DNA from: Bacteroidetes bacterium HGW-Bacteroidetes-7
GTDB lineage: Bacteria; Bacteroidota; Bacteroidia; Bacteroidales; UBA932
NCBI GenBank assembly: GCA_002842465.1
Contig: PHDA01000022.1
Location: 1 to 43,870, forward strand
DNA length: 43,870 nucleotides
Direction: 5' to 3'
Made by a program: the position numbers and the translations under genes. Positions 1 through 43,870 of this stretch are shown one piece after another. Under the pieces are notes generated by a model, which saw nothing but the letters and a program-made list of their open reading frames with translations, made no database searches and had not been told where the DNA came from. How positions within the stretch are numbered: position 1 is the stretch's first letter; every line of letters starts with the position of its first letter.

Positions 1-1
1 C

Positions 2-1804
2 TTTAGAGAGTGGGCACCCAATGCTACTGCTATTTATCTTTTATGTGACCTCAATGGCTGGAAAAAAGATTCTGATTTCCTCCTGACAAACGTTGGAAAC
101 GGAAACTGGGAAATTACTCTTCCCGAAAAAACCCTCAGTCACGGCCAACTTTTCAAATGGCTTGTCTGCTGGGAAGGTGGCGAGGGAGAGAGGTTGCCGG
201 CCTATGCTGTAAGAACCATTCAGGACCCACACACCAAACTCTTTGCAGCCCAAATCTGGGATCCAAAACCATACAAATGGAAAAACAAAAGAGGCCCGGT
301 TGTTAAAAACCCCCTCATTTATGAGGCACACACCGGAATGAGTTCAGAAAAACCAGAAATAGCTTCATTCAGCCACTTTAGGAAAAATGTACTTCCAAAG
401 ATTGCTAAACTCGGTTACAACACTCTTCAGTTAATGGCAGTTCAGGAGCACCCCTATTATGGCTCCTTTGGTTATCAGGTGTCCAATTTTTTTGCAGTCA
501 GTTCAAGATTTGGCACACCAGACGAACTTAAAATGCTCATAGACGACGCCCATTCGCAGGGTATTGCCGTTATAATGGATATTGTGCATTCTCACGCAGT
601 TAGCAATGTGCTTGAAGGCATTTCGTGTATCGACGGAACAGAATATGCATATTTTCATGAGGGAGCCAGGGGCGATCATCCTGCATGGGGTTCAAAATGT
701 TTCAATTATGGCAAGAGTGAAACACTCCATTTTTTGTTGTCCAACTGTAAGTATTGGCTTGAAGAGTACAACTTTGACGGCTTTAGGTTTGATGGCATTA
801 CCAGTATGATATATTTCGACCACGGGCTAGGGAAAGACTTTACTGAATACTCGCTCTATTTTGACGGGAATCAGGATGATGATGCTTTGGTCTATCTGGC
901 ACTTGCCAATCGATTGGTAAAGGAGATTAATCCCAACGCAATAACCATAGCCGAAGACATGAGCGGAATGCCAGGTCTGGCAGCCCCAATCGATCATGGT
1001 GGTTTTGGTTTTGACTTTAGAATGAGCATGGGAATAGCCGATTACTGGATAAAGTGGATAAAAGAGTTAAGAGATGAACAGTGGAACGTAGGAGAGATTT
1101 TTCATGAGCTAACCGCAAAAAGGTCAGACGAAAAGACAATTAGTTATGCAGAGTGTCATGATCAGGCCATGGTTGGGGATAAAACAATAATGTTCAGACT
1201 TCTGGACAGCGAGATGTACACATCAATGACAAAATCAGCCCTCTCTGTTACAGTTGACAGAGCAATGGCACTTCATAAGATGATTCGTCTTGCAACAGTT
1301 TCACTTGCCGGAGACGGATACCTCAACTTCATGGGTAATGAGTTTGGCCACCCTGAGTGGATAGATTTTCCCCGGGAAGGAAACGATTGGTCGTACCATT
1401 ATGCAAGAAGACAATGGCCACTTGCCTCTGACCCGGAATTAAGATACCAATGGCTTCTCCATTTTGACCAGGAGATGATTTCTCTGATTAAAAAATCTGC
1501 AATTTTTGACGCAAGACCGCAAATACTCTATCAGCACAACGAGAGGCAACTTCTTATATTCATGAGGGGAGACTACCTCTTCGCGTTTAATTTTAGCCCT
1601 ACACAATCATACACAGATCACTCCTTTGCAGCACCCGCAGGAGGTTATAAACCGGTTTTGGACACAGATGCCTCAAATTTTGGAGGATTTGGAAGAAACG
1701 ATCAAACTATCAATCATTTAACTGTAAATTCAGGGGGAGAAAACAGGCTTTTACTTTACCTTCCAAGCAGAAGTGCAGCTGTCTATTTTAAAGTAAAATC
1801 ATAA
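2..1804 (+). CDS. glgB: 1,4-alpha-glucan branching enzyme, 5' end outside window
   Basis: Makes alpha-1,6 branches in glycogen by cutting and transferring alpha-1,4 chains (GH13, cytoplasmic). The reading frame is open from base 2, so the start lies upstream and an ATG at 194 is internal. The first visible residues (EWAPNA, then DLNGW) are the CBM48 module that precedes the GH13 barrel. Catalytic signatures are intact: nucleophile Asp in GFRFDGITSM (codon 791-793), acid/base Glu in AEDMSGMPG (codon 953-955), and the His-Asp pair in ECHDQ (1157-1162). NEFGHPEWIDFPREGN is typical of branching enzymes and is not found in amylases. The C-terminal beta domain is complete. It is the first visible gene of a five-gene plus-strand glucan operon. 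Branching enzyme rather than another GH13 is a confident call from the combined motifs. Confidence 0.93.
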   Translation, partial: FREWAPNATAIYLLCDLNGWKKDSDFLLTNVGNGNWEITLPEKTLSHGQLFKWLVCWEGGEGERLPAYAVRTIQDPHTKLFAAQIWDPKPYKWKNKRGPVVKNPLIYEAHTGMSSEKPEIASFSHFRKNVLPKIAKLGYNTLQLMAVQEHPYYGSFGYQVSNFFAVSSRFGTPDELKMLIDDAHSQGIAVIMDIVHSHAVSNVLEGISCIDGTEYAYFHEGARGDHPAWGSKCFNYGKSETLHFLLSNCKYWLEEYNFDGFRFDGITSMIYFDHGLGKDFTEYSLYFDGNQDDDALVYLALANRLVKEINPNAITIAEDMSGMPGLAAPIDHGGFGFDFRMSMGIADYWIKWIKELRDEQWNVGEIFHELTAKRSDEKTISYAECHDQAMVGDKTIMFRLLDSEMYTSMTKSALSVTVDRAMALHKMIRLATVSLAGDGYLNFMGNEFGHPEWIDFPREGNDWSYHYARRQWPLASDPELRYQWLLHFDQEMISLIKKSAIFDARPQILYQHNERQLLIFMRGDYLFAFNFSPTQSYTDHSFAAPAGGYKPVLDTDASNFGGFGRNDQTINHLTVNSGGENRLLLYLPSRSAAVYFKVKS

Positions 1805-1856
1805 TTAAATCTTAACATTAATTTTTGTAACTTGCGGTAATTAACACAGAGAGAAT

Positions 1857-3776
1857 ATGGCCTATCTTGAATTTAATAAGAGTGAGCTGGTGAACCTTGA
1901 ATACTCCCTTAAAAGGGAGTTTCTCTCAACTAACCATGCCGGCGGATATCTTAACACAACACTTTCGGGCTGCAATACCAGAAAGTATCATGGTCTTCTT
2001 GTCCTGCCAATAGAGCAGTTCAACGGAGATAAGTTTGTATTGTTGTCTTCTCTCGACGAAACATTAATCCAGCACCAGAAAGAGTTCAATCTGGGCATTC
2101 ACTGCTACGGAGAAATATACGAACCGAGAGGCCACAAGTATATCATAAATGCTGAGGTAGATAAAGTTATAGCAATAACCTATGCGGTAGGAGGCATGGT
2201 AATGAGAAAAGTATTAATGCTTGGAGACAGAGAGGATCAGGTGTTTATAAAATACACCCTGCTAGAGGCACACTCTCCCACAACTCTAAGACTTAAACCA
2301 TTTCTTGCCTTCAGAAACATTCACACACTCTCAAAGGCAAATATTAACGCAAACACAAGATATACAGAAATCCCCAAAGGGAGAGGTTTTTGCCTTTACG
2401 ATGGTTTCCCAAATCTTAATCTTCAACTGAATGTAAAAAGTGAGTTTATATCTAATCCTGATTGGTATTACAATATTGAATATAAAGAGGAGAGCAGAAG
2501 AGCCTACGAATCGAAAGAGGACCTGTTTGTCCCCGGGTATTTTGAAATGCCTTTCAGAAAAGGCGAAACAATCATATTTTCTGCGTCATTAAATGAGGAG
2601 AACCCGGCTCGTTTTTCAGAAAAATTCAAAAAAATAATTGAGGCAAAAAAGTTTAGAGACAGTTTTGAAAATTGCCTTAAAATATCTGCAAAACAATTTA
2701 TTACACAAAGAGGCAAGGATACCTGTATATACGCAGGCTACCCATGGCTCGACAGAAATATAAGAGAGACACTTATCTCTCTACCCGGACTCACGCTAAA
2801 CGCATTTGACGGAGTTCCAACGTTCAATAAAGTGATTGACTCTTTAATCAGAAACAACCACGCAATCCTTACCGGTAAAACACACATGACAGATGTCCCG
2901 CTTTGGTTTTTCTGGACACTTCAGCAATACTCCATCTTTACAGGAGATAAAGCCGGAATCTGGAAGCTTCATAAGGGGCTGTTAAAGTCCATTTTGAATT
3001 CATACAAAGAGGGGACAAAAGAGTGCATTAAAATGCATGATAACGGACTCCTGTGGGGTGAGTTGAAAGGAACAGCACTCACATGGATGGATGCTTATGC
3101 ATATGGAGAGCCAATTACCGAAAGATCGGGCTACCAGGTAGAGGTGAACGCTTTATGGTATAATGCCATTTCATTTGCATGTGAATTATCTGAAGCAGCA
3201 AAAGATAAGGTTTTCACAAAGGAGTGGAAGCCTGTGTTGTCAATGATAGATAAAAATTTTATCAGAGCTTTTAAAATTGAGGGTAAAGATCACCTGGCAG
3301 ACTACGTAGGGCCTGAGGGGCAAAATGGTTTCATGAGGCCTAATCAATTGTTGTCATGCGCTTTGGCTTACTCACCAATTGACGATGAGACAAAGGCAAA
3401 CATTCTCAAATCAGTTAAGAGTGAGCTTCTCACTACCAGAGGCATAAGAACTCTCTCTCCAAAAAATCCACTTTACAAAGGTGAATATGATGGAGATGAA
3501 CTCAGTAGAAACCTTGCATACCATCAGGGCACAGCCAGAGTATGGCTGCTCTCCTTTTACATTGAGGCCATGCTGGCTTTATATGGTGAGACTTTTGCTC
3601 AGACAGCAAGAGAACTTGTAATGGCATTTGAAGAGGAATTTACTGTTCATTGCATAGGTTCTGTATCTGAAGTCTTTGACGGAGATCCTCCTCATCAGCC
3701 TCACGGATGCACATCCTATTCCGGATCGGTCTCTGCATTGCTAAGGTCACTGAGTTTAATTAATAAAATAAATTAG
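1857..3776 (+). CDS. Glycogen debranching enzyme (GDE_N + GH133-type amylo-alpha-1,6-glucosidase)
   Basis: Removes alpha-1,6 branch stubs from glycogen. 639 residues. The N-terminal beta-rich domain (about residues 15-230) begins with the signature STNHAGGYLNTT and NTRKYHGLLV, typical of the bacterial/archaeal GDE N-terminal domain. The C-terminal (alpha/alpha)6 barrel (about 290-630) carries GLLWGE, the TWMDA acidic stretch and the VEVNALWYNA motif of amylo-1,6-glucosidases, ending with the DGDPPHQPHGC motif. Start ATG lies 52 nt after glgB stops. The stop is 7 nt before the GT4 gene, so co-transcription is likely. Unlike eukaryotic debranching enzymes there is no fused 4-alpha-glucanotransferase. 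The GH57 protein two genes downstream could supply that activity (inference). Confidence 0.9.
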   Translation: MAYLEFNKSELVNLEYSLKREFLSTNHAGGYLNTTLSGCNTRKYHGLLVLPIEQFNGDKFVLLSSLDETLIQHQKEFNLGIHCYGEIYEPRGHKYIINAEVDKVIAITYAVGGMVMRKVLMLGDREDQVFIKYTLLEAHSPTTLRLKPFLAFRNIHTLSKANINANTRYTEIPKGRGFCLYDGFPNLNLQLNVKSEFISNPDWYYNIEYKEESRRAYESKEDLFVPGYFEMPFRKGETIIFSASLNEENPARFSEKFKKIIEAKKFRDSFENCLKISAKQFITQRGKDTCIYAGYPWLDRNIRETLISLPGLTLNAFDGVPTFNKVIDSLIRNNHAILTGKTHMTDVPLWFFWTLQQYSIFTGDKAGIWKLHKGLLKSILNSYKEGTKECIKMHDNGLLWGELKGTALTWMDAYAYGEPITERSGYQVEVNALWYNAISFACELSEAAKDKVFTKEWKPVLSMIDKNFIRAFKIEGKDHLADYVGPEGQNGFMRPNQLLSCALAYSPIDDETKANILKSVKSELLTTRGIRTLSPKNPLYKGEYDGDELSRNLAYHQGTARVWLLSFYIEAMLALYGETFAQTARELVMAFEEEFTVHCIGSVSEVFDGDPPHQPHGCTSYSGSVSALLRSLSLINKIN

Positions 3777-3783
3777 TCTGGAT

Positions 3784-5076
3784 ATGAAGGTATTAATGTT
3801 TGGGTGGGAGTTTCCCCCACATATATCCGGAGGGCTTGGAACTGCGTGCTACGGTCTTACGAAAGGACTGATAAATAATGATGTAGAGGTACTCTTTGTG
3901 ATGCCTTCAGCTTCAGGAGATGAAGATCAGTCGGCAATAAAAATAATTGATGCAAGCGATATTGAGGTTTCTGAACGATGCAGCAACATTAAAGAGTTTC
4001 TGGAAAAGGTTCAGTTTATCAGAATCGGCACCAACATGATTCCCTATGTAGATCCCAGAGAATTTTCTGAGATGATGACACATCTCCAGGAGGGTCAGAT
4101 AGAGGACTTCAAGTTAGGAATTGGTAAAAAATTCAAATTTTCCGGCAAGTACGGAATCAACCTAATGGAAGAGGTGGCAAGATATGCTCTAGTCGCGGGA
4201 GAGATTGCAATGAGACATGATTTTGACATAATTCATGCTCATGACTGGCTGACATACCTTGCAGGAATTGCCGCCAAACGAATAAGCGGTAAACCGCTTG
4301 TAGTACACATGCACGCAACTGAATTTGACAGAAGTGGCAATAATATTAATACAGAAGTCTATGATATTGAGCGTATTGGCATGAGAGAGGCCGATGCTGT
4401 TATTGCTGTAAGCCATCTGACCAGAAACATTGTAATAAACAAATACGGAATTAACCCAGAAAAGGTACTTACTGTACATAACGCTGTTGATTTTCAGGGT
4501 TTTCAAAACATACAGGTTGACAGAGGCGTTCCTGAAAAAATTGTCACATTCCTGGGAAGAATAACCTACCAAAAGGGGCCGGAATACTTTATCGAGGCTG
4601 CAAAAAAGGTTATTAAAAATTATCCGAATGTGAGATTTGTGATGGCAGGAAATGGTGATCTGCTGAACAGATGCATAAGACACGTTGCAAAACTCAAAAT
4701 TGCAGACAGATTCCATTTCACCGGCTTTTTAAGAGGATCTGAGGTAAAGCAGATGTTTGCATATTCAGATGTTTATGTAATGCCATCTGTATCTGAACCT
4801 TTTGGTATATCTCCCCTGGAGGCCATGAGGTCAAACGTACCGGTAATAATTTCTAAACAGAGTGGTGTTGCCGAGGTTCTTAAACACGCAATAAAAGTTG
4901 ATTTCTGGGATATTGACGCAATGGCAGATTCAATTTACGGACTGTTGTCATACCCAGCGTTATCAAAGATGGCTGTACAAAATGGGCTGGAAGAGGTTAA
5001 TTCTCTAAAATGGGATGCTGCCGCATATAGCGTTAAAGAGATATACTCCCGTCTGCTTAAAAATAAGAAAAAATAA
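3784..5076 (+). CDS. GT4-family glycosyltransferase, glycogen synthase-like
   Basis: A 430-residue GT-B fold enzyme. The N-terminus MKVLMFGWEFPPHISGGLG has the GGLG nucleotide-sugar loop of starch/glycogen synthase-like GT4 and GT5 enzymes. HAHDWLTYLAG is the classical acceptor-side motif, FLGRITYQKGPEYFIEA is the phosphate-binding turn at the C-domain, and EPFGISPLEAM is the E-x7-E retaining-transferase motif. It lies between the debranching enzyme and GH57 genes, 7 nt and 5 nt away. The trio GDE-GT4-GH57 is a recurrent arrangement in Bacteroidota. Donor (ADP- or UDP-glucose) cannot be told from sequence. Presumably it extends glucan chains alongside the GT3 domain of the downstream fusion; division of labour between the two synthases is unknown. 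Confidence 0.8.
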   Translation: MKVLMFGWEFPPHISGGLGTACYGLTKGLINNDVEVLFVMPSASGDEDQSAIKIIDASDIEVSERCSNIKEFLEKVQFIRIGTNMIPYVDPREFSEMMTHLQEGQIEDFKLGIGKKFKFSGKYGINLMEEVARYALVAGEIAMRHDFDIIHAHDWLTYLAGIAAKRISGKPLVVHMHATEFDRSGNNINTEVYDIERIGMREADAVIAVSHLTRNIVINKYGINPEKVLTVHNAVDFQGFQNIQVDRGVPEKIVTFLGRITYQKGPEYFIEAAKKVIKNYPNVRFVMAGNGDLLNRCIRHVAKLKIADRFHFTGFLRGSEVKQMFAYSDVYVMPSVSEPFGISPLEAMRSNVPVIISKQSGVAEVLKHAIKVDFWDIDAMADSIYGLLSYPALSKMAVQNGLEEVNSLKWDAAAYSVKEIYSRLLKNKKK

Positions 5077-5081
5077 CTCAT

Positions 5082-6356
5082 ATGGATAAAACGATATGCC
5101 TCTATTTTCAGGTACATCAGCCACACAGGCTCAGATTATACCGCTTTTTTGACATAGGTAAAAGTTCATACTATTTTGATGACTTTGCCAACAAAACAAT
5201 TCTCCGAAGAATTGCTGAGAGATGCTATCTCCCGGCCAATCGGCTTATAAATGAACTTATTGTCAAATACAAAGGTACATTCAGGGTAACTTATTCATTA
5301 ACCGGATCTGTTATTGATCAGTTTGAAAAATTTGCTCCGGAGGTGATAGAGAGCTTTAAGGAGCTGGCAAAAACCGGATGTGTTGAATTCCTTGCAGAGA
5401 CATACTCACACTCACTCTCAGCACTCATTTCAGAAGAGGAGTTCAAAGAACAGGTAAAATTGCATGATCAAAAGATTTTTACCCTTTTTGGAGTAAGACC
5501 CACTGTTTTCAGAAATACCGAGCTTATATACTCAGATAAAATTGGTGCTATTGTGGCAGATATGGGTTATTCAGCAATGCTTACAGAGGGGGCAAAACAC
5601 GTTTTGGGCTGGAAAAGCCCCAATTTTCTCTATACAAACGCGCTAAACCCTAGACTAAAAATATTACTTAAGAATTTCAATTTAAGTGATGATATTGCCT
5701 TCCGCTTTTCTAATCAAAGCTGGGCAAACTGGCCCCTGACTGCTGACAAATATGCCGGATGGTTGGCAAAAGCACTGGAGAAAGACGATCTTGTCAATAT
5801 ATTCATGGACTATGAAACCTTTGGAGAACACCAAAATGTTTCTACCGGAATATTTGACTTTTTAAAACATTTACCGGCTGAAATAATGAAGTATAAAACA
5901 ATAAAATTTGATACTCCTGCCGAAATATGTAAAAAGCACCAACCCGTAGCACCTTTGCATGTACCATTCCCAATTTCATGGGCAGACGAAGAGAGAGATA
6001 CAAGTGCATGGATAGGCAATGAGCTTCAAAATGAGGCAATTGCGAAACTCTATTCAGCTGAGCTTAAGGTAAAAAATTCAGGTGACACAGCTTTACTGGC
6101 AGATTTCAGAAAACTTCAGGAGAGTGATCACTTCTACTATATGTGCACCAAATTTTTCTCTGACGGGGCGGTTCATAAATATTTTAATCCATACGAAACA
6201 CCATACGAAGCATTTATTAACTATATGAATGTTATAAGTGATTTTCTTCTCAGGTGCGACAGAGCAGCACAACCTACCGGAGAGCCCGGTGGAATAATTA
6301 TTGCAGAAGATAAAAGCCCTGTAAAAAAGAGAGCAGTAAAAAAAGTAAAACCATAA
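5082..6356 (+). CDS. GH57 family alpha-amylase / 4-alpha-glucanotransferase
   Basis: A 424-residue GH57 enzyme that hydrolyses or transfers alpha-1,4-glucan chains. The family motifs are in order: YFQVHQPHR at residues 8-16, the sheet segment with AETYSHSLSALIS (105-117), catalytic nucleophile Glu147 in FRNTELIY, and acid/base Asp243 in FMDYETFGEH. There is no signal peptide, so it acts in the cytoplasm on stored glucan. The C-terminus has a short lysine-rich tail (after residue 400) that looks disordered and may be lineage-specific. Gene starts 5 nt after the GT4 stop and ends 9 nt before the fusion gene. Amylase versus glucanotransferase cannot be decided by reading. Confidence 0.85.
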   Translation: MDKTICLYFQVHQPHRLRLYRFFDIGKSSYYFDDFANKTILRRIAERCYLPANRLINELIVKYKGTFRVTYSLTGSVIDQFEKFAPEVIESFKELAKTGCVEFLAETYSHSLSALISEEEFKEQVKLHDQKIFTLFGVRPTVFRNTELIYSDKIGAIVADMGYSAMLTEGAKHVLGWKSPNFLYTNALNPRLKILLKNFNLSDDIAFRFSNQSWANWPLTADKYAGWLAKALEKDDLVNIFMDYETFGEHQNVSTGIFDFLKHLPAEIMKYKTIKFDTPAEICKKHQPVAPLHVPFPISWADEERDTSAWIGNELQNEAIAKLYSAELKVKNSGDTALLADFRKLQESDHFYYMCTKFFSDGAVHKYFNPYETPYEAFINYMNVISDFLLRCDRAAQPTGEPGGIIIAEDKSPVKKRAVKKVKP

Positions 6357-6365
6357 TATAATAAA

Positions 6366-9300
6366 ATGTCAGAAACTAGTTTTGTATCACCGGATTATCT
6401 GTTTGAGGTAAGTTGGGAAGTGTGTAATAAAGTAGGTGGGATACATACGGTTATTGCAACAAAAGCATTAAATCTATCAAAAGAGTATAAAAACCATATC
6501 CTTATAGGGCCTGATGTGTGGCGGGAAACCCAGCAGAATCCTGAATTTACAGAAGACAACCAGCTTCTTAGAGCCTGGAGAGTAAAAGCATCTCAGGATG
6601 GTCTCAGAATAAGAGTAGGCAGATGGAATGTTGCCGGTGCACCGGTTGTAATTTTGGTTGACTTCAGCCTTTATATCCCTTCAAAAGATGAAATATTTGC
6701 CAAATTTTGGGAGAGCAACAAGGTAGATTCTCTTTCCGGCCACTGGGATTACACCGAAAGTGCACTATTTGGTTACGCTACAGGTAAAGTTATCGAGAGC
6801 TTTGTTAAATTCAATCTGGCCCCCCACCATAAAGCGGTAGCTCAATTTCACGAATGGATGACAGGAGCCGGTATTCTCTACCTTAAATCGACCAAATTAC
6901 CGGTAGCAACAGTCTTTACAACACATGCAACAGTTACCGGCAGATCGGTTGCCGGGAATAATCTGCCCCTTTACGACAAGATGACAGAATATTCTCCTGA
7001 AGAGAAGGCGCGTGAGTTCAATATTATATCAAAACACACCTTGGAGAAGGCCTCAGCACAAGAGGCAGATGTGTTTACTACAGTCTCAGGCATTACAGCC
7101 AGAGAGTGCAAACATTTTCTGGGCAAAGAGGTAGATGTAATAACTCCTAACGGATTTGAAAACACCTTTACTCCAAAAGAGGGTGAGTTTAAAATTTGTG
7201 CAAAAACTGCCAGAAAGAAGCTAAACGAAGTAGCCTCTCTAATGACAGGTCAGGAGATTGATCAAAACGCAATTATGATTGGTATTAGCGGTAGATACGA
7301 ATACAAAAATAAAGGTATTGACATTTATCTTGACGCTATTTCAAAATTAAACAGCATTAAAGATCTCGAAAAAGAGGTATTGGCATGGATCTTTGTACCT
7401 GCGTGGCACAACGGACCTGATAAAAATCTTCTCCCGAATTCAAATTCAGGTGACTATACAACCCAAACAACTCATATGCTTTATGAGCCTGACAATGACC
7501 CTGTTCTTAAAAAGATAAAGGAGCTTTTCCTTTTAAATAAAAAAAGCGATAAAGTTAAGGTACTCTTTGTACCATCATATCTGAACGGTGACGACGGCAT
7601 ATTTGGACTAACATACTACCAGCTTCTTTGCGGGTTAGACCTCACCGTGTTCCCATCATATTATGAACCTTGGGGTTACACACCTTTGGAGAGTCTTGCC
7701 TTTGGAGTTCAAACCATTACCACAACACTTGCGGGTTTTGGCCTATGGGTCAAAGAGCACTCTGTTGATTATGGCGATGCAATTGAGATAATTTTCAGAG
7801 ATGACAGCAATTACGATTATGTAACCGAGATGGTGTTCCAGAGGATGCTCACTGTCACCCGGCTTTCAAAAGAGGAGTCTCTTGAGCGAAGAATAAAGTG
7901 CAAAGAGGTTTCAAAAATTGCACTCTGGGATAATCAGATTAAATTTTACAAAGAGGCATATTCACTTGCAATTGAAAGGGTAATACTCAGAAAGGGAGTA
8001 TTTCCGGTTAATCAAGATCATAAAGAACATATAAGCTTTAAAAGGGACGTATCAAATAAACCTCAATGGAGCAGAATACTCATTGAGAAAAGGGTACCTC
8101 CAAGGCTTGCAAATCTTGAAACTATCTCAAGAAACCTATGGTGGTGCTGGAATCAGAATGCTGTAGAGTTATTTGAAATGGTTGATAAAGAGCTATGGAA
8201 CGAATCTGACAGAAACCCAATTTTAATGCTGGAACGAATATCTCTTCGCAGATATTCAGAGCTTGAACAAAACACTAACTTCCTGGATAAACTTGATAGT
8301 GTATTCAATGAGTTTAACGAGTATATTTCAGGCAAAGGAAAAGAACAGGGGGCAAAAATTGCCTATTTCAGTATGGAGTTCGGCCTTGACAAATCACTAA
8401 AAATATACTCCGGAGGCCTTGGTGTACTTGCCGGTGATTATCTTAAGGAGGCCAGCGACATGATGGTTCCTATGACAGCAGTAGGTCTGCTGTACAGATA
8501 TGGTTACTTTACACAGAAGTTGTCTGCATTTGGCGACCAGATTGCCAGCTATGAGCCTCAGGATTTTTCCAAGCTTCCTGTTACTCCGGTGAGAGACATT
8601 AACGGAGAATGGATTACCATAGGGGTAGCTCTTCCCGGTCGTACTCTGGCAGCCAGACTGTGGCGAGCAGATGTTGGAAGAACAGAGCTTATACTTCTTG
8701 ACACAGATTTTGAAGCAAATATTCCGGAAGACAGAGCCGTCACCCACCATCTATACGGTGGTGACTGGGAAAACAGACTCAAGCAGGAGTTGCTTCTTGG
8801 AATAGGAGGAGTAAGGGCATTAAGGGTTCTGGATAAAAATGCAGATGTATATCATCTGAATGAAGGGCATGCTGCCTTTGCCGGTTTAGAAAGGTTAAGA
8901 GAGTATGTAACCGAAAAGAACCTCTCTTTTGCAGAGGCAATGGAAGTTGTAAGAGCTTCAACTCTCTATACTACTCACACTCCGGTACCTGCAGGGCATG
9001 ATTCATTTCTTGAAGATCTCCTAAGGGGTTACATTTCTCATTACCCATCACGCCTTAAGGTTAGCTGGGAGGTATTAATGTCATTGGGTAAGATTGATCC
9101 ATCTAACCACCATGAAAAATTTTCAATGAGCAACCTTGCAGCAAATCTTGCTCAGGAGATTAACGGAGTGAGTATGCTTCACGGAAAGGTAAGCAGAGAG
9201 ATTCTGTCTGACCTGTGGCCAGGTTATTTGCCTCAAGAGCTTCATGTAGGATATGTAACAAACGGAGTTCACTATCCAACCTGGACAGCTCCTGAGTGGA

Positions 9301-10598
9301 AAGAGCTTCACAAACAATATTTTGGAGATCAGTTTAGTAGCCATCACTATGACAAGAGTTGTTTTGGGGGTATTTATAATGCAGAGAACAAAACAATCTG
9401 GGATATTAGAAACAAACTTAGAAAGAGGGTTGTCGGAAAGATTAAGAAATTGCTTTCAAATCCTTCTGCAACACTTCATTATACTCCAAGGCAGATTATA
9501 CAAATACAAGAGGCTCTCAGAAATGACACCCTAACAATAGGTTTTGCAAGGAGGTTTGCCACCTATAAAAGGGCTCATCTTCTGTTCAGCAACCTGGCAA
9601 AACTTGAATCGATTGTCAATAACAAAGAGTGCCCGGTTCAGTTTTTCTTTGCAGGGAAAGCACACCCTGCAGACAAGGCCGGTCAGGATCTTATTAAGAG
9701 AATAGTAGAAGTATCGGTAATGCCTCAGTTTATTGGCAAAATTCTCTTCATTCCGGGCTACGATATGACATTGGCTAAATACCTTGTGCAAGGAGTAGAT
9801 GTATGGATGAATACACCTACAAGGCCTTTGGAAGCCTCCGGAACAAGCGGCGAAAAAGCGGCAATGAATGGTGTTATGCACTTTTCGGTGCTTGACGGTT
9901 GGTGGGTAGAGGGGTATAAAGAGGGTGCCGGTTGGGCGCTCCCTATGGAGAATACCTATGACAATGCTGACTTCCAAAACGAATATGATGCGGCATCTAT
10001 TTACAATATTTTAGAAAATGAAATTGTACCTTTGTTCTATAACGGAAGAGACAATCAGGGAGTTCCGAATGAATGGACTCAGGTGATTAAGAATACAGTA
10101 GCACAGGTTGCCTCCAATTTCACCACAAACAGAATGCTTTCAGATTACATCGATCAATATTATAATAAACTTTCAAAGCGCCATTCAGAAATGGTTTTGG
10201 ATGATTTTGCATTAGCAAGGGAGATGTCTGTCTGGAAGAAAAAAGTGAGAAAAGAGTGGCCACATATAGAGGTTTTGAGCTATTCAAAACCCGATAACGC
10301 TAAAGGGGAGATACTGGTTGGAGAGGAGCATAAAGCAGAGGTAATTTTATCGATTGGAGATCTCAGCCCGGAGGACATTGGCGTTGAAATTATTGTAACT
10401 GAAAATGGCTTACACGGGAGTCCTGAGATAAATAGAAGTATTGAATTTACACTAATCGAATGTAATAACGGTATTGCAAAGTACAGCTGTTCTATACTTG
10501 CAGATACCGCTGGCGCATTCAATCTGGCAGGAAGAGTTTTTGCGAATAATCCAAAACTGCCTCACAGACAAGATTTTGATTTGGTAAAATGGTTGTAG
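6366..10598 (+). CDS. Fused glycogen synthase (GT3) and alpha-glucan phosphorylase (GT35)
   Basis: 1410 residues combining two opposing enzymes. Residues 1 to about 550 resemble eukaryote-type GT3 glycogen synthase: LFEVSWEVCNKVGGIHTVI at the N-terminus, SGRYEYKNKGIDIYLDA, and the E-x7-E site in FPSYYEPWGYTPLE. Residues from about 575 form an alpha-glucan phosphorylase: DUF3417 segment (NLWWCWNQNA), AYFSMEFGLD, YSGGLGVLAGDYLKEASD, HLNEGHAAF, and the pyridoxal-phosphate site EASGTSGEKAAMNG with the PLP lysine at residue 1164. There is no stop or frameshift between the domains. Phosphorylase releases glucose-1-phosphate; GT3 enzymes use UDP-glucose in eukaryotes. The 3' end overlaps ribF by 10 nt. 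The fusion is, to my knowledge, seen in other Bacteroidota, where it is usually annotated only as phosphorylase. Last gene of the glucan operon. Confidence 0.9.
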   Translation: MSETSFVSPDYLFEVSWEVCNKVGGIHTVIATKALNLSKEYKNHILIGPDVWRETQQNPEFTEDNQLLRAWRVKASQDGLRIRVGRWNVAGAPVVILVDFSLYIPSKDEIFAKFWESNKVDSLSGHWDYTESALFGYATGKVIESFVKFNLAPHHKAVAQFHEWMTGAGILYLKSTKLPVATVFTTHATVTGRSVAGNNLPLYDKMTEYSPEEKAREFNIISKHTLEKASAQEADVFTTVSGITARECKHFLGKEVDVITPNGFENTFTPKEGEFKICAKTARKKLNEVASLMTGQEIDQNAIMIGISGRYEYKNKGIDIYLDAISKLNSIKDLEKEVLAWIFVPAWHNGPDKNLLPNSNSGDYTTQTTHMLYEPDNDPVLKKIKELFLLNKKSDKVKVLFVPSYLNGDDGIFGLTYYQLLCGLDLTVFPSYYEPWGYTPLESLAFGVQTITTTLAGFGLWVKEHSVDYGDAIEIIFRDDSNYDYVTEMVFQRMLTVTRLSKEESLERRIKCKEVSKIALWDNQIKFYKEAYSLAIERVILRKGVFPVNQDHKEHISFKRDVSNKPQWSRILIEKRVPPRLANLETISRNLWWCWNQNAVELFEMVDKELWNESDRNPILMLERISLRRYSELEQNTNFLDKLDSVFNEFNEYISGKGKEQGAKIAYFSMEFGLDKSLKIYSGGLGVLAGDYLKEASDMMVPMTAVGLLYRYGYFTQKLSAFGDQIASYEPQDFSKLPVTPVRDINGEWITIGVALPGRTLAARLWRADVGRTELILLDTDFEANIPEDRAVTHHLYGGDWENRLKQELLLGIGGVRALRVLDKNADVYHLNEGHAAFAGLERLREYVTEKNLSFAEAMEVVRASTLYTTHTPVPAGHDSFLEDLLRGYISHYPSRLKVSWEVLMSLGKIDPSNHHEKFSMSNLAANLAQEINGVSMLHGKVSREILSDLWPGYLPQELHVGYVTNGVHYPTWTAPEWKELHKQYFGDQFSSHHYDKSCFGGIYNAENKTIWDIRNKLRKRVVGKIKKLLSNPSATLHYTPRQIIQIQEALRNDTLTIGFARRFATYKRAHLLFSNLAKLESIVNNKECPVQFFFAGKAHPADKAGQDLIKRIVEVSVMPQFIGKILFIPGYDMTLAKYLVQGVDVWMNTPTRPLEASGTSGEKAAMNGVMHFSVLDGWWVEGYKEGAGWALPMENTYDNADFQNEYDAASIYNILENEIVPLFYNGRDNQGVPNEWTQVIKNTVAQVASNFTTNRMLSDYIDQYYNKLSKRHSEMVLDDFALAREMSVWKKKVRKEWPHIEVLSYSKPDNAKGEILVGEEHKAEVILSIGDLSPEDIGVEIIVTENGLHGSPEINRSIEFTLIECNNGIAKYSCSILADTAGAFNLAGRVFANNPKLPHRQDFDLVKWL

Positions 10599-11566
10599 CT
10601 TGCACAGGTTTTTTTGACGGTGTTCACAGGGGACACCGTGCTGTTCTGGAAAAGGTTTGCAGAATTGCATCCGAAAAGGGGTGTAAATCTGCCGTAATAA
10701 CTTTTTGGCCTCACCCCAGAGCAGTACTTCAACAGGATGCCGTCCGATTCAGACTACTCAACTCTCTGGAAGAGAAGCAAAAATTGATGTTATCTCTGGG
10801 CATTGATGATGTATTTGTCCTACCGTTCGATAAAGATTTTGCAAAGCAGAGTACTGAGGAGTTTTTTAGAAAATATCTAAAGGTGAAGTATGCTGTAAGA
10901 ACCCTTGTGGCAGGTTATGACCACAGAGTTGGAAGCGATACTAATCAAACTCAGGATCAGATGTTTGAAATCGCACGCAAACTGGGTATTAACCCAATCA
11001 GAGTAGAGCAATTCGTGGAGGGAAATATAGATGATACCCACTTTAAGGAGAGCAACAATTTCAGGGCAGATAATCTTGTAATTTCAAAAGATAAATACAA
11101 AATAAGCTCTACCAAAATACGAGAATGCATAACCAACGGCAATATATCACAGGCAAATCATATGCTGGGTTATCGTTACGGTCTCGAAGGTGTTGTGGTT
11201 GAAGGCCAGAGAATTGGTAGAACCATTGGTTTCCCTACCGCGAACATTAAATTATACGAACCACTTAAATTGCTCCCTGCAGACGGAGTCTATGCCGTTT
11301 GGGTTGAGGTGCAAGGTAAAACATACAAGGGTATAACAAATATCGGAACCCGCCCCACAGTCTCCTTTGGCAGTGAAAAGTCAATAGAGACACATATTCT
11401 GGACTTTGACGAAGATATTTACGGACTTTCTCTTAAAATTGAGCTTACAGGAAGGTTGAGAAATGAACAAAAATTCCCATCTTTGGATGAACTTAAAATA
11501 CAGCTCTTCAAAGACAGGGAGAACTCCATTGAATTTTTGCCCGATAACGGAATAAAACTAAGGTAA
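10589..11566 (+). CDS. ribF: Bifunctional riboflavin kinase / FAD synthetase
   Basis: Converts riboflavin to FMN and then FAD (cytoplasm). 325 residues, normal for the family. N-terminal nucleotidyltransferase domain: GFFDGVHRGH with the HxGH-type motif at residues 13-16, and ISSTKIRE near residue 170. The C-terminal flavokinase domain shows GRTIGFPTANI and GTRPTV. The ATG overlaps the last 10 nt of the upstream fusion gene, so translation is probably coupled to the glucan operon, though there is no obvious functional link. No FMN riboswitch-like leader is possible given the overlap. Confidence 0.93.
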   Translation: MVVACTGFFDGVHRGHRAVLEKVCRIASEKGCKSAVITFWPHPRAVLQQDAVRFRLLNSLEEKQKLMLSLGIDDVFVLPFDKDFAKQSTEEFFRKYLKVKYAVRTLVAGYDHRVGSDTNQTQDQMFEIARKLGINPIRVEQFVEGNIDDTHFKESNNFRADNLVISKDKYKISSTKIRECITNGNISQANHMLGYRYGLEGVVVEGQRIGRTIGFPTANIKLYEPLKLLPADGVYAVWVEVQGKTYKGITNIGTRPTVSFGSEKSIETHILDFDEDIYGLSLKIELTGRLRNEQKFPSLDELKIQLFKDRENSIEFLPDNGIKLR

Positions 11567-11567
11567 C

Positions 11568-12128
11568 ATGGACTCATCAATTATAACCATACTTATAGCT
11601 GTAGCTATTATAGGTTTTCAGATCTACTCTGAGAAAAAAAAGAAGGAGAATGCAAAAGCCCGCGCCATGGGCATTCAGCCTCAGCAGCACACTGAGGAGG
11701 ACCCTCGTGAAAAGCTTAGAAGAGAGATCTCATCTCTTTTCACAGGAGTTGTTCCCCAAGAAGAAGAGGAAGACGAATCTTACGACGGTTATAACTATGA
11801 CCAAGAGAATGAACAAACATCAAATTCTTTATACTCAGAAGACCCCTTCGAGTCAATTGTTAATAAAACGGAGGCTCCTAAAACTGTTGCTCCCCTCGAT
11901 ATTATACATAAATATGAGGGAGAGTCATTTCTGAACAAGAGCACAGTTGATGGAATAGCCAAAAGTGAACAAATTGATGTAACCGGCGATATTTATGATA
12001 GCAAAGCAATTTCTGAGCACAACTACACTGAGGAGGCTGCTAAACCAATAGCAGCGTTCGGAAAGAATTTTGATCCGAGATTATTTATAATTTATTCAGA
12101 GTTAGCCAATCCGAAATTCCGAGATTAG
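11568..12128 (+). CDS. Conserved hypothetical membrane-anchored protein
   Basis: I do not recognise a named function. 186 residues: an N-terminal hydrophobic segment (about residues 4-18) followed by a lysine cluster (SEKKKKENAK), which suggests a single-pass anchor with the rest in the cytoplasm. The middle is highly acidic and low in complexity (EEEEDE, DQENEQ) and probably disordered. The last ~20 residues (FDPRLFIIYSELANPKF) resemble a short C-terminal motif I associate with Bacteroidales hypothetical proteins in this genomic position; that is memory, not a search. It starts 1 nt after ribF stops and is followed by the greA promoter and hairpin. Coding status is supported by the operon fit and by codon use like its neighbours. 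Confidence 0.7.
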   Translation: MDSSIITILIAVAIIGFQIYSEKKKKENAKARAMGIQPQQHTEEDPREKLRREISSLFTGVVPQEEEEDESYDGYNYDQENEQTSNSLYSEDPFESIVNKTEAPKTVAPLDIIHKYEGESFLNKSTVDGIAKSEQIDVTGDIYDSKAISEHNYTEEAAKPIAAFGKNFDPRLFIIYSELANPKFRD

Positions 12129-12130
12129 TA

Positions 12131-12161
12131 TTTTTTTATTAGATAATAATTAATATCTTTG
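12131..12161 (+). promoter_or_regulatory. Predicted Bacteroidetes-type promoter of greA
   Basis: The -7 box TATCTTTG (12154-12161) matches TAnnTTTG exactly. A T-rich -33 box (TTTT at 12131-12134) lies 19 nt upstream, against consensus TTTG. Transcription would start about 5-8 nt downstream, at the base of the hairpin listed next. Confidence 0.6.
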
Positions 12162-12165
12162 TGAC

Positions 12166-12200
12166 AAAGAGTCCTGTACTGCAGGATTCTTTTTAATTTT
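12166..12200 (+). terminator. Strong hairpin with T-tract in the greA leader
   Basis: The strand AAAGAGTCCTG (12166-12176) pairs with CAGGATTCTTT (12182-12192) across a 5-nt loop TACTG, with one G-U pair, and T-rich sequence follows to 12200. It looks like an intrinsic terminator. It lies after the upstream hypothetical gene, so it may end that operon, but it also lies downstream of the predicted greA promoter and so would form the very 5' end of the greA transcript. Whether it terminates, attenuates or protects the mRNA is open. Confidence 0.65.
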
Positions 12201-12208
12201 TCTATATT

Positions 12209-12682
12209 ATGTCAAAAACTCATTATTTAACCTTAGAGGGTTTAGAAAAACTTAAGGCAGAGCACCATCAGCTCGTTTCGGTTGAACGGCCGGCAATGTC
12301 AAAACAGATTGCCGAAGCCCGAGACAAGGGAGATCTTTCTGAGAACGCAGAATACGATGCGGCCAAAGAGGCTCAGGGATTGCTTGAACTAAAAATTGCA
12401 AAACTTGAGGATATGATTGCCAATGCCAGAATTATTGATGAATCAAGAATTAATACAACCCATATTCAGATTCTCAATAAGGTTAAGTTGAAAAACCTCA
12501 CAAATAACACCACAGTTGAATACACACTGGTTGGTGAAACTGAGGCAAACCTTCGCGAAGGCAAGCTGGCAGCGGCTACTCCTATTGGAAAGTCCCTGAT
12601 TGGGAAAAAGAAGGGTGATGTTGTTGAGGTTCAAGTCCCTTCGGGATTATTGAAATTCGAAATTCTTGAAATTTCAAAATAA
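12209..12682 (+). CDS. greA: Transcription elongation factor GreA
   Basis: Rescues backtracked RNA polymerase by stimulating transcript cleavage through the secondary channel. 157 residues, normal length. The N-terminal coiled coil (to about residue 75) has YLTLEGLEKLKAE and the tip signature ARDKGDLSENAEYDAAKE with the conserved acidic pair. The C-terminal FKBP-like domain ends with TPIGKSLIGKKKGDVVEV. Start ATG at 12209 is 17 nt downstream of the leader hairpin. The stop is followed after 1 nt by the HIT gene, so both are probably one transcript. Confidence 0.95.
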   Translation: MSKTHYLTLEGLEKLKAEHHQLVSVERPAMSKQIAEARDKGDLSENAEYDAAKEAQGLLELKIAKLEDMIANARIIDESRINTTHIQILNKVKLKNLTNNTTVEYTLVGETEANLREGKLAAATPIGKSLIGKKKGDVVEVQVPSGLLKFEILEISK

Positions 12683-12683
12683 T

Positions 12684-13082
12684 ATGTCATCGATTTTTTC
12701 AAAAATTGCAGCAGGAGATATACCTTCCTACAAAGTGGCGGAGGACGATAAATACTATGCATTTCTTGATATTAATCCCCTTACCGAAGGCCACACTCTT
12801 GTAATCCCAAAAAAAGAGATTGATTATATTTTTGATATCGAAGGTGAGGAGTTTTCTTCACTCTTTGCGTTTGCCCGTAAAGTGGCATTGGGTATCAAAG
12901 AGGCAATACCCTGCAAAAGGGTGGGGGTAGCTGTTTTGGGAATGGAGGTACCTCACGCCCATATTCATCTTGTACCTCTAAACCACGAAAGTGACCTTGA
13001 TTTCAGAAAAACAAAACTCAAACCCGAACATAGCAGAATGGAAGAGATTGCAGCTGCTATTGCTTCAAAAATCAAACTATAA
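12684..13082 (+). CDS. HIT family nucleotide hydrolase (Hint-like)
   Basis: A 132-residue histidine-triad protein. N-terminal FSKIAAGDIPSYKVAEDD and PLTEGHTLVIPKK are typical of Hint/HinT purine nucleoside phosphoramidases, and the catalytic triad is VPHAHIHLVP. The ATG at 12684 is chosen over an in-frame TTG at 12666 inside greA because family members begin directly with the S-I-F-x-K-I segment. It starts 1 nt after greA ends. Hint-type hydrolase is confident; physiological substrate is unknown. Confidence 0.92.
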   Translation: MSSIFSKIAAGDIPSYKVAEDDKYYAFLDINPLTEGHTLVIPKKEIDYIFDIEGEEFSSLFAFARKVALGIKEAIPCKRVGVAVLGMEVPHAHIHLVPLNHESDLDFRKTKLKPEHSRMEEIAAAIASKIKL

Positions 13083-13085
13083 ACA

Positions 13086-14237
13086 ATGAGAAAACTTTTT
13101 GTTGCAGCTCTGCTCTCCTTCGCGATTATGTCATGTGTTAAACATACATCAAAAGCGGTTATCGAGGGTACAATCACAGATTTGCAAAGTGGGAATATTG
13201 TCCTTAAGATGCTTGATGTAAACACACAAATTGAGGTTGACACAATTGTTGTTAAAAATGGAGGCAAGTTTTCGTACAATGTGAAAAAGAGCTCAGAGAC
13301 ACCTGAATTTTACTATCTCTACCACAACAGCACAAGAATTGCATCAATGATTTTAATGCCGGGTGACAAGGTTAAAATAACATCAGATACACTCGGGCTT
13401 AACTCTGTTGTTGAGGGTTCTCCGGAGAGTACTCTTCTTCACAATCTTGAGAGAGAACTTGGCAGATCGCAACACAAATTTGACTCCCTTTACACCCTCA
13501 TGACAGATGCAAAATCTGCAAGCGATCTTAAGAGGGCAGAGGAGCTAAACTTTCAGTTAGGCTCTCTTTACGTAAAGCAGAAACAGGCAGCAATCAAATA
13601 CATCTACACAAACCCAAGATCAATTACCGGGATAATGCTTCTTTACCATAGATTTTCTCCGGATGTGCCATTGTTTGCAGATGTAAGGGATGTGTTAATT
13701 TTCAGAAAGGTTTACGATACACTTCAAACTATCTATCCAAAGTCGGTGTATCTATCAAGACTTCTTGACGAAATCGTAAACAGGGAGCAGACAGAGGTAT
13801 TCAACACAAAGATACTTGACGCCTCAGAGAGCGGTTTCCCCGATATTTCGCTACCAGACAGAGAGGCAAAAATGCGATCACTATCTGATCTTTCAGGCAA
13901 AGTTATAATACTTTCGTTTTGGAGCATCACCGATGTGAACCAGCGAATGATGAATCAAGATCTACTGGATCTTTACAGCAGATTCAGCAGTCGTGGATTG
14001 GAGATATATCAGGTTTCTGTTGATACCGATAAAACTGCATGGGCAAGAGCTGTAGCAGAACAGAACCTTCCGTGGGTAAGCGTATGTGACGGTTACGGGT
14101 CAGGTTCAGTTGCCGTATCAACCTACAATATTCAAAAGGTTCCTACAATTTATGTGATTGACAAAAGCGGTACAATTGCAGCCAAGGACATCTTTGATGC
14201 TGAGCTGGAGAGAAAAATTGCAACCCTGCTAAAATAG
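13086..14237 (+). CDS. Lipoprotein with DUF4369 and a cysteine-less thioredoxin-like domain
   Basis: 383 residues. A signal sequence ends in the lipobox IMSC, making Cys17 the lipidated residue. Residues about 22-110 match the DUF4369 pattern common in Bacteroidetes thiol-disulfide lipoproteins (VIEGTITD...GNIVLKML). The C-terminal third (from about 250) has the AhpC/TlpA fold pattern: FPDISLPDREAKMRSLSDLSGKVIILSFW, then YQVSVDTDKTAWARAVAEQNLPWVSV, and VPTIYVIDKSGTI. At the redox site, where FWASWCPPC is expected, the sequence is FWSITDVNQ (278-286), so both active-site cysteines are missing. Redox activity is therefore unlikely; a binding or structural role is my inference. It starts 3 nt after the HIT gene and its end overlaps tsaB tail-to-tail by 9 nt. 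Confidence 0.82.
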   Translation: MRKLFVAALLSFAIMSCVKHTSKAVIEGTITDLQSGNIVLKMLDVNTQIEVDTIVVKNGGKFSYNVKKSSETPEFYYLYHNSTRIASMILMPGDKVKITSDTLGLNSVVEGSPESTLLHNLERELGRSQHKFDSLYTLMTDAKSASDLKRAEELNFQLGSLYVKQKQAAIKYIYTNPRSITGIMLLYHRFSPDVPLFADVRDVLIFRKVYDTLQTIYPKSVYLSRLLDEIVNREQTEVFNTKILDASESGFPDISLPDREAKMRSLSDLSGKVIILSFWSITDVNQRMMNQDLLDLYSRFSSRGLEIYQVSVDTDKTAWARAVAEQNLPWVSVCDGYGSGSVAVSTYNIQKVPTIYVIDKSGTIAAKDIFDAELERKIATLLK

Positions 14238-14930
14238 ACTCTTCTTTGATATTCCCGCAACAAAATCCTTAAGATAAAACGGCTCAAAGTAAGCCACATC
14301 TTCAAATTTGGATTCATGAAATTTAACAAGTGCCGGAGCAAGCATGCCTCCGGCACTTGCATTTATATCTGTAAAAAGTGCATTATGGTGATTAACTACA
14401 CCACGAACTTTTTCGACCCCATCTCCACAGAAAAGAGTTAAGCCTTGGTCAAGTATATCCCTAAAGCTGTTTTCATCAATTATAACAGCCTCTACAGGGC
14501 TGATTCTGGCCGCATCTCTATCATAGATGGCAGAATAGACCTCCATTCTTCTGGCATCTATCATTGAGATAATTCTATAGAGAGAGCTCTCTTGAGAATA
14601 CTGTTTTGAAGCAATGTTTGCAAGTAAATCAAGTGACCCGACAGCTATCAGCGGTTTGCCTGACCCATAACACAAACCCTTGGCAATTGAAACACCAACC
14701 CTTAAGCCTGTATAAGAACCAGGCCCTTCACTTACAACAACGGCATCTGTTGCTGAAATATCAATACCGGACTTTTTAAGTACACTCTCAACCATTGGTG
14801 CAATCAGCCTTGCGTGTGCCTTTGGCTCTTTTACCACAATTTCGTTGACTAACTCACTGCCCTTTGAGAGGGCAACGGAACAGACCTCGGTACTAGTCTC
14901 AATAAAAAGCAGAACGGGGCTTTTTTTCAT
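14229..14930 (-). CDS. tsaB: tRNA threonylcarbamoyladenosine biosynthesis protein TsaB
   Basis: Partner of TsaD in making t6A37 on ANN-decoding tRNAs (cytoplasm). 233 residues. The ASKHA fold begins with LLFIETSTEVCSVAL, and GPGSYTGLRVG is the TsaB signature; HARLIAPMVESVL follows the first strand set. It is the last gene of the minus-strand run, 13 nt after the membrane-fusion protein gene, and its 3' end overlaps the convergent lipoprotein gene by 9 nt. It is an essential housekeeping gene downstream of an export operon, so readthrough from that operon probably contributes to its expression (inference). Confidence 0.93.
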   Translation of the reverse strand: MKKSPVLLFIETSTEVCSVALSKGSELVNEIVVKEPKAHARLIAPMVESVLKKSGIDISATDAVVVSEGPGSYTGLRVGVSIAKGLCYGSGKPLIAVGSLDLLANIASKQYSQESSLYRIISMIDARRMEVYSAIYDRDAARISPVEAVIIDENSFRDILDQGLTLFCGDGVEKVRGVVNHHNALFTDINASAGGMLAPALVKFHESKFEDVAYFEPFYLKDFVAGISKKSLF

Positions 14931-14943
14931 TCAGATTGAATGG

Positions 14944-16200
14944 TTATTTTTTCTTCTCTTTATCCTTGTCAGGAGATTCAGGTGAAACAACAGTACCTTT
15001 TTTAAGAGTCTTGCTTATGGCTGAGAAAGGTCCGATAACAATTGACTCGTTATCTTGAAGACCTGTGAGAATCTCAATATTTGCAAGGTCCTGAATTCCG
15101 GTAGTAATTTCCCTTACCTCAACAGTATTATCTTCTTTGACAATAAATACCTGCTCCATAGATTCATTTATGCCCATTTTGGTCTTAACGCTGTCGGGTA
15201 TAAGGTCGGTTCTGGTAGTAATTGCCTGAAGCGGAATTGTGAGTATGCTGTCTTTTCTTGCAGTCTGAATAGAGACAGAGGCAGACATTCCGGGACGGAA
15301 AGGATTGCGCCCGGTTGCAGAGAGGTCAGAATAGGAATCCTGAAGAATATAAATCTTAACCTCAAAATTTGTCACCTGCTCAATAGCGGAACCGATATTT
15401 TTTGCAGAGTTGGCGATTTGAGTAACAACTCCGGCAAACTTCCTGTTTGGATATGCGTCAACCTCAATAGTGGCAGTATCGCCCTGTTTAATTCTGATGA
15501 TATCATTCTCATTAACATCAACCAAAACCTCCATATTTTCAAAATTGGCAATACGTAGCATTTCAGTTCCCGCCATCTGACTGGTACCAACAACCCTCTC
15601 ACCTTTTTCGACACTCATCTTGGAAATGATTCCATCCATAGGAGCATAAATGACTGTTTTTGTAAGATTCTCAACAGCCTCCTTCAGCGCGGCGCTTGAC
15701 GATTTAACGTTGAACTCAGCAGCCTTTATCTGCTCTTTTGCCATAAGATACTGTGATTGAGCGCTTTCAAAATCGGCTTCTGACAAGGCTTTTTGCTCAT
15801 ACAAAGTTTTAGTCCTGTTGTAAGTCTGCTCTACCTGAACAAACTGCGCCTGAAGCTGTGTCAACTGGGCTCTTACAGAGTTAAGTGATGCCTCAGCCCT
15901 CTCACGCATTGAGATGTAAACATCTTGCTTGATTTTTATGATAAGATCGCCTCTCTTTATGTGATCTCCCTCTTTAAAGTTGAGCTCCACAATCTCTCCC
16001 GATACATCCGGACTGATTTTTACCTCAACTACAGGCTTAATTTTTCCGTTTGCAGGAATTACCTCAATGATGCTTCTTCTGCTGATCTTTTCGACAGTTA
16101 CTGTTGTTACATTTTTCTTCTTGCTGTTTCCGTAAAAAGCCAGAACTACTATCAGTACAAATGCAATTGCAATAATCCATTTGATATTTTTCTTTTTCAT
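14944..16200 (-). CDS. Membrane-fusion (HlyD/MacA-type) periplasmic adaptor
   Basis: 418 residues. A single N-terminal membrane anchor (about 6-24, KWIIAIAFVLIVVLAFYG) is followed by the lipoyl/barrel-sandwich half (VEVKISPDVSGEIVEL, then GDHIKRGDLIIKI), a long alpha-helical hairpin (about 85-170), the second lipoyl half (IYAPMDGIISKM) and beta-barrel segments. The tail is lysine-rich. It bridges an inner-membrane transporter to an outer-membrane TolC channel. It is 11 nt downstream of the TolC gene. No RND permease or MacB-type permease lies next to it. The only transporter in the run is the C39-ABC exporter at 18161-20392, which fits type I secretion of peptides. General efflux is the alternative. 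Confidence 0.85.
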   Translation of the reverse strand: MKKKNIKWIIAIAFVLIVVLAFYGNSKKKNVTTVTVEKISRRSIIEVIPANGKIKPVVEVKISPDVSGEIVELNFKEGDHIKRGDLIIKIKQDVYISMRERAEASLNSVRAQLTQLQAQFVQVEQTYNRTKTLYEQKALSEADFESAQSQYLMAKEQIKAAEFNVKSSSAALKEAVENLTKTVIYAPMDGIISKMSVEKGERVVGTSQMAGTEMLRIANFENMEVLVDVNENDIIRIKQGDTATIEVDAYPNRKFAGVVTQIANSAKNIGSAIEQVTNFEVKIYILQDSYSDLSATGRNPFRPGMSASVSIQTARKDSILTIPLQAITTRTDLIPDSVKTKMGINESMEQVFIVKEDNTVEVREITTGIQDLANIEILTGLQDNESIVIGPFSAISKTLKKGTVVSPESPDKDKEKKK

Positions 16201-16211
16201 CTTAGTTAAAT

Positions 16212-17531
16212 TTAGAGAGATATTGGTTTCCCTTTGTAAAAGTCGAGAATTTTAAGCTGAAACACATACTGATATTTCGATTGGAAATACTCAGATTGTG
16301 CTTTAAAGAGATTTGCTTTCGCAACAGAGTAGTCGGTTGCATTAAGAGCACCCACGTCAAATTTTTGCTGAACATATCTGAATGACTCCTGCATAGCAGT
16401 AACATTTCTCTCTGAAGCCAGATAACGCTCGTAATATGCGAATGCGTCATTGTTGGCCTGCTGGATCTCTTTGTAAAGCATTTGTCTTCTGCTTTTTACC
16501 TCGATCTGAGAACTCCTCACACCCAGTTTAGCATTTTTTATATTTGTTTTAGTCTGAGAATTATTGAAAATTGGAATACTGATCCCAAAACCCATTGAGG
16601 GGTTTCTGTTTTCATTAAACTGGTCCATGAACGGCTGATCACGACTGTCGCTGTAGTATGTACCGTAACCGGCAGAAAATGAGAGAATCGGAAAAGCCCG
16701 GCCTTTAGCTAGTGACAGCTGAATATCTGAATTCTTAAGATTGAGTTCTGCACTCTTTATCTGAGGCAATGACTGTGAAAGCTCATAAAGATTGTCAATT
16801 GATTCTCCATTAAAATCCTGAATCATAAAATCAATATTAACATCCTGAATATCAAAATCGTTAGAGTTTTCAAGATCAAGAAGCTGTACGAGACTCAATA
16901 AGACACTTTTCAGTTGGTTTTTTGCATTTACAACTTGCACCCTCTCAGCAGCCAGCTGAGCCTCAATTTCGAGAAAAGAGCTATATGCAAGGCTACCGGC
17001 ATCAACCATCTTTTTGGTTCTGTCAACCTGTTGCTCCACACTTAGAATGCTCTGATCTGCTGTTTTTACGATCTCTTTTGAGAGAAGAATCTGGAGGTAT
17101 AACCTGGCAATTTCAACCGAAATGTCGTTTTTAATTTTGCTTACCTCAACAGTAGAAATCTCCTTCTGGAGAGTTCTGCTTTTAACCTCGTTACCCTTAG
17201 TGAAACCCTCAAAAAGATTGATGCCTGCCCTCGCATTTGCACTTGTGCTTTGGGTAAGCTTATTTTCGATAATCTCCAGAGTTTGAAGGTTTACCGAGCG
17301 ACCCCAGTTCATAGAGTGGCTCAGAGAAGCATTAAGAGAAGGGATATAGTTCATCTTAGCCTGCTGAAGATTATTCTCGCTTTGTTCTACCGCAAGTTCC
17401 TGCTGTTGTATCTGCAAGTTATTATCCCAGGCGTACCTGATGCACTCCTCAAGACTCCACCTCTTCTGACCGCTGAGGAGAGATGGCACGATAAGGAGTA
17501 GTAATAAAGGGAGTTTGTAATAAATTTTCAT
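16212..17531 (-). CDS. TolC family outer-membrane channel
   Basis: 439 residues from the ATG at 17531; the frame also opens 9 nt earlier at a TTG, which is less likely. Signal peptide MKIYYKLPLLLLLIVPSLLSG, then W-S-L-E-E-C-I-R-Y-A, the usual start of the outer-membrane efflux protein domain. Two similar halves rich in long helices with Q/N/A heptads follow (QQELAVEQSENNLQQAKMN; LNLKNSDIQLSLAKG). SFSAGYG and GFGISIPIF are typical of TolC strands. It forms the trimeric outer-membrane exit duct. It lies 64 nt downstream of the second small peptide gene and 11 nt upstream of the adaptor. Confidence 0.87.
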   Translation of the reverse strand: MKIYYKLPLLLLLIVPSLLSGQKRWSLEECIRYAWDNNLQIQQQELAVEQSENNLQQAKMNYIPSLNASLSHSMNWGRSVNLQTLEIIENKLTQSTSANARAGINLFEGFTKGNEVKSRTLQKEISTVEVSKIKNDISVEIARLYLQILLSKEIVKTADQSILSVEQQVDRTKKMVDAGSLAYSSFLEIEAQLAAERVQVVNAKNQLKSVLLSLVQLLDLENSNDFDIQDVNIDFMIQDFNGESIDNLYELSQSLPQIKSAELNLKNSDIQLSLAKGRAFPILSFSAGYGTYYSDSRDQPFMDQFNENRNPSMGFGISIPIFNNSQTKTNIKNAKLGVRSSQIEVKSRRQMLYKEIQQANNDAFAYYERYLASERNVTAMQESFRYVQQKFDVGALNATDYSVAKANLFKAQSEYFQSKYQYVFQLKILDFYKGKPISL

Positions 17532-17595
17532 AATTCGCAAAGTTAATTTTTTTCTATTACAAAACTCCCAAAAAATACAAAATATTTATACGGTA

Positions 17596-17811
17596 TTACT
17601 TGTAAATCACCTGTGTGTTTGCCTGCATCTCGTACATATTATTGCTTAAAAACTTAAACAAACGCCACATTTTTTTTACACCATAACCCACACCTCTGCC
17701 AACAGCGTTGGCAATATCGTAGTCCCAACCATCGGAACCACCTGTAATTCTGCAACTTTCCTCGAAGTTCAGGGCAGTTAACGAACTGCAACTAATATCT
17801 ATACTGTTCAT
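17596..17811 (-). CDS. Double-glycine leader peptide B (putative exported bacteriocin-like peptide)
   Basis: 71 residues from the ATG at 17811. That start is chosen because it follows a GGAGG ribosome-binding site and overlaps the upstream stop (TAATG). The leader ends at residues 24-25 in ESCRITGG and shows classical C39 spacing: Leu at -12, Glu at -8, Ile at -4, Gly-Gly at -2/-1. The predicted mature peptide is 46 residues (starts SDGWDYD), with a glycine-rich stretch NAVGRGVGYGV followed by a cationic amphipathic segment KKMWRLFKFL. GRGVG is a GxxxG motif. There are no Cys pairs or modification enzymes nearby. The neighbouring C39 exporter would cleave after GG and export it. Antimicrobial activity is inference; a signalling peptide is an alternative. 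No immunity gene is recognised. Confidence 0.75.
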   Translation of the reverse strand: MNSIDISCSSLTALNFEESCRITGGSDGWDYDIANAVGRGVGYGVKKMWRLFKFLSNNMYEMQANTQVIYK

Positions 17812-17999
17812 TACGCCTCCTCCCAACCTGCTTGAAATCCATCTTTAAATGCCGGCCAGTATTTTTCTGCCTTTTTTATGGCATCACCCAACATATTCAG
17901 CAACAACCAGAGTTCACGGAGAGAAACCCCTCCATTTGTCTGCATTTCATTTTCGTCAAGAGTCTTCAACCCCCACTCATCTCTCAAATGCTCTTTCAT
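17811..17999 (-). CDS. Double-glycine leader peptide A (putative exported bacteriocin-like peptide)
   Basis: 62 residues, ATG at 17999. The leader ends at Gly23-Gly24 within LDENEMQTNGG, like Bacteroidetes GG leaders, but the spacing from the E-M pair to GG is one residue shorter than the usual pattern. The predicted mature peptide has 38 residues: a hydrophobic helix (LRELWLLLNMLG), a mixed-charge segment (AIKKAEKYW) and an end with GFQAG, a GxxxG motif. Its stop codon shares an A with the ATG of peptide B, so the two are translationally coupled. It sits 161 nt downstream of the C39 exporter. Role as bacteriocin or pheromone is inference from leader, size and context. Confidence 0.72.
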   Translation of the reverse strand: MKEHLRDEWGLKTLDENEMQTNGGVSLRELWLLLNMLGDAIKKAEKYWPAFKDGFQAGWEEA

Positions 18000-18073
18000 G
18001 ATTTCAATTTTATTAGTTTATCCACAGTTTAAGCGCGTGGACTTCCGCCGGGAGTGTGCACCCTCCCAATTTA

Positions 18074-18133
18074 TTCACTTTTATCTGTTAATTCACTTTT
18101 ATCTGTTAATTCACTTTTATCTGTTAATTCACT
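18074..18133. repeat. 18-bp tandem repeat, about 3.3 copies
   Basis: On the minus strand the unit AGTGAATTAACAGATAAA occurs three times in a row plus a fourth AGTGAA. The unit length is six codons. The array lies between the exporter stop and peptide A, and in the exporter's own frame it would encode repeated LTDKSE after the stop codon. Confidence 0.9.
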
Positions 18134-18160
18134 TATATCAATTATTTCGCTTATAGCAAG

Positions 18161-20392
18161 TTAAATGGAGATAATTCTGTCTGCAATTCTTAGGGTTGTA
18201 TCATTGTGAGTAATCAATAATACAGCAACCCCTTTCTCCCGCAATTTTAAAGTCAGGTTACATATAAGTTGTTCAGTTGTCTCATCTAAAGAGGATGTTG
18301 CTTCATCCAATATCAGAACTTTTGGTTTACGCAAAACTGCCCTGGCAAAGGCAATTCTCTGCTGTTGGCCCCTGGATAGCATTGCTCCCCCCTCACCGAC
18401 ATGTGAAGCAAATCCGCAGGGGAGCGACTCTGCCAGTTTATCCAGCTCCAGTGAAGCCATAGTCTCAGAAAAGTATTCATAATCTCTCTCGTTACCTCTA
18501 TCCTCTTCGCAAACAATACAATCAAGCAAAGTGTTTCCATAAAGCCCGGGATTTTGAGGCACAATAGAGACTATTTTCCTCCAGGTATCTTTTTTGAATT
18601 CTCTGTAATCCAAATCATTAAGCATAATGTTGCCACTTTTAGGAGATAGATGGTGCATCAATATAGAGGCAATTGTACTTTTACCGCAACCGCTTCGCCC
18701 CGTAATTGCCAGAATTTCACCGCTGCAAACTTCAAACGATAAATCTTTAATGACCAGCCCCCTTCCCGGATAGCCGAAGCTTATATTATCAACTACGATT
18801 TTTGACCCATTTATTTCATGCTTACTTATTTCATTATCATTAATTTCATTATTGCTTGATTCATTCTTGCTTGATTCATTCTTACTTGATTCATTTTTAT
18901 TTACTTCGTTCTTTTTTTCTGCACTCTTATTTGCTTCACTATTATTTACTTCTCTCTTATTTTTACCTTGTTTATTACTTTCAACTCTGCTAATTTCATT
19001 ATCAGTTTCAGATTTACACTCCATTATATCAAACAACCGGTCTGCTGCAATAATTCCCTCTCTTACAGAGGAAATCGATGAGGCGAGCTGCATAAGAGGA
19101 GCCGAAAAGAGTGCCGTAATTGCAAAGAATGAGACAAGCTCACCGGGTGTCAATAACCCTTTGATTGTAGCAGCTCCGCCAACTATCAATACAGATACAG
19201 TGAGCATACCTGAGGTGAACTCTCCTGCCCCTGATGCAGTTACAGAAATCTTTCCCGACGCTGCAACATTTTTATTCAATAGAGTCAGCTTTCCAAGATT
19301 ATCGTTGACAGATATACTTTCTAAACCCATATTTTTAATTGTCTCGGCAGATCGGATGCTCTCTATTACACTGCTCTGAAACTTTGACGCACTCTCCATA
19401 ACTCTTCTTGCAACCGGTCTTGCTATCTTGTCGTGAATTATATAAATTGATAAATAGAGTGGAATAAATGCTGCACAAAGCCATGCAAGATTTTTATCTG
19501 TGACAAAAAGTACGGTCAATGCAAAAATGAGAGTGAGAAAGGCAATAATCCCTCCGGTTACTGTTTCGGTAATAAAATTTCTTATCCTGTAAACATCATT
19601 CACCCGTGATACCATCTCACCTGTTCTAAGCGAGCGGAAAAAACTTAACGGTAATTTGTGAATGTGGGATATGTAGTCTGATATCAATTTCTTATCTGTC
19701 TCTACTGTAACACTTACCATCAGACGACCTCTATAGTATGATACTGCTGCTGTTGCAACCAATACCAAGGAAAGAAAAATTGCATACCTGAACAAATTTT
19801 CTGAGTTTGCCAATGGAATTATCGAATCCAACAGATGCTTAACAAAAAGAGATACGGCCAAAGATGTAGCAATGCTTACTAAAGAGAGCAAAAGGATTGT
19901 GATGTATCTTCCTGCATTTAGCTTGATCACCTGTGCCAATTTTTTATACACTCGTAGCCGTGAACCAAACTCTTTAGAATCTTTGCCCGGAGTAAATAGA
20001 ATAAGCAGGCCGCTCCACTCCTTTAACAGAGACTCTCTAATTACTCTTCGAATATTTCCCTCTGCAGGGTCCATTATTTTGTATTCTTTTGTTGTCACTC
20101 CATAGAGTACAACAAAATGTAGCCATCCATCAGGTTTTCTAAGATGCAGAATGGCAGGCAGAGGAATCTTTGACAACGAAGCAACATCTCCCCTGTAACC
20201 CTCAGCATTAAAGCCGAAATGTTGTGCTGCTTCAATTATACCTCTTACAGTGCAACCCGATGAGTCGGTGCCGCTTTTTACCCTGATTTCTGACAGTGGA
20301 ATTTCTGCTCCATAGTGAGCAGCTACCGATGCCAGAGACGCTGCCCCGCAATCACTTCTGTCATACTGTCTGATTTTTCCCGATCTCCTCAT
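18161..20392 (-). CDS. Peptidase-containing ABC exporter (C39 protease + ABC transporter)
   Basis: 743 residues. Cleaves double-glycine leaders and exports the cargo across the inner membrane. N-terminal C39 protease (1-130): oxyanion Gln9, catalytic Cys15 in YDRSDCGAASL, His92 in LHFVVLYGV and Asp108 in IMDPAEG are all present, so it should be an active protease and not a degenerate C39-like domain. Membrane domain about 160-450. ATPase domain: Walker A GRSGCGKST (565-573), signature LSRGQQQRIAFARA, Walker B VLILDEATSSLD, H-loop LLITHND. Unusual: a ~70-residue hydrophilic Asn/Glu/Lys/Ser-rich linker (about 460-529) with NESSK repeats separates the membrane and ATPase domains. It heads the run exporter, peptides A and B, TolC, adaptor. 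No clear promoter was seen in the 227 nt before it. Confidence 0.92.
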   Translation of the reverse strand: MRRSGKIRQYDRSDCGAASLASVAAHYGAEIPLSEIRVKSGTDSSGCTVRGIIEAAQHFGFNAEGYRGDVASLSKIPLPAILHLRKPDGWLHFVVLYGVTTKEYKIMDPAEGNIRRVIRESLLKEWSGLLILFTPGKDSKEFGSRLRVYKKLAQVIKLNAGRYITILLLSLVSIATSLAVSLFVKHLLDSIIPLANSENLFRYAIFLSLVLVATAAVSYYRGRLMVSVTVETDKKLISDYISHIHKLPLSFFRSLRTGEMVSRVNDVYRIRNFITETVTGGIIAFLTLIFALTVLFVTDKNLAWLCAAFIPLYLSIYIIHDKIARPVARRVMESASKFQSSVIESIRSAETIKNMGLESISVNDNLGKLTLLNKNVAASGKISVTASGAGEFTSGMLTVSVLIVGGAATIKGLLTPGELVSFFAITALFSAPLMQLASSISSVREGIIAADRLFDIMECKSETDNEISRVESNKQGKNKREVNNSEANKSAEKKNEVNKNESSKNESSKNESSNNEINDNEISKHEINGSKIVVDNISFGYPGRGLVIKDLSFEVCSGEILAITGRSGCGKSTIASILMHHLSPKSGNIMLNDLDYREFKKDTWRKIVSIVPQNPGLYGNTLLDCIVCEEDRGNERDYEYFSETMASLELDKLAESLPCGFASHVGEGGAMLSRGQQQRIAFARAVLRKPKVLILDEATSSLDETTEQLICNLTLKLREKGVAVLLITHNDTTLRIADRIISI
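18854..18898. repeat. 15-bp tandem repeat inside the exporter linker
   Basis: Three copies of a 15-bp unit (plus strand GCTTGATTCATTCTT, the third with two changes) encode the pentapeptide repeat NESSK in the exporter linker. The unit is a multiple of three, so copy-number changes keep the frame. Confidence 0.85.
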
Positions 20393-20619
20393 TGCCTGCC
20401 CCCCACATCCAAAATAGAATACTTAAAAATAGGATCAGCAGCCCTCGCCCAAACTCCACCTTTTCCTGCCCCCGAAAAAATTCTCACACACAGAGGACTG
20501 CTAATCCACCGGCGAATCTAAGAGATAATATAAGAGAATGAATGACAAATCGGGTAAATCTCTGATTATTTACCTAATGTGCGATTTTATACGAATTTAA
20601 AAATAGAATTATACCCTTT

Positions 20620-21165
20620 TTAGAATTGTGTGATTTTGTTAAAAATCTGTTCAAGGCCGCTGGTATTATCTTGCAGGTTTTGCAAATATGGGAATACGGC
20701 AGGAGCAATAGATGAGACAAACTCATATAACTTAGACTCTGCAAGCTTTTCAGCAGGCAAAAAGTGGTAAAGTTTGTCAAGTGAGTTTAGAATATGAATT
20801 AAAACACTTAGTACAAATGCATATTTTACAATTGCAAACAGAACACCCAGAATTCTGTCAAACCATCCAAGCAGTGCCAGTTTAACAATTCCGGCCACAG
20901 CTCTGCCTATCAGGTTAACCAGAATTAAAACACCAACAAAAATCAGGGCAAAGGACAAAATATCTATAAGGGTACTTTCTGAACCGAAAAGAGGCTTTAT
21001 CCAGCCCGAAACCAATGATGAAAAGTGCCAGCCGGCCCAAATTCCAAGAATGAGTGCAGCAAGAGCAGCTACCTGTCTTACAAAACCTTTTCTTATCCCA
21101 CCAATAACTGCGGGTATCAAAATAATCAGTATTGCAATATCAACGGGGTTGAAGTTATATCCCAT
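20620..21165 (-). CDS. CvpA family membrane protein
   Basis: 181 residues with four hydrophobic segments. It starts MGYNFNPVDIAILIILIPAV, followed by GGIRKGFVRQ, the signature turn after the first helix of CvpA (colicin V production) proteins. The frame is open further upstream to 21315, but that extension overlaps ileS and its promoter, and family members start here. The name derives from a requirement for colicin V production in E. coli; in most bacteria the role is unclear and may be envelope homeostasis. It is transcribed away from ileS from a promoter with ideal spacing. The peptide exporter lies 227 nt downstream on the same strand. Confidence 0.85.
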   Translation of the reverse strand: MGYNFNPVDIAILIILIPAVIGGIRKGFVRQVAALAALILGIWAGWHFSSLVSGWIKPLFGSESTLIDILSFALIFVGVLILVNLIGRAVAGIVKLALLGWFDRILGVLFAIVKYAFVLSVLIHILNSLDKLYHFLPAEKLAESKLYEFVSSIAPAVFPYLQNLQDNTSGLEQIFNKITQF

Positions 21166-21173
21166 AGCATTTT

Positions 21174-21204
21174 TTTTCAAAAGTAGTGAATAATCGTATC
21201 TTTG
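21174..21204 (+). promoter_or_regulatory. Predicted promoter of ileS
   Basis: The -7 box TATCTTTG (21197-21204) matches exactly. The -33 position 19 nt upstream is TTTT within a T-run. It overlaps the divergent cvpA promoter almost completely. The start site would be near 21210, about 16 nt before the ATG. Confidence 0.6.
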
Positions 21205-21208
21205 CAAA
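21178..21208 (-). promoter_or_regulatory. Predicted promoter of cvpA
   Basis: On the minus strand, TTTG (21208-21205), exactly 19 nt, then TACTTTTG (21185-21178). This is a full match to the Bacteroidetes TTTG-N19-TAnnTTTG consensus. The start site would lie only a few bases before the ATG at 21165, giving a very short leader. Confidence 0.7.
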
Positions 21209-21226
21209 TTCACAAAAAATTCCAAA

Positions 21227-24200
21227 ATGAAGTTTGCCGAGTACAAAAATTTAGATCTGGCGGAATTAAACCGCTCAATATTAGAGAAGTGGAACAAAGA
21301 GGAGTGCTTTTCCAAAACCCTTAAAGCAAGGGAGGGGGCGCCTGTGTTTGTTTTTCACGAAGGGCCACCTTCGGCAAACGGTATGCCTGGTATTCACCAC
21401 GTTATGGCAAGGGCAATCAAAGATGTCTTTTGCCGTTATAAGACTCAGCAGGGTTACCTTGTGAAGCGCAAGGCCGGCTGGGACACACATGGTCTTCCGG
21501 TTGAGCTTGGAGTAGAGAAAATGCTCGGAATAACTAAAGAGGATATCGGCACTAAAATATCTGTAGATGAGTACAATGCCGCCTGCAGAAGAGAGGTTAT
21601 GAAATATACCAAAGAGTGGGAGAGTCTTACCGAGCAGATGGGGTACTGGGTAGATATGAACGACCCCTACATTACATACGATAATCGTTATATTGAGACA
21701 TTGTGGCATCTGCTTAAAGAGATTTACAAAAAGGGTTTCCTCTACAAGGGTTACTCAATTCAACCATTCTCTCCGGCAGCAGGCACAGGTCTGAGCACAC
21801 ACGAACTAAACCAGCCGGGCTGCTACAAAGATGTAAAGGATACAACTTGTGTAGCTCAGTTTGAGGTAATAAGAGGCTCAATATCAGATAAACTCTTCAA
21901 CACCATTAAAAGCACAACCGGCAAAGAGCTGCCACTTTACATACTCGCCTGGACAACCACTCCATGGACATTGCCTTCGAATACAGCCCTTTGCGTTGGC
22001 CCGAACATAACCTATAAAATGGTTCAATCTTTTAACCCGTATAGCGGTGTAGAAACGGTTTATATTATTGCAGAAGAGTTAATACCTCAGCACTTTAATC
22101 CAAAAGGAGCTGAGATGCCTTTTGATGAATACAAACATGGCGACAAAGTAGTTCCTTACCGTGTTTTTGGAGAGTTTAAAGGTGATGAGATTTGCGGAGC
22201 CGAATACAGACAGCTTATTCCATGGGTCAATCCGGGAGAGGGAGCCTTCAAGGTTATAAAGGGTGATTTTGTTACCACATCTGATGGAACAGGAATTGTT
22301 CACATTGCCCCAACATTTGGAGCAGACGACTTAAGGGTCGCCAGACAAAACAACGTACCTGCCCTTATGGTTAAGGACAGTGATGGATTGATGCAGGCTT
22401 TGGTTGACAGAACAGGAAAATTTTACAAAATTGAGGACCTTGACCCCGCTTTTGTAAATACAAATATTAACAGAGAAAGCTATACCGAGTACGCAGGAAG
22501 GTTCGTTAAGAATTCTTATGACGCATCCCTTTCGGATGGCGATACCACATTGGATATCGATCTTGCTGTTATGCTAAAGCAGCAGGGGCTGGCATTCAAG
22601 ATTGAGAAGCAAGTACACTCATACCCTCATTGCTGGAGAACAGACAAACCGGTGCTTTACTACCCTTTGGATTCATGGTTCATAAAAACCACTGCAGTTC
22701 AGGAGAGGATGATAGAGTTAAACAATACAATAAACTGGAAGCCGGAATCTACAGGAAGCGGCAGATTTGGCAAATGGCTAGAAAATCTTCAGGACTGGAA
22801 CCTCTCGAGGAGCCGTTACTGGGGAACACCTCTGCCTGTCTGGAGAACCGAAGATTCAGCGGAAGAGATTTGCGTTGGTTCTGCTCAGGAGCTCTTTAAT
22901 TTAATAGATGAGTCTGTTAAGGCCGGCTTCATGAAATCTAACCCATTCATGGATAAAGGTTTTAAACCGGGAGATTTCTCAAAGGAGAACTACGAGAAAA
23001 TTGACCTGCACCGCCCTTATGTTGATGATATTGTACTGGTCTCAAAATCGGGTAAGCCTATGAAAAGAGAGCTGGACCTGATTGATGTTTGGTTCGACTC
23101 GGGAGCAATGCCGTTTGCTCAGGAGGGTATTGAAAAGCTTGGTAAAAGCGAATTTGGCCAGAGTGCTGACTTCATTGCTGAGGGTGTTGACCAGACACGA
23201 GGATGGTTCTTTACCCTGCACGCAATAGCCACAATGGTTAAGGATGATGTTGCCTTTAAGACAGTTATCTCAAACGGTCTTGTGCTTGATAAAGAGGGCA
23301 ATAAGATGAGTAAGAGGCTTGGAAATGCAGTTGATCCGTTCAAAACCCTCTCTGCGTACGGAGCTGACCCTCTAAGGTGGTACATGCTCACAAACGCTCA
23401 ACCTTGGGATAATCTTAAATTTGACGAAGGCGGTGTTGACGAAGTAAGGAGAAAATTCTTTGGAACAATTTATAATACATACTCTTTCTTTGCCCTTTAT
23501 GCAAATGTTGACAAGTTCACAAACAATCAGCCACAGGTGCCGGCAGAGAGACGTCCCGAAATTGACAGATGGATTATTTCGCTGCTAAATACTTTGATAA
23601 AAGAGGTTACTGAGCATTATGAAAATTACGATGTAACTGCAGCGGGTCGAAAAATTCAGGACTTTGTGAATGACAACCTAAGCAACTGGTATGTACGCCT
23701 TAACCGTAAGAGATTCTGGGGTGGAGAGGCTGACGAAGATAAACTATCGGCCTATCAAACGCTTTATACATGCCTTGAAAATGTAGCAATCCTCTCTGCA
23801 CCAATGGCTCCATTCTTTATGGAGAGGCTTTTCCTGGACCTGAATAAAGTTTCCGGCAATCACAAAGAGAGCTCTGTTCACATGACAATTATGCCATCTT
23901 ATGACCCTTCTTTGATTGACAAAGATCTGGAAGAGAGAATGGGACTTGCGCAAAGGTCATCTTCGATGTTGCTTGCCCTTAGGAGAAAAGTGAATATCAA
24001 AGTGAGACAACCACTCGCAAAGATGCTTATACCTGTTCTTGACGACTCAATCAAACAGCAGTTTGAAATGATCAAACAGTTGGTGCTTGGTGAGGTAAAT
24101 GTCAAGGAGGTTGAATATATTCACGACACAACAGGACTGATTACTAAAAAGATAAAGCCAAATTTCAAGGTTCTTGGCAAGCGCTATGGCAAACAAATGA

Positions 24201-24664
24201 AGGAGATTTCAAACGCCTTTGCAGAGTTTACCCAGGAACAGATTAACCAGGTTGAAATTTCGGACAGATATATTCTTAAATTGGATTCCGGAGATGTTGA
24301 GCTTACTTTAGAAGATTACGAGATTTCATCTGAAGATATGCCTGGATGGCTTGTATCTACCGAAGGCAAACTTACTCTAGCCCTCGACATAACCATTACC
24401 GATTCTTTACGCAGAGAGGGCGTTGCAAGAGAGCTTGTTAACAGAATTCAGAACCTGAGAAAAGACTCAAAATTCGAAGTAACAGACAAGATCAGAGTTG
24501 AAATTGAGCCTTTGGGTGAAATAAGTGATGCACTTACAGAGTACAGACAATATATTTGCAACCAGACTCTTGCCAGAGAGATTGAGCTTAACGATAACAT
24601 TACCGGTGGCAGCAAAATAGAGTGGGACGAGGGCGAATTAAATATTAAGGTTGTAAAACTTTAA
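21227..24664 (+). CDS. ileS: Isoleucine--tRNA ligase
   Basis: Charges tRNA-Ile with isoleucine (cytoplasm). 1145 residues. The HIGH-equivalent is GIHH (55-58) within PPSANGMPGIHHVMARAI, the class I motif KMSKR is at 693-697 followed by LGNAVDPF, and the editing domain lies between (YILAWTTTPWTLPSNTAL). The length and C-terminal region look like the longer, eukaryote-like IleS type rather than the ~940-residue E. coli type. The type often tolerates mupirocin, but that is family knowledge and not shown here. There is no obvious T-box leader. Stop TAA is directly followed by an ATG in the next open frame. Confidence 0.96.
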   Translation: MKFAEYKNLDLAELNRSILEKWNKEECFSKTLKAREGAPVFVFHEGPPSANGMPGIHHVMARAIKDVFCRYKTQQGYLVKRKAGWDTHGLPVELGVEKMLGITKEDIGTKISVDEYNAACRREVMKYTKEWESLTEQMGYWVDMNDPYITYDNRYIETLWHLLKEIYKKGFLYKGYSIQPFSPAAGTGLSTHELNQPGCYKDVKDTTCVAQFEVIRGSISDKLFNTIKSTTGKELPLYILAWTTTPWTLPSNTALCVGPNITYKMVQSFNPYSGVETVYIIAEELIPQHFNPKGAEMPFDEYKHGDKVVPYRVFGEFKGDEICGAEYRQLIPWVNPGEGAFKVIKGDFVTTSDGTGIVHIAPTFGADDLRVARQNNVPALMVKDSDGLMQALVDRTGKFYKIEDLDPAFVNTNINRESYTEYAGRFVKNSYDASLSDGDTTLDIDLAVMLKQQGLAFKIEKQVHSYPHCWRTDKPVLYYPLDSWFIKTTAVQERMIELNNTINWKPESTGSGRFGKWLENLQDWNLSRSRYWGTPLPVWRTEDSAEEICVGSAQELFNLIDESVKAGFMKSNPFMDKGFKPGDFSKENYEKIDLHRPYVDDIVLVSKSGKPMKRELDLIDVWFDSGAMPFAQEGIEKLGKSEFGQSADFIAEGVDQTRGWFFTLHAIATMVKDDVAFKTVISNGLVLDKEGNKMSKRLGNAVDPFKTLSAYGADPLRWYMLTNAQPWDNLKFDEGGVDEVRRKFFGTIYNTYSFFALYANVDKFTNNQPQVPAERRPEIDRWIISLLNTLIKEVTEHYENYDVTAAGRKIQDFVNDNLSNWYVRLNRKRFWGGEADEDKLSAYQTLYTCLENVAILSAPMAPFFMERLFLDLNKVSGNHKESSVHMTIMPSYDPSLIDKDLEERMGLAQRSSSMLLALRRKVNIKVRQPLAKMLIPVLDDSIKQQFEMIKQLVLGEVNVKEVEYIHDTTGLITKKIKPNFKVLGKRYGKQMKEISNAFAEFTQEQINQVEISDRYILKLDSGDVELTLEDYEISSEDMPGWLVSTEGKLTLALDITITDSLRREGVARELVNRIQNLRKDSKFEVTDKIRVEIEPLGEISDALTEYRQYICNQTLAREIELNDNITGGSKIEWDEGELNIKVVKL

Positions 24665-24715
24665 ATGATAAAAAGGGCAAACGAGTCAACGAGTAAAAGA
24701 TTAAATTTACAAAGA

Positions 24716-25189
24716 ATGAGTCAACAAAATATATATATGCAGCAGGCAATAGAGCTGGCAAAAGAGAACGCCTCAGCATCAGGGGGAGGCCCTTTTGGTG
24801 CGCTTATTGTTAAGGAGGGAAAAGTCATAAGTGCATGTTCAAATTCTGTTACTCCCGACAATGACCCAACTGCCCATGCAGAGGTTAATGCAATCAGAAG
24901 TGCCTGCAAAGAGCTAAATACATTTGACCTCACAGGATGCACACTTTACTCCTCATGCGAACCCTGCCCAATGTGCCTTTCGGCAGCCTACTGGGCAAAG
25001 GTAGATAAGATCATTTTTGCGGCAGACAGAACCGATGCTGCAGAGGCAGGATTCAGCGACGCTTTTATATATGATGAGTTTACTTTAGCCCTTGAAAAAC
25101 GCTCTATTCCAATTGAAAGAGAGATGCAGAAAGAGGGTACGGAACCTTTTGAACTTTGGAAAAAGAACGAAAAAAAGATTCGCTACTAA
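24716..25189 (+). CDS. guaD: Guanine deaminase (cytidine-deaminase fold)
   Basis: 157 residues from the ATG at 24716. Deaminates guanine to xanthine. Zinc site motifs are DPTAHAEVNAI and SCEPCPMCLSAAYWA. The stretch after it, DRTDAAEAGFSDAFIYDEF, and the C-terminal PFELWKKN match the Bacillus GuaD pattern and not tRNA adenosine deaminase. An earlier in-frame ATG at 24665, directly after the ileS stop, would add 17 polar residues not expected in the family; the inner start gives the usual length. Lies 51 nt after ileS and is probably co-transcribed. Confidence 0.85.
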   Translation: MSQQNIYMQQAIELAKENASASGGGPFGALIVKEGKVISACSNSVTPDNDPTAHAEVNAIRSACKELNTFDLTGCTLYSSCEPCPMCLSAAYWAKVDKIIFAADRTDAAEAGFSDAFIYDEFTLALEKRSIPIEREMQKEGTEPFELWKKNEKKIRY

Positions 25190-25247
25190 TCTTTATTTTT
25201 TATAATGTTTTTATTATTAACTTTACGCTTTCTTAATAAAAAGAGAT

Positions 25248-25655
25248 ATGACAAAGAAAGGGAAAACGACGGATGAAGTATTGGAGAAAGTTCGCTACAG
25301 CGATGAAGAACTTCAGATGTTTAAGGAACTTATTCTCCAGAAACTGGAGATTGCCAAAGTTGAATATCAGCAGCTAAAGGCCGCTGTTACACATAGCTCA
25401 AGCAACGATACAGAAGACACATCACCAACATTCAAAGTGTTGGAAGAGGGAGCATCTGCTCTTTCAAAAGAAGAGGCAGGACAACTTGCTCAAAGACAAT
25501 ATAAATTCATCCAATCTCTTGAGGCAGCCCTCATCAGAATTGAAAACAAGAGCTACGGCATCTGCCGCGAAACCGGAAAGCTTATTCAAAAAGAGAGACT
25601 TTTGATTGTACCTCACGCAACCCTTTCTGTTGAGGCCAAGAACAAAAGAGACTAA
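25248..25655 (+). CDS. DksA/TraR family protein with a degenerate zinc finger
   Basis: 135 residues: N-terminal coiled-coil region (about 18-50), a linker, then KSYGICRETGKLIQKERLLIVPHATLSVEAK. This is the DksA-type C4 finger framework (YGIC...G..I...RL...P.A..), but only the first cysteine (Cys106) remains; the other three ligand positions carry other residues. Proteins of this kind are common in Bacteroidetes. If it works like DksA it binds RNA polymerase through the secondary channel, but zinc binding is not expected. 58 nt after guaD and 26 nt before lspA. Confidence 0.8.
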   Translation: MTKKGKTTDEVLEKVRYSDEELQMFKELILQKLEIAKVEYQQLKAAVTHSSSNDTEDTSPTFKVLEEGASALSKEEAGQLAQRQYKFIQSLEAALIRIENKSYGICRETGKLIQKERLLIVPHATLSVEAKNKRD

Positions 25656-25681
25656 TCCTGAAAAAGTGTAAACTGACCCTG

Positions 25682-26320
25682 ATGAAATTATCCGGCGGGA
25701 AGAAAATCACAATACTGGTTCTTGCGTTACTGATTATTGACCAGATTGTCAAGTTTTGGATAAAAACAAACATGACAATCGGTGAAAGCATCCCTGTTTT
25801 TGGTGATTGGTTTCAGATCTATTTTATTGAAAACAACGGCATGGCATTCGGCATGCAGTTCGGAGGAGAGCTGGGGAAACTCGCATTAAGTCTTTTCCGC
25901 ATCGTTCTCATAGGATTTATAATCTATTACCTTAGAAATCTCGTCAAGACTAAAGCCCCGTCAGGCGTACTTTACGGAGTATCGCTAATTTTAGTAGGTG
26001 CTGTGGGTAATGTAATTGATAGTATGTTCTACGGAATCATATTCAACGAATCAACCTTTACCCAGGTAGCACAACTATTTCCCCCGGAGGGCGGCTATTC
26101 GTCATTCCTGCACGGCAAGGTGGTTGATATGCTATACTTCCCAATAATAGACACTACACTGCCTGACTGGATCCCATTCAGGGGTGGTGAAAAATTTGTC
26201 TTTTTCAGACCAATATTCAATATCGCAGATTCATGCATCACAATCGGGGTAACCTACCTTTTGATTTTCAAAAGAGGGTTCTTCTCAAAAGAGGCAGACA
26301 AACAACCCAAAAAGGCGTAA
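25682..26320 (+). CDS. lspA: Lipoprotein signal peptidase (signal peptidase II)
   Basis: Cleaves signal peptides of prolipoproteins in the inner membrane. 212 residues, four membrane helices. The first helix carries LVLALLIIDQIVKFWIK and is followed by FIENNGMAFG. Catalytic aspartates are Asp113 in GNVIDSMFYG and Asp183 in FNIADSCI. It is longer than the ~165-residue E. coli enzyme because of an extra loop (about 120-175), which I recall as usual in Bacteroidetes. It is the last gene before a bidirectional terminator. Several lipoproteins in the window are its likely substrates. Confidence 0.95.
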   Translation: MKLSGGKKITILVLALLIIDQIVKFWIKTNMTIGESIPVFGDWFQIYFIENNGMAFGMQFGGELGKLALSLFRIVLIGFIIYYLRNLVKTKAPSGVLYGVSLILVGAVGNVIDSMFYGIIFNESTFTQVAQLFPPEGGYSSFLHGKVVDMLYFPIIDTTLPDWIPFRGGEKFVFFRPIFNIADSCITIGVTYLLIFKRGFFSKEADKQPKKA

Positions 26321-26470
26321 AGCACTTTTCTCCGTGCCAGTTGTATTTTTAAGTCAGTTTGTATATGTCAGATATTGTGTTATTTGCAAGATTCACAAAC
26401 AAAAATATTATCAATTGATTTTTATAATAAACTAAAAGTCAATAGCATACAGAATAACTTAAATTTCATT

Positions 26471-26510
26471 AAAAACGAGCCAATTTTCATCAAGAAATTG
26501 GCTCGTTTTT
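26471..26510. terminator. Bidirectional intrinsic terminator
   Basis: ACGAGCCAATTT (26475-26486) pairs perfectly with AAATTGGCTCGT (26495-26506) around an 8-nt loop, flanked by A5 upstream and T5 downstream. It serves both lspA (plus) and the sigma factor gene (minus). The rest of 26321-26553 shows nothing else I can support. Confidence 0.9.
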
Positions 26511-26553
26511 ATTTTACTCACAATGTGAGAGTTACCACAAACTGGCGCGGAGA

Positions 26554-27042
26554 TTACCTCAGCTTTTCCATTAACTTCTGCCTCGAAAAGTGAATTCTAC
26601 TCTTAACAGTTCCCAGGTGCAACCCCAGCTCATCTGCAATTTCCTGATATTTAAAACCATTGTCATGCATTTGGAACGGAACCCTAAACTCCGGCTCAAG
26701 CGAATTTACAACCTTTGTCAGTTCACGGAACCCGAAATCAGCCTCAGGACCGTAATCAGAAGGTTTGTTATTTATTACAAACTCATGCACATCCTCATTA
26801 AAGAGAGTCTGCCTTTTTGTACGCCTGCGATAATCATTAATAAATGTGTTCTTCATTATAGTGTACACCCACGCCTTTATATTGGTGTGCTCGTTAAACT
26901 TCTCCTGATTGTTAAATGCCTTGAAGAAAGTCTCTTGAACAAGATCTTTAGCGTCATCTCTGTTAGATGTAAGACTATATGCATATCTGGACAGGTTTGA
27001 TTCCAATTCCAGTATCTCTTTTTCGAAAGTTTTACTTTTCAT
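26554..27042 (-). CDS. ECF-type RNA polymerase sigma factor
   Basis: 162 residues from the ATG at 27042. The frame is open 60 nt further to 27102, but the shorter form fits the family. Region 2: LSRYAYSLTSNRDDAKDLVQETFFKAF, then NIKAWVYTIMKNTFINDYRR. Region 4: FKYQEIADELGLHLGTVKSRIHFSRQKL, a standard helix-turn-helix. No anti-sigma gene follows; the gene is isolated between the terminator and tRNA-Ser, so its control is not visible. It resembles the stand-alone sigma-70 family factors common in Bacteroidota. Possible -7 boxes lie near 27100-27126 on the minus strand but with poor -33 spacing. Confidence 0.9.
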   Translation of the reverse strand: MKSKTFEKEILELESNLSRYAYSLTSNRDDAKDLVQETFFKAFNNQEKFNEHTNIKAWVYTIMKNTFINDYRRRTKRQTLFNEDVHEFVINNKPSDYGPEADFGFRELTKVVNSLEPEFRVPFQMHDNGFKYQEIADELGLHLGTVKSRIHFSRQKLMEKLR

Positions 27043-27180
27043 ACGGTTAGGTTTATATGGTATATGATCAGTCAATAAGTTGTTTAAAATCTTTGCAAGC
27101 AAAAATATATTCCATTTGCAAATATAAATAAATTCTACAAATTTAGTGCCATAATTACACTCTAATTTACAATAAATATT

Positions 27181-27211
27181 TTTGCTCGTACCAAAAAATT
27201 AAATATCTTTG
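27181..27211 (+). promoter_or_regulatory. Promoter of tRNA-Ser
   Basis: TTTG (27181-27184), exactly 19 nt, then TATCTTTG (27204-27211): a full match to the Bacteroidetes housekeeping promoter. It ends 14 nt before the mature tRNA. Confidence 0.8.
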
Positions 27212-27225
27212 CAGCCCAAACCAAA

Positions 27226-27314
<89 letters not shown>

Positions 27315-27329
27315 ATAAAAAAAGAAAAA

Positions 27330-27354
27330 GCCGGGCATCAGCCCGGTTTTTTTA
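27330..27354 (+). terminator. Intrinsic terminator of tRNA-Ser
   Basis: CCGGGC (27331-27336), 4-nt loop ATCA, GCCCGG (27341-27346), followed by seven T. A compact, strong terminator 17 nt after the tRNA. Confidence 0.92.
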
Positions 27355-27360
27355 TTTCTC

Positions 27361-27660
27361 CTCCCCGCCCAAGCTCGCTTGGAAGCGGTAAAGGAGAAGT
27401 AAAAAAATTTGCAGCGCAAACGCTTTTTCTTTTTTTATGTGAAGCACTCCCCCAAGGGAACGCCGAACGAAGAGAGGCAATCCCTGGGGAGTGCAAAGCA
27501 GCGCCTTCTTTTTTTATGTGAAGCACCCCCCCCAAGGGAACGCCGAACGAAGAGAGGCAATCCCTGGGGAGTGCAAAGCAGCGCAAACGCTTTTTCTTTT
27601 TTTATGTGAAGCACCCCCCAAGGGAACGCCGAACGAAGAGAGGCAATCCCTTGGGAGTAA
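27361..27660. repeat. Tandem array of ~77-bp palindromic repeats
   Basis: Three direct copies begin at 27429, 27508 and 27596, each opening with C followed by seven T and ATGTGAAGCAC. Copies 1 and 2 run to 27504 and 27584; copy 3 ends near 27656. Inside each copy, an arm such as CTCCCCCAAGGGA pairs with TCCCTGGGGAG across a ~21-nt spacer that itself holds GCC/GGC pairing, so every copy folds into a long hairpin. A GCAGCGCAAACGC segment at 27411-27423 recurs between copies 2 and 3. Upstream, 27361-27400 carries CCAAGC-TC-GCTTGG and may be a decayed further element. Open frames across the array are by-products of the repeats. Function is unknown. Confidence 0.85.
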
Positions 27661-28200
27661 AAATCTCCACTATTTTCCAATCACCGTGCAACGAAATCCC
27701 ATTTTCTGCATCTATATACTATAAGGCACCCTTGATTATACAGTTTAAAGTTCTTTGAAACGCTTACATTTCCTACGTTTCGTGTTGTTTTTCGGATAAA
27801 AGTTATATATTTGTCTTTGATAATTACGAAAATATTAACGCTAAACAAGGAGGTGTTGCATAAATTAGGTCTGACAACTTTTATTTCCCTGCTACAATTC
27901 AAATAAAAGTAAATCAGCAACTTAAACATTTAATCCGGGGTCATAAAAAAATTAAGCAAGACCCCTTTGACCCGCACAAATGTTAATAAATAAAGGATAT
28001 AACATTAAATAAATACATATTTTGCAGTTTGAATATGAAAATATTAACTATATTTGCGAAAGCGTATTTTAAATTTTAACCCTTTAACATTAAACTACAT
28101 TTGTATAGATGGATTAAAGTCTTGTACATTAAAACTTAATACCTAATATTTGCCAATCAATTTTGTTTAACCTAAAGTATTTTTTAACTAAAAAATTAAA
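27661..28200. other. AT-rich intergenic region with leader of the large lipoprotein gene
   Basis: 540 nt with no credible gene on either strand. A TATATTTG box at 27806-27813 could be a promoter, but its -33 region is poor and nothing coding follows it. The 3' part holds the predicted promoter of the 28201 gene and a long AT-rich untranslated leader. I see no riboswitch or tRNA. Confidence 0.6.
28028..28056 (+). promoter_or_regulatory. Predicted promoter of the large lipoprotein gene
   Basis: TTTG (28028-28031) and TATATTTG (28049-28056), separated by 17 nt rather than the usual 19. If used, it gives an untranslated leader of roughly 135-140 nt. Confidence 0.45.
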
Positions 28201-31077
28201 ATGAAAAGAAAATTCACATTCTTCGGTATTTGTGTGCTTATATGCACGCTTATGATTTCGTTGGGATCGTGCCAAAAGGATTATTCTGAGGATATCGCAG
28301 ACCTTCAGGCACAAATCACAGCCAATCAAAATGCAATTACTGCACTTAATTCAGCAATTGCTTCAGGCAAGCTGATTAAAACTGTTGCTACCACTTCAAC
28401 TGGTTACACTATTACCTTCTCGGATAATACAACCATTTCGTTGAACCATGGTACTAATGGTACTCCAGGTGCTCCTGGCGCAACTGGTCCTGCCGGTGCG
28501 ACTGGTTTTACACCTATTATCGGTATTGATGCTGACGGTTACTGGACAGTTGTTACTACTCAAGGTGGTACTCCTGCTCGTATTCTTGTTGGTGGCCAGC
28601 CGGTATTTGCTAAATTTACAACTGACCAGTTTGGTGCAAACGCTCAAGGTTTCATTACCATAAACGGCGTTGCTACAAGCGTATATGTTCCGATCATTGT
28701 TTATAACGATGTAACTAAGAAAATTCAAGTTACTATCAAAAACACAGACGGTACTTTCACAACTTACAATGTTGCTGTTGACGAGGACACTTTCCTTAAG
28801 AGTGATCTAGTAAGCGTTGTTTCTCCTATTGGAATGACTAAAATTATCCTATCGTTTGGTTATGTTCCTGCTAACGCAGCAGGTAGCTATCCATTGGTTA
28901 ACCCTGTGACTCCAACTTTGGCAGGTTCAAACACAGCTCTTGCTTATGCAGGTGTTACTTGGGATCAGCTTCTTAGATCACAAGGTAACATTCCGGTTAT
29001 CATCAATCCTGCTCAGGCAGTTCTTACCGGATATACTTTTGAGATTATCAAACAGAACGGTACTCCATATGCAATTCAACCTGGAGCAATCGTTGAAGGT
29101 TACGCAGGCGCTTTCTCACAATTCGCAGCAGCCCCTTCAAACGGTCTTTACACTCTTCCATTGAACCCTACAAAAGCCGCTGCTGTTGCAGCTTCAACTG
29201 CTGCTGCTTATCCTGTAGGATACCCTGGAGCAGTTGCAGGTGAATCATATGAACTTGCAGTTCGCGCTACTAAAGGTGGTCGTGAAGTTCACTCGGGATA
29301 TCAGTATGCAATCAAAGTTCAGCAAGATGTAAACACTGTTTACACTTACAAAGCTGGTCTTACAGCAACTGTAGCTCCGGATCCTTTCTTTGCTACAATT
29401 CCTTGGAAAGTATATGTACCAATCGGAACAACTAAGAACCTACTTGATTACTATGCTCTAACAGCGTTGCAAACAGATGCTACAGCTACTACAGCTACTA
29501 CTCTTACAAGTGGTCATTTCTACAAAAGCTCAGTTTCAATAATTCCTGCACCGGGTAACGTAGACGTTGAAAACTTTGTATCAGTATCTAATACTTCTGT
29601 AACAACAACTCAAACTTCAGCTACAGTAACAAATCTTAACAACAAAACTATTCCTTTCAAACTTACAACATTTGACTGGAGAGGTATGTATTGGGATAAT
29701 CAAAAGAATATCTCTGTAGTATTCTACTCTGCACTTAATAACACTTTGTCAGCTATTCCTTTCGGACCTCAGGTTCTTACAACTGCTGCTTCACCTGCAG
29801 ACCAAAAAGTTGTTGTTCTTACTCAAATGTTCACCGAGCTTGACGCTGTTGGTAAAACTGAACTTTGGAGAACTAACGCAGATAACGTAAAAGTTGTATT
29901 CTACAATTCAGCAGGTACAGTTGTTACTCCAGCTGCAATGGGTGTAAGCTATCAGTTTAAAGATGCTAACGATAATCCTATCTTAGGTCTAAACGCAACT
30001 GCTACTGTTCTTGCAGATGTACAAGCTATTCGCAAAATTGAATACACATTTGACGAAACAGTTGCCGTACCAGGAAACTATACAGCAAAACTAGAGTTCA
30101 CAGACAGAAGAGCTTATGCTGCCGGTTCTGAGTTCAAGTTAAGTATGCCGTTTACAATTTCTAACCCTGATCTTACTGCTACTCTTAATGCACTTAAAGA
30201 ACGTAAACCAAACTTGTTCAGCGGAGATGCACTTTCAGTTTATGGAACTTATCCATCAGCTTTGTATCCAACTGCGACTGCACAAACTGACGCTACAAAT
30301 GCGTACTACGATCTTTACAATGCATATGTTAATCTTTACAATCCTCCTGTAGCACCTACAGCAACTTGGAAATTCACAGTTGTAGCACCACTTCCTGTTG
30401 CTCCAGCTCCTGCAAATCCACTTATAGCTGGTCTTGGAGCTGTTGCTGCAAACACAGACAGGTTCATTGTAAGCAATAATACAATGTATACTGCAACTCC
30501 TTACAACGTTAGATTAACTTACTACTACTTCGGTAACCTAGCAAACAGTGTTGTTCTTGATAACATTACAGTTGCTGCAAGAAGTGAAGTTAGAGACGGT
30601 ATGGTACTTGCTAATACAAATGCTAAGCCTGCAGGTTGGGTATTACCAGCTAATCTTCAAGTAACAAATGGCGACCTTGTAACTCAAGTTCCATTGTCAT
30701 TCTATGTTAAAGCTCAAGATTACCTAGGATTTAACCTGAAAGCCTTCGGACGCGACGCTGCAAACGCAATTGTAGCTGCAGTTGATACAAGAATTGATAT
30801 TGCTAACGTTTCAGCTGCTGGTGTTGCAAGTGTAAAAGTATTGAATACTTCTGCTAATGCTCACTTAGTATCTGTTGTTGCAGGTCATCCAGGTGCTGCT
30901 GCAGGTGTAATAGCTACTGCTGCTATACCAGCTAACCCACTTGACTTTACAATTTCAGCAACTAACGCTGTTGCGATTATTACTAATGATGTTGTTGTTC
31001 CATTGACAGTTGAAATTACTGATATCTTCGGTAAGAAACTTACAGGAACTATCAACGTTACTGTTAAGAAGCCGTAA
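28201..31077 (+). CDS. Large Ala/Thr-rich surface lipoprotein with DUF4988-like N-terminus
   Basis: 958 residues. Signal peptide with lipobox SLGSC (Cys24) for SPII cleavage. After it, QKDYSEDIADLQAQITANQNAITALNSAI is a short coiled coil and residues ~84-104 are seven collagen-like Gly-X-Y triplets (GTPGAPGATGPAGAT), followed by TPIIGIDADGYWTV. This order matches the N-terminus of Bacteroidetes lipoproteins annotated with DUF4988 / PL29 lyase N-terminal domain. The remaining ~800 residues are rich in Ala, Thr, Val, Asn and Pro, look beta-rich, and contain no catalytic motif I recognise. Codon choice is strongly biased to GCT/GCA, ACT/ACA, GTT and CTT, unlike neighbours, suggesting high expression. 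It stands alone between its own promoter and terminator. A cell-surface or S-layer-like structural role is inference. Confidence 0.8.
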   Translation: MKRKFTFFGICVLICTLMISLGSCQKDYSEDIADLQAQITANQNAITALNSAIASGKLIKTVATTSTGYTITFSDNTTISLNHGTNGTPGAPGATGPAGATGFTPIIGIDADGYWTVVTTQGGTPARILVGGQPVFAKFTTDQFGANAQGFITINGVATSVYVPIIVYNDVTKKIQVTIKNTDGTFTTYNVAVDEDTFLKSDLVSVVSPIGMTKIILSFGYVPANAAGSYPLVNPVTPTLAGSNTALAYAGVTWDQLLRSQGNIPVIINPAQAVLTGYTFEIIKQNGTPYAIQPGAIVEGYAGAFSQFAAAPSNGLYTLPLNPTKAAAVAASTAAAYPVGYPGAVAGESYELAVRATKGGREVHSGYQYAIKVQQDVNTVYTYKAGLTATVAPDPFFATIPWKVYVPIGTTKNLLDYYALTALQTDATATTATTLTSGHFYKSSVSIIPAPGNVDVENFVSVSNTSVTTTQTSATVTNLNNKTIPFKLTTFDWRGMYWDNQKNISVVFYSALNNTLSAIPFGPQVLTTAASPADQKVVVLTQMFTELDAVGKTELWRTNADNVKVVFYNSAGTVVTPAAMGVSYQFKDANDNPILGLNATATVLADVQAIRKIEYTFDETVAVPGNYTAKLEFTDRRAYAAGSEFKLSMPFTISNPDLTATLNALKERKPNLFSGDALSVYGTYPSALYPTATAQTDATNAYYDLYNAYVNLYNPPVAPTATWKFTVVAPLPVAPAPANPLIAGLGAVAANTDRFIVSNNTMYTATPYNVRLTYYYFGNLANSVVLDNITVAARSEVRDGMVLANTNAKPAGWVLPANLQVTNGDLVTQVPLSFYVKAQDYLGFNLKAFGRDAANAIVAAVDTRIDIANVSAAGVASVKVLNTSANAHLVSVVAGHPGAAAGVIATAAIPANPLDFTISATNAVAIITNDVVVPLTVEITDIFGKKLTGTINVTVKKP

Positions 31078-31101
31078 GCTTTTAAGCTGATACAATAACT
31101 A

Positions 31102-31129
31102 AGAGGCGCAGCAATGCGCCTCTTTTTTT
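31102..31129 (+). terminator. Intrinsic terminator of the lipoprotein gene
   Basis: AGAGGCGCA (31102-31110), loop GCAA, TGCGCCTCT (31115-31123), then a T-tract. A perfect 9-bp stem 25 nt after the stop codon. Confidence 0.93.
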
Positions 31130-31217
31130 ATACAATATTTCGTATATTTAATAACTGAATTTCAACATAAGAACAATAAAGTTGTTTTACAGCAAAACCT
31201 TAATAACAACACAACTT

Positions 31218-31571
31218 ATGAAACGAGAGATAACACATAACACCAGCACCCACAGATTCGAAACCATCGAAGATGGTATCATAGGATACGTAGAGTACGA
31301 ACCATACAAGGGCGGTATTGACATTACGCACACAATAGTACCCAAGCCCATTGGAGGCAGAGGCATTGCAGCAGATCTTGTCAAAGAGGCTCTGGAGTAT
31401 GCAAAAGAAGATGGCTTGAAGGTAATACCATCCTGCTCTTATGTAAAGGTTTTTCTTGAGAGGTATAACCAGCAATATGGTGAACTTGAAGACAAAAGAG
31501 ATACAAAATTTCCAACAATTGAAGGTGGGATAGGACACTCCTGTGGGGTTAATAAACCGCCCAAAGAATAA
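31218..31571 (+). CDS. Small GNAT-like N-acetyltransferase (YjdJ type)
   Basis: 117 residues from the ATG at 31218; an in-frame TTG at 31182 is less likely. The pattern HRFETIEDGIIGYVEYE, then IDITHTIVPKPIGGRGIAADLVKEALEYAKEDGLKVIPSCSYV matches the short GNAT-like acetyltransferase family that includes E. coli YjdJ and Arabidopsis-type GCN5-related proteins. GGRGIA is the acetyl-CoA pyrophosphate loop. The C-terminal ~25 residues (from DKRDTKFP) are extra and unrecognised. Substrate is unknown. It is preceded by a terminator and followed 70 nt later by proline dehydrogenase. Confidence 0.8.
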   Translation: MKREITHNTSTHRFETIEDGIIGYVEYEPYKGGIDITHTIVPKPIGGRGIAADLVKEALEYAKEDGLKVIPSCSYVKVFLERYNQQYGELEDKRDTKFPTIEGGIGHSCGVNKPPKE

Positions 31572-31641
31572 TTCTAAGACCATACCATCAGGATATTTCA
31601 CTCCCTGCTTGACCCGATTCATCAAAACTATACACTAATCT

Positions 31642-32778
31642 ATGGACTTCAACAATACTCAGATTGCATTTTCAATGAAGAGTGCCAGTGACCTTCGTAA
31701 TGCAAAATTTCTATTCACGGCCATAAGCAACCCAAAGCTTGTAAAGATTTTCAAAGCGTTAACCATGGCAGCCTTAAAAATTAAACTGCCAATTGCCTGG
31801 ATTGTGAAACCAACACTTTACCGTCAGTTTGTGGGAGGAGAGACACTTAACGAATGTGCAAAAACGGTTAAGCTCCTTGCAAACTACAACATCAAAAGTG
31901 TTTTAGATTACTCTGCAGAGGGAGGTACTACTGAAAAACAGGTGCAGAGGGCATTTGACGAGACAATCAAATCAATTGATTATGCAAAGGGCAAACCCTC
32001 TATAGCATATACTGTATTTAAGCCAACAGCAATGGCTGTAGGTACGCTTACAGAATGTTCTCAGAAGGAGCTCCAAAAATTTAAAGAGAGAGTTTTTGCC
32101 TTGTGTCAAAGAGCCTATGACAATAATGTAAGATTACTGATTGATGCAGAGCATTTTGCAACACAACATATTATTGACGCTGTTACCGAAGAGGCTATGG
32201 CAAAGTTCAATAAAAAGCGCGCAATAGTATTTCATACATTGCAAATGTACAGAACAGACCGCCTGGAATATCTTAAGATGATTTACAAGCAGTCACAGGA
32301 GATGGAATATATACCGGGAATCAAATTTGTCAGGGGCGCTTATATGGATGAAGAGCGAAAACTGGCCTCTGAACTTGGTTATGATGACCCCATCAACCCT
32401 GATAAAAAGACTACAGATAGAATGTATGATGCCGGTCTGGAGTATGTAATGGACAACATTGGTTCGTTTGAACTTTTCAGCGGTACACACAATTATCAGA
32501 GCAATGTTTTGCTGGCTGAACTCATTGATAAGAAGGGAATTAAAAGAGGTGATGAGAGGATTTACTTCTCACAGCTCTACGGAATGAGTGACAACATCTC
32601 ATTTAATCTGGCAGCAGAGGGGTACAATGTGTGCAAATATGTTCCTTATGCACCAATAAGAGACGTTCTGCCATATCTGCTAAGGAGAGCAGAGGAGAAT
32701 ACAGCAATGGCCGGGCAAACGGGCAGGGAGCTACAGCTTATAAACGCAGAGATTTCAAGGCGGAAGAGAAGGGCTTAA
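31642..32778 (+). CDS. Proline dehydrogenase family protein
   Basis: 378 residues. FAD-dependent oxidation of proline to pyrroline-5-carboxylate, the first step of proline catabolism. Barrel motifs are VLDYSAEGG, TVFKPTAM, LLIDAEHFATQ, FHTLQMYRTDRLEYL, GIKFVRGAYMDEERKLA and the C-terminal YVPYAPIRDVLPYLLRRAEENTAM, which includes the substrate-binding arginines (LLRRAEEN). It is monofunctional, with no P5C dehydrogenase part, and no such gene is adjacent. Its 3' end faces the carotenoid operon, 63 nt away. Confidence 0.9.
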   Translation: MDFNNTQIAFSMKSASDLRNAKFLFTAISNPKLVKIFKALTMAALKIKLPIAWIVKPTLYRQFVGGETLNECAKTVKLLANYNIKSVLDYSAEGGTTEKQVQRAFDETIKSIDYAKGKPSIAYTVFKPTAMAVGTLTECSQKELQKFKERVFALCQRAYDNNVRLLIDAEHFATQHIIDAVTEEAMAKFNKKRAIVFHTLQMYRTDRLEYLKMIYKQSQEMEYIPGIKFVRGAYMDEERKLASELGYDDPINPDKKTTDRMYDAGLEYVMDNIGSFELFSGTHNYQSNVLLAELIDKKGIKRGDERIYFSQLYGMSDNISFNLAAEGYNVCKYVPYAPIRDVLPYLLRRAEENTAMAGQTGRELQLINAEISRRKRRA

Positions 32779-32841
32779 CAGATCAATATCCAAGAGCTTC
32801 ACTATTCTCGGGGATATTAAACATTCACTTAGAGGTGAAAT

Positions 32842-33600
32842 TTAATCTCTAAGCTGTAAAATTTTTGGGTAGAGGTTTTCTTTTATCCACAAAAACCGGG
32901 GTTCAACGGAGTTTGCCTTTTGGTATGCTTTAAGAGCCTCTTTTTTTAGCCCCGATTCGTAGTGAGCGTTTGTAATGCTTGTAAGTAGAGAGAGATATTG
33001 CCAGTTTTCGGCTGTAGAACCGCTTTTTTCAATCTCCTCAACTGCACGCTCATAAAATTCAAGACCCCTATTTTTGTCACCACCTGCAAATGAGGGGCTG
33101 TAAAAAAGAACATTTCCCATCTCTATCAGAGCCCTAACATTTTTAGGATCATTACCGTAAGCCCTTTTTGCAAGATTCATACTCTGCATTCCCAGATAGA
33201 TTGCCTTAAAGTTGCTGACTGCAATTCTGAAACCCTTAAATGCAGCTTTGTATGCAAGAAATGTAGCATTATCCGGCTCATTATCCAAAATATCGTCAAT
33301 ATACCGTTCTCCTTTTTTTATATACTCCATAACCAGTTTATTCTCTTTCTGAGAGATAAGCCAGCCACAAACACCGTAATAGTAGTTTATAAGTGAGATT
33401 TTCAAAGGAGATTTATAAGAAAATTGACCTAACCGCTCTGAAGCAACATCCCTCTCAGCTAACTTAATAATCTGCTGCCAACCAATCATATCGCCCTTCA
33501 CATAGCTATCATAAATGGCATTGTCGTACTTGCTCCGGGCGCTTAAACCCAATCCTATCAACAACAAGAAAACAATTAGTATATATTTCTTCCTTTCCAT
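32842..33600 (-). CDS. TPR-like periplasmic/secreted protein at the end of the carotenoid operon
   Basis: 252 residues. Signal peptide MERKKYILIVFLLLIGLGLSA without a lipobox cysteine. The rest is all-helical with tetratricopeptide-like helix pairs: DDILDNEPDNATFLAYKAA, MNLAKRAYGNDPKNVRALIEMGNVLFYSP, GLEFYERAVEEIEK, KEALKAYQKANSVEP. The pattern recalls TRAP-transporter T-component (TatT-like) proteins, but I do not claim that function. The start overlaps the end of the glycosyltransferase gene by 25 nt, so it is translated from the same mRNA. A link to pigment placement in the envelope is speculation from position alone. Confidence 0.65.
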   Translation of the reverse strand: MERKKYILIVFLLLIGLGLSARSKYDNAIYDSYVKGDMIGWQQIIKLAERDVASERLGQFSYKSPLKISLINYYYGVCGWLISQKENKLVMEYIKKGERYIDDILDNEPDNATFLAYKAAFKGFRIAVSNFKAIYLGMQSMNLAKRAYGNDPKNVRALIEMGNVLFYSPSFAGGDKNRGLEFYERAVEEIEKSGSTAENWQYLSLLTSITNAHYESGLKKEALKAYQKANSVEPRFLWIKENLYPKILQLRD

Positions 33601-34688
33601 ATTTCAACTCTTTTTTTGCGGTTTACCGCAGCTTTGGCAACTATCTGCATGAAGACAAATTGTTGATGAAAGAGATATTTAAGATTATCACCCACACTTT
33701 GTTTACTTGCAAGTGATACAAAAATTCTCATCAAAATAACTGCTGCCAGTGAGGCCAAACCGGGAATAACTCCGTTAAACACAAACAACCAAAGGGGAGT
33801 AAGTGTTGTCAGGATTGCAAATGTAATAGTTATGAAAGGAGAATTGCCAAAAAAATAGAAGACATTCTTAGAAAAGCCGTTGATTGCGTCATTAAGACGG
33901 TTGTACATGTTACACCTGATTGAACCATCACCGGCAAGAGTGGCAGTTAGCTTCCGCTCTTTTTTATAGTAGCGGCTTATCTCGATATCCTCGGCACGAC
34001 TCATTCTGAACCTCTCATGCGGCTTTAGTAAAGTGTAATCATCTGCTTTAAAGAGCATAAACTGACCATTGGCTGCAGAAAATGAGCTCCAGCTGCAGTT
34101 TTTCACTAAAGGGAGTGGAAGCAGCGAAAGTAATATCCAGTTCATAATAGGAGTGGAGATTTTACTATCTCTGTTTTCCAGTATTTGATTTGGGAAAATT
34201 GATAGAAGAGAGAGATTCTTTGAGAAAGCGTAATTCAGATACTTTGTTGCCAGATTTGAATCGATTCTCACGTCTGCATCAAGGAAGAGAAGGTAATTGC
34301 CTTTTGCAACAGAAGCAAGTTTATGACAACCATTATTTTTACCAAGCCAGCCCTCAGGAAGCTCTCCTTCAATTAATCTGAGTTCAGGAAGCCTTTTCTG
34401 ATATTCCATAACGATATCTCTGGTGCGATCTGTTGAGTTATCATCATAAATGATTATCTCACAGGGTTTATCGTTGAGCTTAATGATATCTTCCAGTAAG
34501 TTTCCAATTGAATTCTCCTCATTGCGGGCAGGTATTAAAATTGACCAGGAGGGTATAAGTTCGTTCTCCTTTGCTTTGCAGTAGTTGCTTAGCTCCCTTC
34601 TGACCAGATAGTTCCAGGTGAAATTTACAAAGGAGACAATCAGACGGATTGTCAGGAAAAACAATAGTATCCAGCCGAAAATGGTCAT
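33576..34688 (-). CDS. Membrane GT2 glycosyltransferase of the carotenoid operon
   Basis: 370 residues. One N-terminal membrane helix (3-20), a GT-A catalytic domain, and two to three C-terminal helices (about 285-335). Motifs: ILIPARNEE, IYDDNSTDRT, LFLDADVR (DxD-type metal site), and FRMSRAEDIEISRYYK in place of the usual ED/QxxRW end. Family resemblance is to GT2 enzymes found beside crtB/crtI (CrtQ/CruC-like). It probably adds a sugar to the hydroxyl introduced by the CruF-like hydratase (inference). The start codon overlaps the stop of the acyltransferase (ATGA), and its 3' end overlaps the TPR gene by 25 nt. Confidence 0.78.
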   Translation of the reverse strand: MTIFGWILLFFLTIRLIVSFVNFTWNYLVRRELSNYCKAKENELIPSWSILIPARNEENSIGNLLEDIIKLNDKPCEIIIYDDNSTDRTRDIVMEYQKRLPELRLIEGELPEGWLGKNNGCHKLASVAKGNYLLFLDADVRIDSNLATKYLNYAFSKNLSLLSIFPNQILENRDSKISTPIMNWILLSLLPLPLVKNCSWSSFSAANGQFMLFKADDYTLLKPHERFRMSRAEDIEISRYYKKERKLTATLAGDGSIRCNMYNRLNDAINGFSKNVFYFFGNSPFITITFAILTTLTPLWLFVFNGVIPGLASLAAVILMRIFVSLASKQSVGDNLKYLFHQQFVFMQIVAKAAVNRKKRVEIWKGRNIY

Positions 34689-35347
34689 ATTATTTTAACT
34701 CCTTTATCTCTTGGGCTCTCACTGTTGAAACATTCAACAGCAAAAATGTTAAACTCCTGCTCAAGATGTGCAATTTTCTCCTCTTTCTGAGGTACATACT
34801 CTTTCAGATACATAGTAAGTGTAGGTTTTCTCTCTGAGAAGAAGTTTAAAAGATTGACATTGAATAAAATTTGAACTCCCGGTGAATTGGCCACAATAAA
34901 CTCAAGCCCCCTTTCAAATACAAAATTGCGGGTGTAGAGTGATTGTATCTCTCCCTGAGGGAATATTAAAAGCATGTTGTTTCTGTTTTTAAGCAGGTCA
35001 ACCGAGTGCCTTAGCCCAGCAATTACCCCTCTGTTTCCCTTATCCAAAGAGAATGCACCTGTATATCTTAGAAACTTACGTTTGGAGAGCTGCTCGTGCA
35101 GCATCATTATATTCATTTTTCGCTTAAAGGTGCGCCGATTGAGCATAATGTGATTAAAGCCATCCCAGAATGAGAAGTGATTTGAAACCAGTAGCACGGG
35201 TCTCCCGGTCCCGGACATAAATAGATCTTCACCGGGAGGGTTTACCGCAACATATCTAATCGATTGATACACCCTTTTCATGTGCCACTTTGAGTATTGC
35301 TCAAAGAACCAGCCCGTAAATGGAGTATATTTTCCCTTAATCATCAT
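34685..35347 (-). CDS. PlsC-like acyltransferase of the carotenoid operon
   Basis: 220 residues. LPLAT fold: VSNHFSFWDG is the catalytic H-x4-D motif, KRKFLRYTGAFSLDKGNRG is the second block, and FPQGEIQS is the acyl-acceptor block equivalent to FPEGTRS. No strong membrane helices, so probably membrane-associated. In this context it most likely esterifies the sugar of a carotenoid glycoside with a fatty acid, as described for CruD in Chlorobaculum and CrtO in staphyloxanthin synthesis (known families; assignment here is inference). A generic lysophospholipid acyltransferase is the alternative. Two consecutive ATG codons open it; it lies 16 nt after the CruF-like gene and overlaps the GT2 start by 4 nt. 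Confidence 0.75.
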   Translation of the reverse strand: MMIKGKYTPFTGWFFEQYSKWHMKRVYQSIRYVAVNPPGEDLFMSGTGRPVLLVSNHFSFWDGFNHIMLNRRTFKRKMNIMMLHEQLSKRKFLRYTGAFSLDKGNRGVIAGLRHSVDLLKNRNNMLLIFPQGEIQSLYTRNFVFERGLEFIVANSPGVQILFNVNLLNFFSERKPTLTMYLKEYVPQKEEKIAHLEQEFNIFAVECFNSESPRDKGVKII

Positions 35348-35363
35348 ACAGTATATCTTGCCT

Positions 35364-36056
35364 TTAAATTATTCCGGTAGCCATAAAGAGCGAAATCACA
35401 AGAAAAAATGCAATCTGTGCAAAAAAGAGTGCAATTGCAGGTCTGCCAACAGGTTTGATTTTGAATGCGGTAAACAAAATATGGTACGCAGTTGCCATAA
35501 CAAACCACATCACAAAGTTCTTGGCGGGCGGGTACCCCTGATTAAACTCCCACATGCCCATTCCCGGAGCAACCATCTCAACAACAATGTCATAAGTCAC
35601 CATTAAAAGAGCACCCCCCAGAATCTTAATCGCAATATCTATCGTACCCGCCGACCTTCTTCTAATATACTCCATAATGGCAGCGCTGCAATATGTTAAC
35701 ATCAACCAATTTAGGCCAATAACAAGAGGGGTTGCAAAGATTTTTGGACCCAATGTGCCAAGATAGATGTATTCACCAAAAAGCACTCCACCCCGAACGC
35801 CCTCAGCCTCAATCAGAAATGAAGAGATGATTACTGTGAAAACAAAAAGAATAAAACGGAAATTCCAGTGGCGATGATGATATAAAATGGCAACATTTAC
35901 CAGTAAAAGTGAGAGAGGAGTAAACGCAGTAAAGAGTTCACGGGTAAAAGGAACAAGAAAAAGCAAAAGCCCCACAGAGTAGAATATGAGAAATGTCTTT
36001 GGGAGCTCATCGTATGAGACCACGTTGAATATTTTCTTTATGAAGTTGTTTTTCAT
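35364..36056 (-). CDS. Carotenoid 1,2-hydratase of the CruF/DUF422 type
   Basis: 230 residues, six to seven membrane helices. The stretches ILSSFLIEAEGVRGGVLFGEYIYLGTLGP, PLVIGLNWLMLTY and TYDIVVEMVAPGMGMWEF match the CruF / bisanhydrobacterioruberin hydratase family (DUF422), with conserved acidic residues in the helices (E in IEAEGV, D in TYDI, E in VEMVAPGM). It would add water across the terminal double bond of lycopene-like ends, giving a 1-hydroxy group that can be glycosylated; no O2 is needed. Separated from the upstream CrtD-like gene by 102 nt of AT-rich sequence, the largest gap inside this operon. Confidence 0.82.
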   Translation of the reverse strand: MKNNFIKKIFNVVSYDELPKTFLIFYSVGLLLFLVPFTRELFTAFTPLSLLLVNVAILYHHRHWNFRFILFVFTVIISSFLIEAEGVRGGVLFGEYIYLGTLGPKIFATPLVIGLNWLMLTYCSAAIMEYIRRRSAGTIDIAIKILGGALLMVTYDIVVEMVAPGMGMWEFNQGYPPAKNFVMWFVMATAYHILFTAFKIKPVGRPAIALFFAQIAFFLVISLFMATGII

Positions 36057-36158
36057 TTACTTATTGTAATTTTCTAATATTTAGATATTTTTTATACCAA
36101 TTTTATATGATTAGATTCAAATGATTCGTTTCAAGAAATTAGATTTATGTTATTCACT

Positions 36159-37769
36159 TCAAAGTTTGTAGATCTCTTTTTCGGCAATAATGGCACTTGC
36201 CAGGCAAAGAGGTATACCACCGCCGGGATGGGTGCTGCCACCGGTAAAAGAGAGGTTTTTAATCCTTTTCAAGGTGTTGGGGTGTCTTAAAAATGCAGAG
36301 AACATAGAGTTAGAAGAGCTGCCGTAGAGTGCCCCTTTGCTGCTCAGCGTATTTCTCTCTATTGTAACAGGTGATGCAATATGCTCAACCTCAATACAAT
36401 TTTCAATTTTGATATTAAAGGTTTTGTCAATTTTTTTAATTATTGACTCCCGGGCATTTGCAATTACGTGTTGCCAATCTTGCCCGTTGTTGTATGGTGC
36501 ATTAACCATAACAAACCAGTTTTCGCATCCATCAGGTGCATCACCGGGAACAACCTTTTTGCTAATAAATATATAGACAGTAGGGTCGCTGTACAGTTCG
36601 CGTTTTTTAAACAGATAATCAAACTCCTCTTTATAGTCTGATGTGAAGAGAATATTATGTACGTCAAGCTGTTTGAATTCACCTTTTATTCCCCAATAGA
36701 ATATCAGGGCAGAAGAGGATGGCTCAAGCCTTGATAATCTCTTTTTGAGAGGGTGCCTGTACCTGCCGTTGAACATATTCTCGGCCGCATAACGGACATC
36801 GGTGTCGCATACCACATAGTCGAAGTACTTTGAAACGCCATTTACTCTAACGCCTACAGCCCGCTTACCTCTCCATTTTTTTTCAAAAATTGCGGTGTTT
36901 TTATCTCCAGAATTATCGGTATAATTATCTCCAGAATTTTTTTCTGAATAGATTTCGTTTATAATCTTTCTTGTGCCTTTAAATTTTTCAACAATTACCT
37001 CAGTAACAAGTGAGTTAAATTCAAATTTTACACCAAGTTCAACCCCTTTTTTATAAAGTGTGTCGGCAATAGAATAGATACCTTTTTCGGGAAAAAATGC
37101 CCCAATATTGTGCTCCAGATGCGAGATCATATTTAGCGTAGCCGGTGCCCGGTAAGGTGAAGAGCCGTTGTAGGTGGCATATCTGTCAAACAGTTGAACA
37201 ATTCTCTTGTCTTTGAACAATGATTTGTTTGCAGAGTGCATAGTTCTGTGAAAACCAAGCTTGTGAAGGTGCAGAGGAATTGAACGGTTCTCCTCTTTCA
37301 AAAAGTTTGAAAACTTATGGAAAGAGTTGAATATGAACAAGTCTGATGTGAGATTGTAGATGAATTCCGATTGGTTGAGACGTTTGAGAATATTTTCGAA
37401 ATTTTCATCAGTGTTATTTTCGATCTGCTCTTTTAATTTTTGGGTGTCCTGGAAAAAGTCAAAAACAGTACCGTCAGGGTAGAAATAGCGGCAACTGTTT
37501 TCAAGACGGAAGTACTTAAAAGAATTTTCGCCCGACAAACTTGATTGTACATCTGCATTTAACTTCAGTGATAGCAACTCATCTACCAGATTGGGAAGAG
37601 TAAAGAGCGATGGGCCGGTATCGAAACGGTAGCCTTTGTCGCGAATCTGGGAGATTTTGCCCCCGGGGGTCCCGTTCTTTTCGAACAGTGTTACGCTGTC
37701 ACCTCTGGCAGCGACTCTGATTGCCGTTGCAAGCCCTGCAACACCTGAACCTATGACAGCTACATTCAT
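36159..37769 (-). CDS. CrtI-family desaturase, CrtD-like (1-hydroxycarotenoid 3,4-desaturase)
   Basis: 536 residues. N-terminal dinucleotide fold VAVIGSGVAGLATAIRVAARGDSVTLFEKNGTPGGK, then YRFDTGPSLFTLP. The C-terminal SFTGGSTHPGGGIPLCLASAIIAEKEI is the FAD-binding end typical of carotenoid desaturases; the GGSxHPGGGIPL form is what I associate with CrtD-type enzymes rather than phytoene desaturase. The residues 290-300 region (KNSGDNYTDNSGDKNTAI) is a low-complexity insert. Most likely it desaturates the 3,4-bond next to the hydrated end. A second phytoene desaturase or a diapocarotenoid oxygenase-type enzyme is possible. It starts 1 nt after crtB stops. Confidence 0.78.
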   Translation of the reverse strand: MNVAVIGSGVAGLATAIRVAARGDSVTLFEKNGTPGGKISQIRDKGYRFDTGPSLFTLPNLVDELLSLKLNADVQSSLSGENSFKYFRLENSCRYFYPDGTVFDFFQDTQKLKEQIENNTDENFENILKRLNQSEFIYNLTSDLFIFNSFHKFSNFLKEENRSIPLHLHKLGFHRTMHSANKSLFKDKRIVQLFDRYATYNGSSPYRAPATLNMISHLEHNIGAFFPEKGIYSIADTLYKKGVELGVKFEFNSLVTEVIVEKFKGTRKIINEIYSEKNSGDNYTDNSGDKNTAIFEKKWRGKRAVGVRVNGVSKYFDYVVCDTDVRYAAENMFNGRYRHPLKKRLSRLEPSSSALIFYWGIKGEFKQLDVHNILFTSDYKEEFDYLFKKRELYSDPTVYIFISKKVVPGDAPDGCENWFVMVNAPYNNGQDWQHVIANARESIIKKIDKTFNIKIENCIEVEHIASPVTIERNTLSSKGALYGSSSNSMFSAFLRHPNTLKRIKNLSFTGGSTHPGGGIPLCLASAIIAEKEIYKL

Positions 37770-37770
37770 C

Positions 37771-38613
37771 TTACATAAATTTTTTACCCAGGTATGATCT
37801 CATATTGGCTACGCAGAATAGAATAACCTTTTCCCACTCCGCAAGCCGAATTCTCTTTTTGAAAAGTTTCTCCGGAGGAGTTTTTCCAATTTTAGAAGTT
37901 AGGCCAAGATAGTAAAGATAAGCAAGATAGACACCTGTTCGGTCTCTTTTAGGCAGCTCTTTAATACCCACAAGTGCATCCCTGAAATCTTTGCGAATAT
38001 CTTCAAGAATAATCCCGAAACTCTCCTTATTAAAAGGTTTGTCGTTAAGAATAGGGAAGTAGTTTCTTGACAGATTTTCTGTATCGTTTTTAATGTCCCT
38101 CAAAAAATTGATCTTCTGGAACGCCGAAGATAGACTCATTGCGCTTGCTTTAAGCCTTTCGTAATCCTGCGGATTATCTCGTGTCATAACTTTAAGGCAC
38201 ATCAAGCCCACAACATCGGCCGACCCGTAGATATACTCTTTAATCCCGGAGTCACTGAAATTGCTGTTATTCAAATCGCTCTTCATGCTGGTTAAAAAGG
38301 CACTCACCAACTCGTCAGGAATACTGTATCTCTTAACAATCAGTGCAAAAGAGTTAATAATAAGATTGAGGCTAATACCCCTCTCCATGCATCTGTAATA
38401 CTCGGCTTCAAATTCGGCAATCAGACTCTTTTTGTCATATTCATGAAAGGTGTCAACAATCTCATCTGCCTGACGAAGAAAGCCGTATATGGCAAAAATT
38501 GCTCTGCGACTCTCTTTGTGCATGCACATAAGCCCCGCAGAGAATGAGGTACTGTAGAGGGAGGTTGTAAGCTCCGATGTTTTTAATGATAACTCTTTGT
38601 ATAGACTATCCAT
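37771..38613 (-). CDS. crtB: Phytoene synthase
   Basis: 280 residues from the ATG at 38613, which sits inside the crtI stop (ATGGATAG, 8-nt overlap); a TTG 21 nt earlier is rejected. Condenses two GGPP to phytoene. Trans-isoprenyl synthase motifs are AIYGFLRQADEIVDTFHE (first Asp-rich site) and FQKINFLRDIKNDTENLSRNYFP (second Asp-rich site). A squalene- or dehydrosqualene-type synthase (C30) cannot be ruled out from sequence, but the partner genes point to C40 chemistry. No GGPP synthase gene is in the window. Confidence 0.88.
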   Translation of the reverse strand: MDSLYKELSLKTSELTTSLYSTSFSAGLMCMHKESRRAIFAIYGFLRQADEIVDTFHEYDKKSLIAEFEAEYYRCMERGISLNLIINSFALIVKRYSIPDELVSAFLTSMKSDLNNSNFSDSGIKEYIYGSADVVGLMCLKVMTRDNPQDYERLKASAMSLSSAFQKINFLRDIKNDTENLSRNYFPILNDKPFNKESFGIILEDIRKDFRDALVGIKELPKRDRTGVYLAYLYYLGLTSKIGKTPPEKLFKKRIRLAEWEKVILFCVANMRSYLGKKFM

Positions 38614-40102
38614 TTTTGAGTTTTTTCTTTGCAATTCGCGCTGCTATTCTACCTGAAATAATTGCAGGCGGCACACCCGGACCCGGAACAGTTAGCTGAC
38701 CGGCATACAAAAGGTTTGAAAGATGCCTGTTTTGCATCTTTGGCTTAAGGAATGCGGTTTGTGTAAGGATGTTTGACAGTCCGTATGCATTTCCTTTGTA
38801 TGCATGGTAGTCCTCCACAAAGTTACTAACCGAATATGACTCTTTAAAAATTACAGAGTCAGATACTTTTATGCCTGTTGTCCTCTCAATTCTCTCCAAT
38901 ATTTGTAAAAAGTAATTTTCACGCAACTCAGGCGTATCCTTTAGGCCCGCAGCCACAGGGATGAGAAATACTGCGCACTCTTTTCCTTCAGGAGCAAGGG
39001 AAGAGTCGGTAACAGAAGGAAAGCTGCCGTAAAAGAGGGGCTTGTTTGGCCACCTTGGTGTATCATAAATAGTTTCAGAGTGTTCAATAAAGTCGGCATC
39101 AAAAAAGAGAGTGTGATGAGAGATGCCCTCAAGTTTTTTGTCAAATCCAACGTAATAGAGCATTGCCGAAGGGGCAAATACCCTCTTTGACCAGTATTTT
39201 TCTGAATAGTTACGGAATTTTGGCTCCAGAAGGGTTTCAGCAAAGTGGTAATCAGCTGACGAAATAACAAAATCTGTCATCTCTGAGACAGAGTTACCTT
39301 CACCTTTTGATAAGTTTGTATTATTCCAGGAGATACCAATAGCCTTAGACCCTTGGGTGATTATCCTGTTCACGTGAGCATCTGTTATGAATTTGACGCC
39401 GTAGCTCTCTGCGATCTTTACCATAGCCTCTACAAGCCCATACATTCCACCCTTTATGTGCCACGTACCAAGTACCATATCGGCATAATTCATAAAGCAG
39501 TAAAACAGGGGCGTCCTAGAAGGCTTTGCACCCAGAAATAGAACAGGAAACTCAAGAATCTGCCTAAGCCTGTCGTCCTTTATGTTTTTTCTGATATGTG
39601 TGCTAATTGACTCCTTGAACTGAGATACTCTTGCAATTGTTTGAGGCATAATGAGTTCAAAAATTGATTTACCCGGTTTCTCAACAACCTTATCAATTGC
39701 AACTCTGTAGTTGAACTCTGCTGATTTAAGAAATTCTCTTAGAAATTCTCCACTCCCCAGCTCAATTCTCTCAAAGGTCTCGATTGTTTTTTGAACATCA
39801 GCAGAGACACTGACTGAGTTATTTGGACCGAAGTAGATCTCATACCCCGGGTCAAGCCTGATCAATTCATAAAAATCACTGCTCTTCTTATCAAAGTCAT
39901 TGAAGAACTTTTCGAAAATATCGGGCATCCAGTAAAATGTGGGCCCCATATCAAATTTGAACCCATCTCTTTCCAAAACTCTTGCTCTGCCTCCAAGCAC
40001 ACTGTTTTTCTCATAAACGGTAACATCATAGCCGGCCCTGCCAAGATAACAAGCAGCCGACAACCCCGAAAAACCTCCACCAATAATAGCAACCCTCTTC
40101 AT
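38606..40102 (-). CDS. crtI: Phytoene desaturase
   Basis: 498 residues from the ATG at 40102 (MKRVAIIGGGFSGLSAACYLG); earlier in-frame ATGs at 40117 and 40129 would add up to nine residues. FAD/NAD fold at the N-terminus, then GFKFDMGPTFYWMPD, and the C-terminal LYAGQLTVPGPGVPPAIISGR typical of CrtI. Introduces conjugated double bonds into phytoene, yielding lycopene-type products. First gene of the carotenoid operon; its stop overlaps the crtB start. No clean TAnnTTTG box lies upstream in the 129 nt shared with the divergent hemerythrin gene, although TATATTTA on the minus strand near 40120-40130 is close. Confidence 0.9.
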   Translation of the reverse strand: MKRVAIIGGGFSGLSAACYLGRAGYDVTVYEKNSVLGGRARVLERDGFKFDMGPTFYWMPDIFEKFFNDFDKKSSDFYELIRLDPGYEIYFGPNNSVSVSADVQKTIETFERIELGSGEFLREFLKSAEFNYRVAIDKVVEKPGKSIFELIMPQTIARVSQFKESISTHIRKNIKDDRLRQILEFPVLFLGAKPSRTPLFYCFMNYADMVLGTWHIKGGMYGLVEAMVKIAESYGVKFITDAHVNRIITQGSKAIGISWNNTNLSKGEGNSVSEMTDFVISSADYHFAETLLEPKFRNYSEKYWSKRVFAPSAMLYYVGFDKKLEGISHHTLFFDADFIEHSETIYDTPRWPNKPLFYGSFPSVTDSSLAPEGKECAVFLIPVAAGLKDTPELRENYFLQILERIERTTGIKVSDSVIFKESYSVSNFVEDYHAYKGNAYGLSNILTQTAFLKPKMQNRHLSNLLYAGQLTVPGPGVPPAIISGRIAARIAKKKLKNG

Positions 40103-40231
40103 CTTAAAATTTTGCATAAATATAATCATTATTCCGTCAGTGAGGTAAGTGGAAGATTAAACAATAGTCAAGATTTTTTGTTGTAAATTTATAACTCTCA
40201 GTTACAATAACAATTTTTTAAATATCATATT

Positions 40232-41518
40232 ATGAGTGAATACATCAACAACTCTTCTCAGAGGAAAGCGCTTCTGAAACATATGATTCAGGAACTTCAT
40301 AAAGGAGAGGCTCCCGAAATGGTTAAAAGCAGAGTGAAAGAGCTCCTTAAGAACATACCCTACAACGAAGTTGTTGAGGTAGAGCAGGAGCTGATATCTG
40401 AAGGTCTTCCGGAGGAGGAGGTTCTTAAGTTTTGCGACATACACAGCTCGGTACTCGAGGGCAGTATTACATCGCACCATGCAGAGATGCCTGCAGCTCA
40501 CCCTGTTGACACACTTAAAAAAGAGAACAGAGAGGTTGAGAAGGTGACCAAAAAGGTTAAGGAGATTTTTGACTCAATACCAACAATTGCAAACGGAGCC
40601 GACGACGAAGTTGCAGCGCTTATCCTTAAATTAAAAGGGCTCTTTAACAGCCTGTATGACCTTGACAAACACTACAAACGTAAAGAGTATCTGCTATTTC
40701 CGTTTCTCGAGAAGGCAGCTATCACCGGGCCCCCAAAGGTGATGTGGGGAAAACATGATGAGATTCGTGAGCAGCTTAAGGCTTCAATTGAGGCACTTAC
40801 ACCAGGGAGCATTACAACCAAAGAGGAGTTGATGTCTGTTGTGGTATTATTGCTCGGCCCTGCAGTTGAGGCAGTTGAGAGTATGATAATGAAAGAGGAG
40901 GAAATTTTGATTCCAATGTGTCTTGAGAAGTTTTCAGAGGAGAACTGGTATCAGATATATCTGGAAACCCCTGTTTATGGCTACTGTTTATATGATACGA
41001 GAGAGGAGTGGAAACCGGAAGAACATGTTGTTGAGAGTTTTAATAAGAGCCAGATGGAGGAGGGTGGCCCGGCGGTTTCGGGTGTATCTTACACCGGTGG
41101 TGCTCCTGTAAGGTTAAGTTCGGGGAGTTTTGACATGAAAGAGCTTGAGGCCCTGTTTGTAACAATTCCTATCGACATCACCTATGTAGATGCAAATGAT
41201 AAGGTTAAGTTCTTTTCACACAGCCCCAACAGGGTATTTGAGAGAAACCGCTCAATCATAGGCAGAGATGTAAGGCTGTGCCACCCTCCGGGGAGTGTAA
41301 ATATTGTAGAGCAGATTCTTGAGGATTTTAAGAGCGGGAAAGAGAATCAGGCAAAGTTCTGGCTATCAAACTTTATGGGCAGATTCGTTTACATTGAATA
41401 TACAGCCCTGAGAGGTAAAGACAACGAATACCTGGGAGTAATTGAGGTGACACAGGACATTACTGAGTTCAGAAAACTCCAGGGAGACCAGAGATTGCTA
41501 TCATACACTAAAAAATGA
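40232..41518 (+). CDS. DUF438 / hemerythrin HHE / PAS protein
   Basis: 428 residues, soluble. Residues 1-80 match the DUF438 helical domain (KALLKHMIQELHKGEAPEMVKSRVKELL). Residues ~88-240 form a hemerythrin-like four-helix bundle with candidate iron ligands His90, His147 and Glu152 (DKHYKRKEYLLFP), His175/Asp176 (WGKHDEIRE) and Glu223-225 (MKEEEILIP). Residues ~305-415 are a PAS-like domain (ITYVDANDKVKFFSHSPNRVFERNRS... and YLGVIEVTQDITEFRKLQG). The architecture suggests a cytoplasmic sensor or scavenger for NO, O2 or peroxide (inference). Its last 4 nt overlap the DUF1858 gene (ATGA), so the two are coupled. Confidence 0.85.
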   Translation: MSEYINNSSQRKALLKHMIQELHKGEAPEMVKSRVKELLKNIPYNEVVEVEQELISEGLPEEEVLKFCDIHSSVLEGSITSHHAEMPAAHPVDTLKKENREVEKVTKKVKEIFDSIPTIANGADDEVAALILKLKGLFNSLYDLDKHYKRKEYLLFPFLEKAAITGPPKVMWGKHDEIREQLKASIEALTPGSITTKEELMSVVVLLLGPAVEAVESMIMKEEEILIPMCLEKFSEENWYQIYLETPVYGYCLYDTREEWKPEEHVVESFNKSQMEEGGPAVSGVSYTGGAPVRLSSGSFDMKELEALFVTIPIDITYVDANDKVKFFSHSPNRVFERNRSIIGRDVRLCHPPGSVNIVEQILEDFKSGKENQAKFWLSNFMGRFVYIEYTALRGKDNEYLGVIEVTQDITEFRKLQGDQRLLSYTKK

Positions 41519-42033
41519 GACCGATAACATTTCAGACAAAGGTTTATGAACTGTTGGAAGATTATCCCCAGCTTGAGGATATTCTTACAGAGATATCACC
41601 TGCATTTGCAAAGCTGAAGAACCCGATTCTTCGCAGAACGATTGCAAGGGTGACCACAATTCAGCAGGCGGCGGCAGTGGCCGGGATTGAAGCCGGAGAG
41701 GTTGTGAGAAGATTGAGAATAGCCGCCGGTTTGTCAGATTCTGATGCAGGAGTTAATAATACGACAGGTGCTGCGTTGGAAAGTGAACAACCGGACTGGT
41801 TTTTGCCCGAGAAGGTAATAGTCAGGTATGATGCTGTTAAAACTCTTGACGCCGGTGATGTACCAATGGCGGAGATTTTAAGGTTAAGCAATTCATTACA
41901 GGAGGGGCAAATATTTGAATTTTCATCACCGTTTCTGCCAACACCAATACTAGATATGCTCTCTGCAAAGGGTTTTAAAATCTGGAGTAAAAGAGAGGGG
42001 GCAATCTTTTTTAACAGAGTAACTAAAAGTTAA
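41515..42033 (+). CDS. DUF1858 / DUF2249 protein
   Basis: 172 residues. N-terminal DUF1858-like helical domain (about 4-60): TKVYELLEDYPQLEDILTEISPAFAKLKNPILRRTIARVTTIQQAA. A variable linker, then a DUF2249-like domain (about 98-168): VRYDAVKTLDAGDVPMAEILRLSNSLQEGQIFEF and a C-terminal GFKIWSKREGAIFFNRV. Such domains recur beside hemerythrin-like, NO-related and metal-stress genes. Biochemical role is unknown. Starts within the stop of the hemerythrin gene and ends 7 nt before the P-type ATPase. Confidence 0.8.
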   Translation: MRPITFQTKVYELLEDYPQLEDILTEISPAFAKLKNPILRRTIARVTTIQQAAAVAGIEAGEVVRRLRIAAGLSDSDAGVNNTTGAALESEQPDWFLPEKVIVRYDAVKTLDAGDVPMAEILRLSNSLQEGQIFEFSSPFLPTPILDMLSAKGFKIWSKREGAIFFNRVTKS

Positions 42034-42040
42034 TTAAGCT

Positions 42041-43870
42041 ATGGCAAAGAAAAATTATCCGGTAACGGGAATGACGTGCGCATCATGTGCAATGGGCGTA
42101 GAGAAAGGTTTGAGTGCACAACCGGGAGTTAAAAAGGCGGTTGTAAATTTTGCTGACAACAGCGTCACTTTGGAGTTTGATGAGCAACTCACCGACTCTG
42201 TGAAGCTAAAGCAAAGTGTTCAGCAACTTGGCTATGATATGATAGTTGAGGAGGGAGAAAATGCAGCAAAACTCAAAGAGGAGCAGCAAGAGAGCCACTA
42301 CCGCAAACTTAAAATCAGGACCATTCTTGCATGGGGTTTCTCGATGCCAATAATGGTGATGTCAATGTTTTTCATGCATCACCACTACCTGAACATACCA
42401 ATGATGCTGCTTTCGCTACCGGTACTTGCAATTTTTGGCAGAAGCTTTTATGTGAACGGTTTTAAGGCAGTACTGAGAGGCAGTGCAAATATGGATACAC
42501 TGGTTGCTCTAAGCACGGCGATTGCCTTCTTATTTAGTGTGTTCAATACATTTTTCCCTGAATACTGGATAGCCAGAGGCATTGAGCCAATGGTCTATTA
42601 CGAAGCTGCAACAATGATAATTGCATTTGTTTTGCTGGGTAAATTTCTGGAAGAGAGGGCAAAGGGCAACACATCTTCTGCCATAAAGAAACTAATGGGG
42701 CTGCAGCCAAAATCTGCAATAGTGCTTAGAGACGGAGAGCCTGTTGAGGTTCCAATATCTCAGATTTTAGTTGGAGAGGTAATTTTGGTGAAGCCGGGAG
42801 AGAAGGTTCCCCTGGATGGAGTTCTTAAAAGCGGAGAGTCTTATGTAAACGAAAGTATGATCTCCGGCGAACCTTTAGCAGCCCATAAAAGAGTGGGGGA
42901 CAATGTACTTGCCGGCACAATAAACCAAAAGGGTACATTCACCTTTGAGGCATTAAAAGTAGGAGGAGATACACTTCTTGCACAGATAATCAGGACCGTA
43001 AAAGAGGCTCAGGGGAGCAAAGCCCCTGTTCAGAGAATTGCAGATAAAATTGCCTCAATTTTTGTACCGGTGGTAATTTCAATCTCGTTATTAACTCTTG
43101 TCGTATGGGTTTTATTAGGAGGTGAACAGCTATTTGCAAAAGGGCTGCTCTCTGCAATATCTGTCCTTGTAATTGCATGCCCATGTGCACTTGGTCTGGC
43201 AACACCAACAGCCCTGATGGTGGGCATTGGAAAGGGCGCTCAACAACATATACTCATCAAAGATGCTTCTGCTTTAGAGCAGATGAGAAGGGTAAACGCG
43301 GTAGTTTTGGACAAGACCGGCACAATTACCGAAGGAAGACCGGTAGTAACAGACTGGCAGTGGCTTACAGATGATGAGAGTGAAAGGGAGAGGTATCTTC
43401 CGGTACTCTTCGCAATGGAGGAGGTTTCTGAGCATCCGCTTGCATCTGCCATTACAGAGTACATAAAACAGAATTGGGGTGCTCCCGAAAAGAGGGCACA
43501 GATTGTCAACTTTACAACAGTATCGGGTCTTGGAGCCGAGGCAAAATTTGATGATAAAAAGTTCTGGCTTGGAAGCATAAGAATGATGAATACCCAGGTT
43601 GCTGCCAATGTTTCTGACATTGCAAAGAGGGCAACTACATTCTCAGAGAAGCTTTCCGGCGAGGGTAAAAGCATTGCAGTTTTTGGCCAAGGATACGTAC
43701 CGATGGTAATAGTTGCAGTATCTGACAAGATAAAGGATACCTCTGCTGCGGCAATAGCAAAGTTACATGAGATGGGCATTGAGGTTCACATGCTCACAGG
43801 AGATAACCAAAAGAATGCTGAATATGTTGCCTCAAAAGTTGGTATAAGCCATTTTACGGCAGGTGCACTC
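42041..43870 (+). CDS. Heavy-metal P1B-type ATPase (probably Cu+ exporting), 3' end outside window
   Basis: Open from ATG 42041 to the window edge (610 codons seen). N-terminal heavy-metal-associated domain with MTCASC (Cys13, Cys16). Membrane helices begin after about residue 90 and include MHHHYL-like histidines in the first loop (FFMHHHYLNIP). Actuator ISGEP motif (SMISGEPLAAHK), translocation motif CPC at 380-382 (IACPCALGLATPTAL), phosphorylation site DKTGT with Asp424, SEHPLASAI with the nucleotide-binding HP pair, and GDNQKNAE before the edge. CPC plus CxxC favours Cu+, but the helix 7-8 residues that settle metal specificity lie outside the window. Third gene of the hemerythrin operon. 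Confidence 0.92.
   Translation, partial: MAKKNYPVTGMTCASCAMGVEKGLSAQPGVKKAVVNFADNSVTLEFDEQLTDSVKLKQSVQQLGYDMIVEEGENAAKLKEEQQESHYRKLKIRTILAWGFSMPIMVMSMFFMHHHYLNIPMMLLSLPVLAIFGRSFYVNGFKAVLRGSANMDTLVALSTAIAFLFSVFNTFFPEYWIARGIEPMVYYEAATMIIAFVLLGKFLEERAKGNTSSAIKKLMGLQPKSAIVLRDGEPVEVPISQILVGEVILVKPGEKVPLDGVLKSGESYVNESMISGEPLAAHKRVGDNVLAGTINQKGTFTFEALKVGGDTLLAQIIRTVKEAQGSKAPVQRIADKIASIFVPVVISISLLTLVVWVLLGGEQLFAKGLLSAISVLVIACPCALGLATPTALMVGIGKGAQQHILIKDASALEQMRRVNAVVLDKTGTITEGRPVVTDWQWLTDDESERERYLPVLFAMEEVSEHPLASAITEYIKQNWGAPEKRAQIVNFTTVSGLGAEAKFDDKKFWLGSIRMMNTQVAANVSDIAKRATTFSEKLSGEGKSIAVFGQGYVPMVIVAVSDKIKDTSAAAIAKLHEMGIEVHMLTGDNQKNAEYVASKVGISHFTAGAL

Follow-up and report, generated by a model that had tools for sequence, protein, structure and literature searches.

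A fixed Bacteroidales locus predicted to export a class IIb-like peptide pair, with a covarying RNA pseudoknot before the peptide genes

Class IIb bacteriocins carry GG leaders and are exported by C39 transporters, and their antibacterial activity depends on having the two peptides in roughly a 1:1 ratio. The part of PMC8538875 drawn on here describes GxxxG or GxxxG-like motifs in both of the helical peptides, and Abi-family immunity proteins for plantaricin EF and JK. In Bacteroidota, the bacteroidetocins are GG-leader bacteriocins whose exporter has a double-glycine peptidase domain; the available portion of PMC6671954 describes each as a single peptide of 42 aa that has four Cys and a 15-aa leader, is associated with a thiol oxidoreductase gene and mobile elements, and has no obvious immunity protein. 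The original prediction for the locus described here stated that such systems are poorly described in Bacteroidota, which has to be qualified, as the bacteroidetocins are described (PMC6671954, in part). Among Gram-negative systems, excerpts of the literature describe the Cdz system of Caulobacter, in which CdzC and CdzD have extended GxxxG repeats and remain cell-associated, and CdzI is the immunity protein (PMC5380434), and colicin V type export, in which a C39 exporter, an adaptor and TolC span two membranes (PMC10352776). Two-component bacteriocins predicted in the Hungate1000 collection consist of two successive core peptides with double-glycine and AxxxA, GxxxG or SxxxS motifs, and the portion of PMC13289728 used here names no such pair in Bacteroidota.

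The locus was found in a 43,870 nt stretch (positions 1–43,870 of contig PHDA01000022.1) of Bacteroidetes bacterium HGW-Bacteroidetes-7; the whole of this stretch is here called the window. Its features are:

20620..21216, minus strand: CvpA-family membrane protein, the usual upstream neighbour (Pfam Colicin_V, 1.7e-30)
18161..20392, minus strand: C39 peptidase-containing ABC exporter, 743 aa (Pfam Peptidase_C39, ABC_membrane and ABC_tran)
18050..18067, minus strand: hairpin GGGAGGGTGCACACTCCC, 5' of the pseudoknot
18020..18049, minus strand: H-type RNA pseudoknot (shuffle test, covariation, control gene starts)
17811..17999, minus strand: peptide 1 gene, 62 aa (open reading frame, conservation among relatives, predicted helix)
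17596..17811, minus strand: peptide 2 gene, 71 aa (open reading frame, conservation among relatives, predicted helix)
17538..17545, minus strand: TAACTTTG, which fits TAnnTTTG, 6 nt 5' of the TolC ATG
16212..17531, minus strand: TolC-type outer membrane channel (Pfam OEP, 1e-48)
14944..16200, minus strand: MacA/RND-type membrane-fusion adaptor (TIGR01730, above cut-off)
14229..14930, minus strand: tsaB-like housekeeping gene, the usual downstream neighbour (Pfam TsaD, 1.6e-26; synteny)

The minus-strand order of exporter, two small genes, TolC and adaptor is as originally given, and tsaB is the next gene after the adaptor in the window. A TlpA-like thioredoxin gene (13086–14237) that lies beyond tsaB also belongs to the usual neighbourhood. 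The exporter and both peptide genes are encoded in all 25 sampled genomes of the window's genus, and in the loci read the order exporter, RNA element, overlapping peptide genes, TolC, adaptor and tsaB is fixed throughout the genus. More widely, the placing of cargo between transporter parts holds, as the peptides sit between the exporter and TolC in 47/50 loci read. Locus L195 (genome G099) has another gene order and was excluded from the set of 49 loci used below; genome G008 is absent from the regions read. Tree distances for exporter, peptides and neighbours correlate with one another (r 0.52–0.94; 21 genomes).

The exporter has an N-terminal C39 domain with Gln, Cys, His and Asp, a membrane domain and an ATPase, which are the features of a PCAT, and its best solved chain is 4ry2, an 'ABC-type bacteriocin transporter' (E 6.2e-96). 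The catalytic residues Q9, C15, H92 and D108 are at the positions originally named. In an alignment of 50 exporters, 48 have the Q and the C and 49 the H and the D; the exceptions are gaps in two fragmentary sequences, G003 and G012. Both peptides have their GG in all 49 loci analysed, and the prediction of a C39 exporter with GG-leader cargo is upheld.

In peptide 1, the leader (residues 1–24) ends in GG and the predicted mature part is 38 aa with a GFQAG (GxxxG) motif, while the peptide 2 leader (residues 1–25) likewise ends in GG and is followed by a predicted mature part of 46 aa that includes GRGVGYG (overlapping GxxxG). Helices are predicted at residues 27–61 of peptide 1 and 29–66 of peptide 2, in structure predictions of moderate quality (mean pLDDT about 73; pTM 0.33 and 0.35, respectively). 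No Pfam or NCBIfam profile matches either peptide. Each was found in 25/25 same-genus genomes, and at the family level peptide 1 was found in 130 and peptide 2 in 135 of 249 genomes. Start codons were picked by hand, and some peptide 1 frames were assigned by position. In each of the 24 same-genus loci read, the peptide 1 stop codon and the peptide 2 start codon have one base in common. Presence of each frame in 25/25 genomes together with dN/dS of 0.03–0.27 rules out chance open reading frames and, on these values, purifying selection acts on a core pair, which sets it apart from a sporadic bacteriocin. That the two small GG-leader genes are real had been proposed from the window, with conservation of the frames and GG sites among relatives as the check, and both are conserved.

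Over 30 loci, the start Met, the GG site (with one exception) and the GxxxG of the mature part are nearly the only invariant residues: M1, G23, G24, G54 and G58 in peptide 1 and M1, G25, G38 and G42 in peptide 2, where G24 is over 90% conserved. Among database proteins, of which 45 of the 64 found were used for peptide 1 and 33 of the 41 found for peptide 2 and which come partly from the same genomes, the invariant residues are G24, Y47, G54 and G58 in peptide 1 and G24, G25, G38 and G42 in peptide 2. GxxxG occurs in the mature part of peptide 1 in 48/49 loci and of peptide 2 in 45/49, where residue shuffling expects 10.8 and 14.3, and [GA]xxxG is present in mature peptide 2 in 49/49. As order, gene overlap and paired GxxxG are conserved, the cargo, originally described as two small genes with GG leaders, is better read as one two-peptide unit.

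The locus resembles class IIb systems (lactococcin G, plantaricin EF and JK) in having two adjacent small GG-leader genes beside a C39 exporter and GxxxG or a GxxxG-like motif in each predicted helix. It differs in its Gram-negative host, its TolC and MacA-type adaptor, the RNA pseudoknot before the pair, the core, vertically inherited nature of the pair, and the lack of an immunity gene in the window. As that gene is missing, we call the locus class IIb-like and not a member of the class. Like bacteroidetocins, as far as the portion of PMC6671954 describes them, it combines a GG leader, a double-glycine-peptidase exporter and a Bacteroidota producer with no obvious immunity protein. However, here there are two peptides with 24–25-aa leaders at a fixed locus, the mature parts in the window are free of Cys (across the 49 loci, 3 mature peptides 1 and 10 mature peptides 2 contain it), and there is no oxidoreductase gene between the exporter and TolC. 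Membership of that group was therefore rejected. A RiPP cluster was likewise dropped, as a Pfam scan of eight window proteins found no modification enzyme, in agreement with the original prediction. Successive peptides, double-glycine and GxxxG are shared with the Hungate1000 two-component bacteriocins (PMC13289728, in part). The three export parts are those of the colicin V type, except that the adaptor is MacA/RND-like and the cargo is a GxxxG pair (PMC10352776, in part).

Cdz likewise exports two small GxxxG-containing proteins by a type I route from a Gram-negative cell (excerpt of PMC5380434), and the pair described here could be held on the producer surface and kill by contact as those glycine-zipper proteins do. 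We consider this very unlikely. Extended zippers, surface aggregates and the CdzI immunity gene are described for Cdz in the excerpt, whereas the window has no immunity gene and only a short overlapping GxxxG in peptide 2, and its mature peptides contain just 26% and 30% Gly, Ala, Val and Ile, far from the aliphatic-rich zippers of CdzC and CdzD.

The lack of an adjacent immunity gene, which class IIb systems have as a membrane-associated protein, holds for the window as originally stated. On the sense strand between the exporter and TolC, the peptide genes are accompanied by only one other frame of at least 40 aa, which has 45 aa and overlaps peptide 2. The lack of an immunity gene there is an observation against an antibacterial pair. 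The CvpA gene is unsupported as an immunity gene, as it is found next to TolC even in loci that lack the exporter (L124 and L125). In the sister genus g45, by contrast with the window's genus, an Abi/CAAX-type membrane protease gene (PF02517) lies between peptide 2 and TolC in 12/12 loci, including L197 and L212, where the gap was examined. It is likely, by analogy with class IIb, an immunity gene. A motif scan of 61 loci returned an Abi-type gene only in the two g45 loci of that set; the regular expression used is specific to Abi/CAAX-type proteins, so other types of immunity protein could escape it. One PF02517 hit was on another contig. The statement that self-protection is unexplained thus stands for the window's genus and gives way to a candidate gene in g45. 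In the window's genus, self-protection may lie elsewhere in the genome or not exist at all, as has been reported of bacteroidetocins.

The two peptides might instead be conserved for signalling or for action on the producer itself, as a kin signal or in an envelope or biofilm function, and not as a toxin. This would suit a window with no adjacent immunity gene, and also the 25/25 presence in the genus, the purifying selection and the distances congruent with those of neighbours. However, paired GxxxG and long predicted helices suit membrane-pairing toxins, there is no receptor or regulator gene among the window neighbours, and the Abi-type gene of g45 fits immunity, which both raises the antibacterial reading and lowers this one. 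We regard a non-toxic pair as quite unlikely.

The adaptor scores 177.4 bits against TIGR01730 (RND/MacA; cut-off 94.9) and does not reach the thresholds of HlyD-type and bacteriocin-accessory models. The TolC frame was listed as 17540–16212, and its likely ATG is at 17531. Directly before TolC, 24/24 same-genus loci have a motif of the TAnnTTTG type, which we take to be the Bacteroidota −7 promoter consensus. TolC and adaptor genes were also found together with no C39 exporter there in L124, L125, L131, L132 and L133, the five loci read among 11 relatives with an adaptor match and no peptide, and four of the five are beside tsaB. With TolC–adaptor genes that occur without the exporter and a promoter-like motif before TolC, the export set looks composite rather than one dedicated operon. 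The original prediction of a complete export set thus holds for the parts needed for a route through both membranes, and less so for their being one dedicated set. By their position, the neighbouring TolC and adaptor would be the ones that serve this exporter. That these serve another pump and the peptides exit via other components would also fit the exporter-free loci, the MacA/RND type of the adaptor and the motif before TolC; set against the adjoining of TolC and adaptor to exporter and peptides in 47/50 loci, it seems to us unlikely.

The original prediction recognised no regulator, but a conserved, covarying RNA pseudoknot precedes peptide 1. In the window, stem 1 pairs 18046–18049 with 18032–18035, stem 2 pairs 18036–18042 with 18020–18026, and 20 nt separate the end of the element from the peptide 1 ATG. 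A pseudoknot was detected in 44/49 loci (60 shuffles), compared with 10/138 control stretches (starts of other genes set by alignment, at most 24 genus loci per gene, 40 shuffles). The five loci without one are L134 in the genus and L199, L200, L202 and L209 outside it. Two of the 44 finds (L119 and L122) were implausibly placed and dropped from the alignments. The pseudoknot ends 16–25 nt 5' of the ATG in 42/44, while its distance from the exporter stop varies from −35 to +111 nt, and a readthrough or frameshift signal for the exporter was rejected on this ground.

As alignments of all 49 leaders (A3) and of the 42 trimmed pseudoknots (A4) shift stem 1 by one base in some of the rows, covariation was counted on two equal-spacing groups, A5 (18 rows) and A6 (20 rows), together 38 of the 42. 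In these groups, 92.9% and 90.8% of pair cells are formed, percentages raised by the choice of rows for having a pseudoknot, and 35 and 33 pair cells are doubly changed. Covariation was 0.515 and 0.421, against at most 0.144 with slid partners. Two measures were no better than shuffling in A5 (both-side-changed pairs, 52/500; further pair types, 362/500) and one in A6 (75/500). A model (R1) built from 24 genus elements, which match it by construction, detected one copy per genome under stricter filters; on the mixed locus set it gave 16 matches at E up to 10, three of them off the element (L203 120–167, L127 and L210). Rfam at the curated threshold gave no match to the window element or in 13 related loci, and below threshold there were four hits (one plant-virus pseudoknot family, 15 of 39 bits, E 2.6). 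The pseudoknot, an addition to the original prediction, is thus a single-copy element with no Rfam match.

In 42/42 loci, the 28 nt 5' of the pseudoknot contain a hairpin whose arm has 4 or more pairs, a count with no shuffled control. TAnnTTTG is absent from the 150 nt 5' of peptide 1 in all 24 genus loci, so that exporter and peptides probably share one message. The pseudoknot likely controls how much peptide is made. H-type pseudoknots form several known riboswitches, and a ligand-binding riboswitch, or a boundary for mRNA processing or stability that separates exporter from cargo, would be an alternative to translation control, in keeping with the shared message and the hairpin near the exporter stop. 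We treat this as a tentative possibility, as the element is fixed in place to the peptide 1 ATG and not to the exporter stop, has no Rfam hit and occurs as a single copy at the locus, unlike a metabolite regulon, a reading that was rejected. With those riboswitches and the STAXI motif, a small pseudoknot RNA in the portion of PMC2864571 cited, it shares a compact pseudoknot, but here there is no Rfam match and the single copy is tied to a secreted-peptide gene pair.

Overall, we favour, with moderate confidence, a fixed locus that makes and exports a class IIb-like antibacterial pair and has a translation-setting pseudoknot before the peptide genes. The exporter and peptides would be on one transcript, where the pseudoknot would lie at the 5' edge of an initiating ribosome and control or insulate peptide 1 translation, to which peptide 2 would be coupled through the one-base overlap, giving near equal amounts. 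In the predicted export route, the C39 domain would cut both leaders after GG, and the peptides would pass from the exporter to the MacA-like adaptor and on to TolC. Once outside, their two helices could pair via their GxxxG faces and permeabilise the membranes of competing bacteria. Core conservation with purifying selection is unusual among bacteriocins, the mature parts have net charges of −1 (peptide 1) and +2 (peptide 2), whereas cationic peptides are commoner, and GxxxG is present in many non-toxic helices too. The core conservation also differs from the mobile bacteroidetocins, and an antibacterial role is thus likely yet not established.

Taken together, we put at about even the chance that this Bacteroidales family has a fixed two-peptide secretion system whose cargo is governed by a new class of cis-RNA, a covarying H-type pseudoknot located once per genome about 20 nt 5' of the peptide genes, and that the pair, which is under purifying selection and mostly has no adjacent Abi-type gene in the genera read, is a standing weapon or kin-directed agent and not an occasional bacteriocin. 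The pseudoknot would be a new, easily tested RNA element locked to a secreted-peptide gene, for which dozens of natural compensatory variants are available. An exporter and cargo beside a TolC–MacA–tsaB set that is found alone elsewhere may indicate how a two-membrane peptide exporter could assemble. If the reading is correct, a class IIb-like pair would be a core trait of a Bacteroidales lineage, raising the question of how producers with no adjacent immunity gene survive, for which the sister genus with an Abi-type gene at the same spot offers a natural comparison.

On the minus strand of the window, the exporter locus is arranged as follows.

21216–20620, minus: CvpA-family gene
20392–18161, minus: C39 peptidase-containing ABC exporter, 743 aa
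18049–18046 (GGCG) with 18035–18032 (CGCT), minus: stem 1 of a pseudoknot
18042–18036 (GTCCACG) with 18026–18020 (TGTGGAT), minus: stem 2 of the pseudoknot
17999–17811, minus: peptide 1 gene
17811–17596, minus: peptide 2 gene
17540–16212, minus: TolC gene as listed, with the likely ATG at 17531
16200–14944, minus: adaptor gene, MacA/RND type
14930–14229, minus: tsaB-like gene

The four catalytic C39 residues named in the original prediction are all present in the exporter. Across 50 aligned exporters, the Q and C were found in 48 and the H and D in 49, the remainder being gaps in fragments. The closest solved chain by sequence is 4ry2, and a relative in the Rikenellaceae bacterium MAG UBA12406 shares 78% identity. 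Tandem repeats of approximately 15 and 18 bp are found at 18811–18962 and 18067–18164. One enlarges the linker between the membrane domain and the ATPase, which is 67 residues long versus 12–37 in five relatives, and the other runs across the exporter stop codon and the gap behind it. The genome (2.39 Mb, 42 contigs) has C39 matches on two other contigs. The first (contig 15, 1–18000) includes a second C39 locus with two double-glycine (GG) leader frames near genes that by eye are graspetide-like, and a short C39 fragment frame at 5574–5750. The second (contig 42, 19000–33000) includes a further C39 exporter and adaptor, one short GG-leader frame (7797–7949) and a divergent pair that by eye resembles a sensor and a regulator.

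The peptide pair lies between the exporter and TolC in all 30 loci compared, 24 from the same genus and one each from six other genera. The usual gene order is IleS, CvpA, exporter, peptides, TolC, adaptor, TsaB, a TlpA-like gene, HIT and GreA, with different flanking genes in some loci outside the genus. In 20 further loci, from 20 genomes in nine genera of the family, the pair is directly 3' of the exporter in 19, and TolC, the adaptor and TsaB come next in 17. The exceptions are L193, which lacks TolC and the adaptor, L209, which stops at a contig end, and L195, which is rearranged, with a different adaptor 5' of the exporter followed by two widely spaced GG frames ahead of TolC.

Peptide 1, peptide 2 and the exporter were detected in 29, 26 and 35 of 60 relatives, respectively, and each in 25/25 genomes of the genus (the window's own counted). 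Among 249 genomes sampled from the family, peptide 1 is present in 130 (12/25 genera) and peptide 2 in 135 (11/25 genera). In an order-wide sample of 295 genomes, four matched peptide 1: the genome of the window, two others from the family and one outside it with a weak match (5e-4). Database relatives of the peptides include Bacteroidetes bacterium 41-46 and HGW-Bacteroidetes-10, and neither peptide matched a family in Pfam or NCBIfam. The dN/dS of both peptides is 0.03–0.27 (12 informative of 13 pairs). The exporter, the peptides and the neighbouring genes have tree distances that correlate with one another (r 0.52–0.94; reached by 0/999 permutations; 21 genomes), which fits vertical inheritance. 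In both respects, the locus is unlike a typical bacteriocin.

Across 30 aligned loci, peptide 1 is invariant at M1, G23, G24, G54 and G58, and peptide 2 at M1, G25, G38 and G42, with its G24 exceeding 90%. Among 45 of the 64 database proteins found for peptide 1 and 33 of the 41 for peptide 2, partly from the same genomes, G24, Y47, G54 and G58 and G24, G25, G38 and G42, respectively, are invariant. Both peptides have the GG in 49/49 loci. GxxxG is present in peptide 1 in 48 and peptide 2 in 45 of these (both in 44), versus 10.8 and 14.3 expected on shuffled mature residues, and peptide 2 has [GA]xxxG in all 49. The two genes overlap by one base in 24/24 same-genus loci, and their spacing is −14 to +48 in six measured loci of other genera. 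The mature parts were modelled as single helices spanning the motif (residues 27–61 and 29–66; mean pLDDT approximately 73). PMC8538875 describes class IIb bacteriocins as peptide pairs in which each helical domain contains GxxxG or a related motif, accompanied by a membrane-associated immunity protein.

Between the exporter and TolC of the window, the sense frames of 40 aa or longer are limited to those of the two peptides and one of 45 aa that overlaps peptide 2. In g45, a sister genus, an approximately 240-aa membrane protein with Abi/CAAX-protease motifs is encoded between peptide 2 and TolC in 12/12 loci (L197, L212 and L214–L223). The two scanned both match PF02517, the Pfam family to which Abi proteins belong, well above the cut-off. 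The motif was not detected in the other loci scanned (59 of 61), and the window's genome gave one PF02517 match, on a different contig. The g45 gene is a candidate immunity gene and the best outside support for a bacteriocin function; PMC8538875 likens the immunity proteins of plantaricins EF and JK to the Abi family.

Mobile elements carry the bacteroidetocins, the known GG-leader bacteriocins of Bacteroidota, whose producers apparently have no immunity proteins (PMC6671954). Bacteroidetocins are single four-cysteine peptides, whereas the system here is a two-peptide pair. An article previewing an atlas of class II bacteriocins (PMC12648078) states that predicted precursors occur in Bacteroidota, and the atlas may list the peptides found here. 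The literature titles and abstract openings searched contained no description of this pair or its RNA element.

Five of the 11 relatives with an adaptor match but no peptide were read at the locus, and the exporter and peptides are absent there. L124 has CvpA–TolC–adaptor and L125 CvpA–TolC–adaptor–TsaB (both in the family), and L131, L132 and L133, from other families, have TolC–adaptor–TsaB. TAnnTTTG, the Bacteroidota −7 box, is just 5' of the TolC ATG in 24/24 same-genus loci, and is not found in the 150 nt upstream of peptide 1 in any of them. From these arrangements and the motif placement, we conclude that the exporter and peptides were probably added next to an older, separately promoted TolC–adaptor–tsaB set, the alternative being that they were lost in genera without them. 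Their position suggests that they would use the adjacent TolC and adaptor. The start codon of TolC and the TAnnTTTG motif before it lie inside an inverted repeat, GGGAGTTTTGTAATA ... TTATTACAAACTCCC (17509–17569), whose arms seem by eye to co-vary between species. This repeat might act as an operator, or fold into a hairpin if transcription reads through.

The gap between the exporter and peptide 1 holds a short hairpin, after which two stems interleave as an H-type pseudoknot that ends 20 nt 5' of the ATG. When 90 nt upstream of peptide 1 were searched against 60 dinucleotide shuffles, the pseudoknot score was matched by at most three shuffles in 44/49 loci, and the pseudoknot was found in 23/24 genus loci. 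Upstream of six other genes in genus loci, 10/138 control stretches reached the 5% level. The pseudoknot ends 16–25 nt before the ATG in 42/44, with zero bases between the stems in 37/44. In two groups of equal spacing (18 and 20 rows), pairs are formed in 92.9% and 90.8% of cells, percentages that are biased because rows were picked after pseudoknot detection. The 35 and 33 doubly changed cells are better evidence; 0/500 shuffles reached either value in either group. Covariation was 0.515 and 0.421, versus at most 0.125 and 0.144 with slid partners. A hairpin and stem 1 model found one copy per genome in 27/60 relatives (25/25 in the genus), each directly 5' of peptide 1, and Rfam returned no match. 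The pseudoknot is well supported as a predicted structure. It keeps a fixed distance from the ATG while lying anywhere from −35 to +111 nt from the exporter stop, which assigns it to the peptide message, and its simplest role would be control of that message's translation.

Leader cleavage, export, killing, immunity and the pseudoknot's role are all predictions from sequence. The locus is a real, conserved and coherent system, predicted to be a class IIb-like two-peptide export system, and the new RNA element is its most surprising part.
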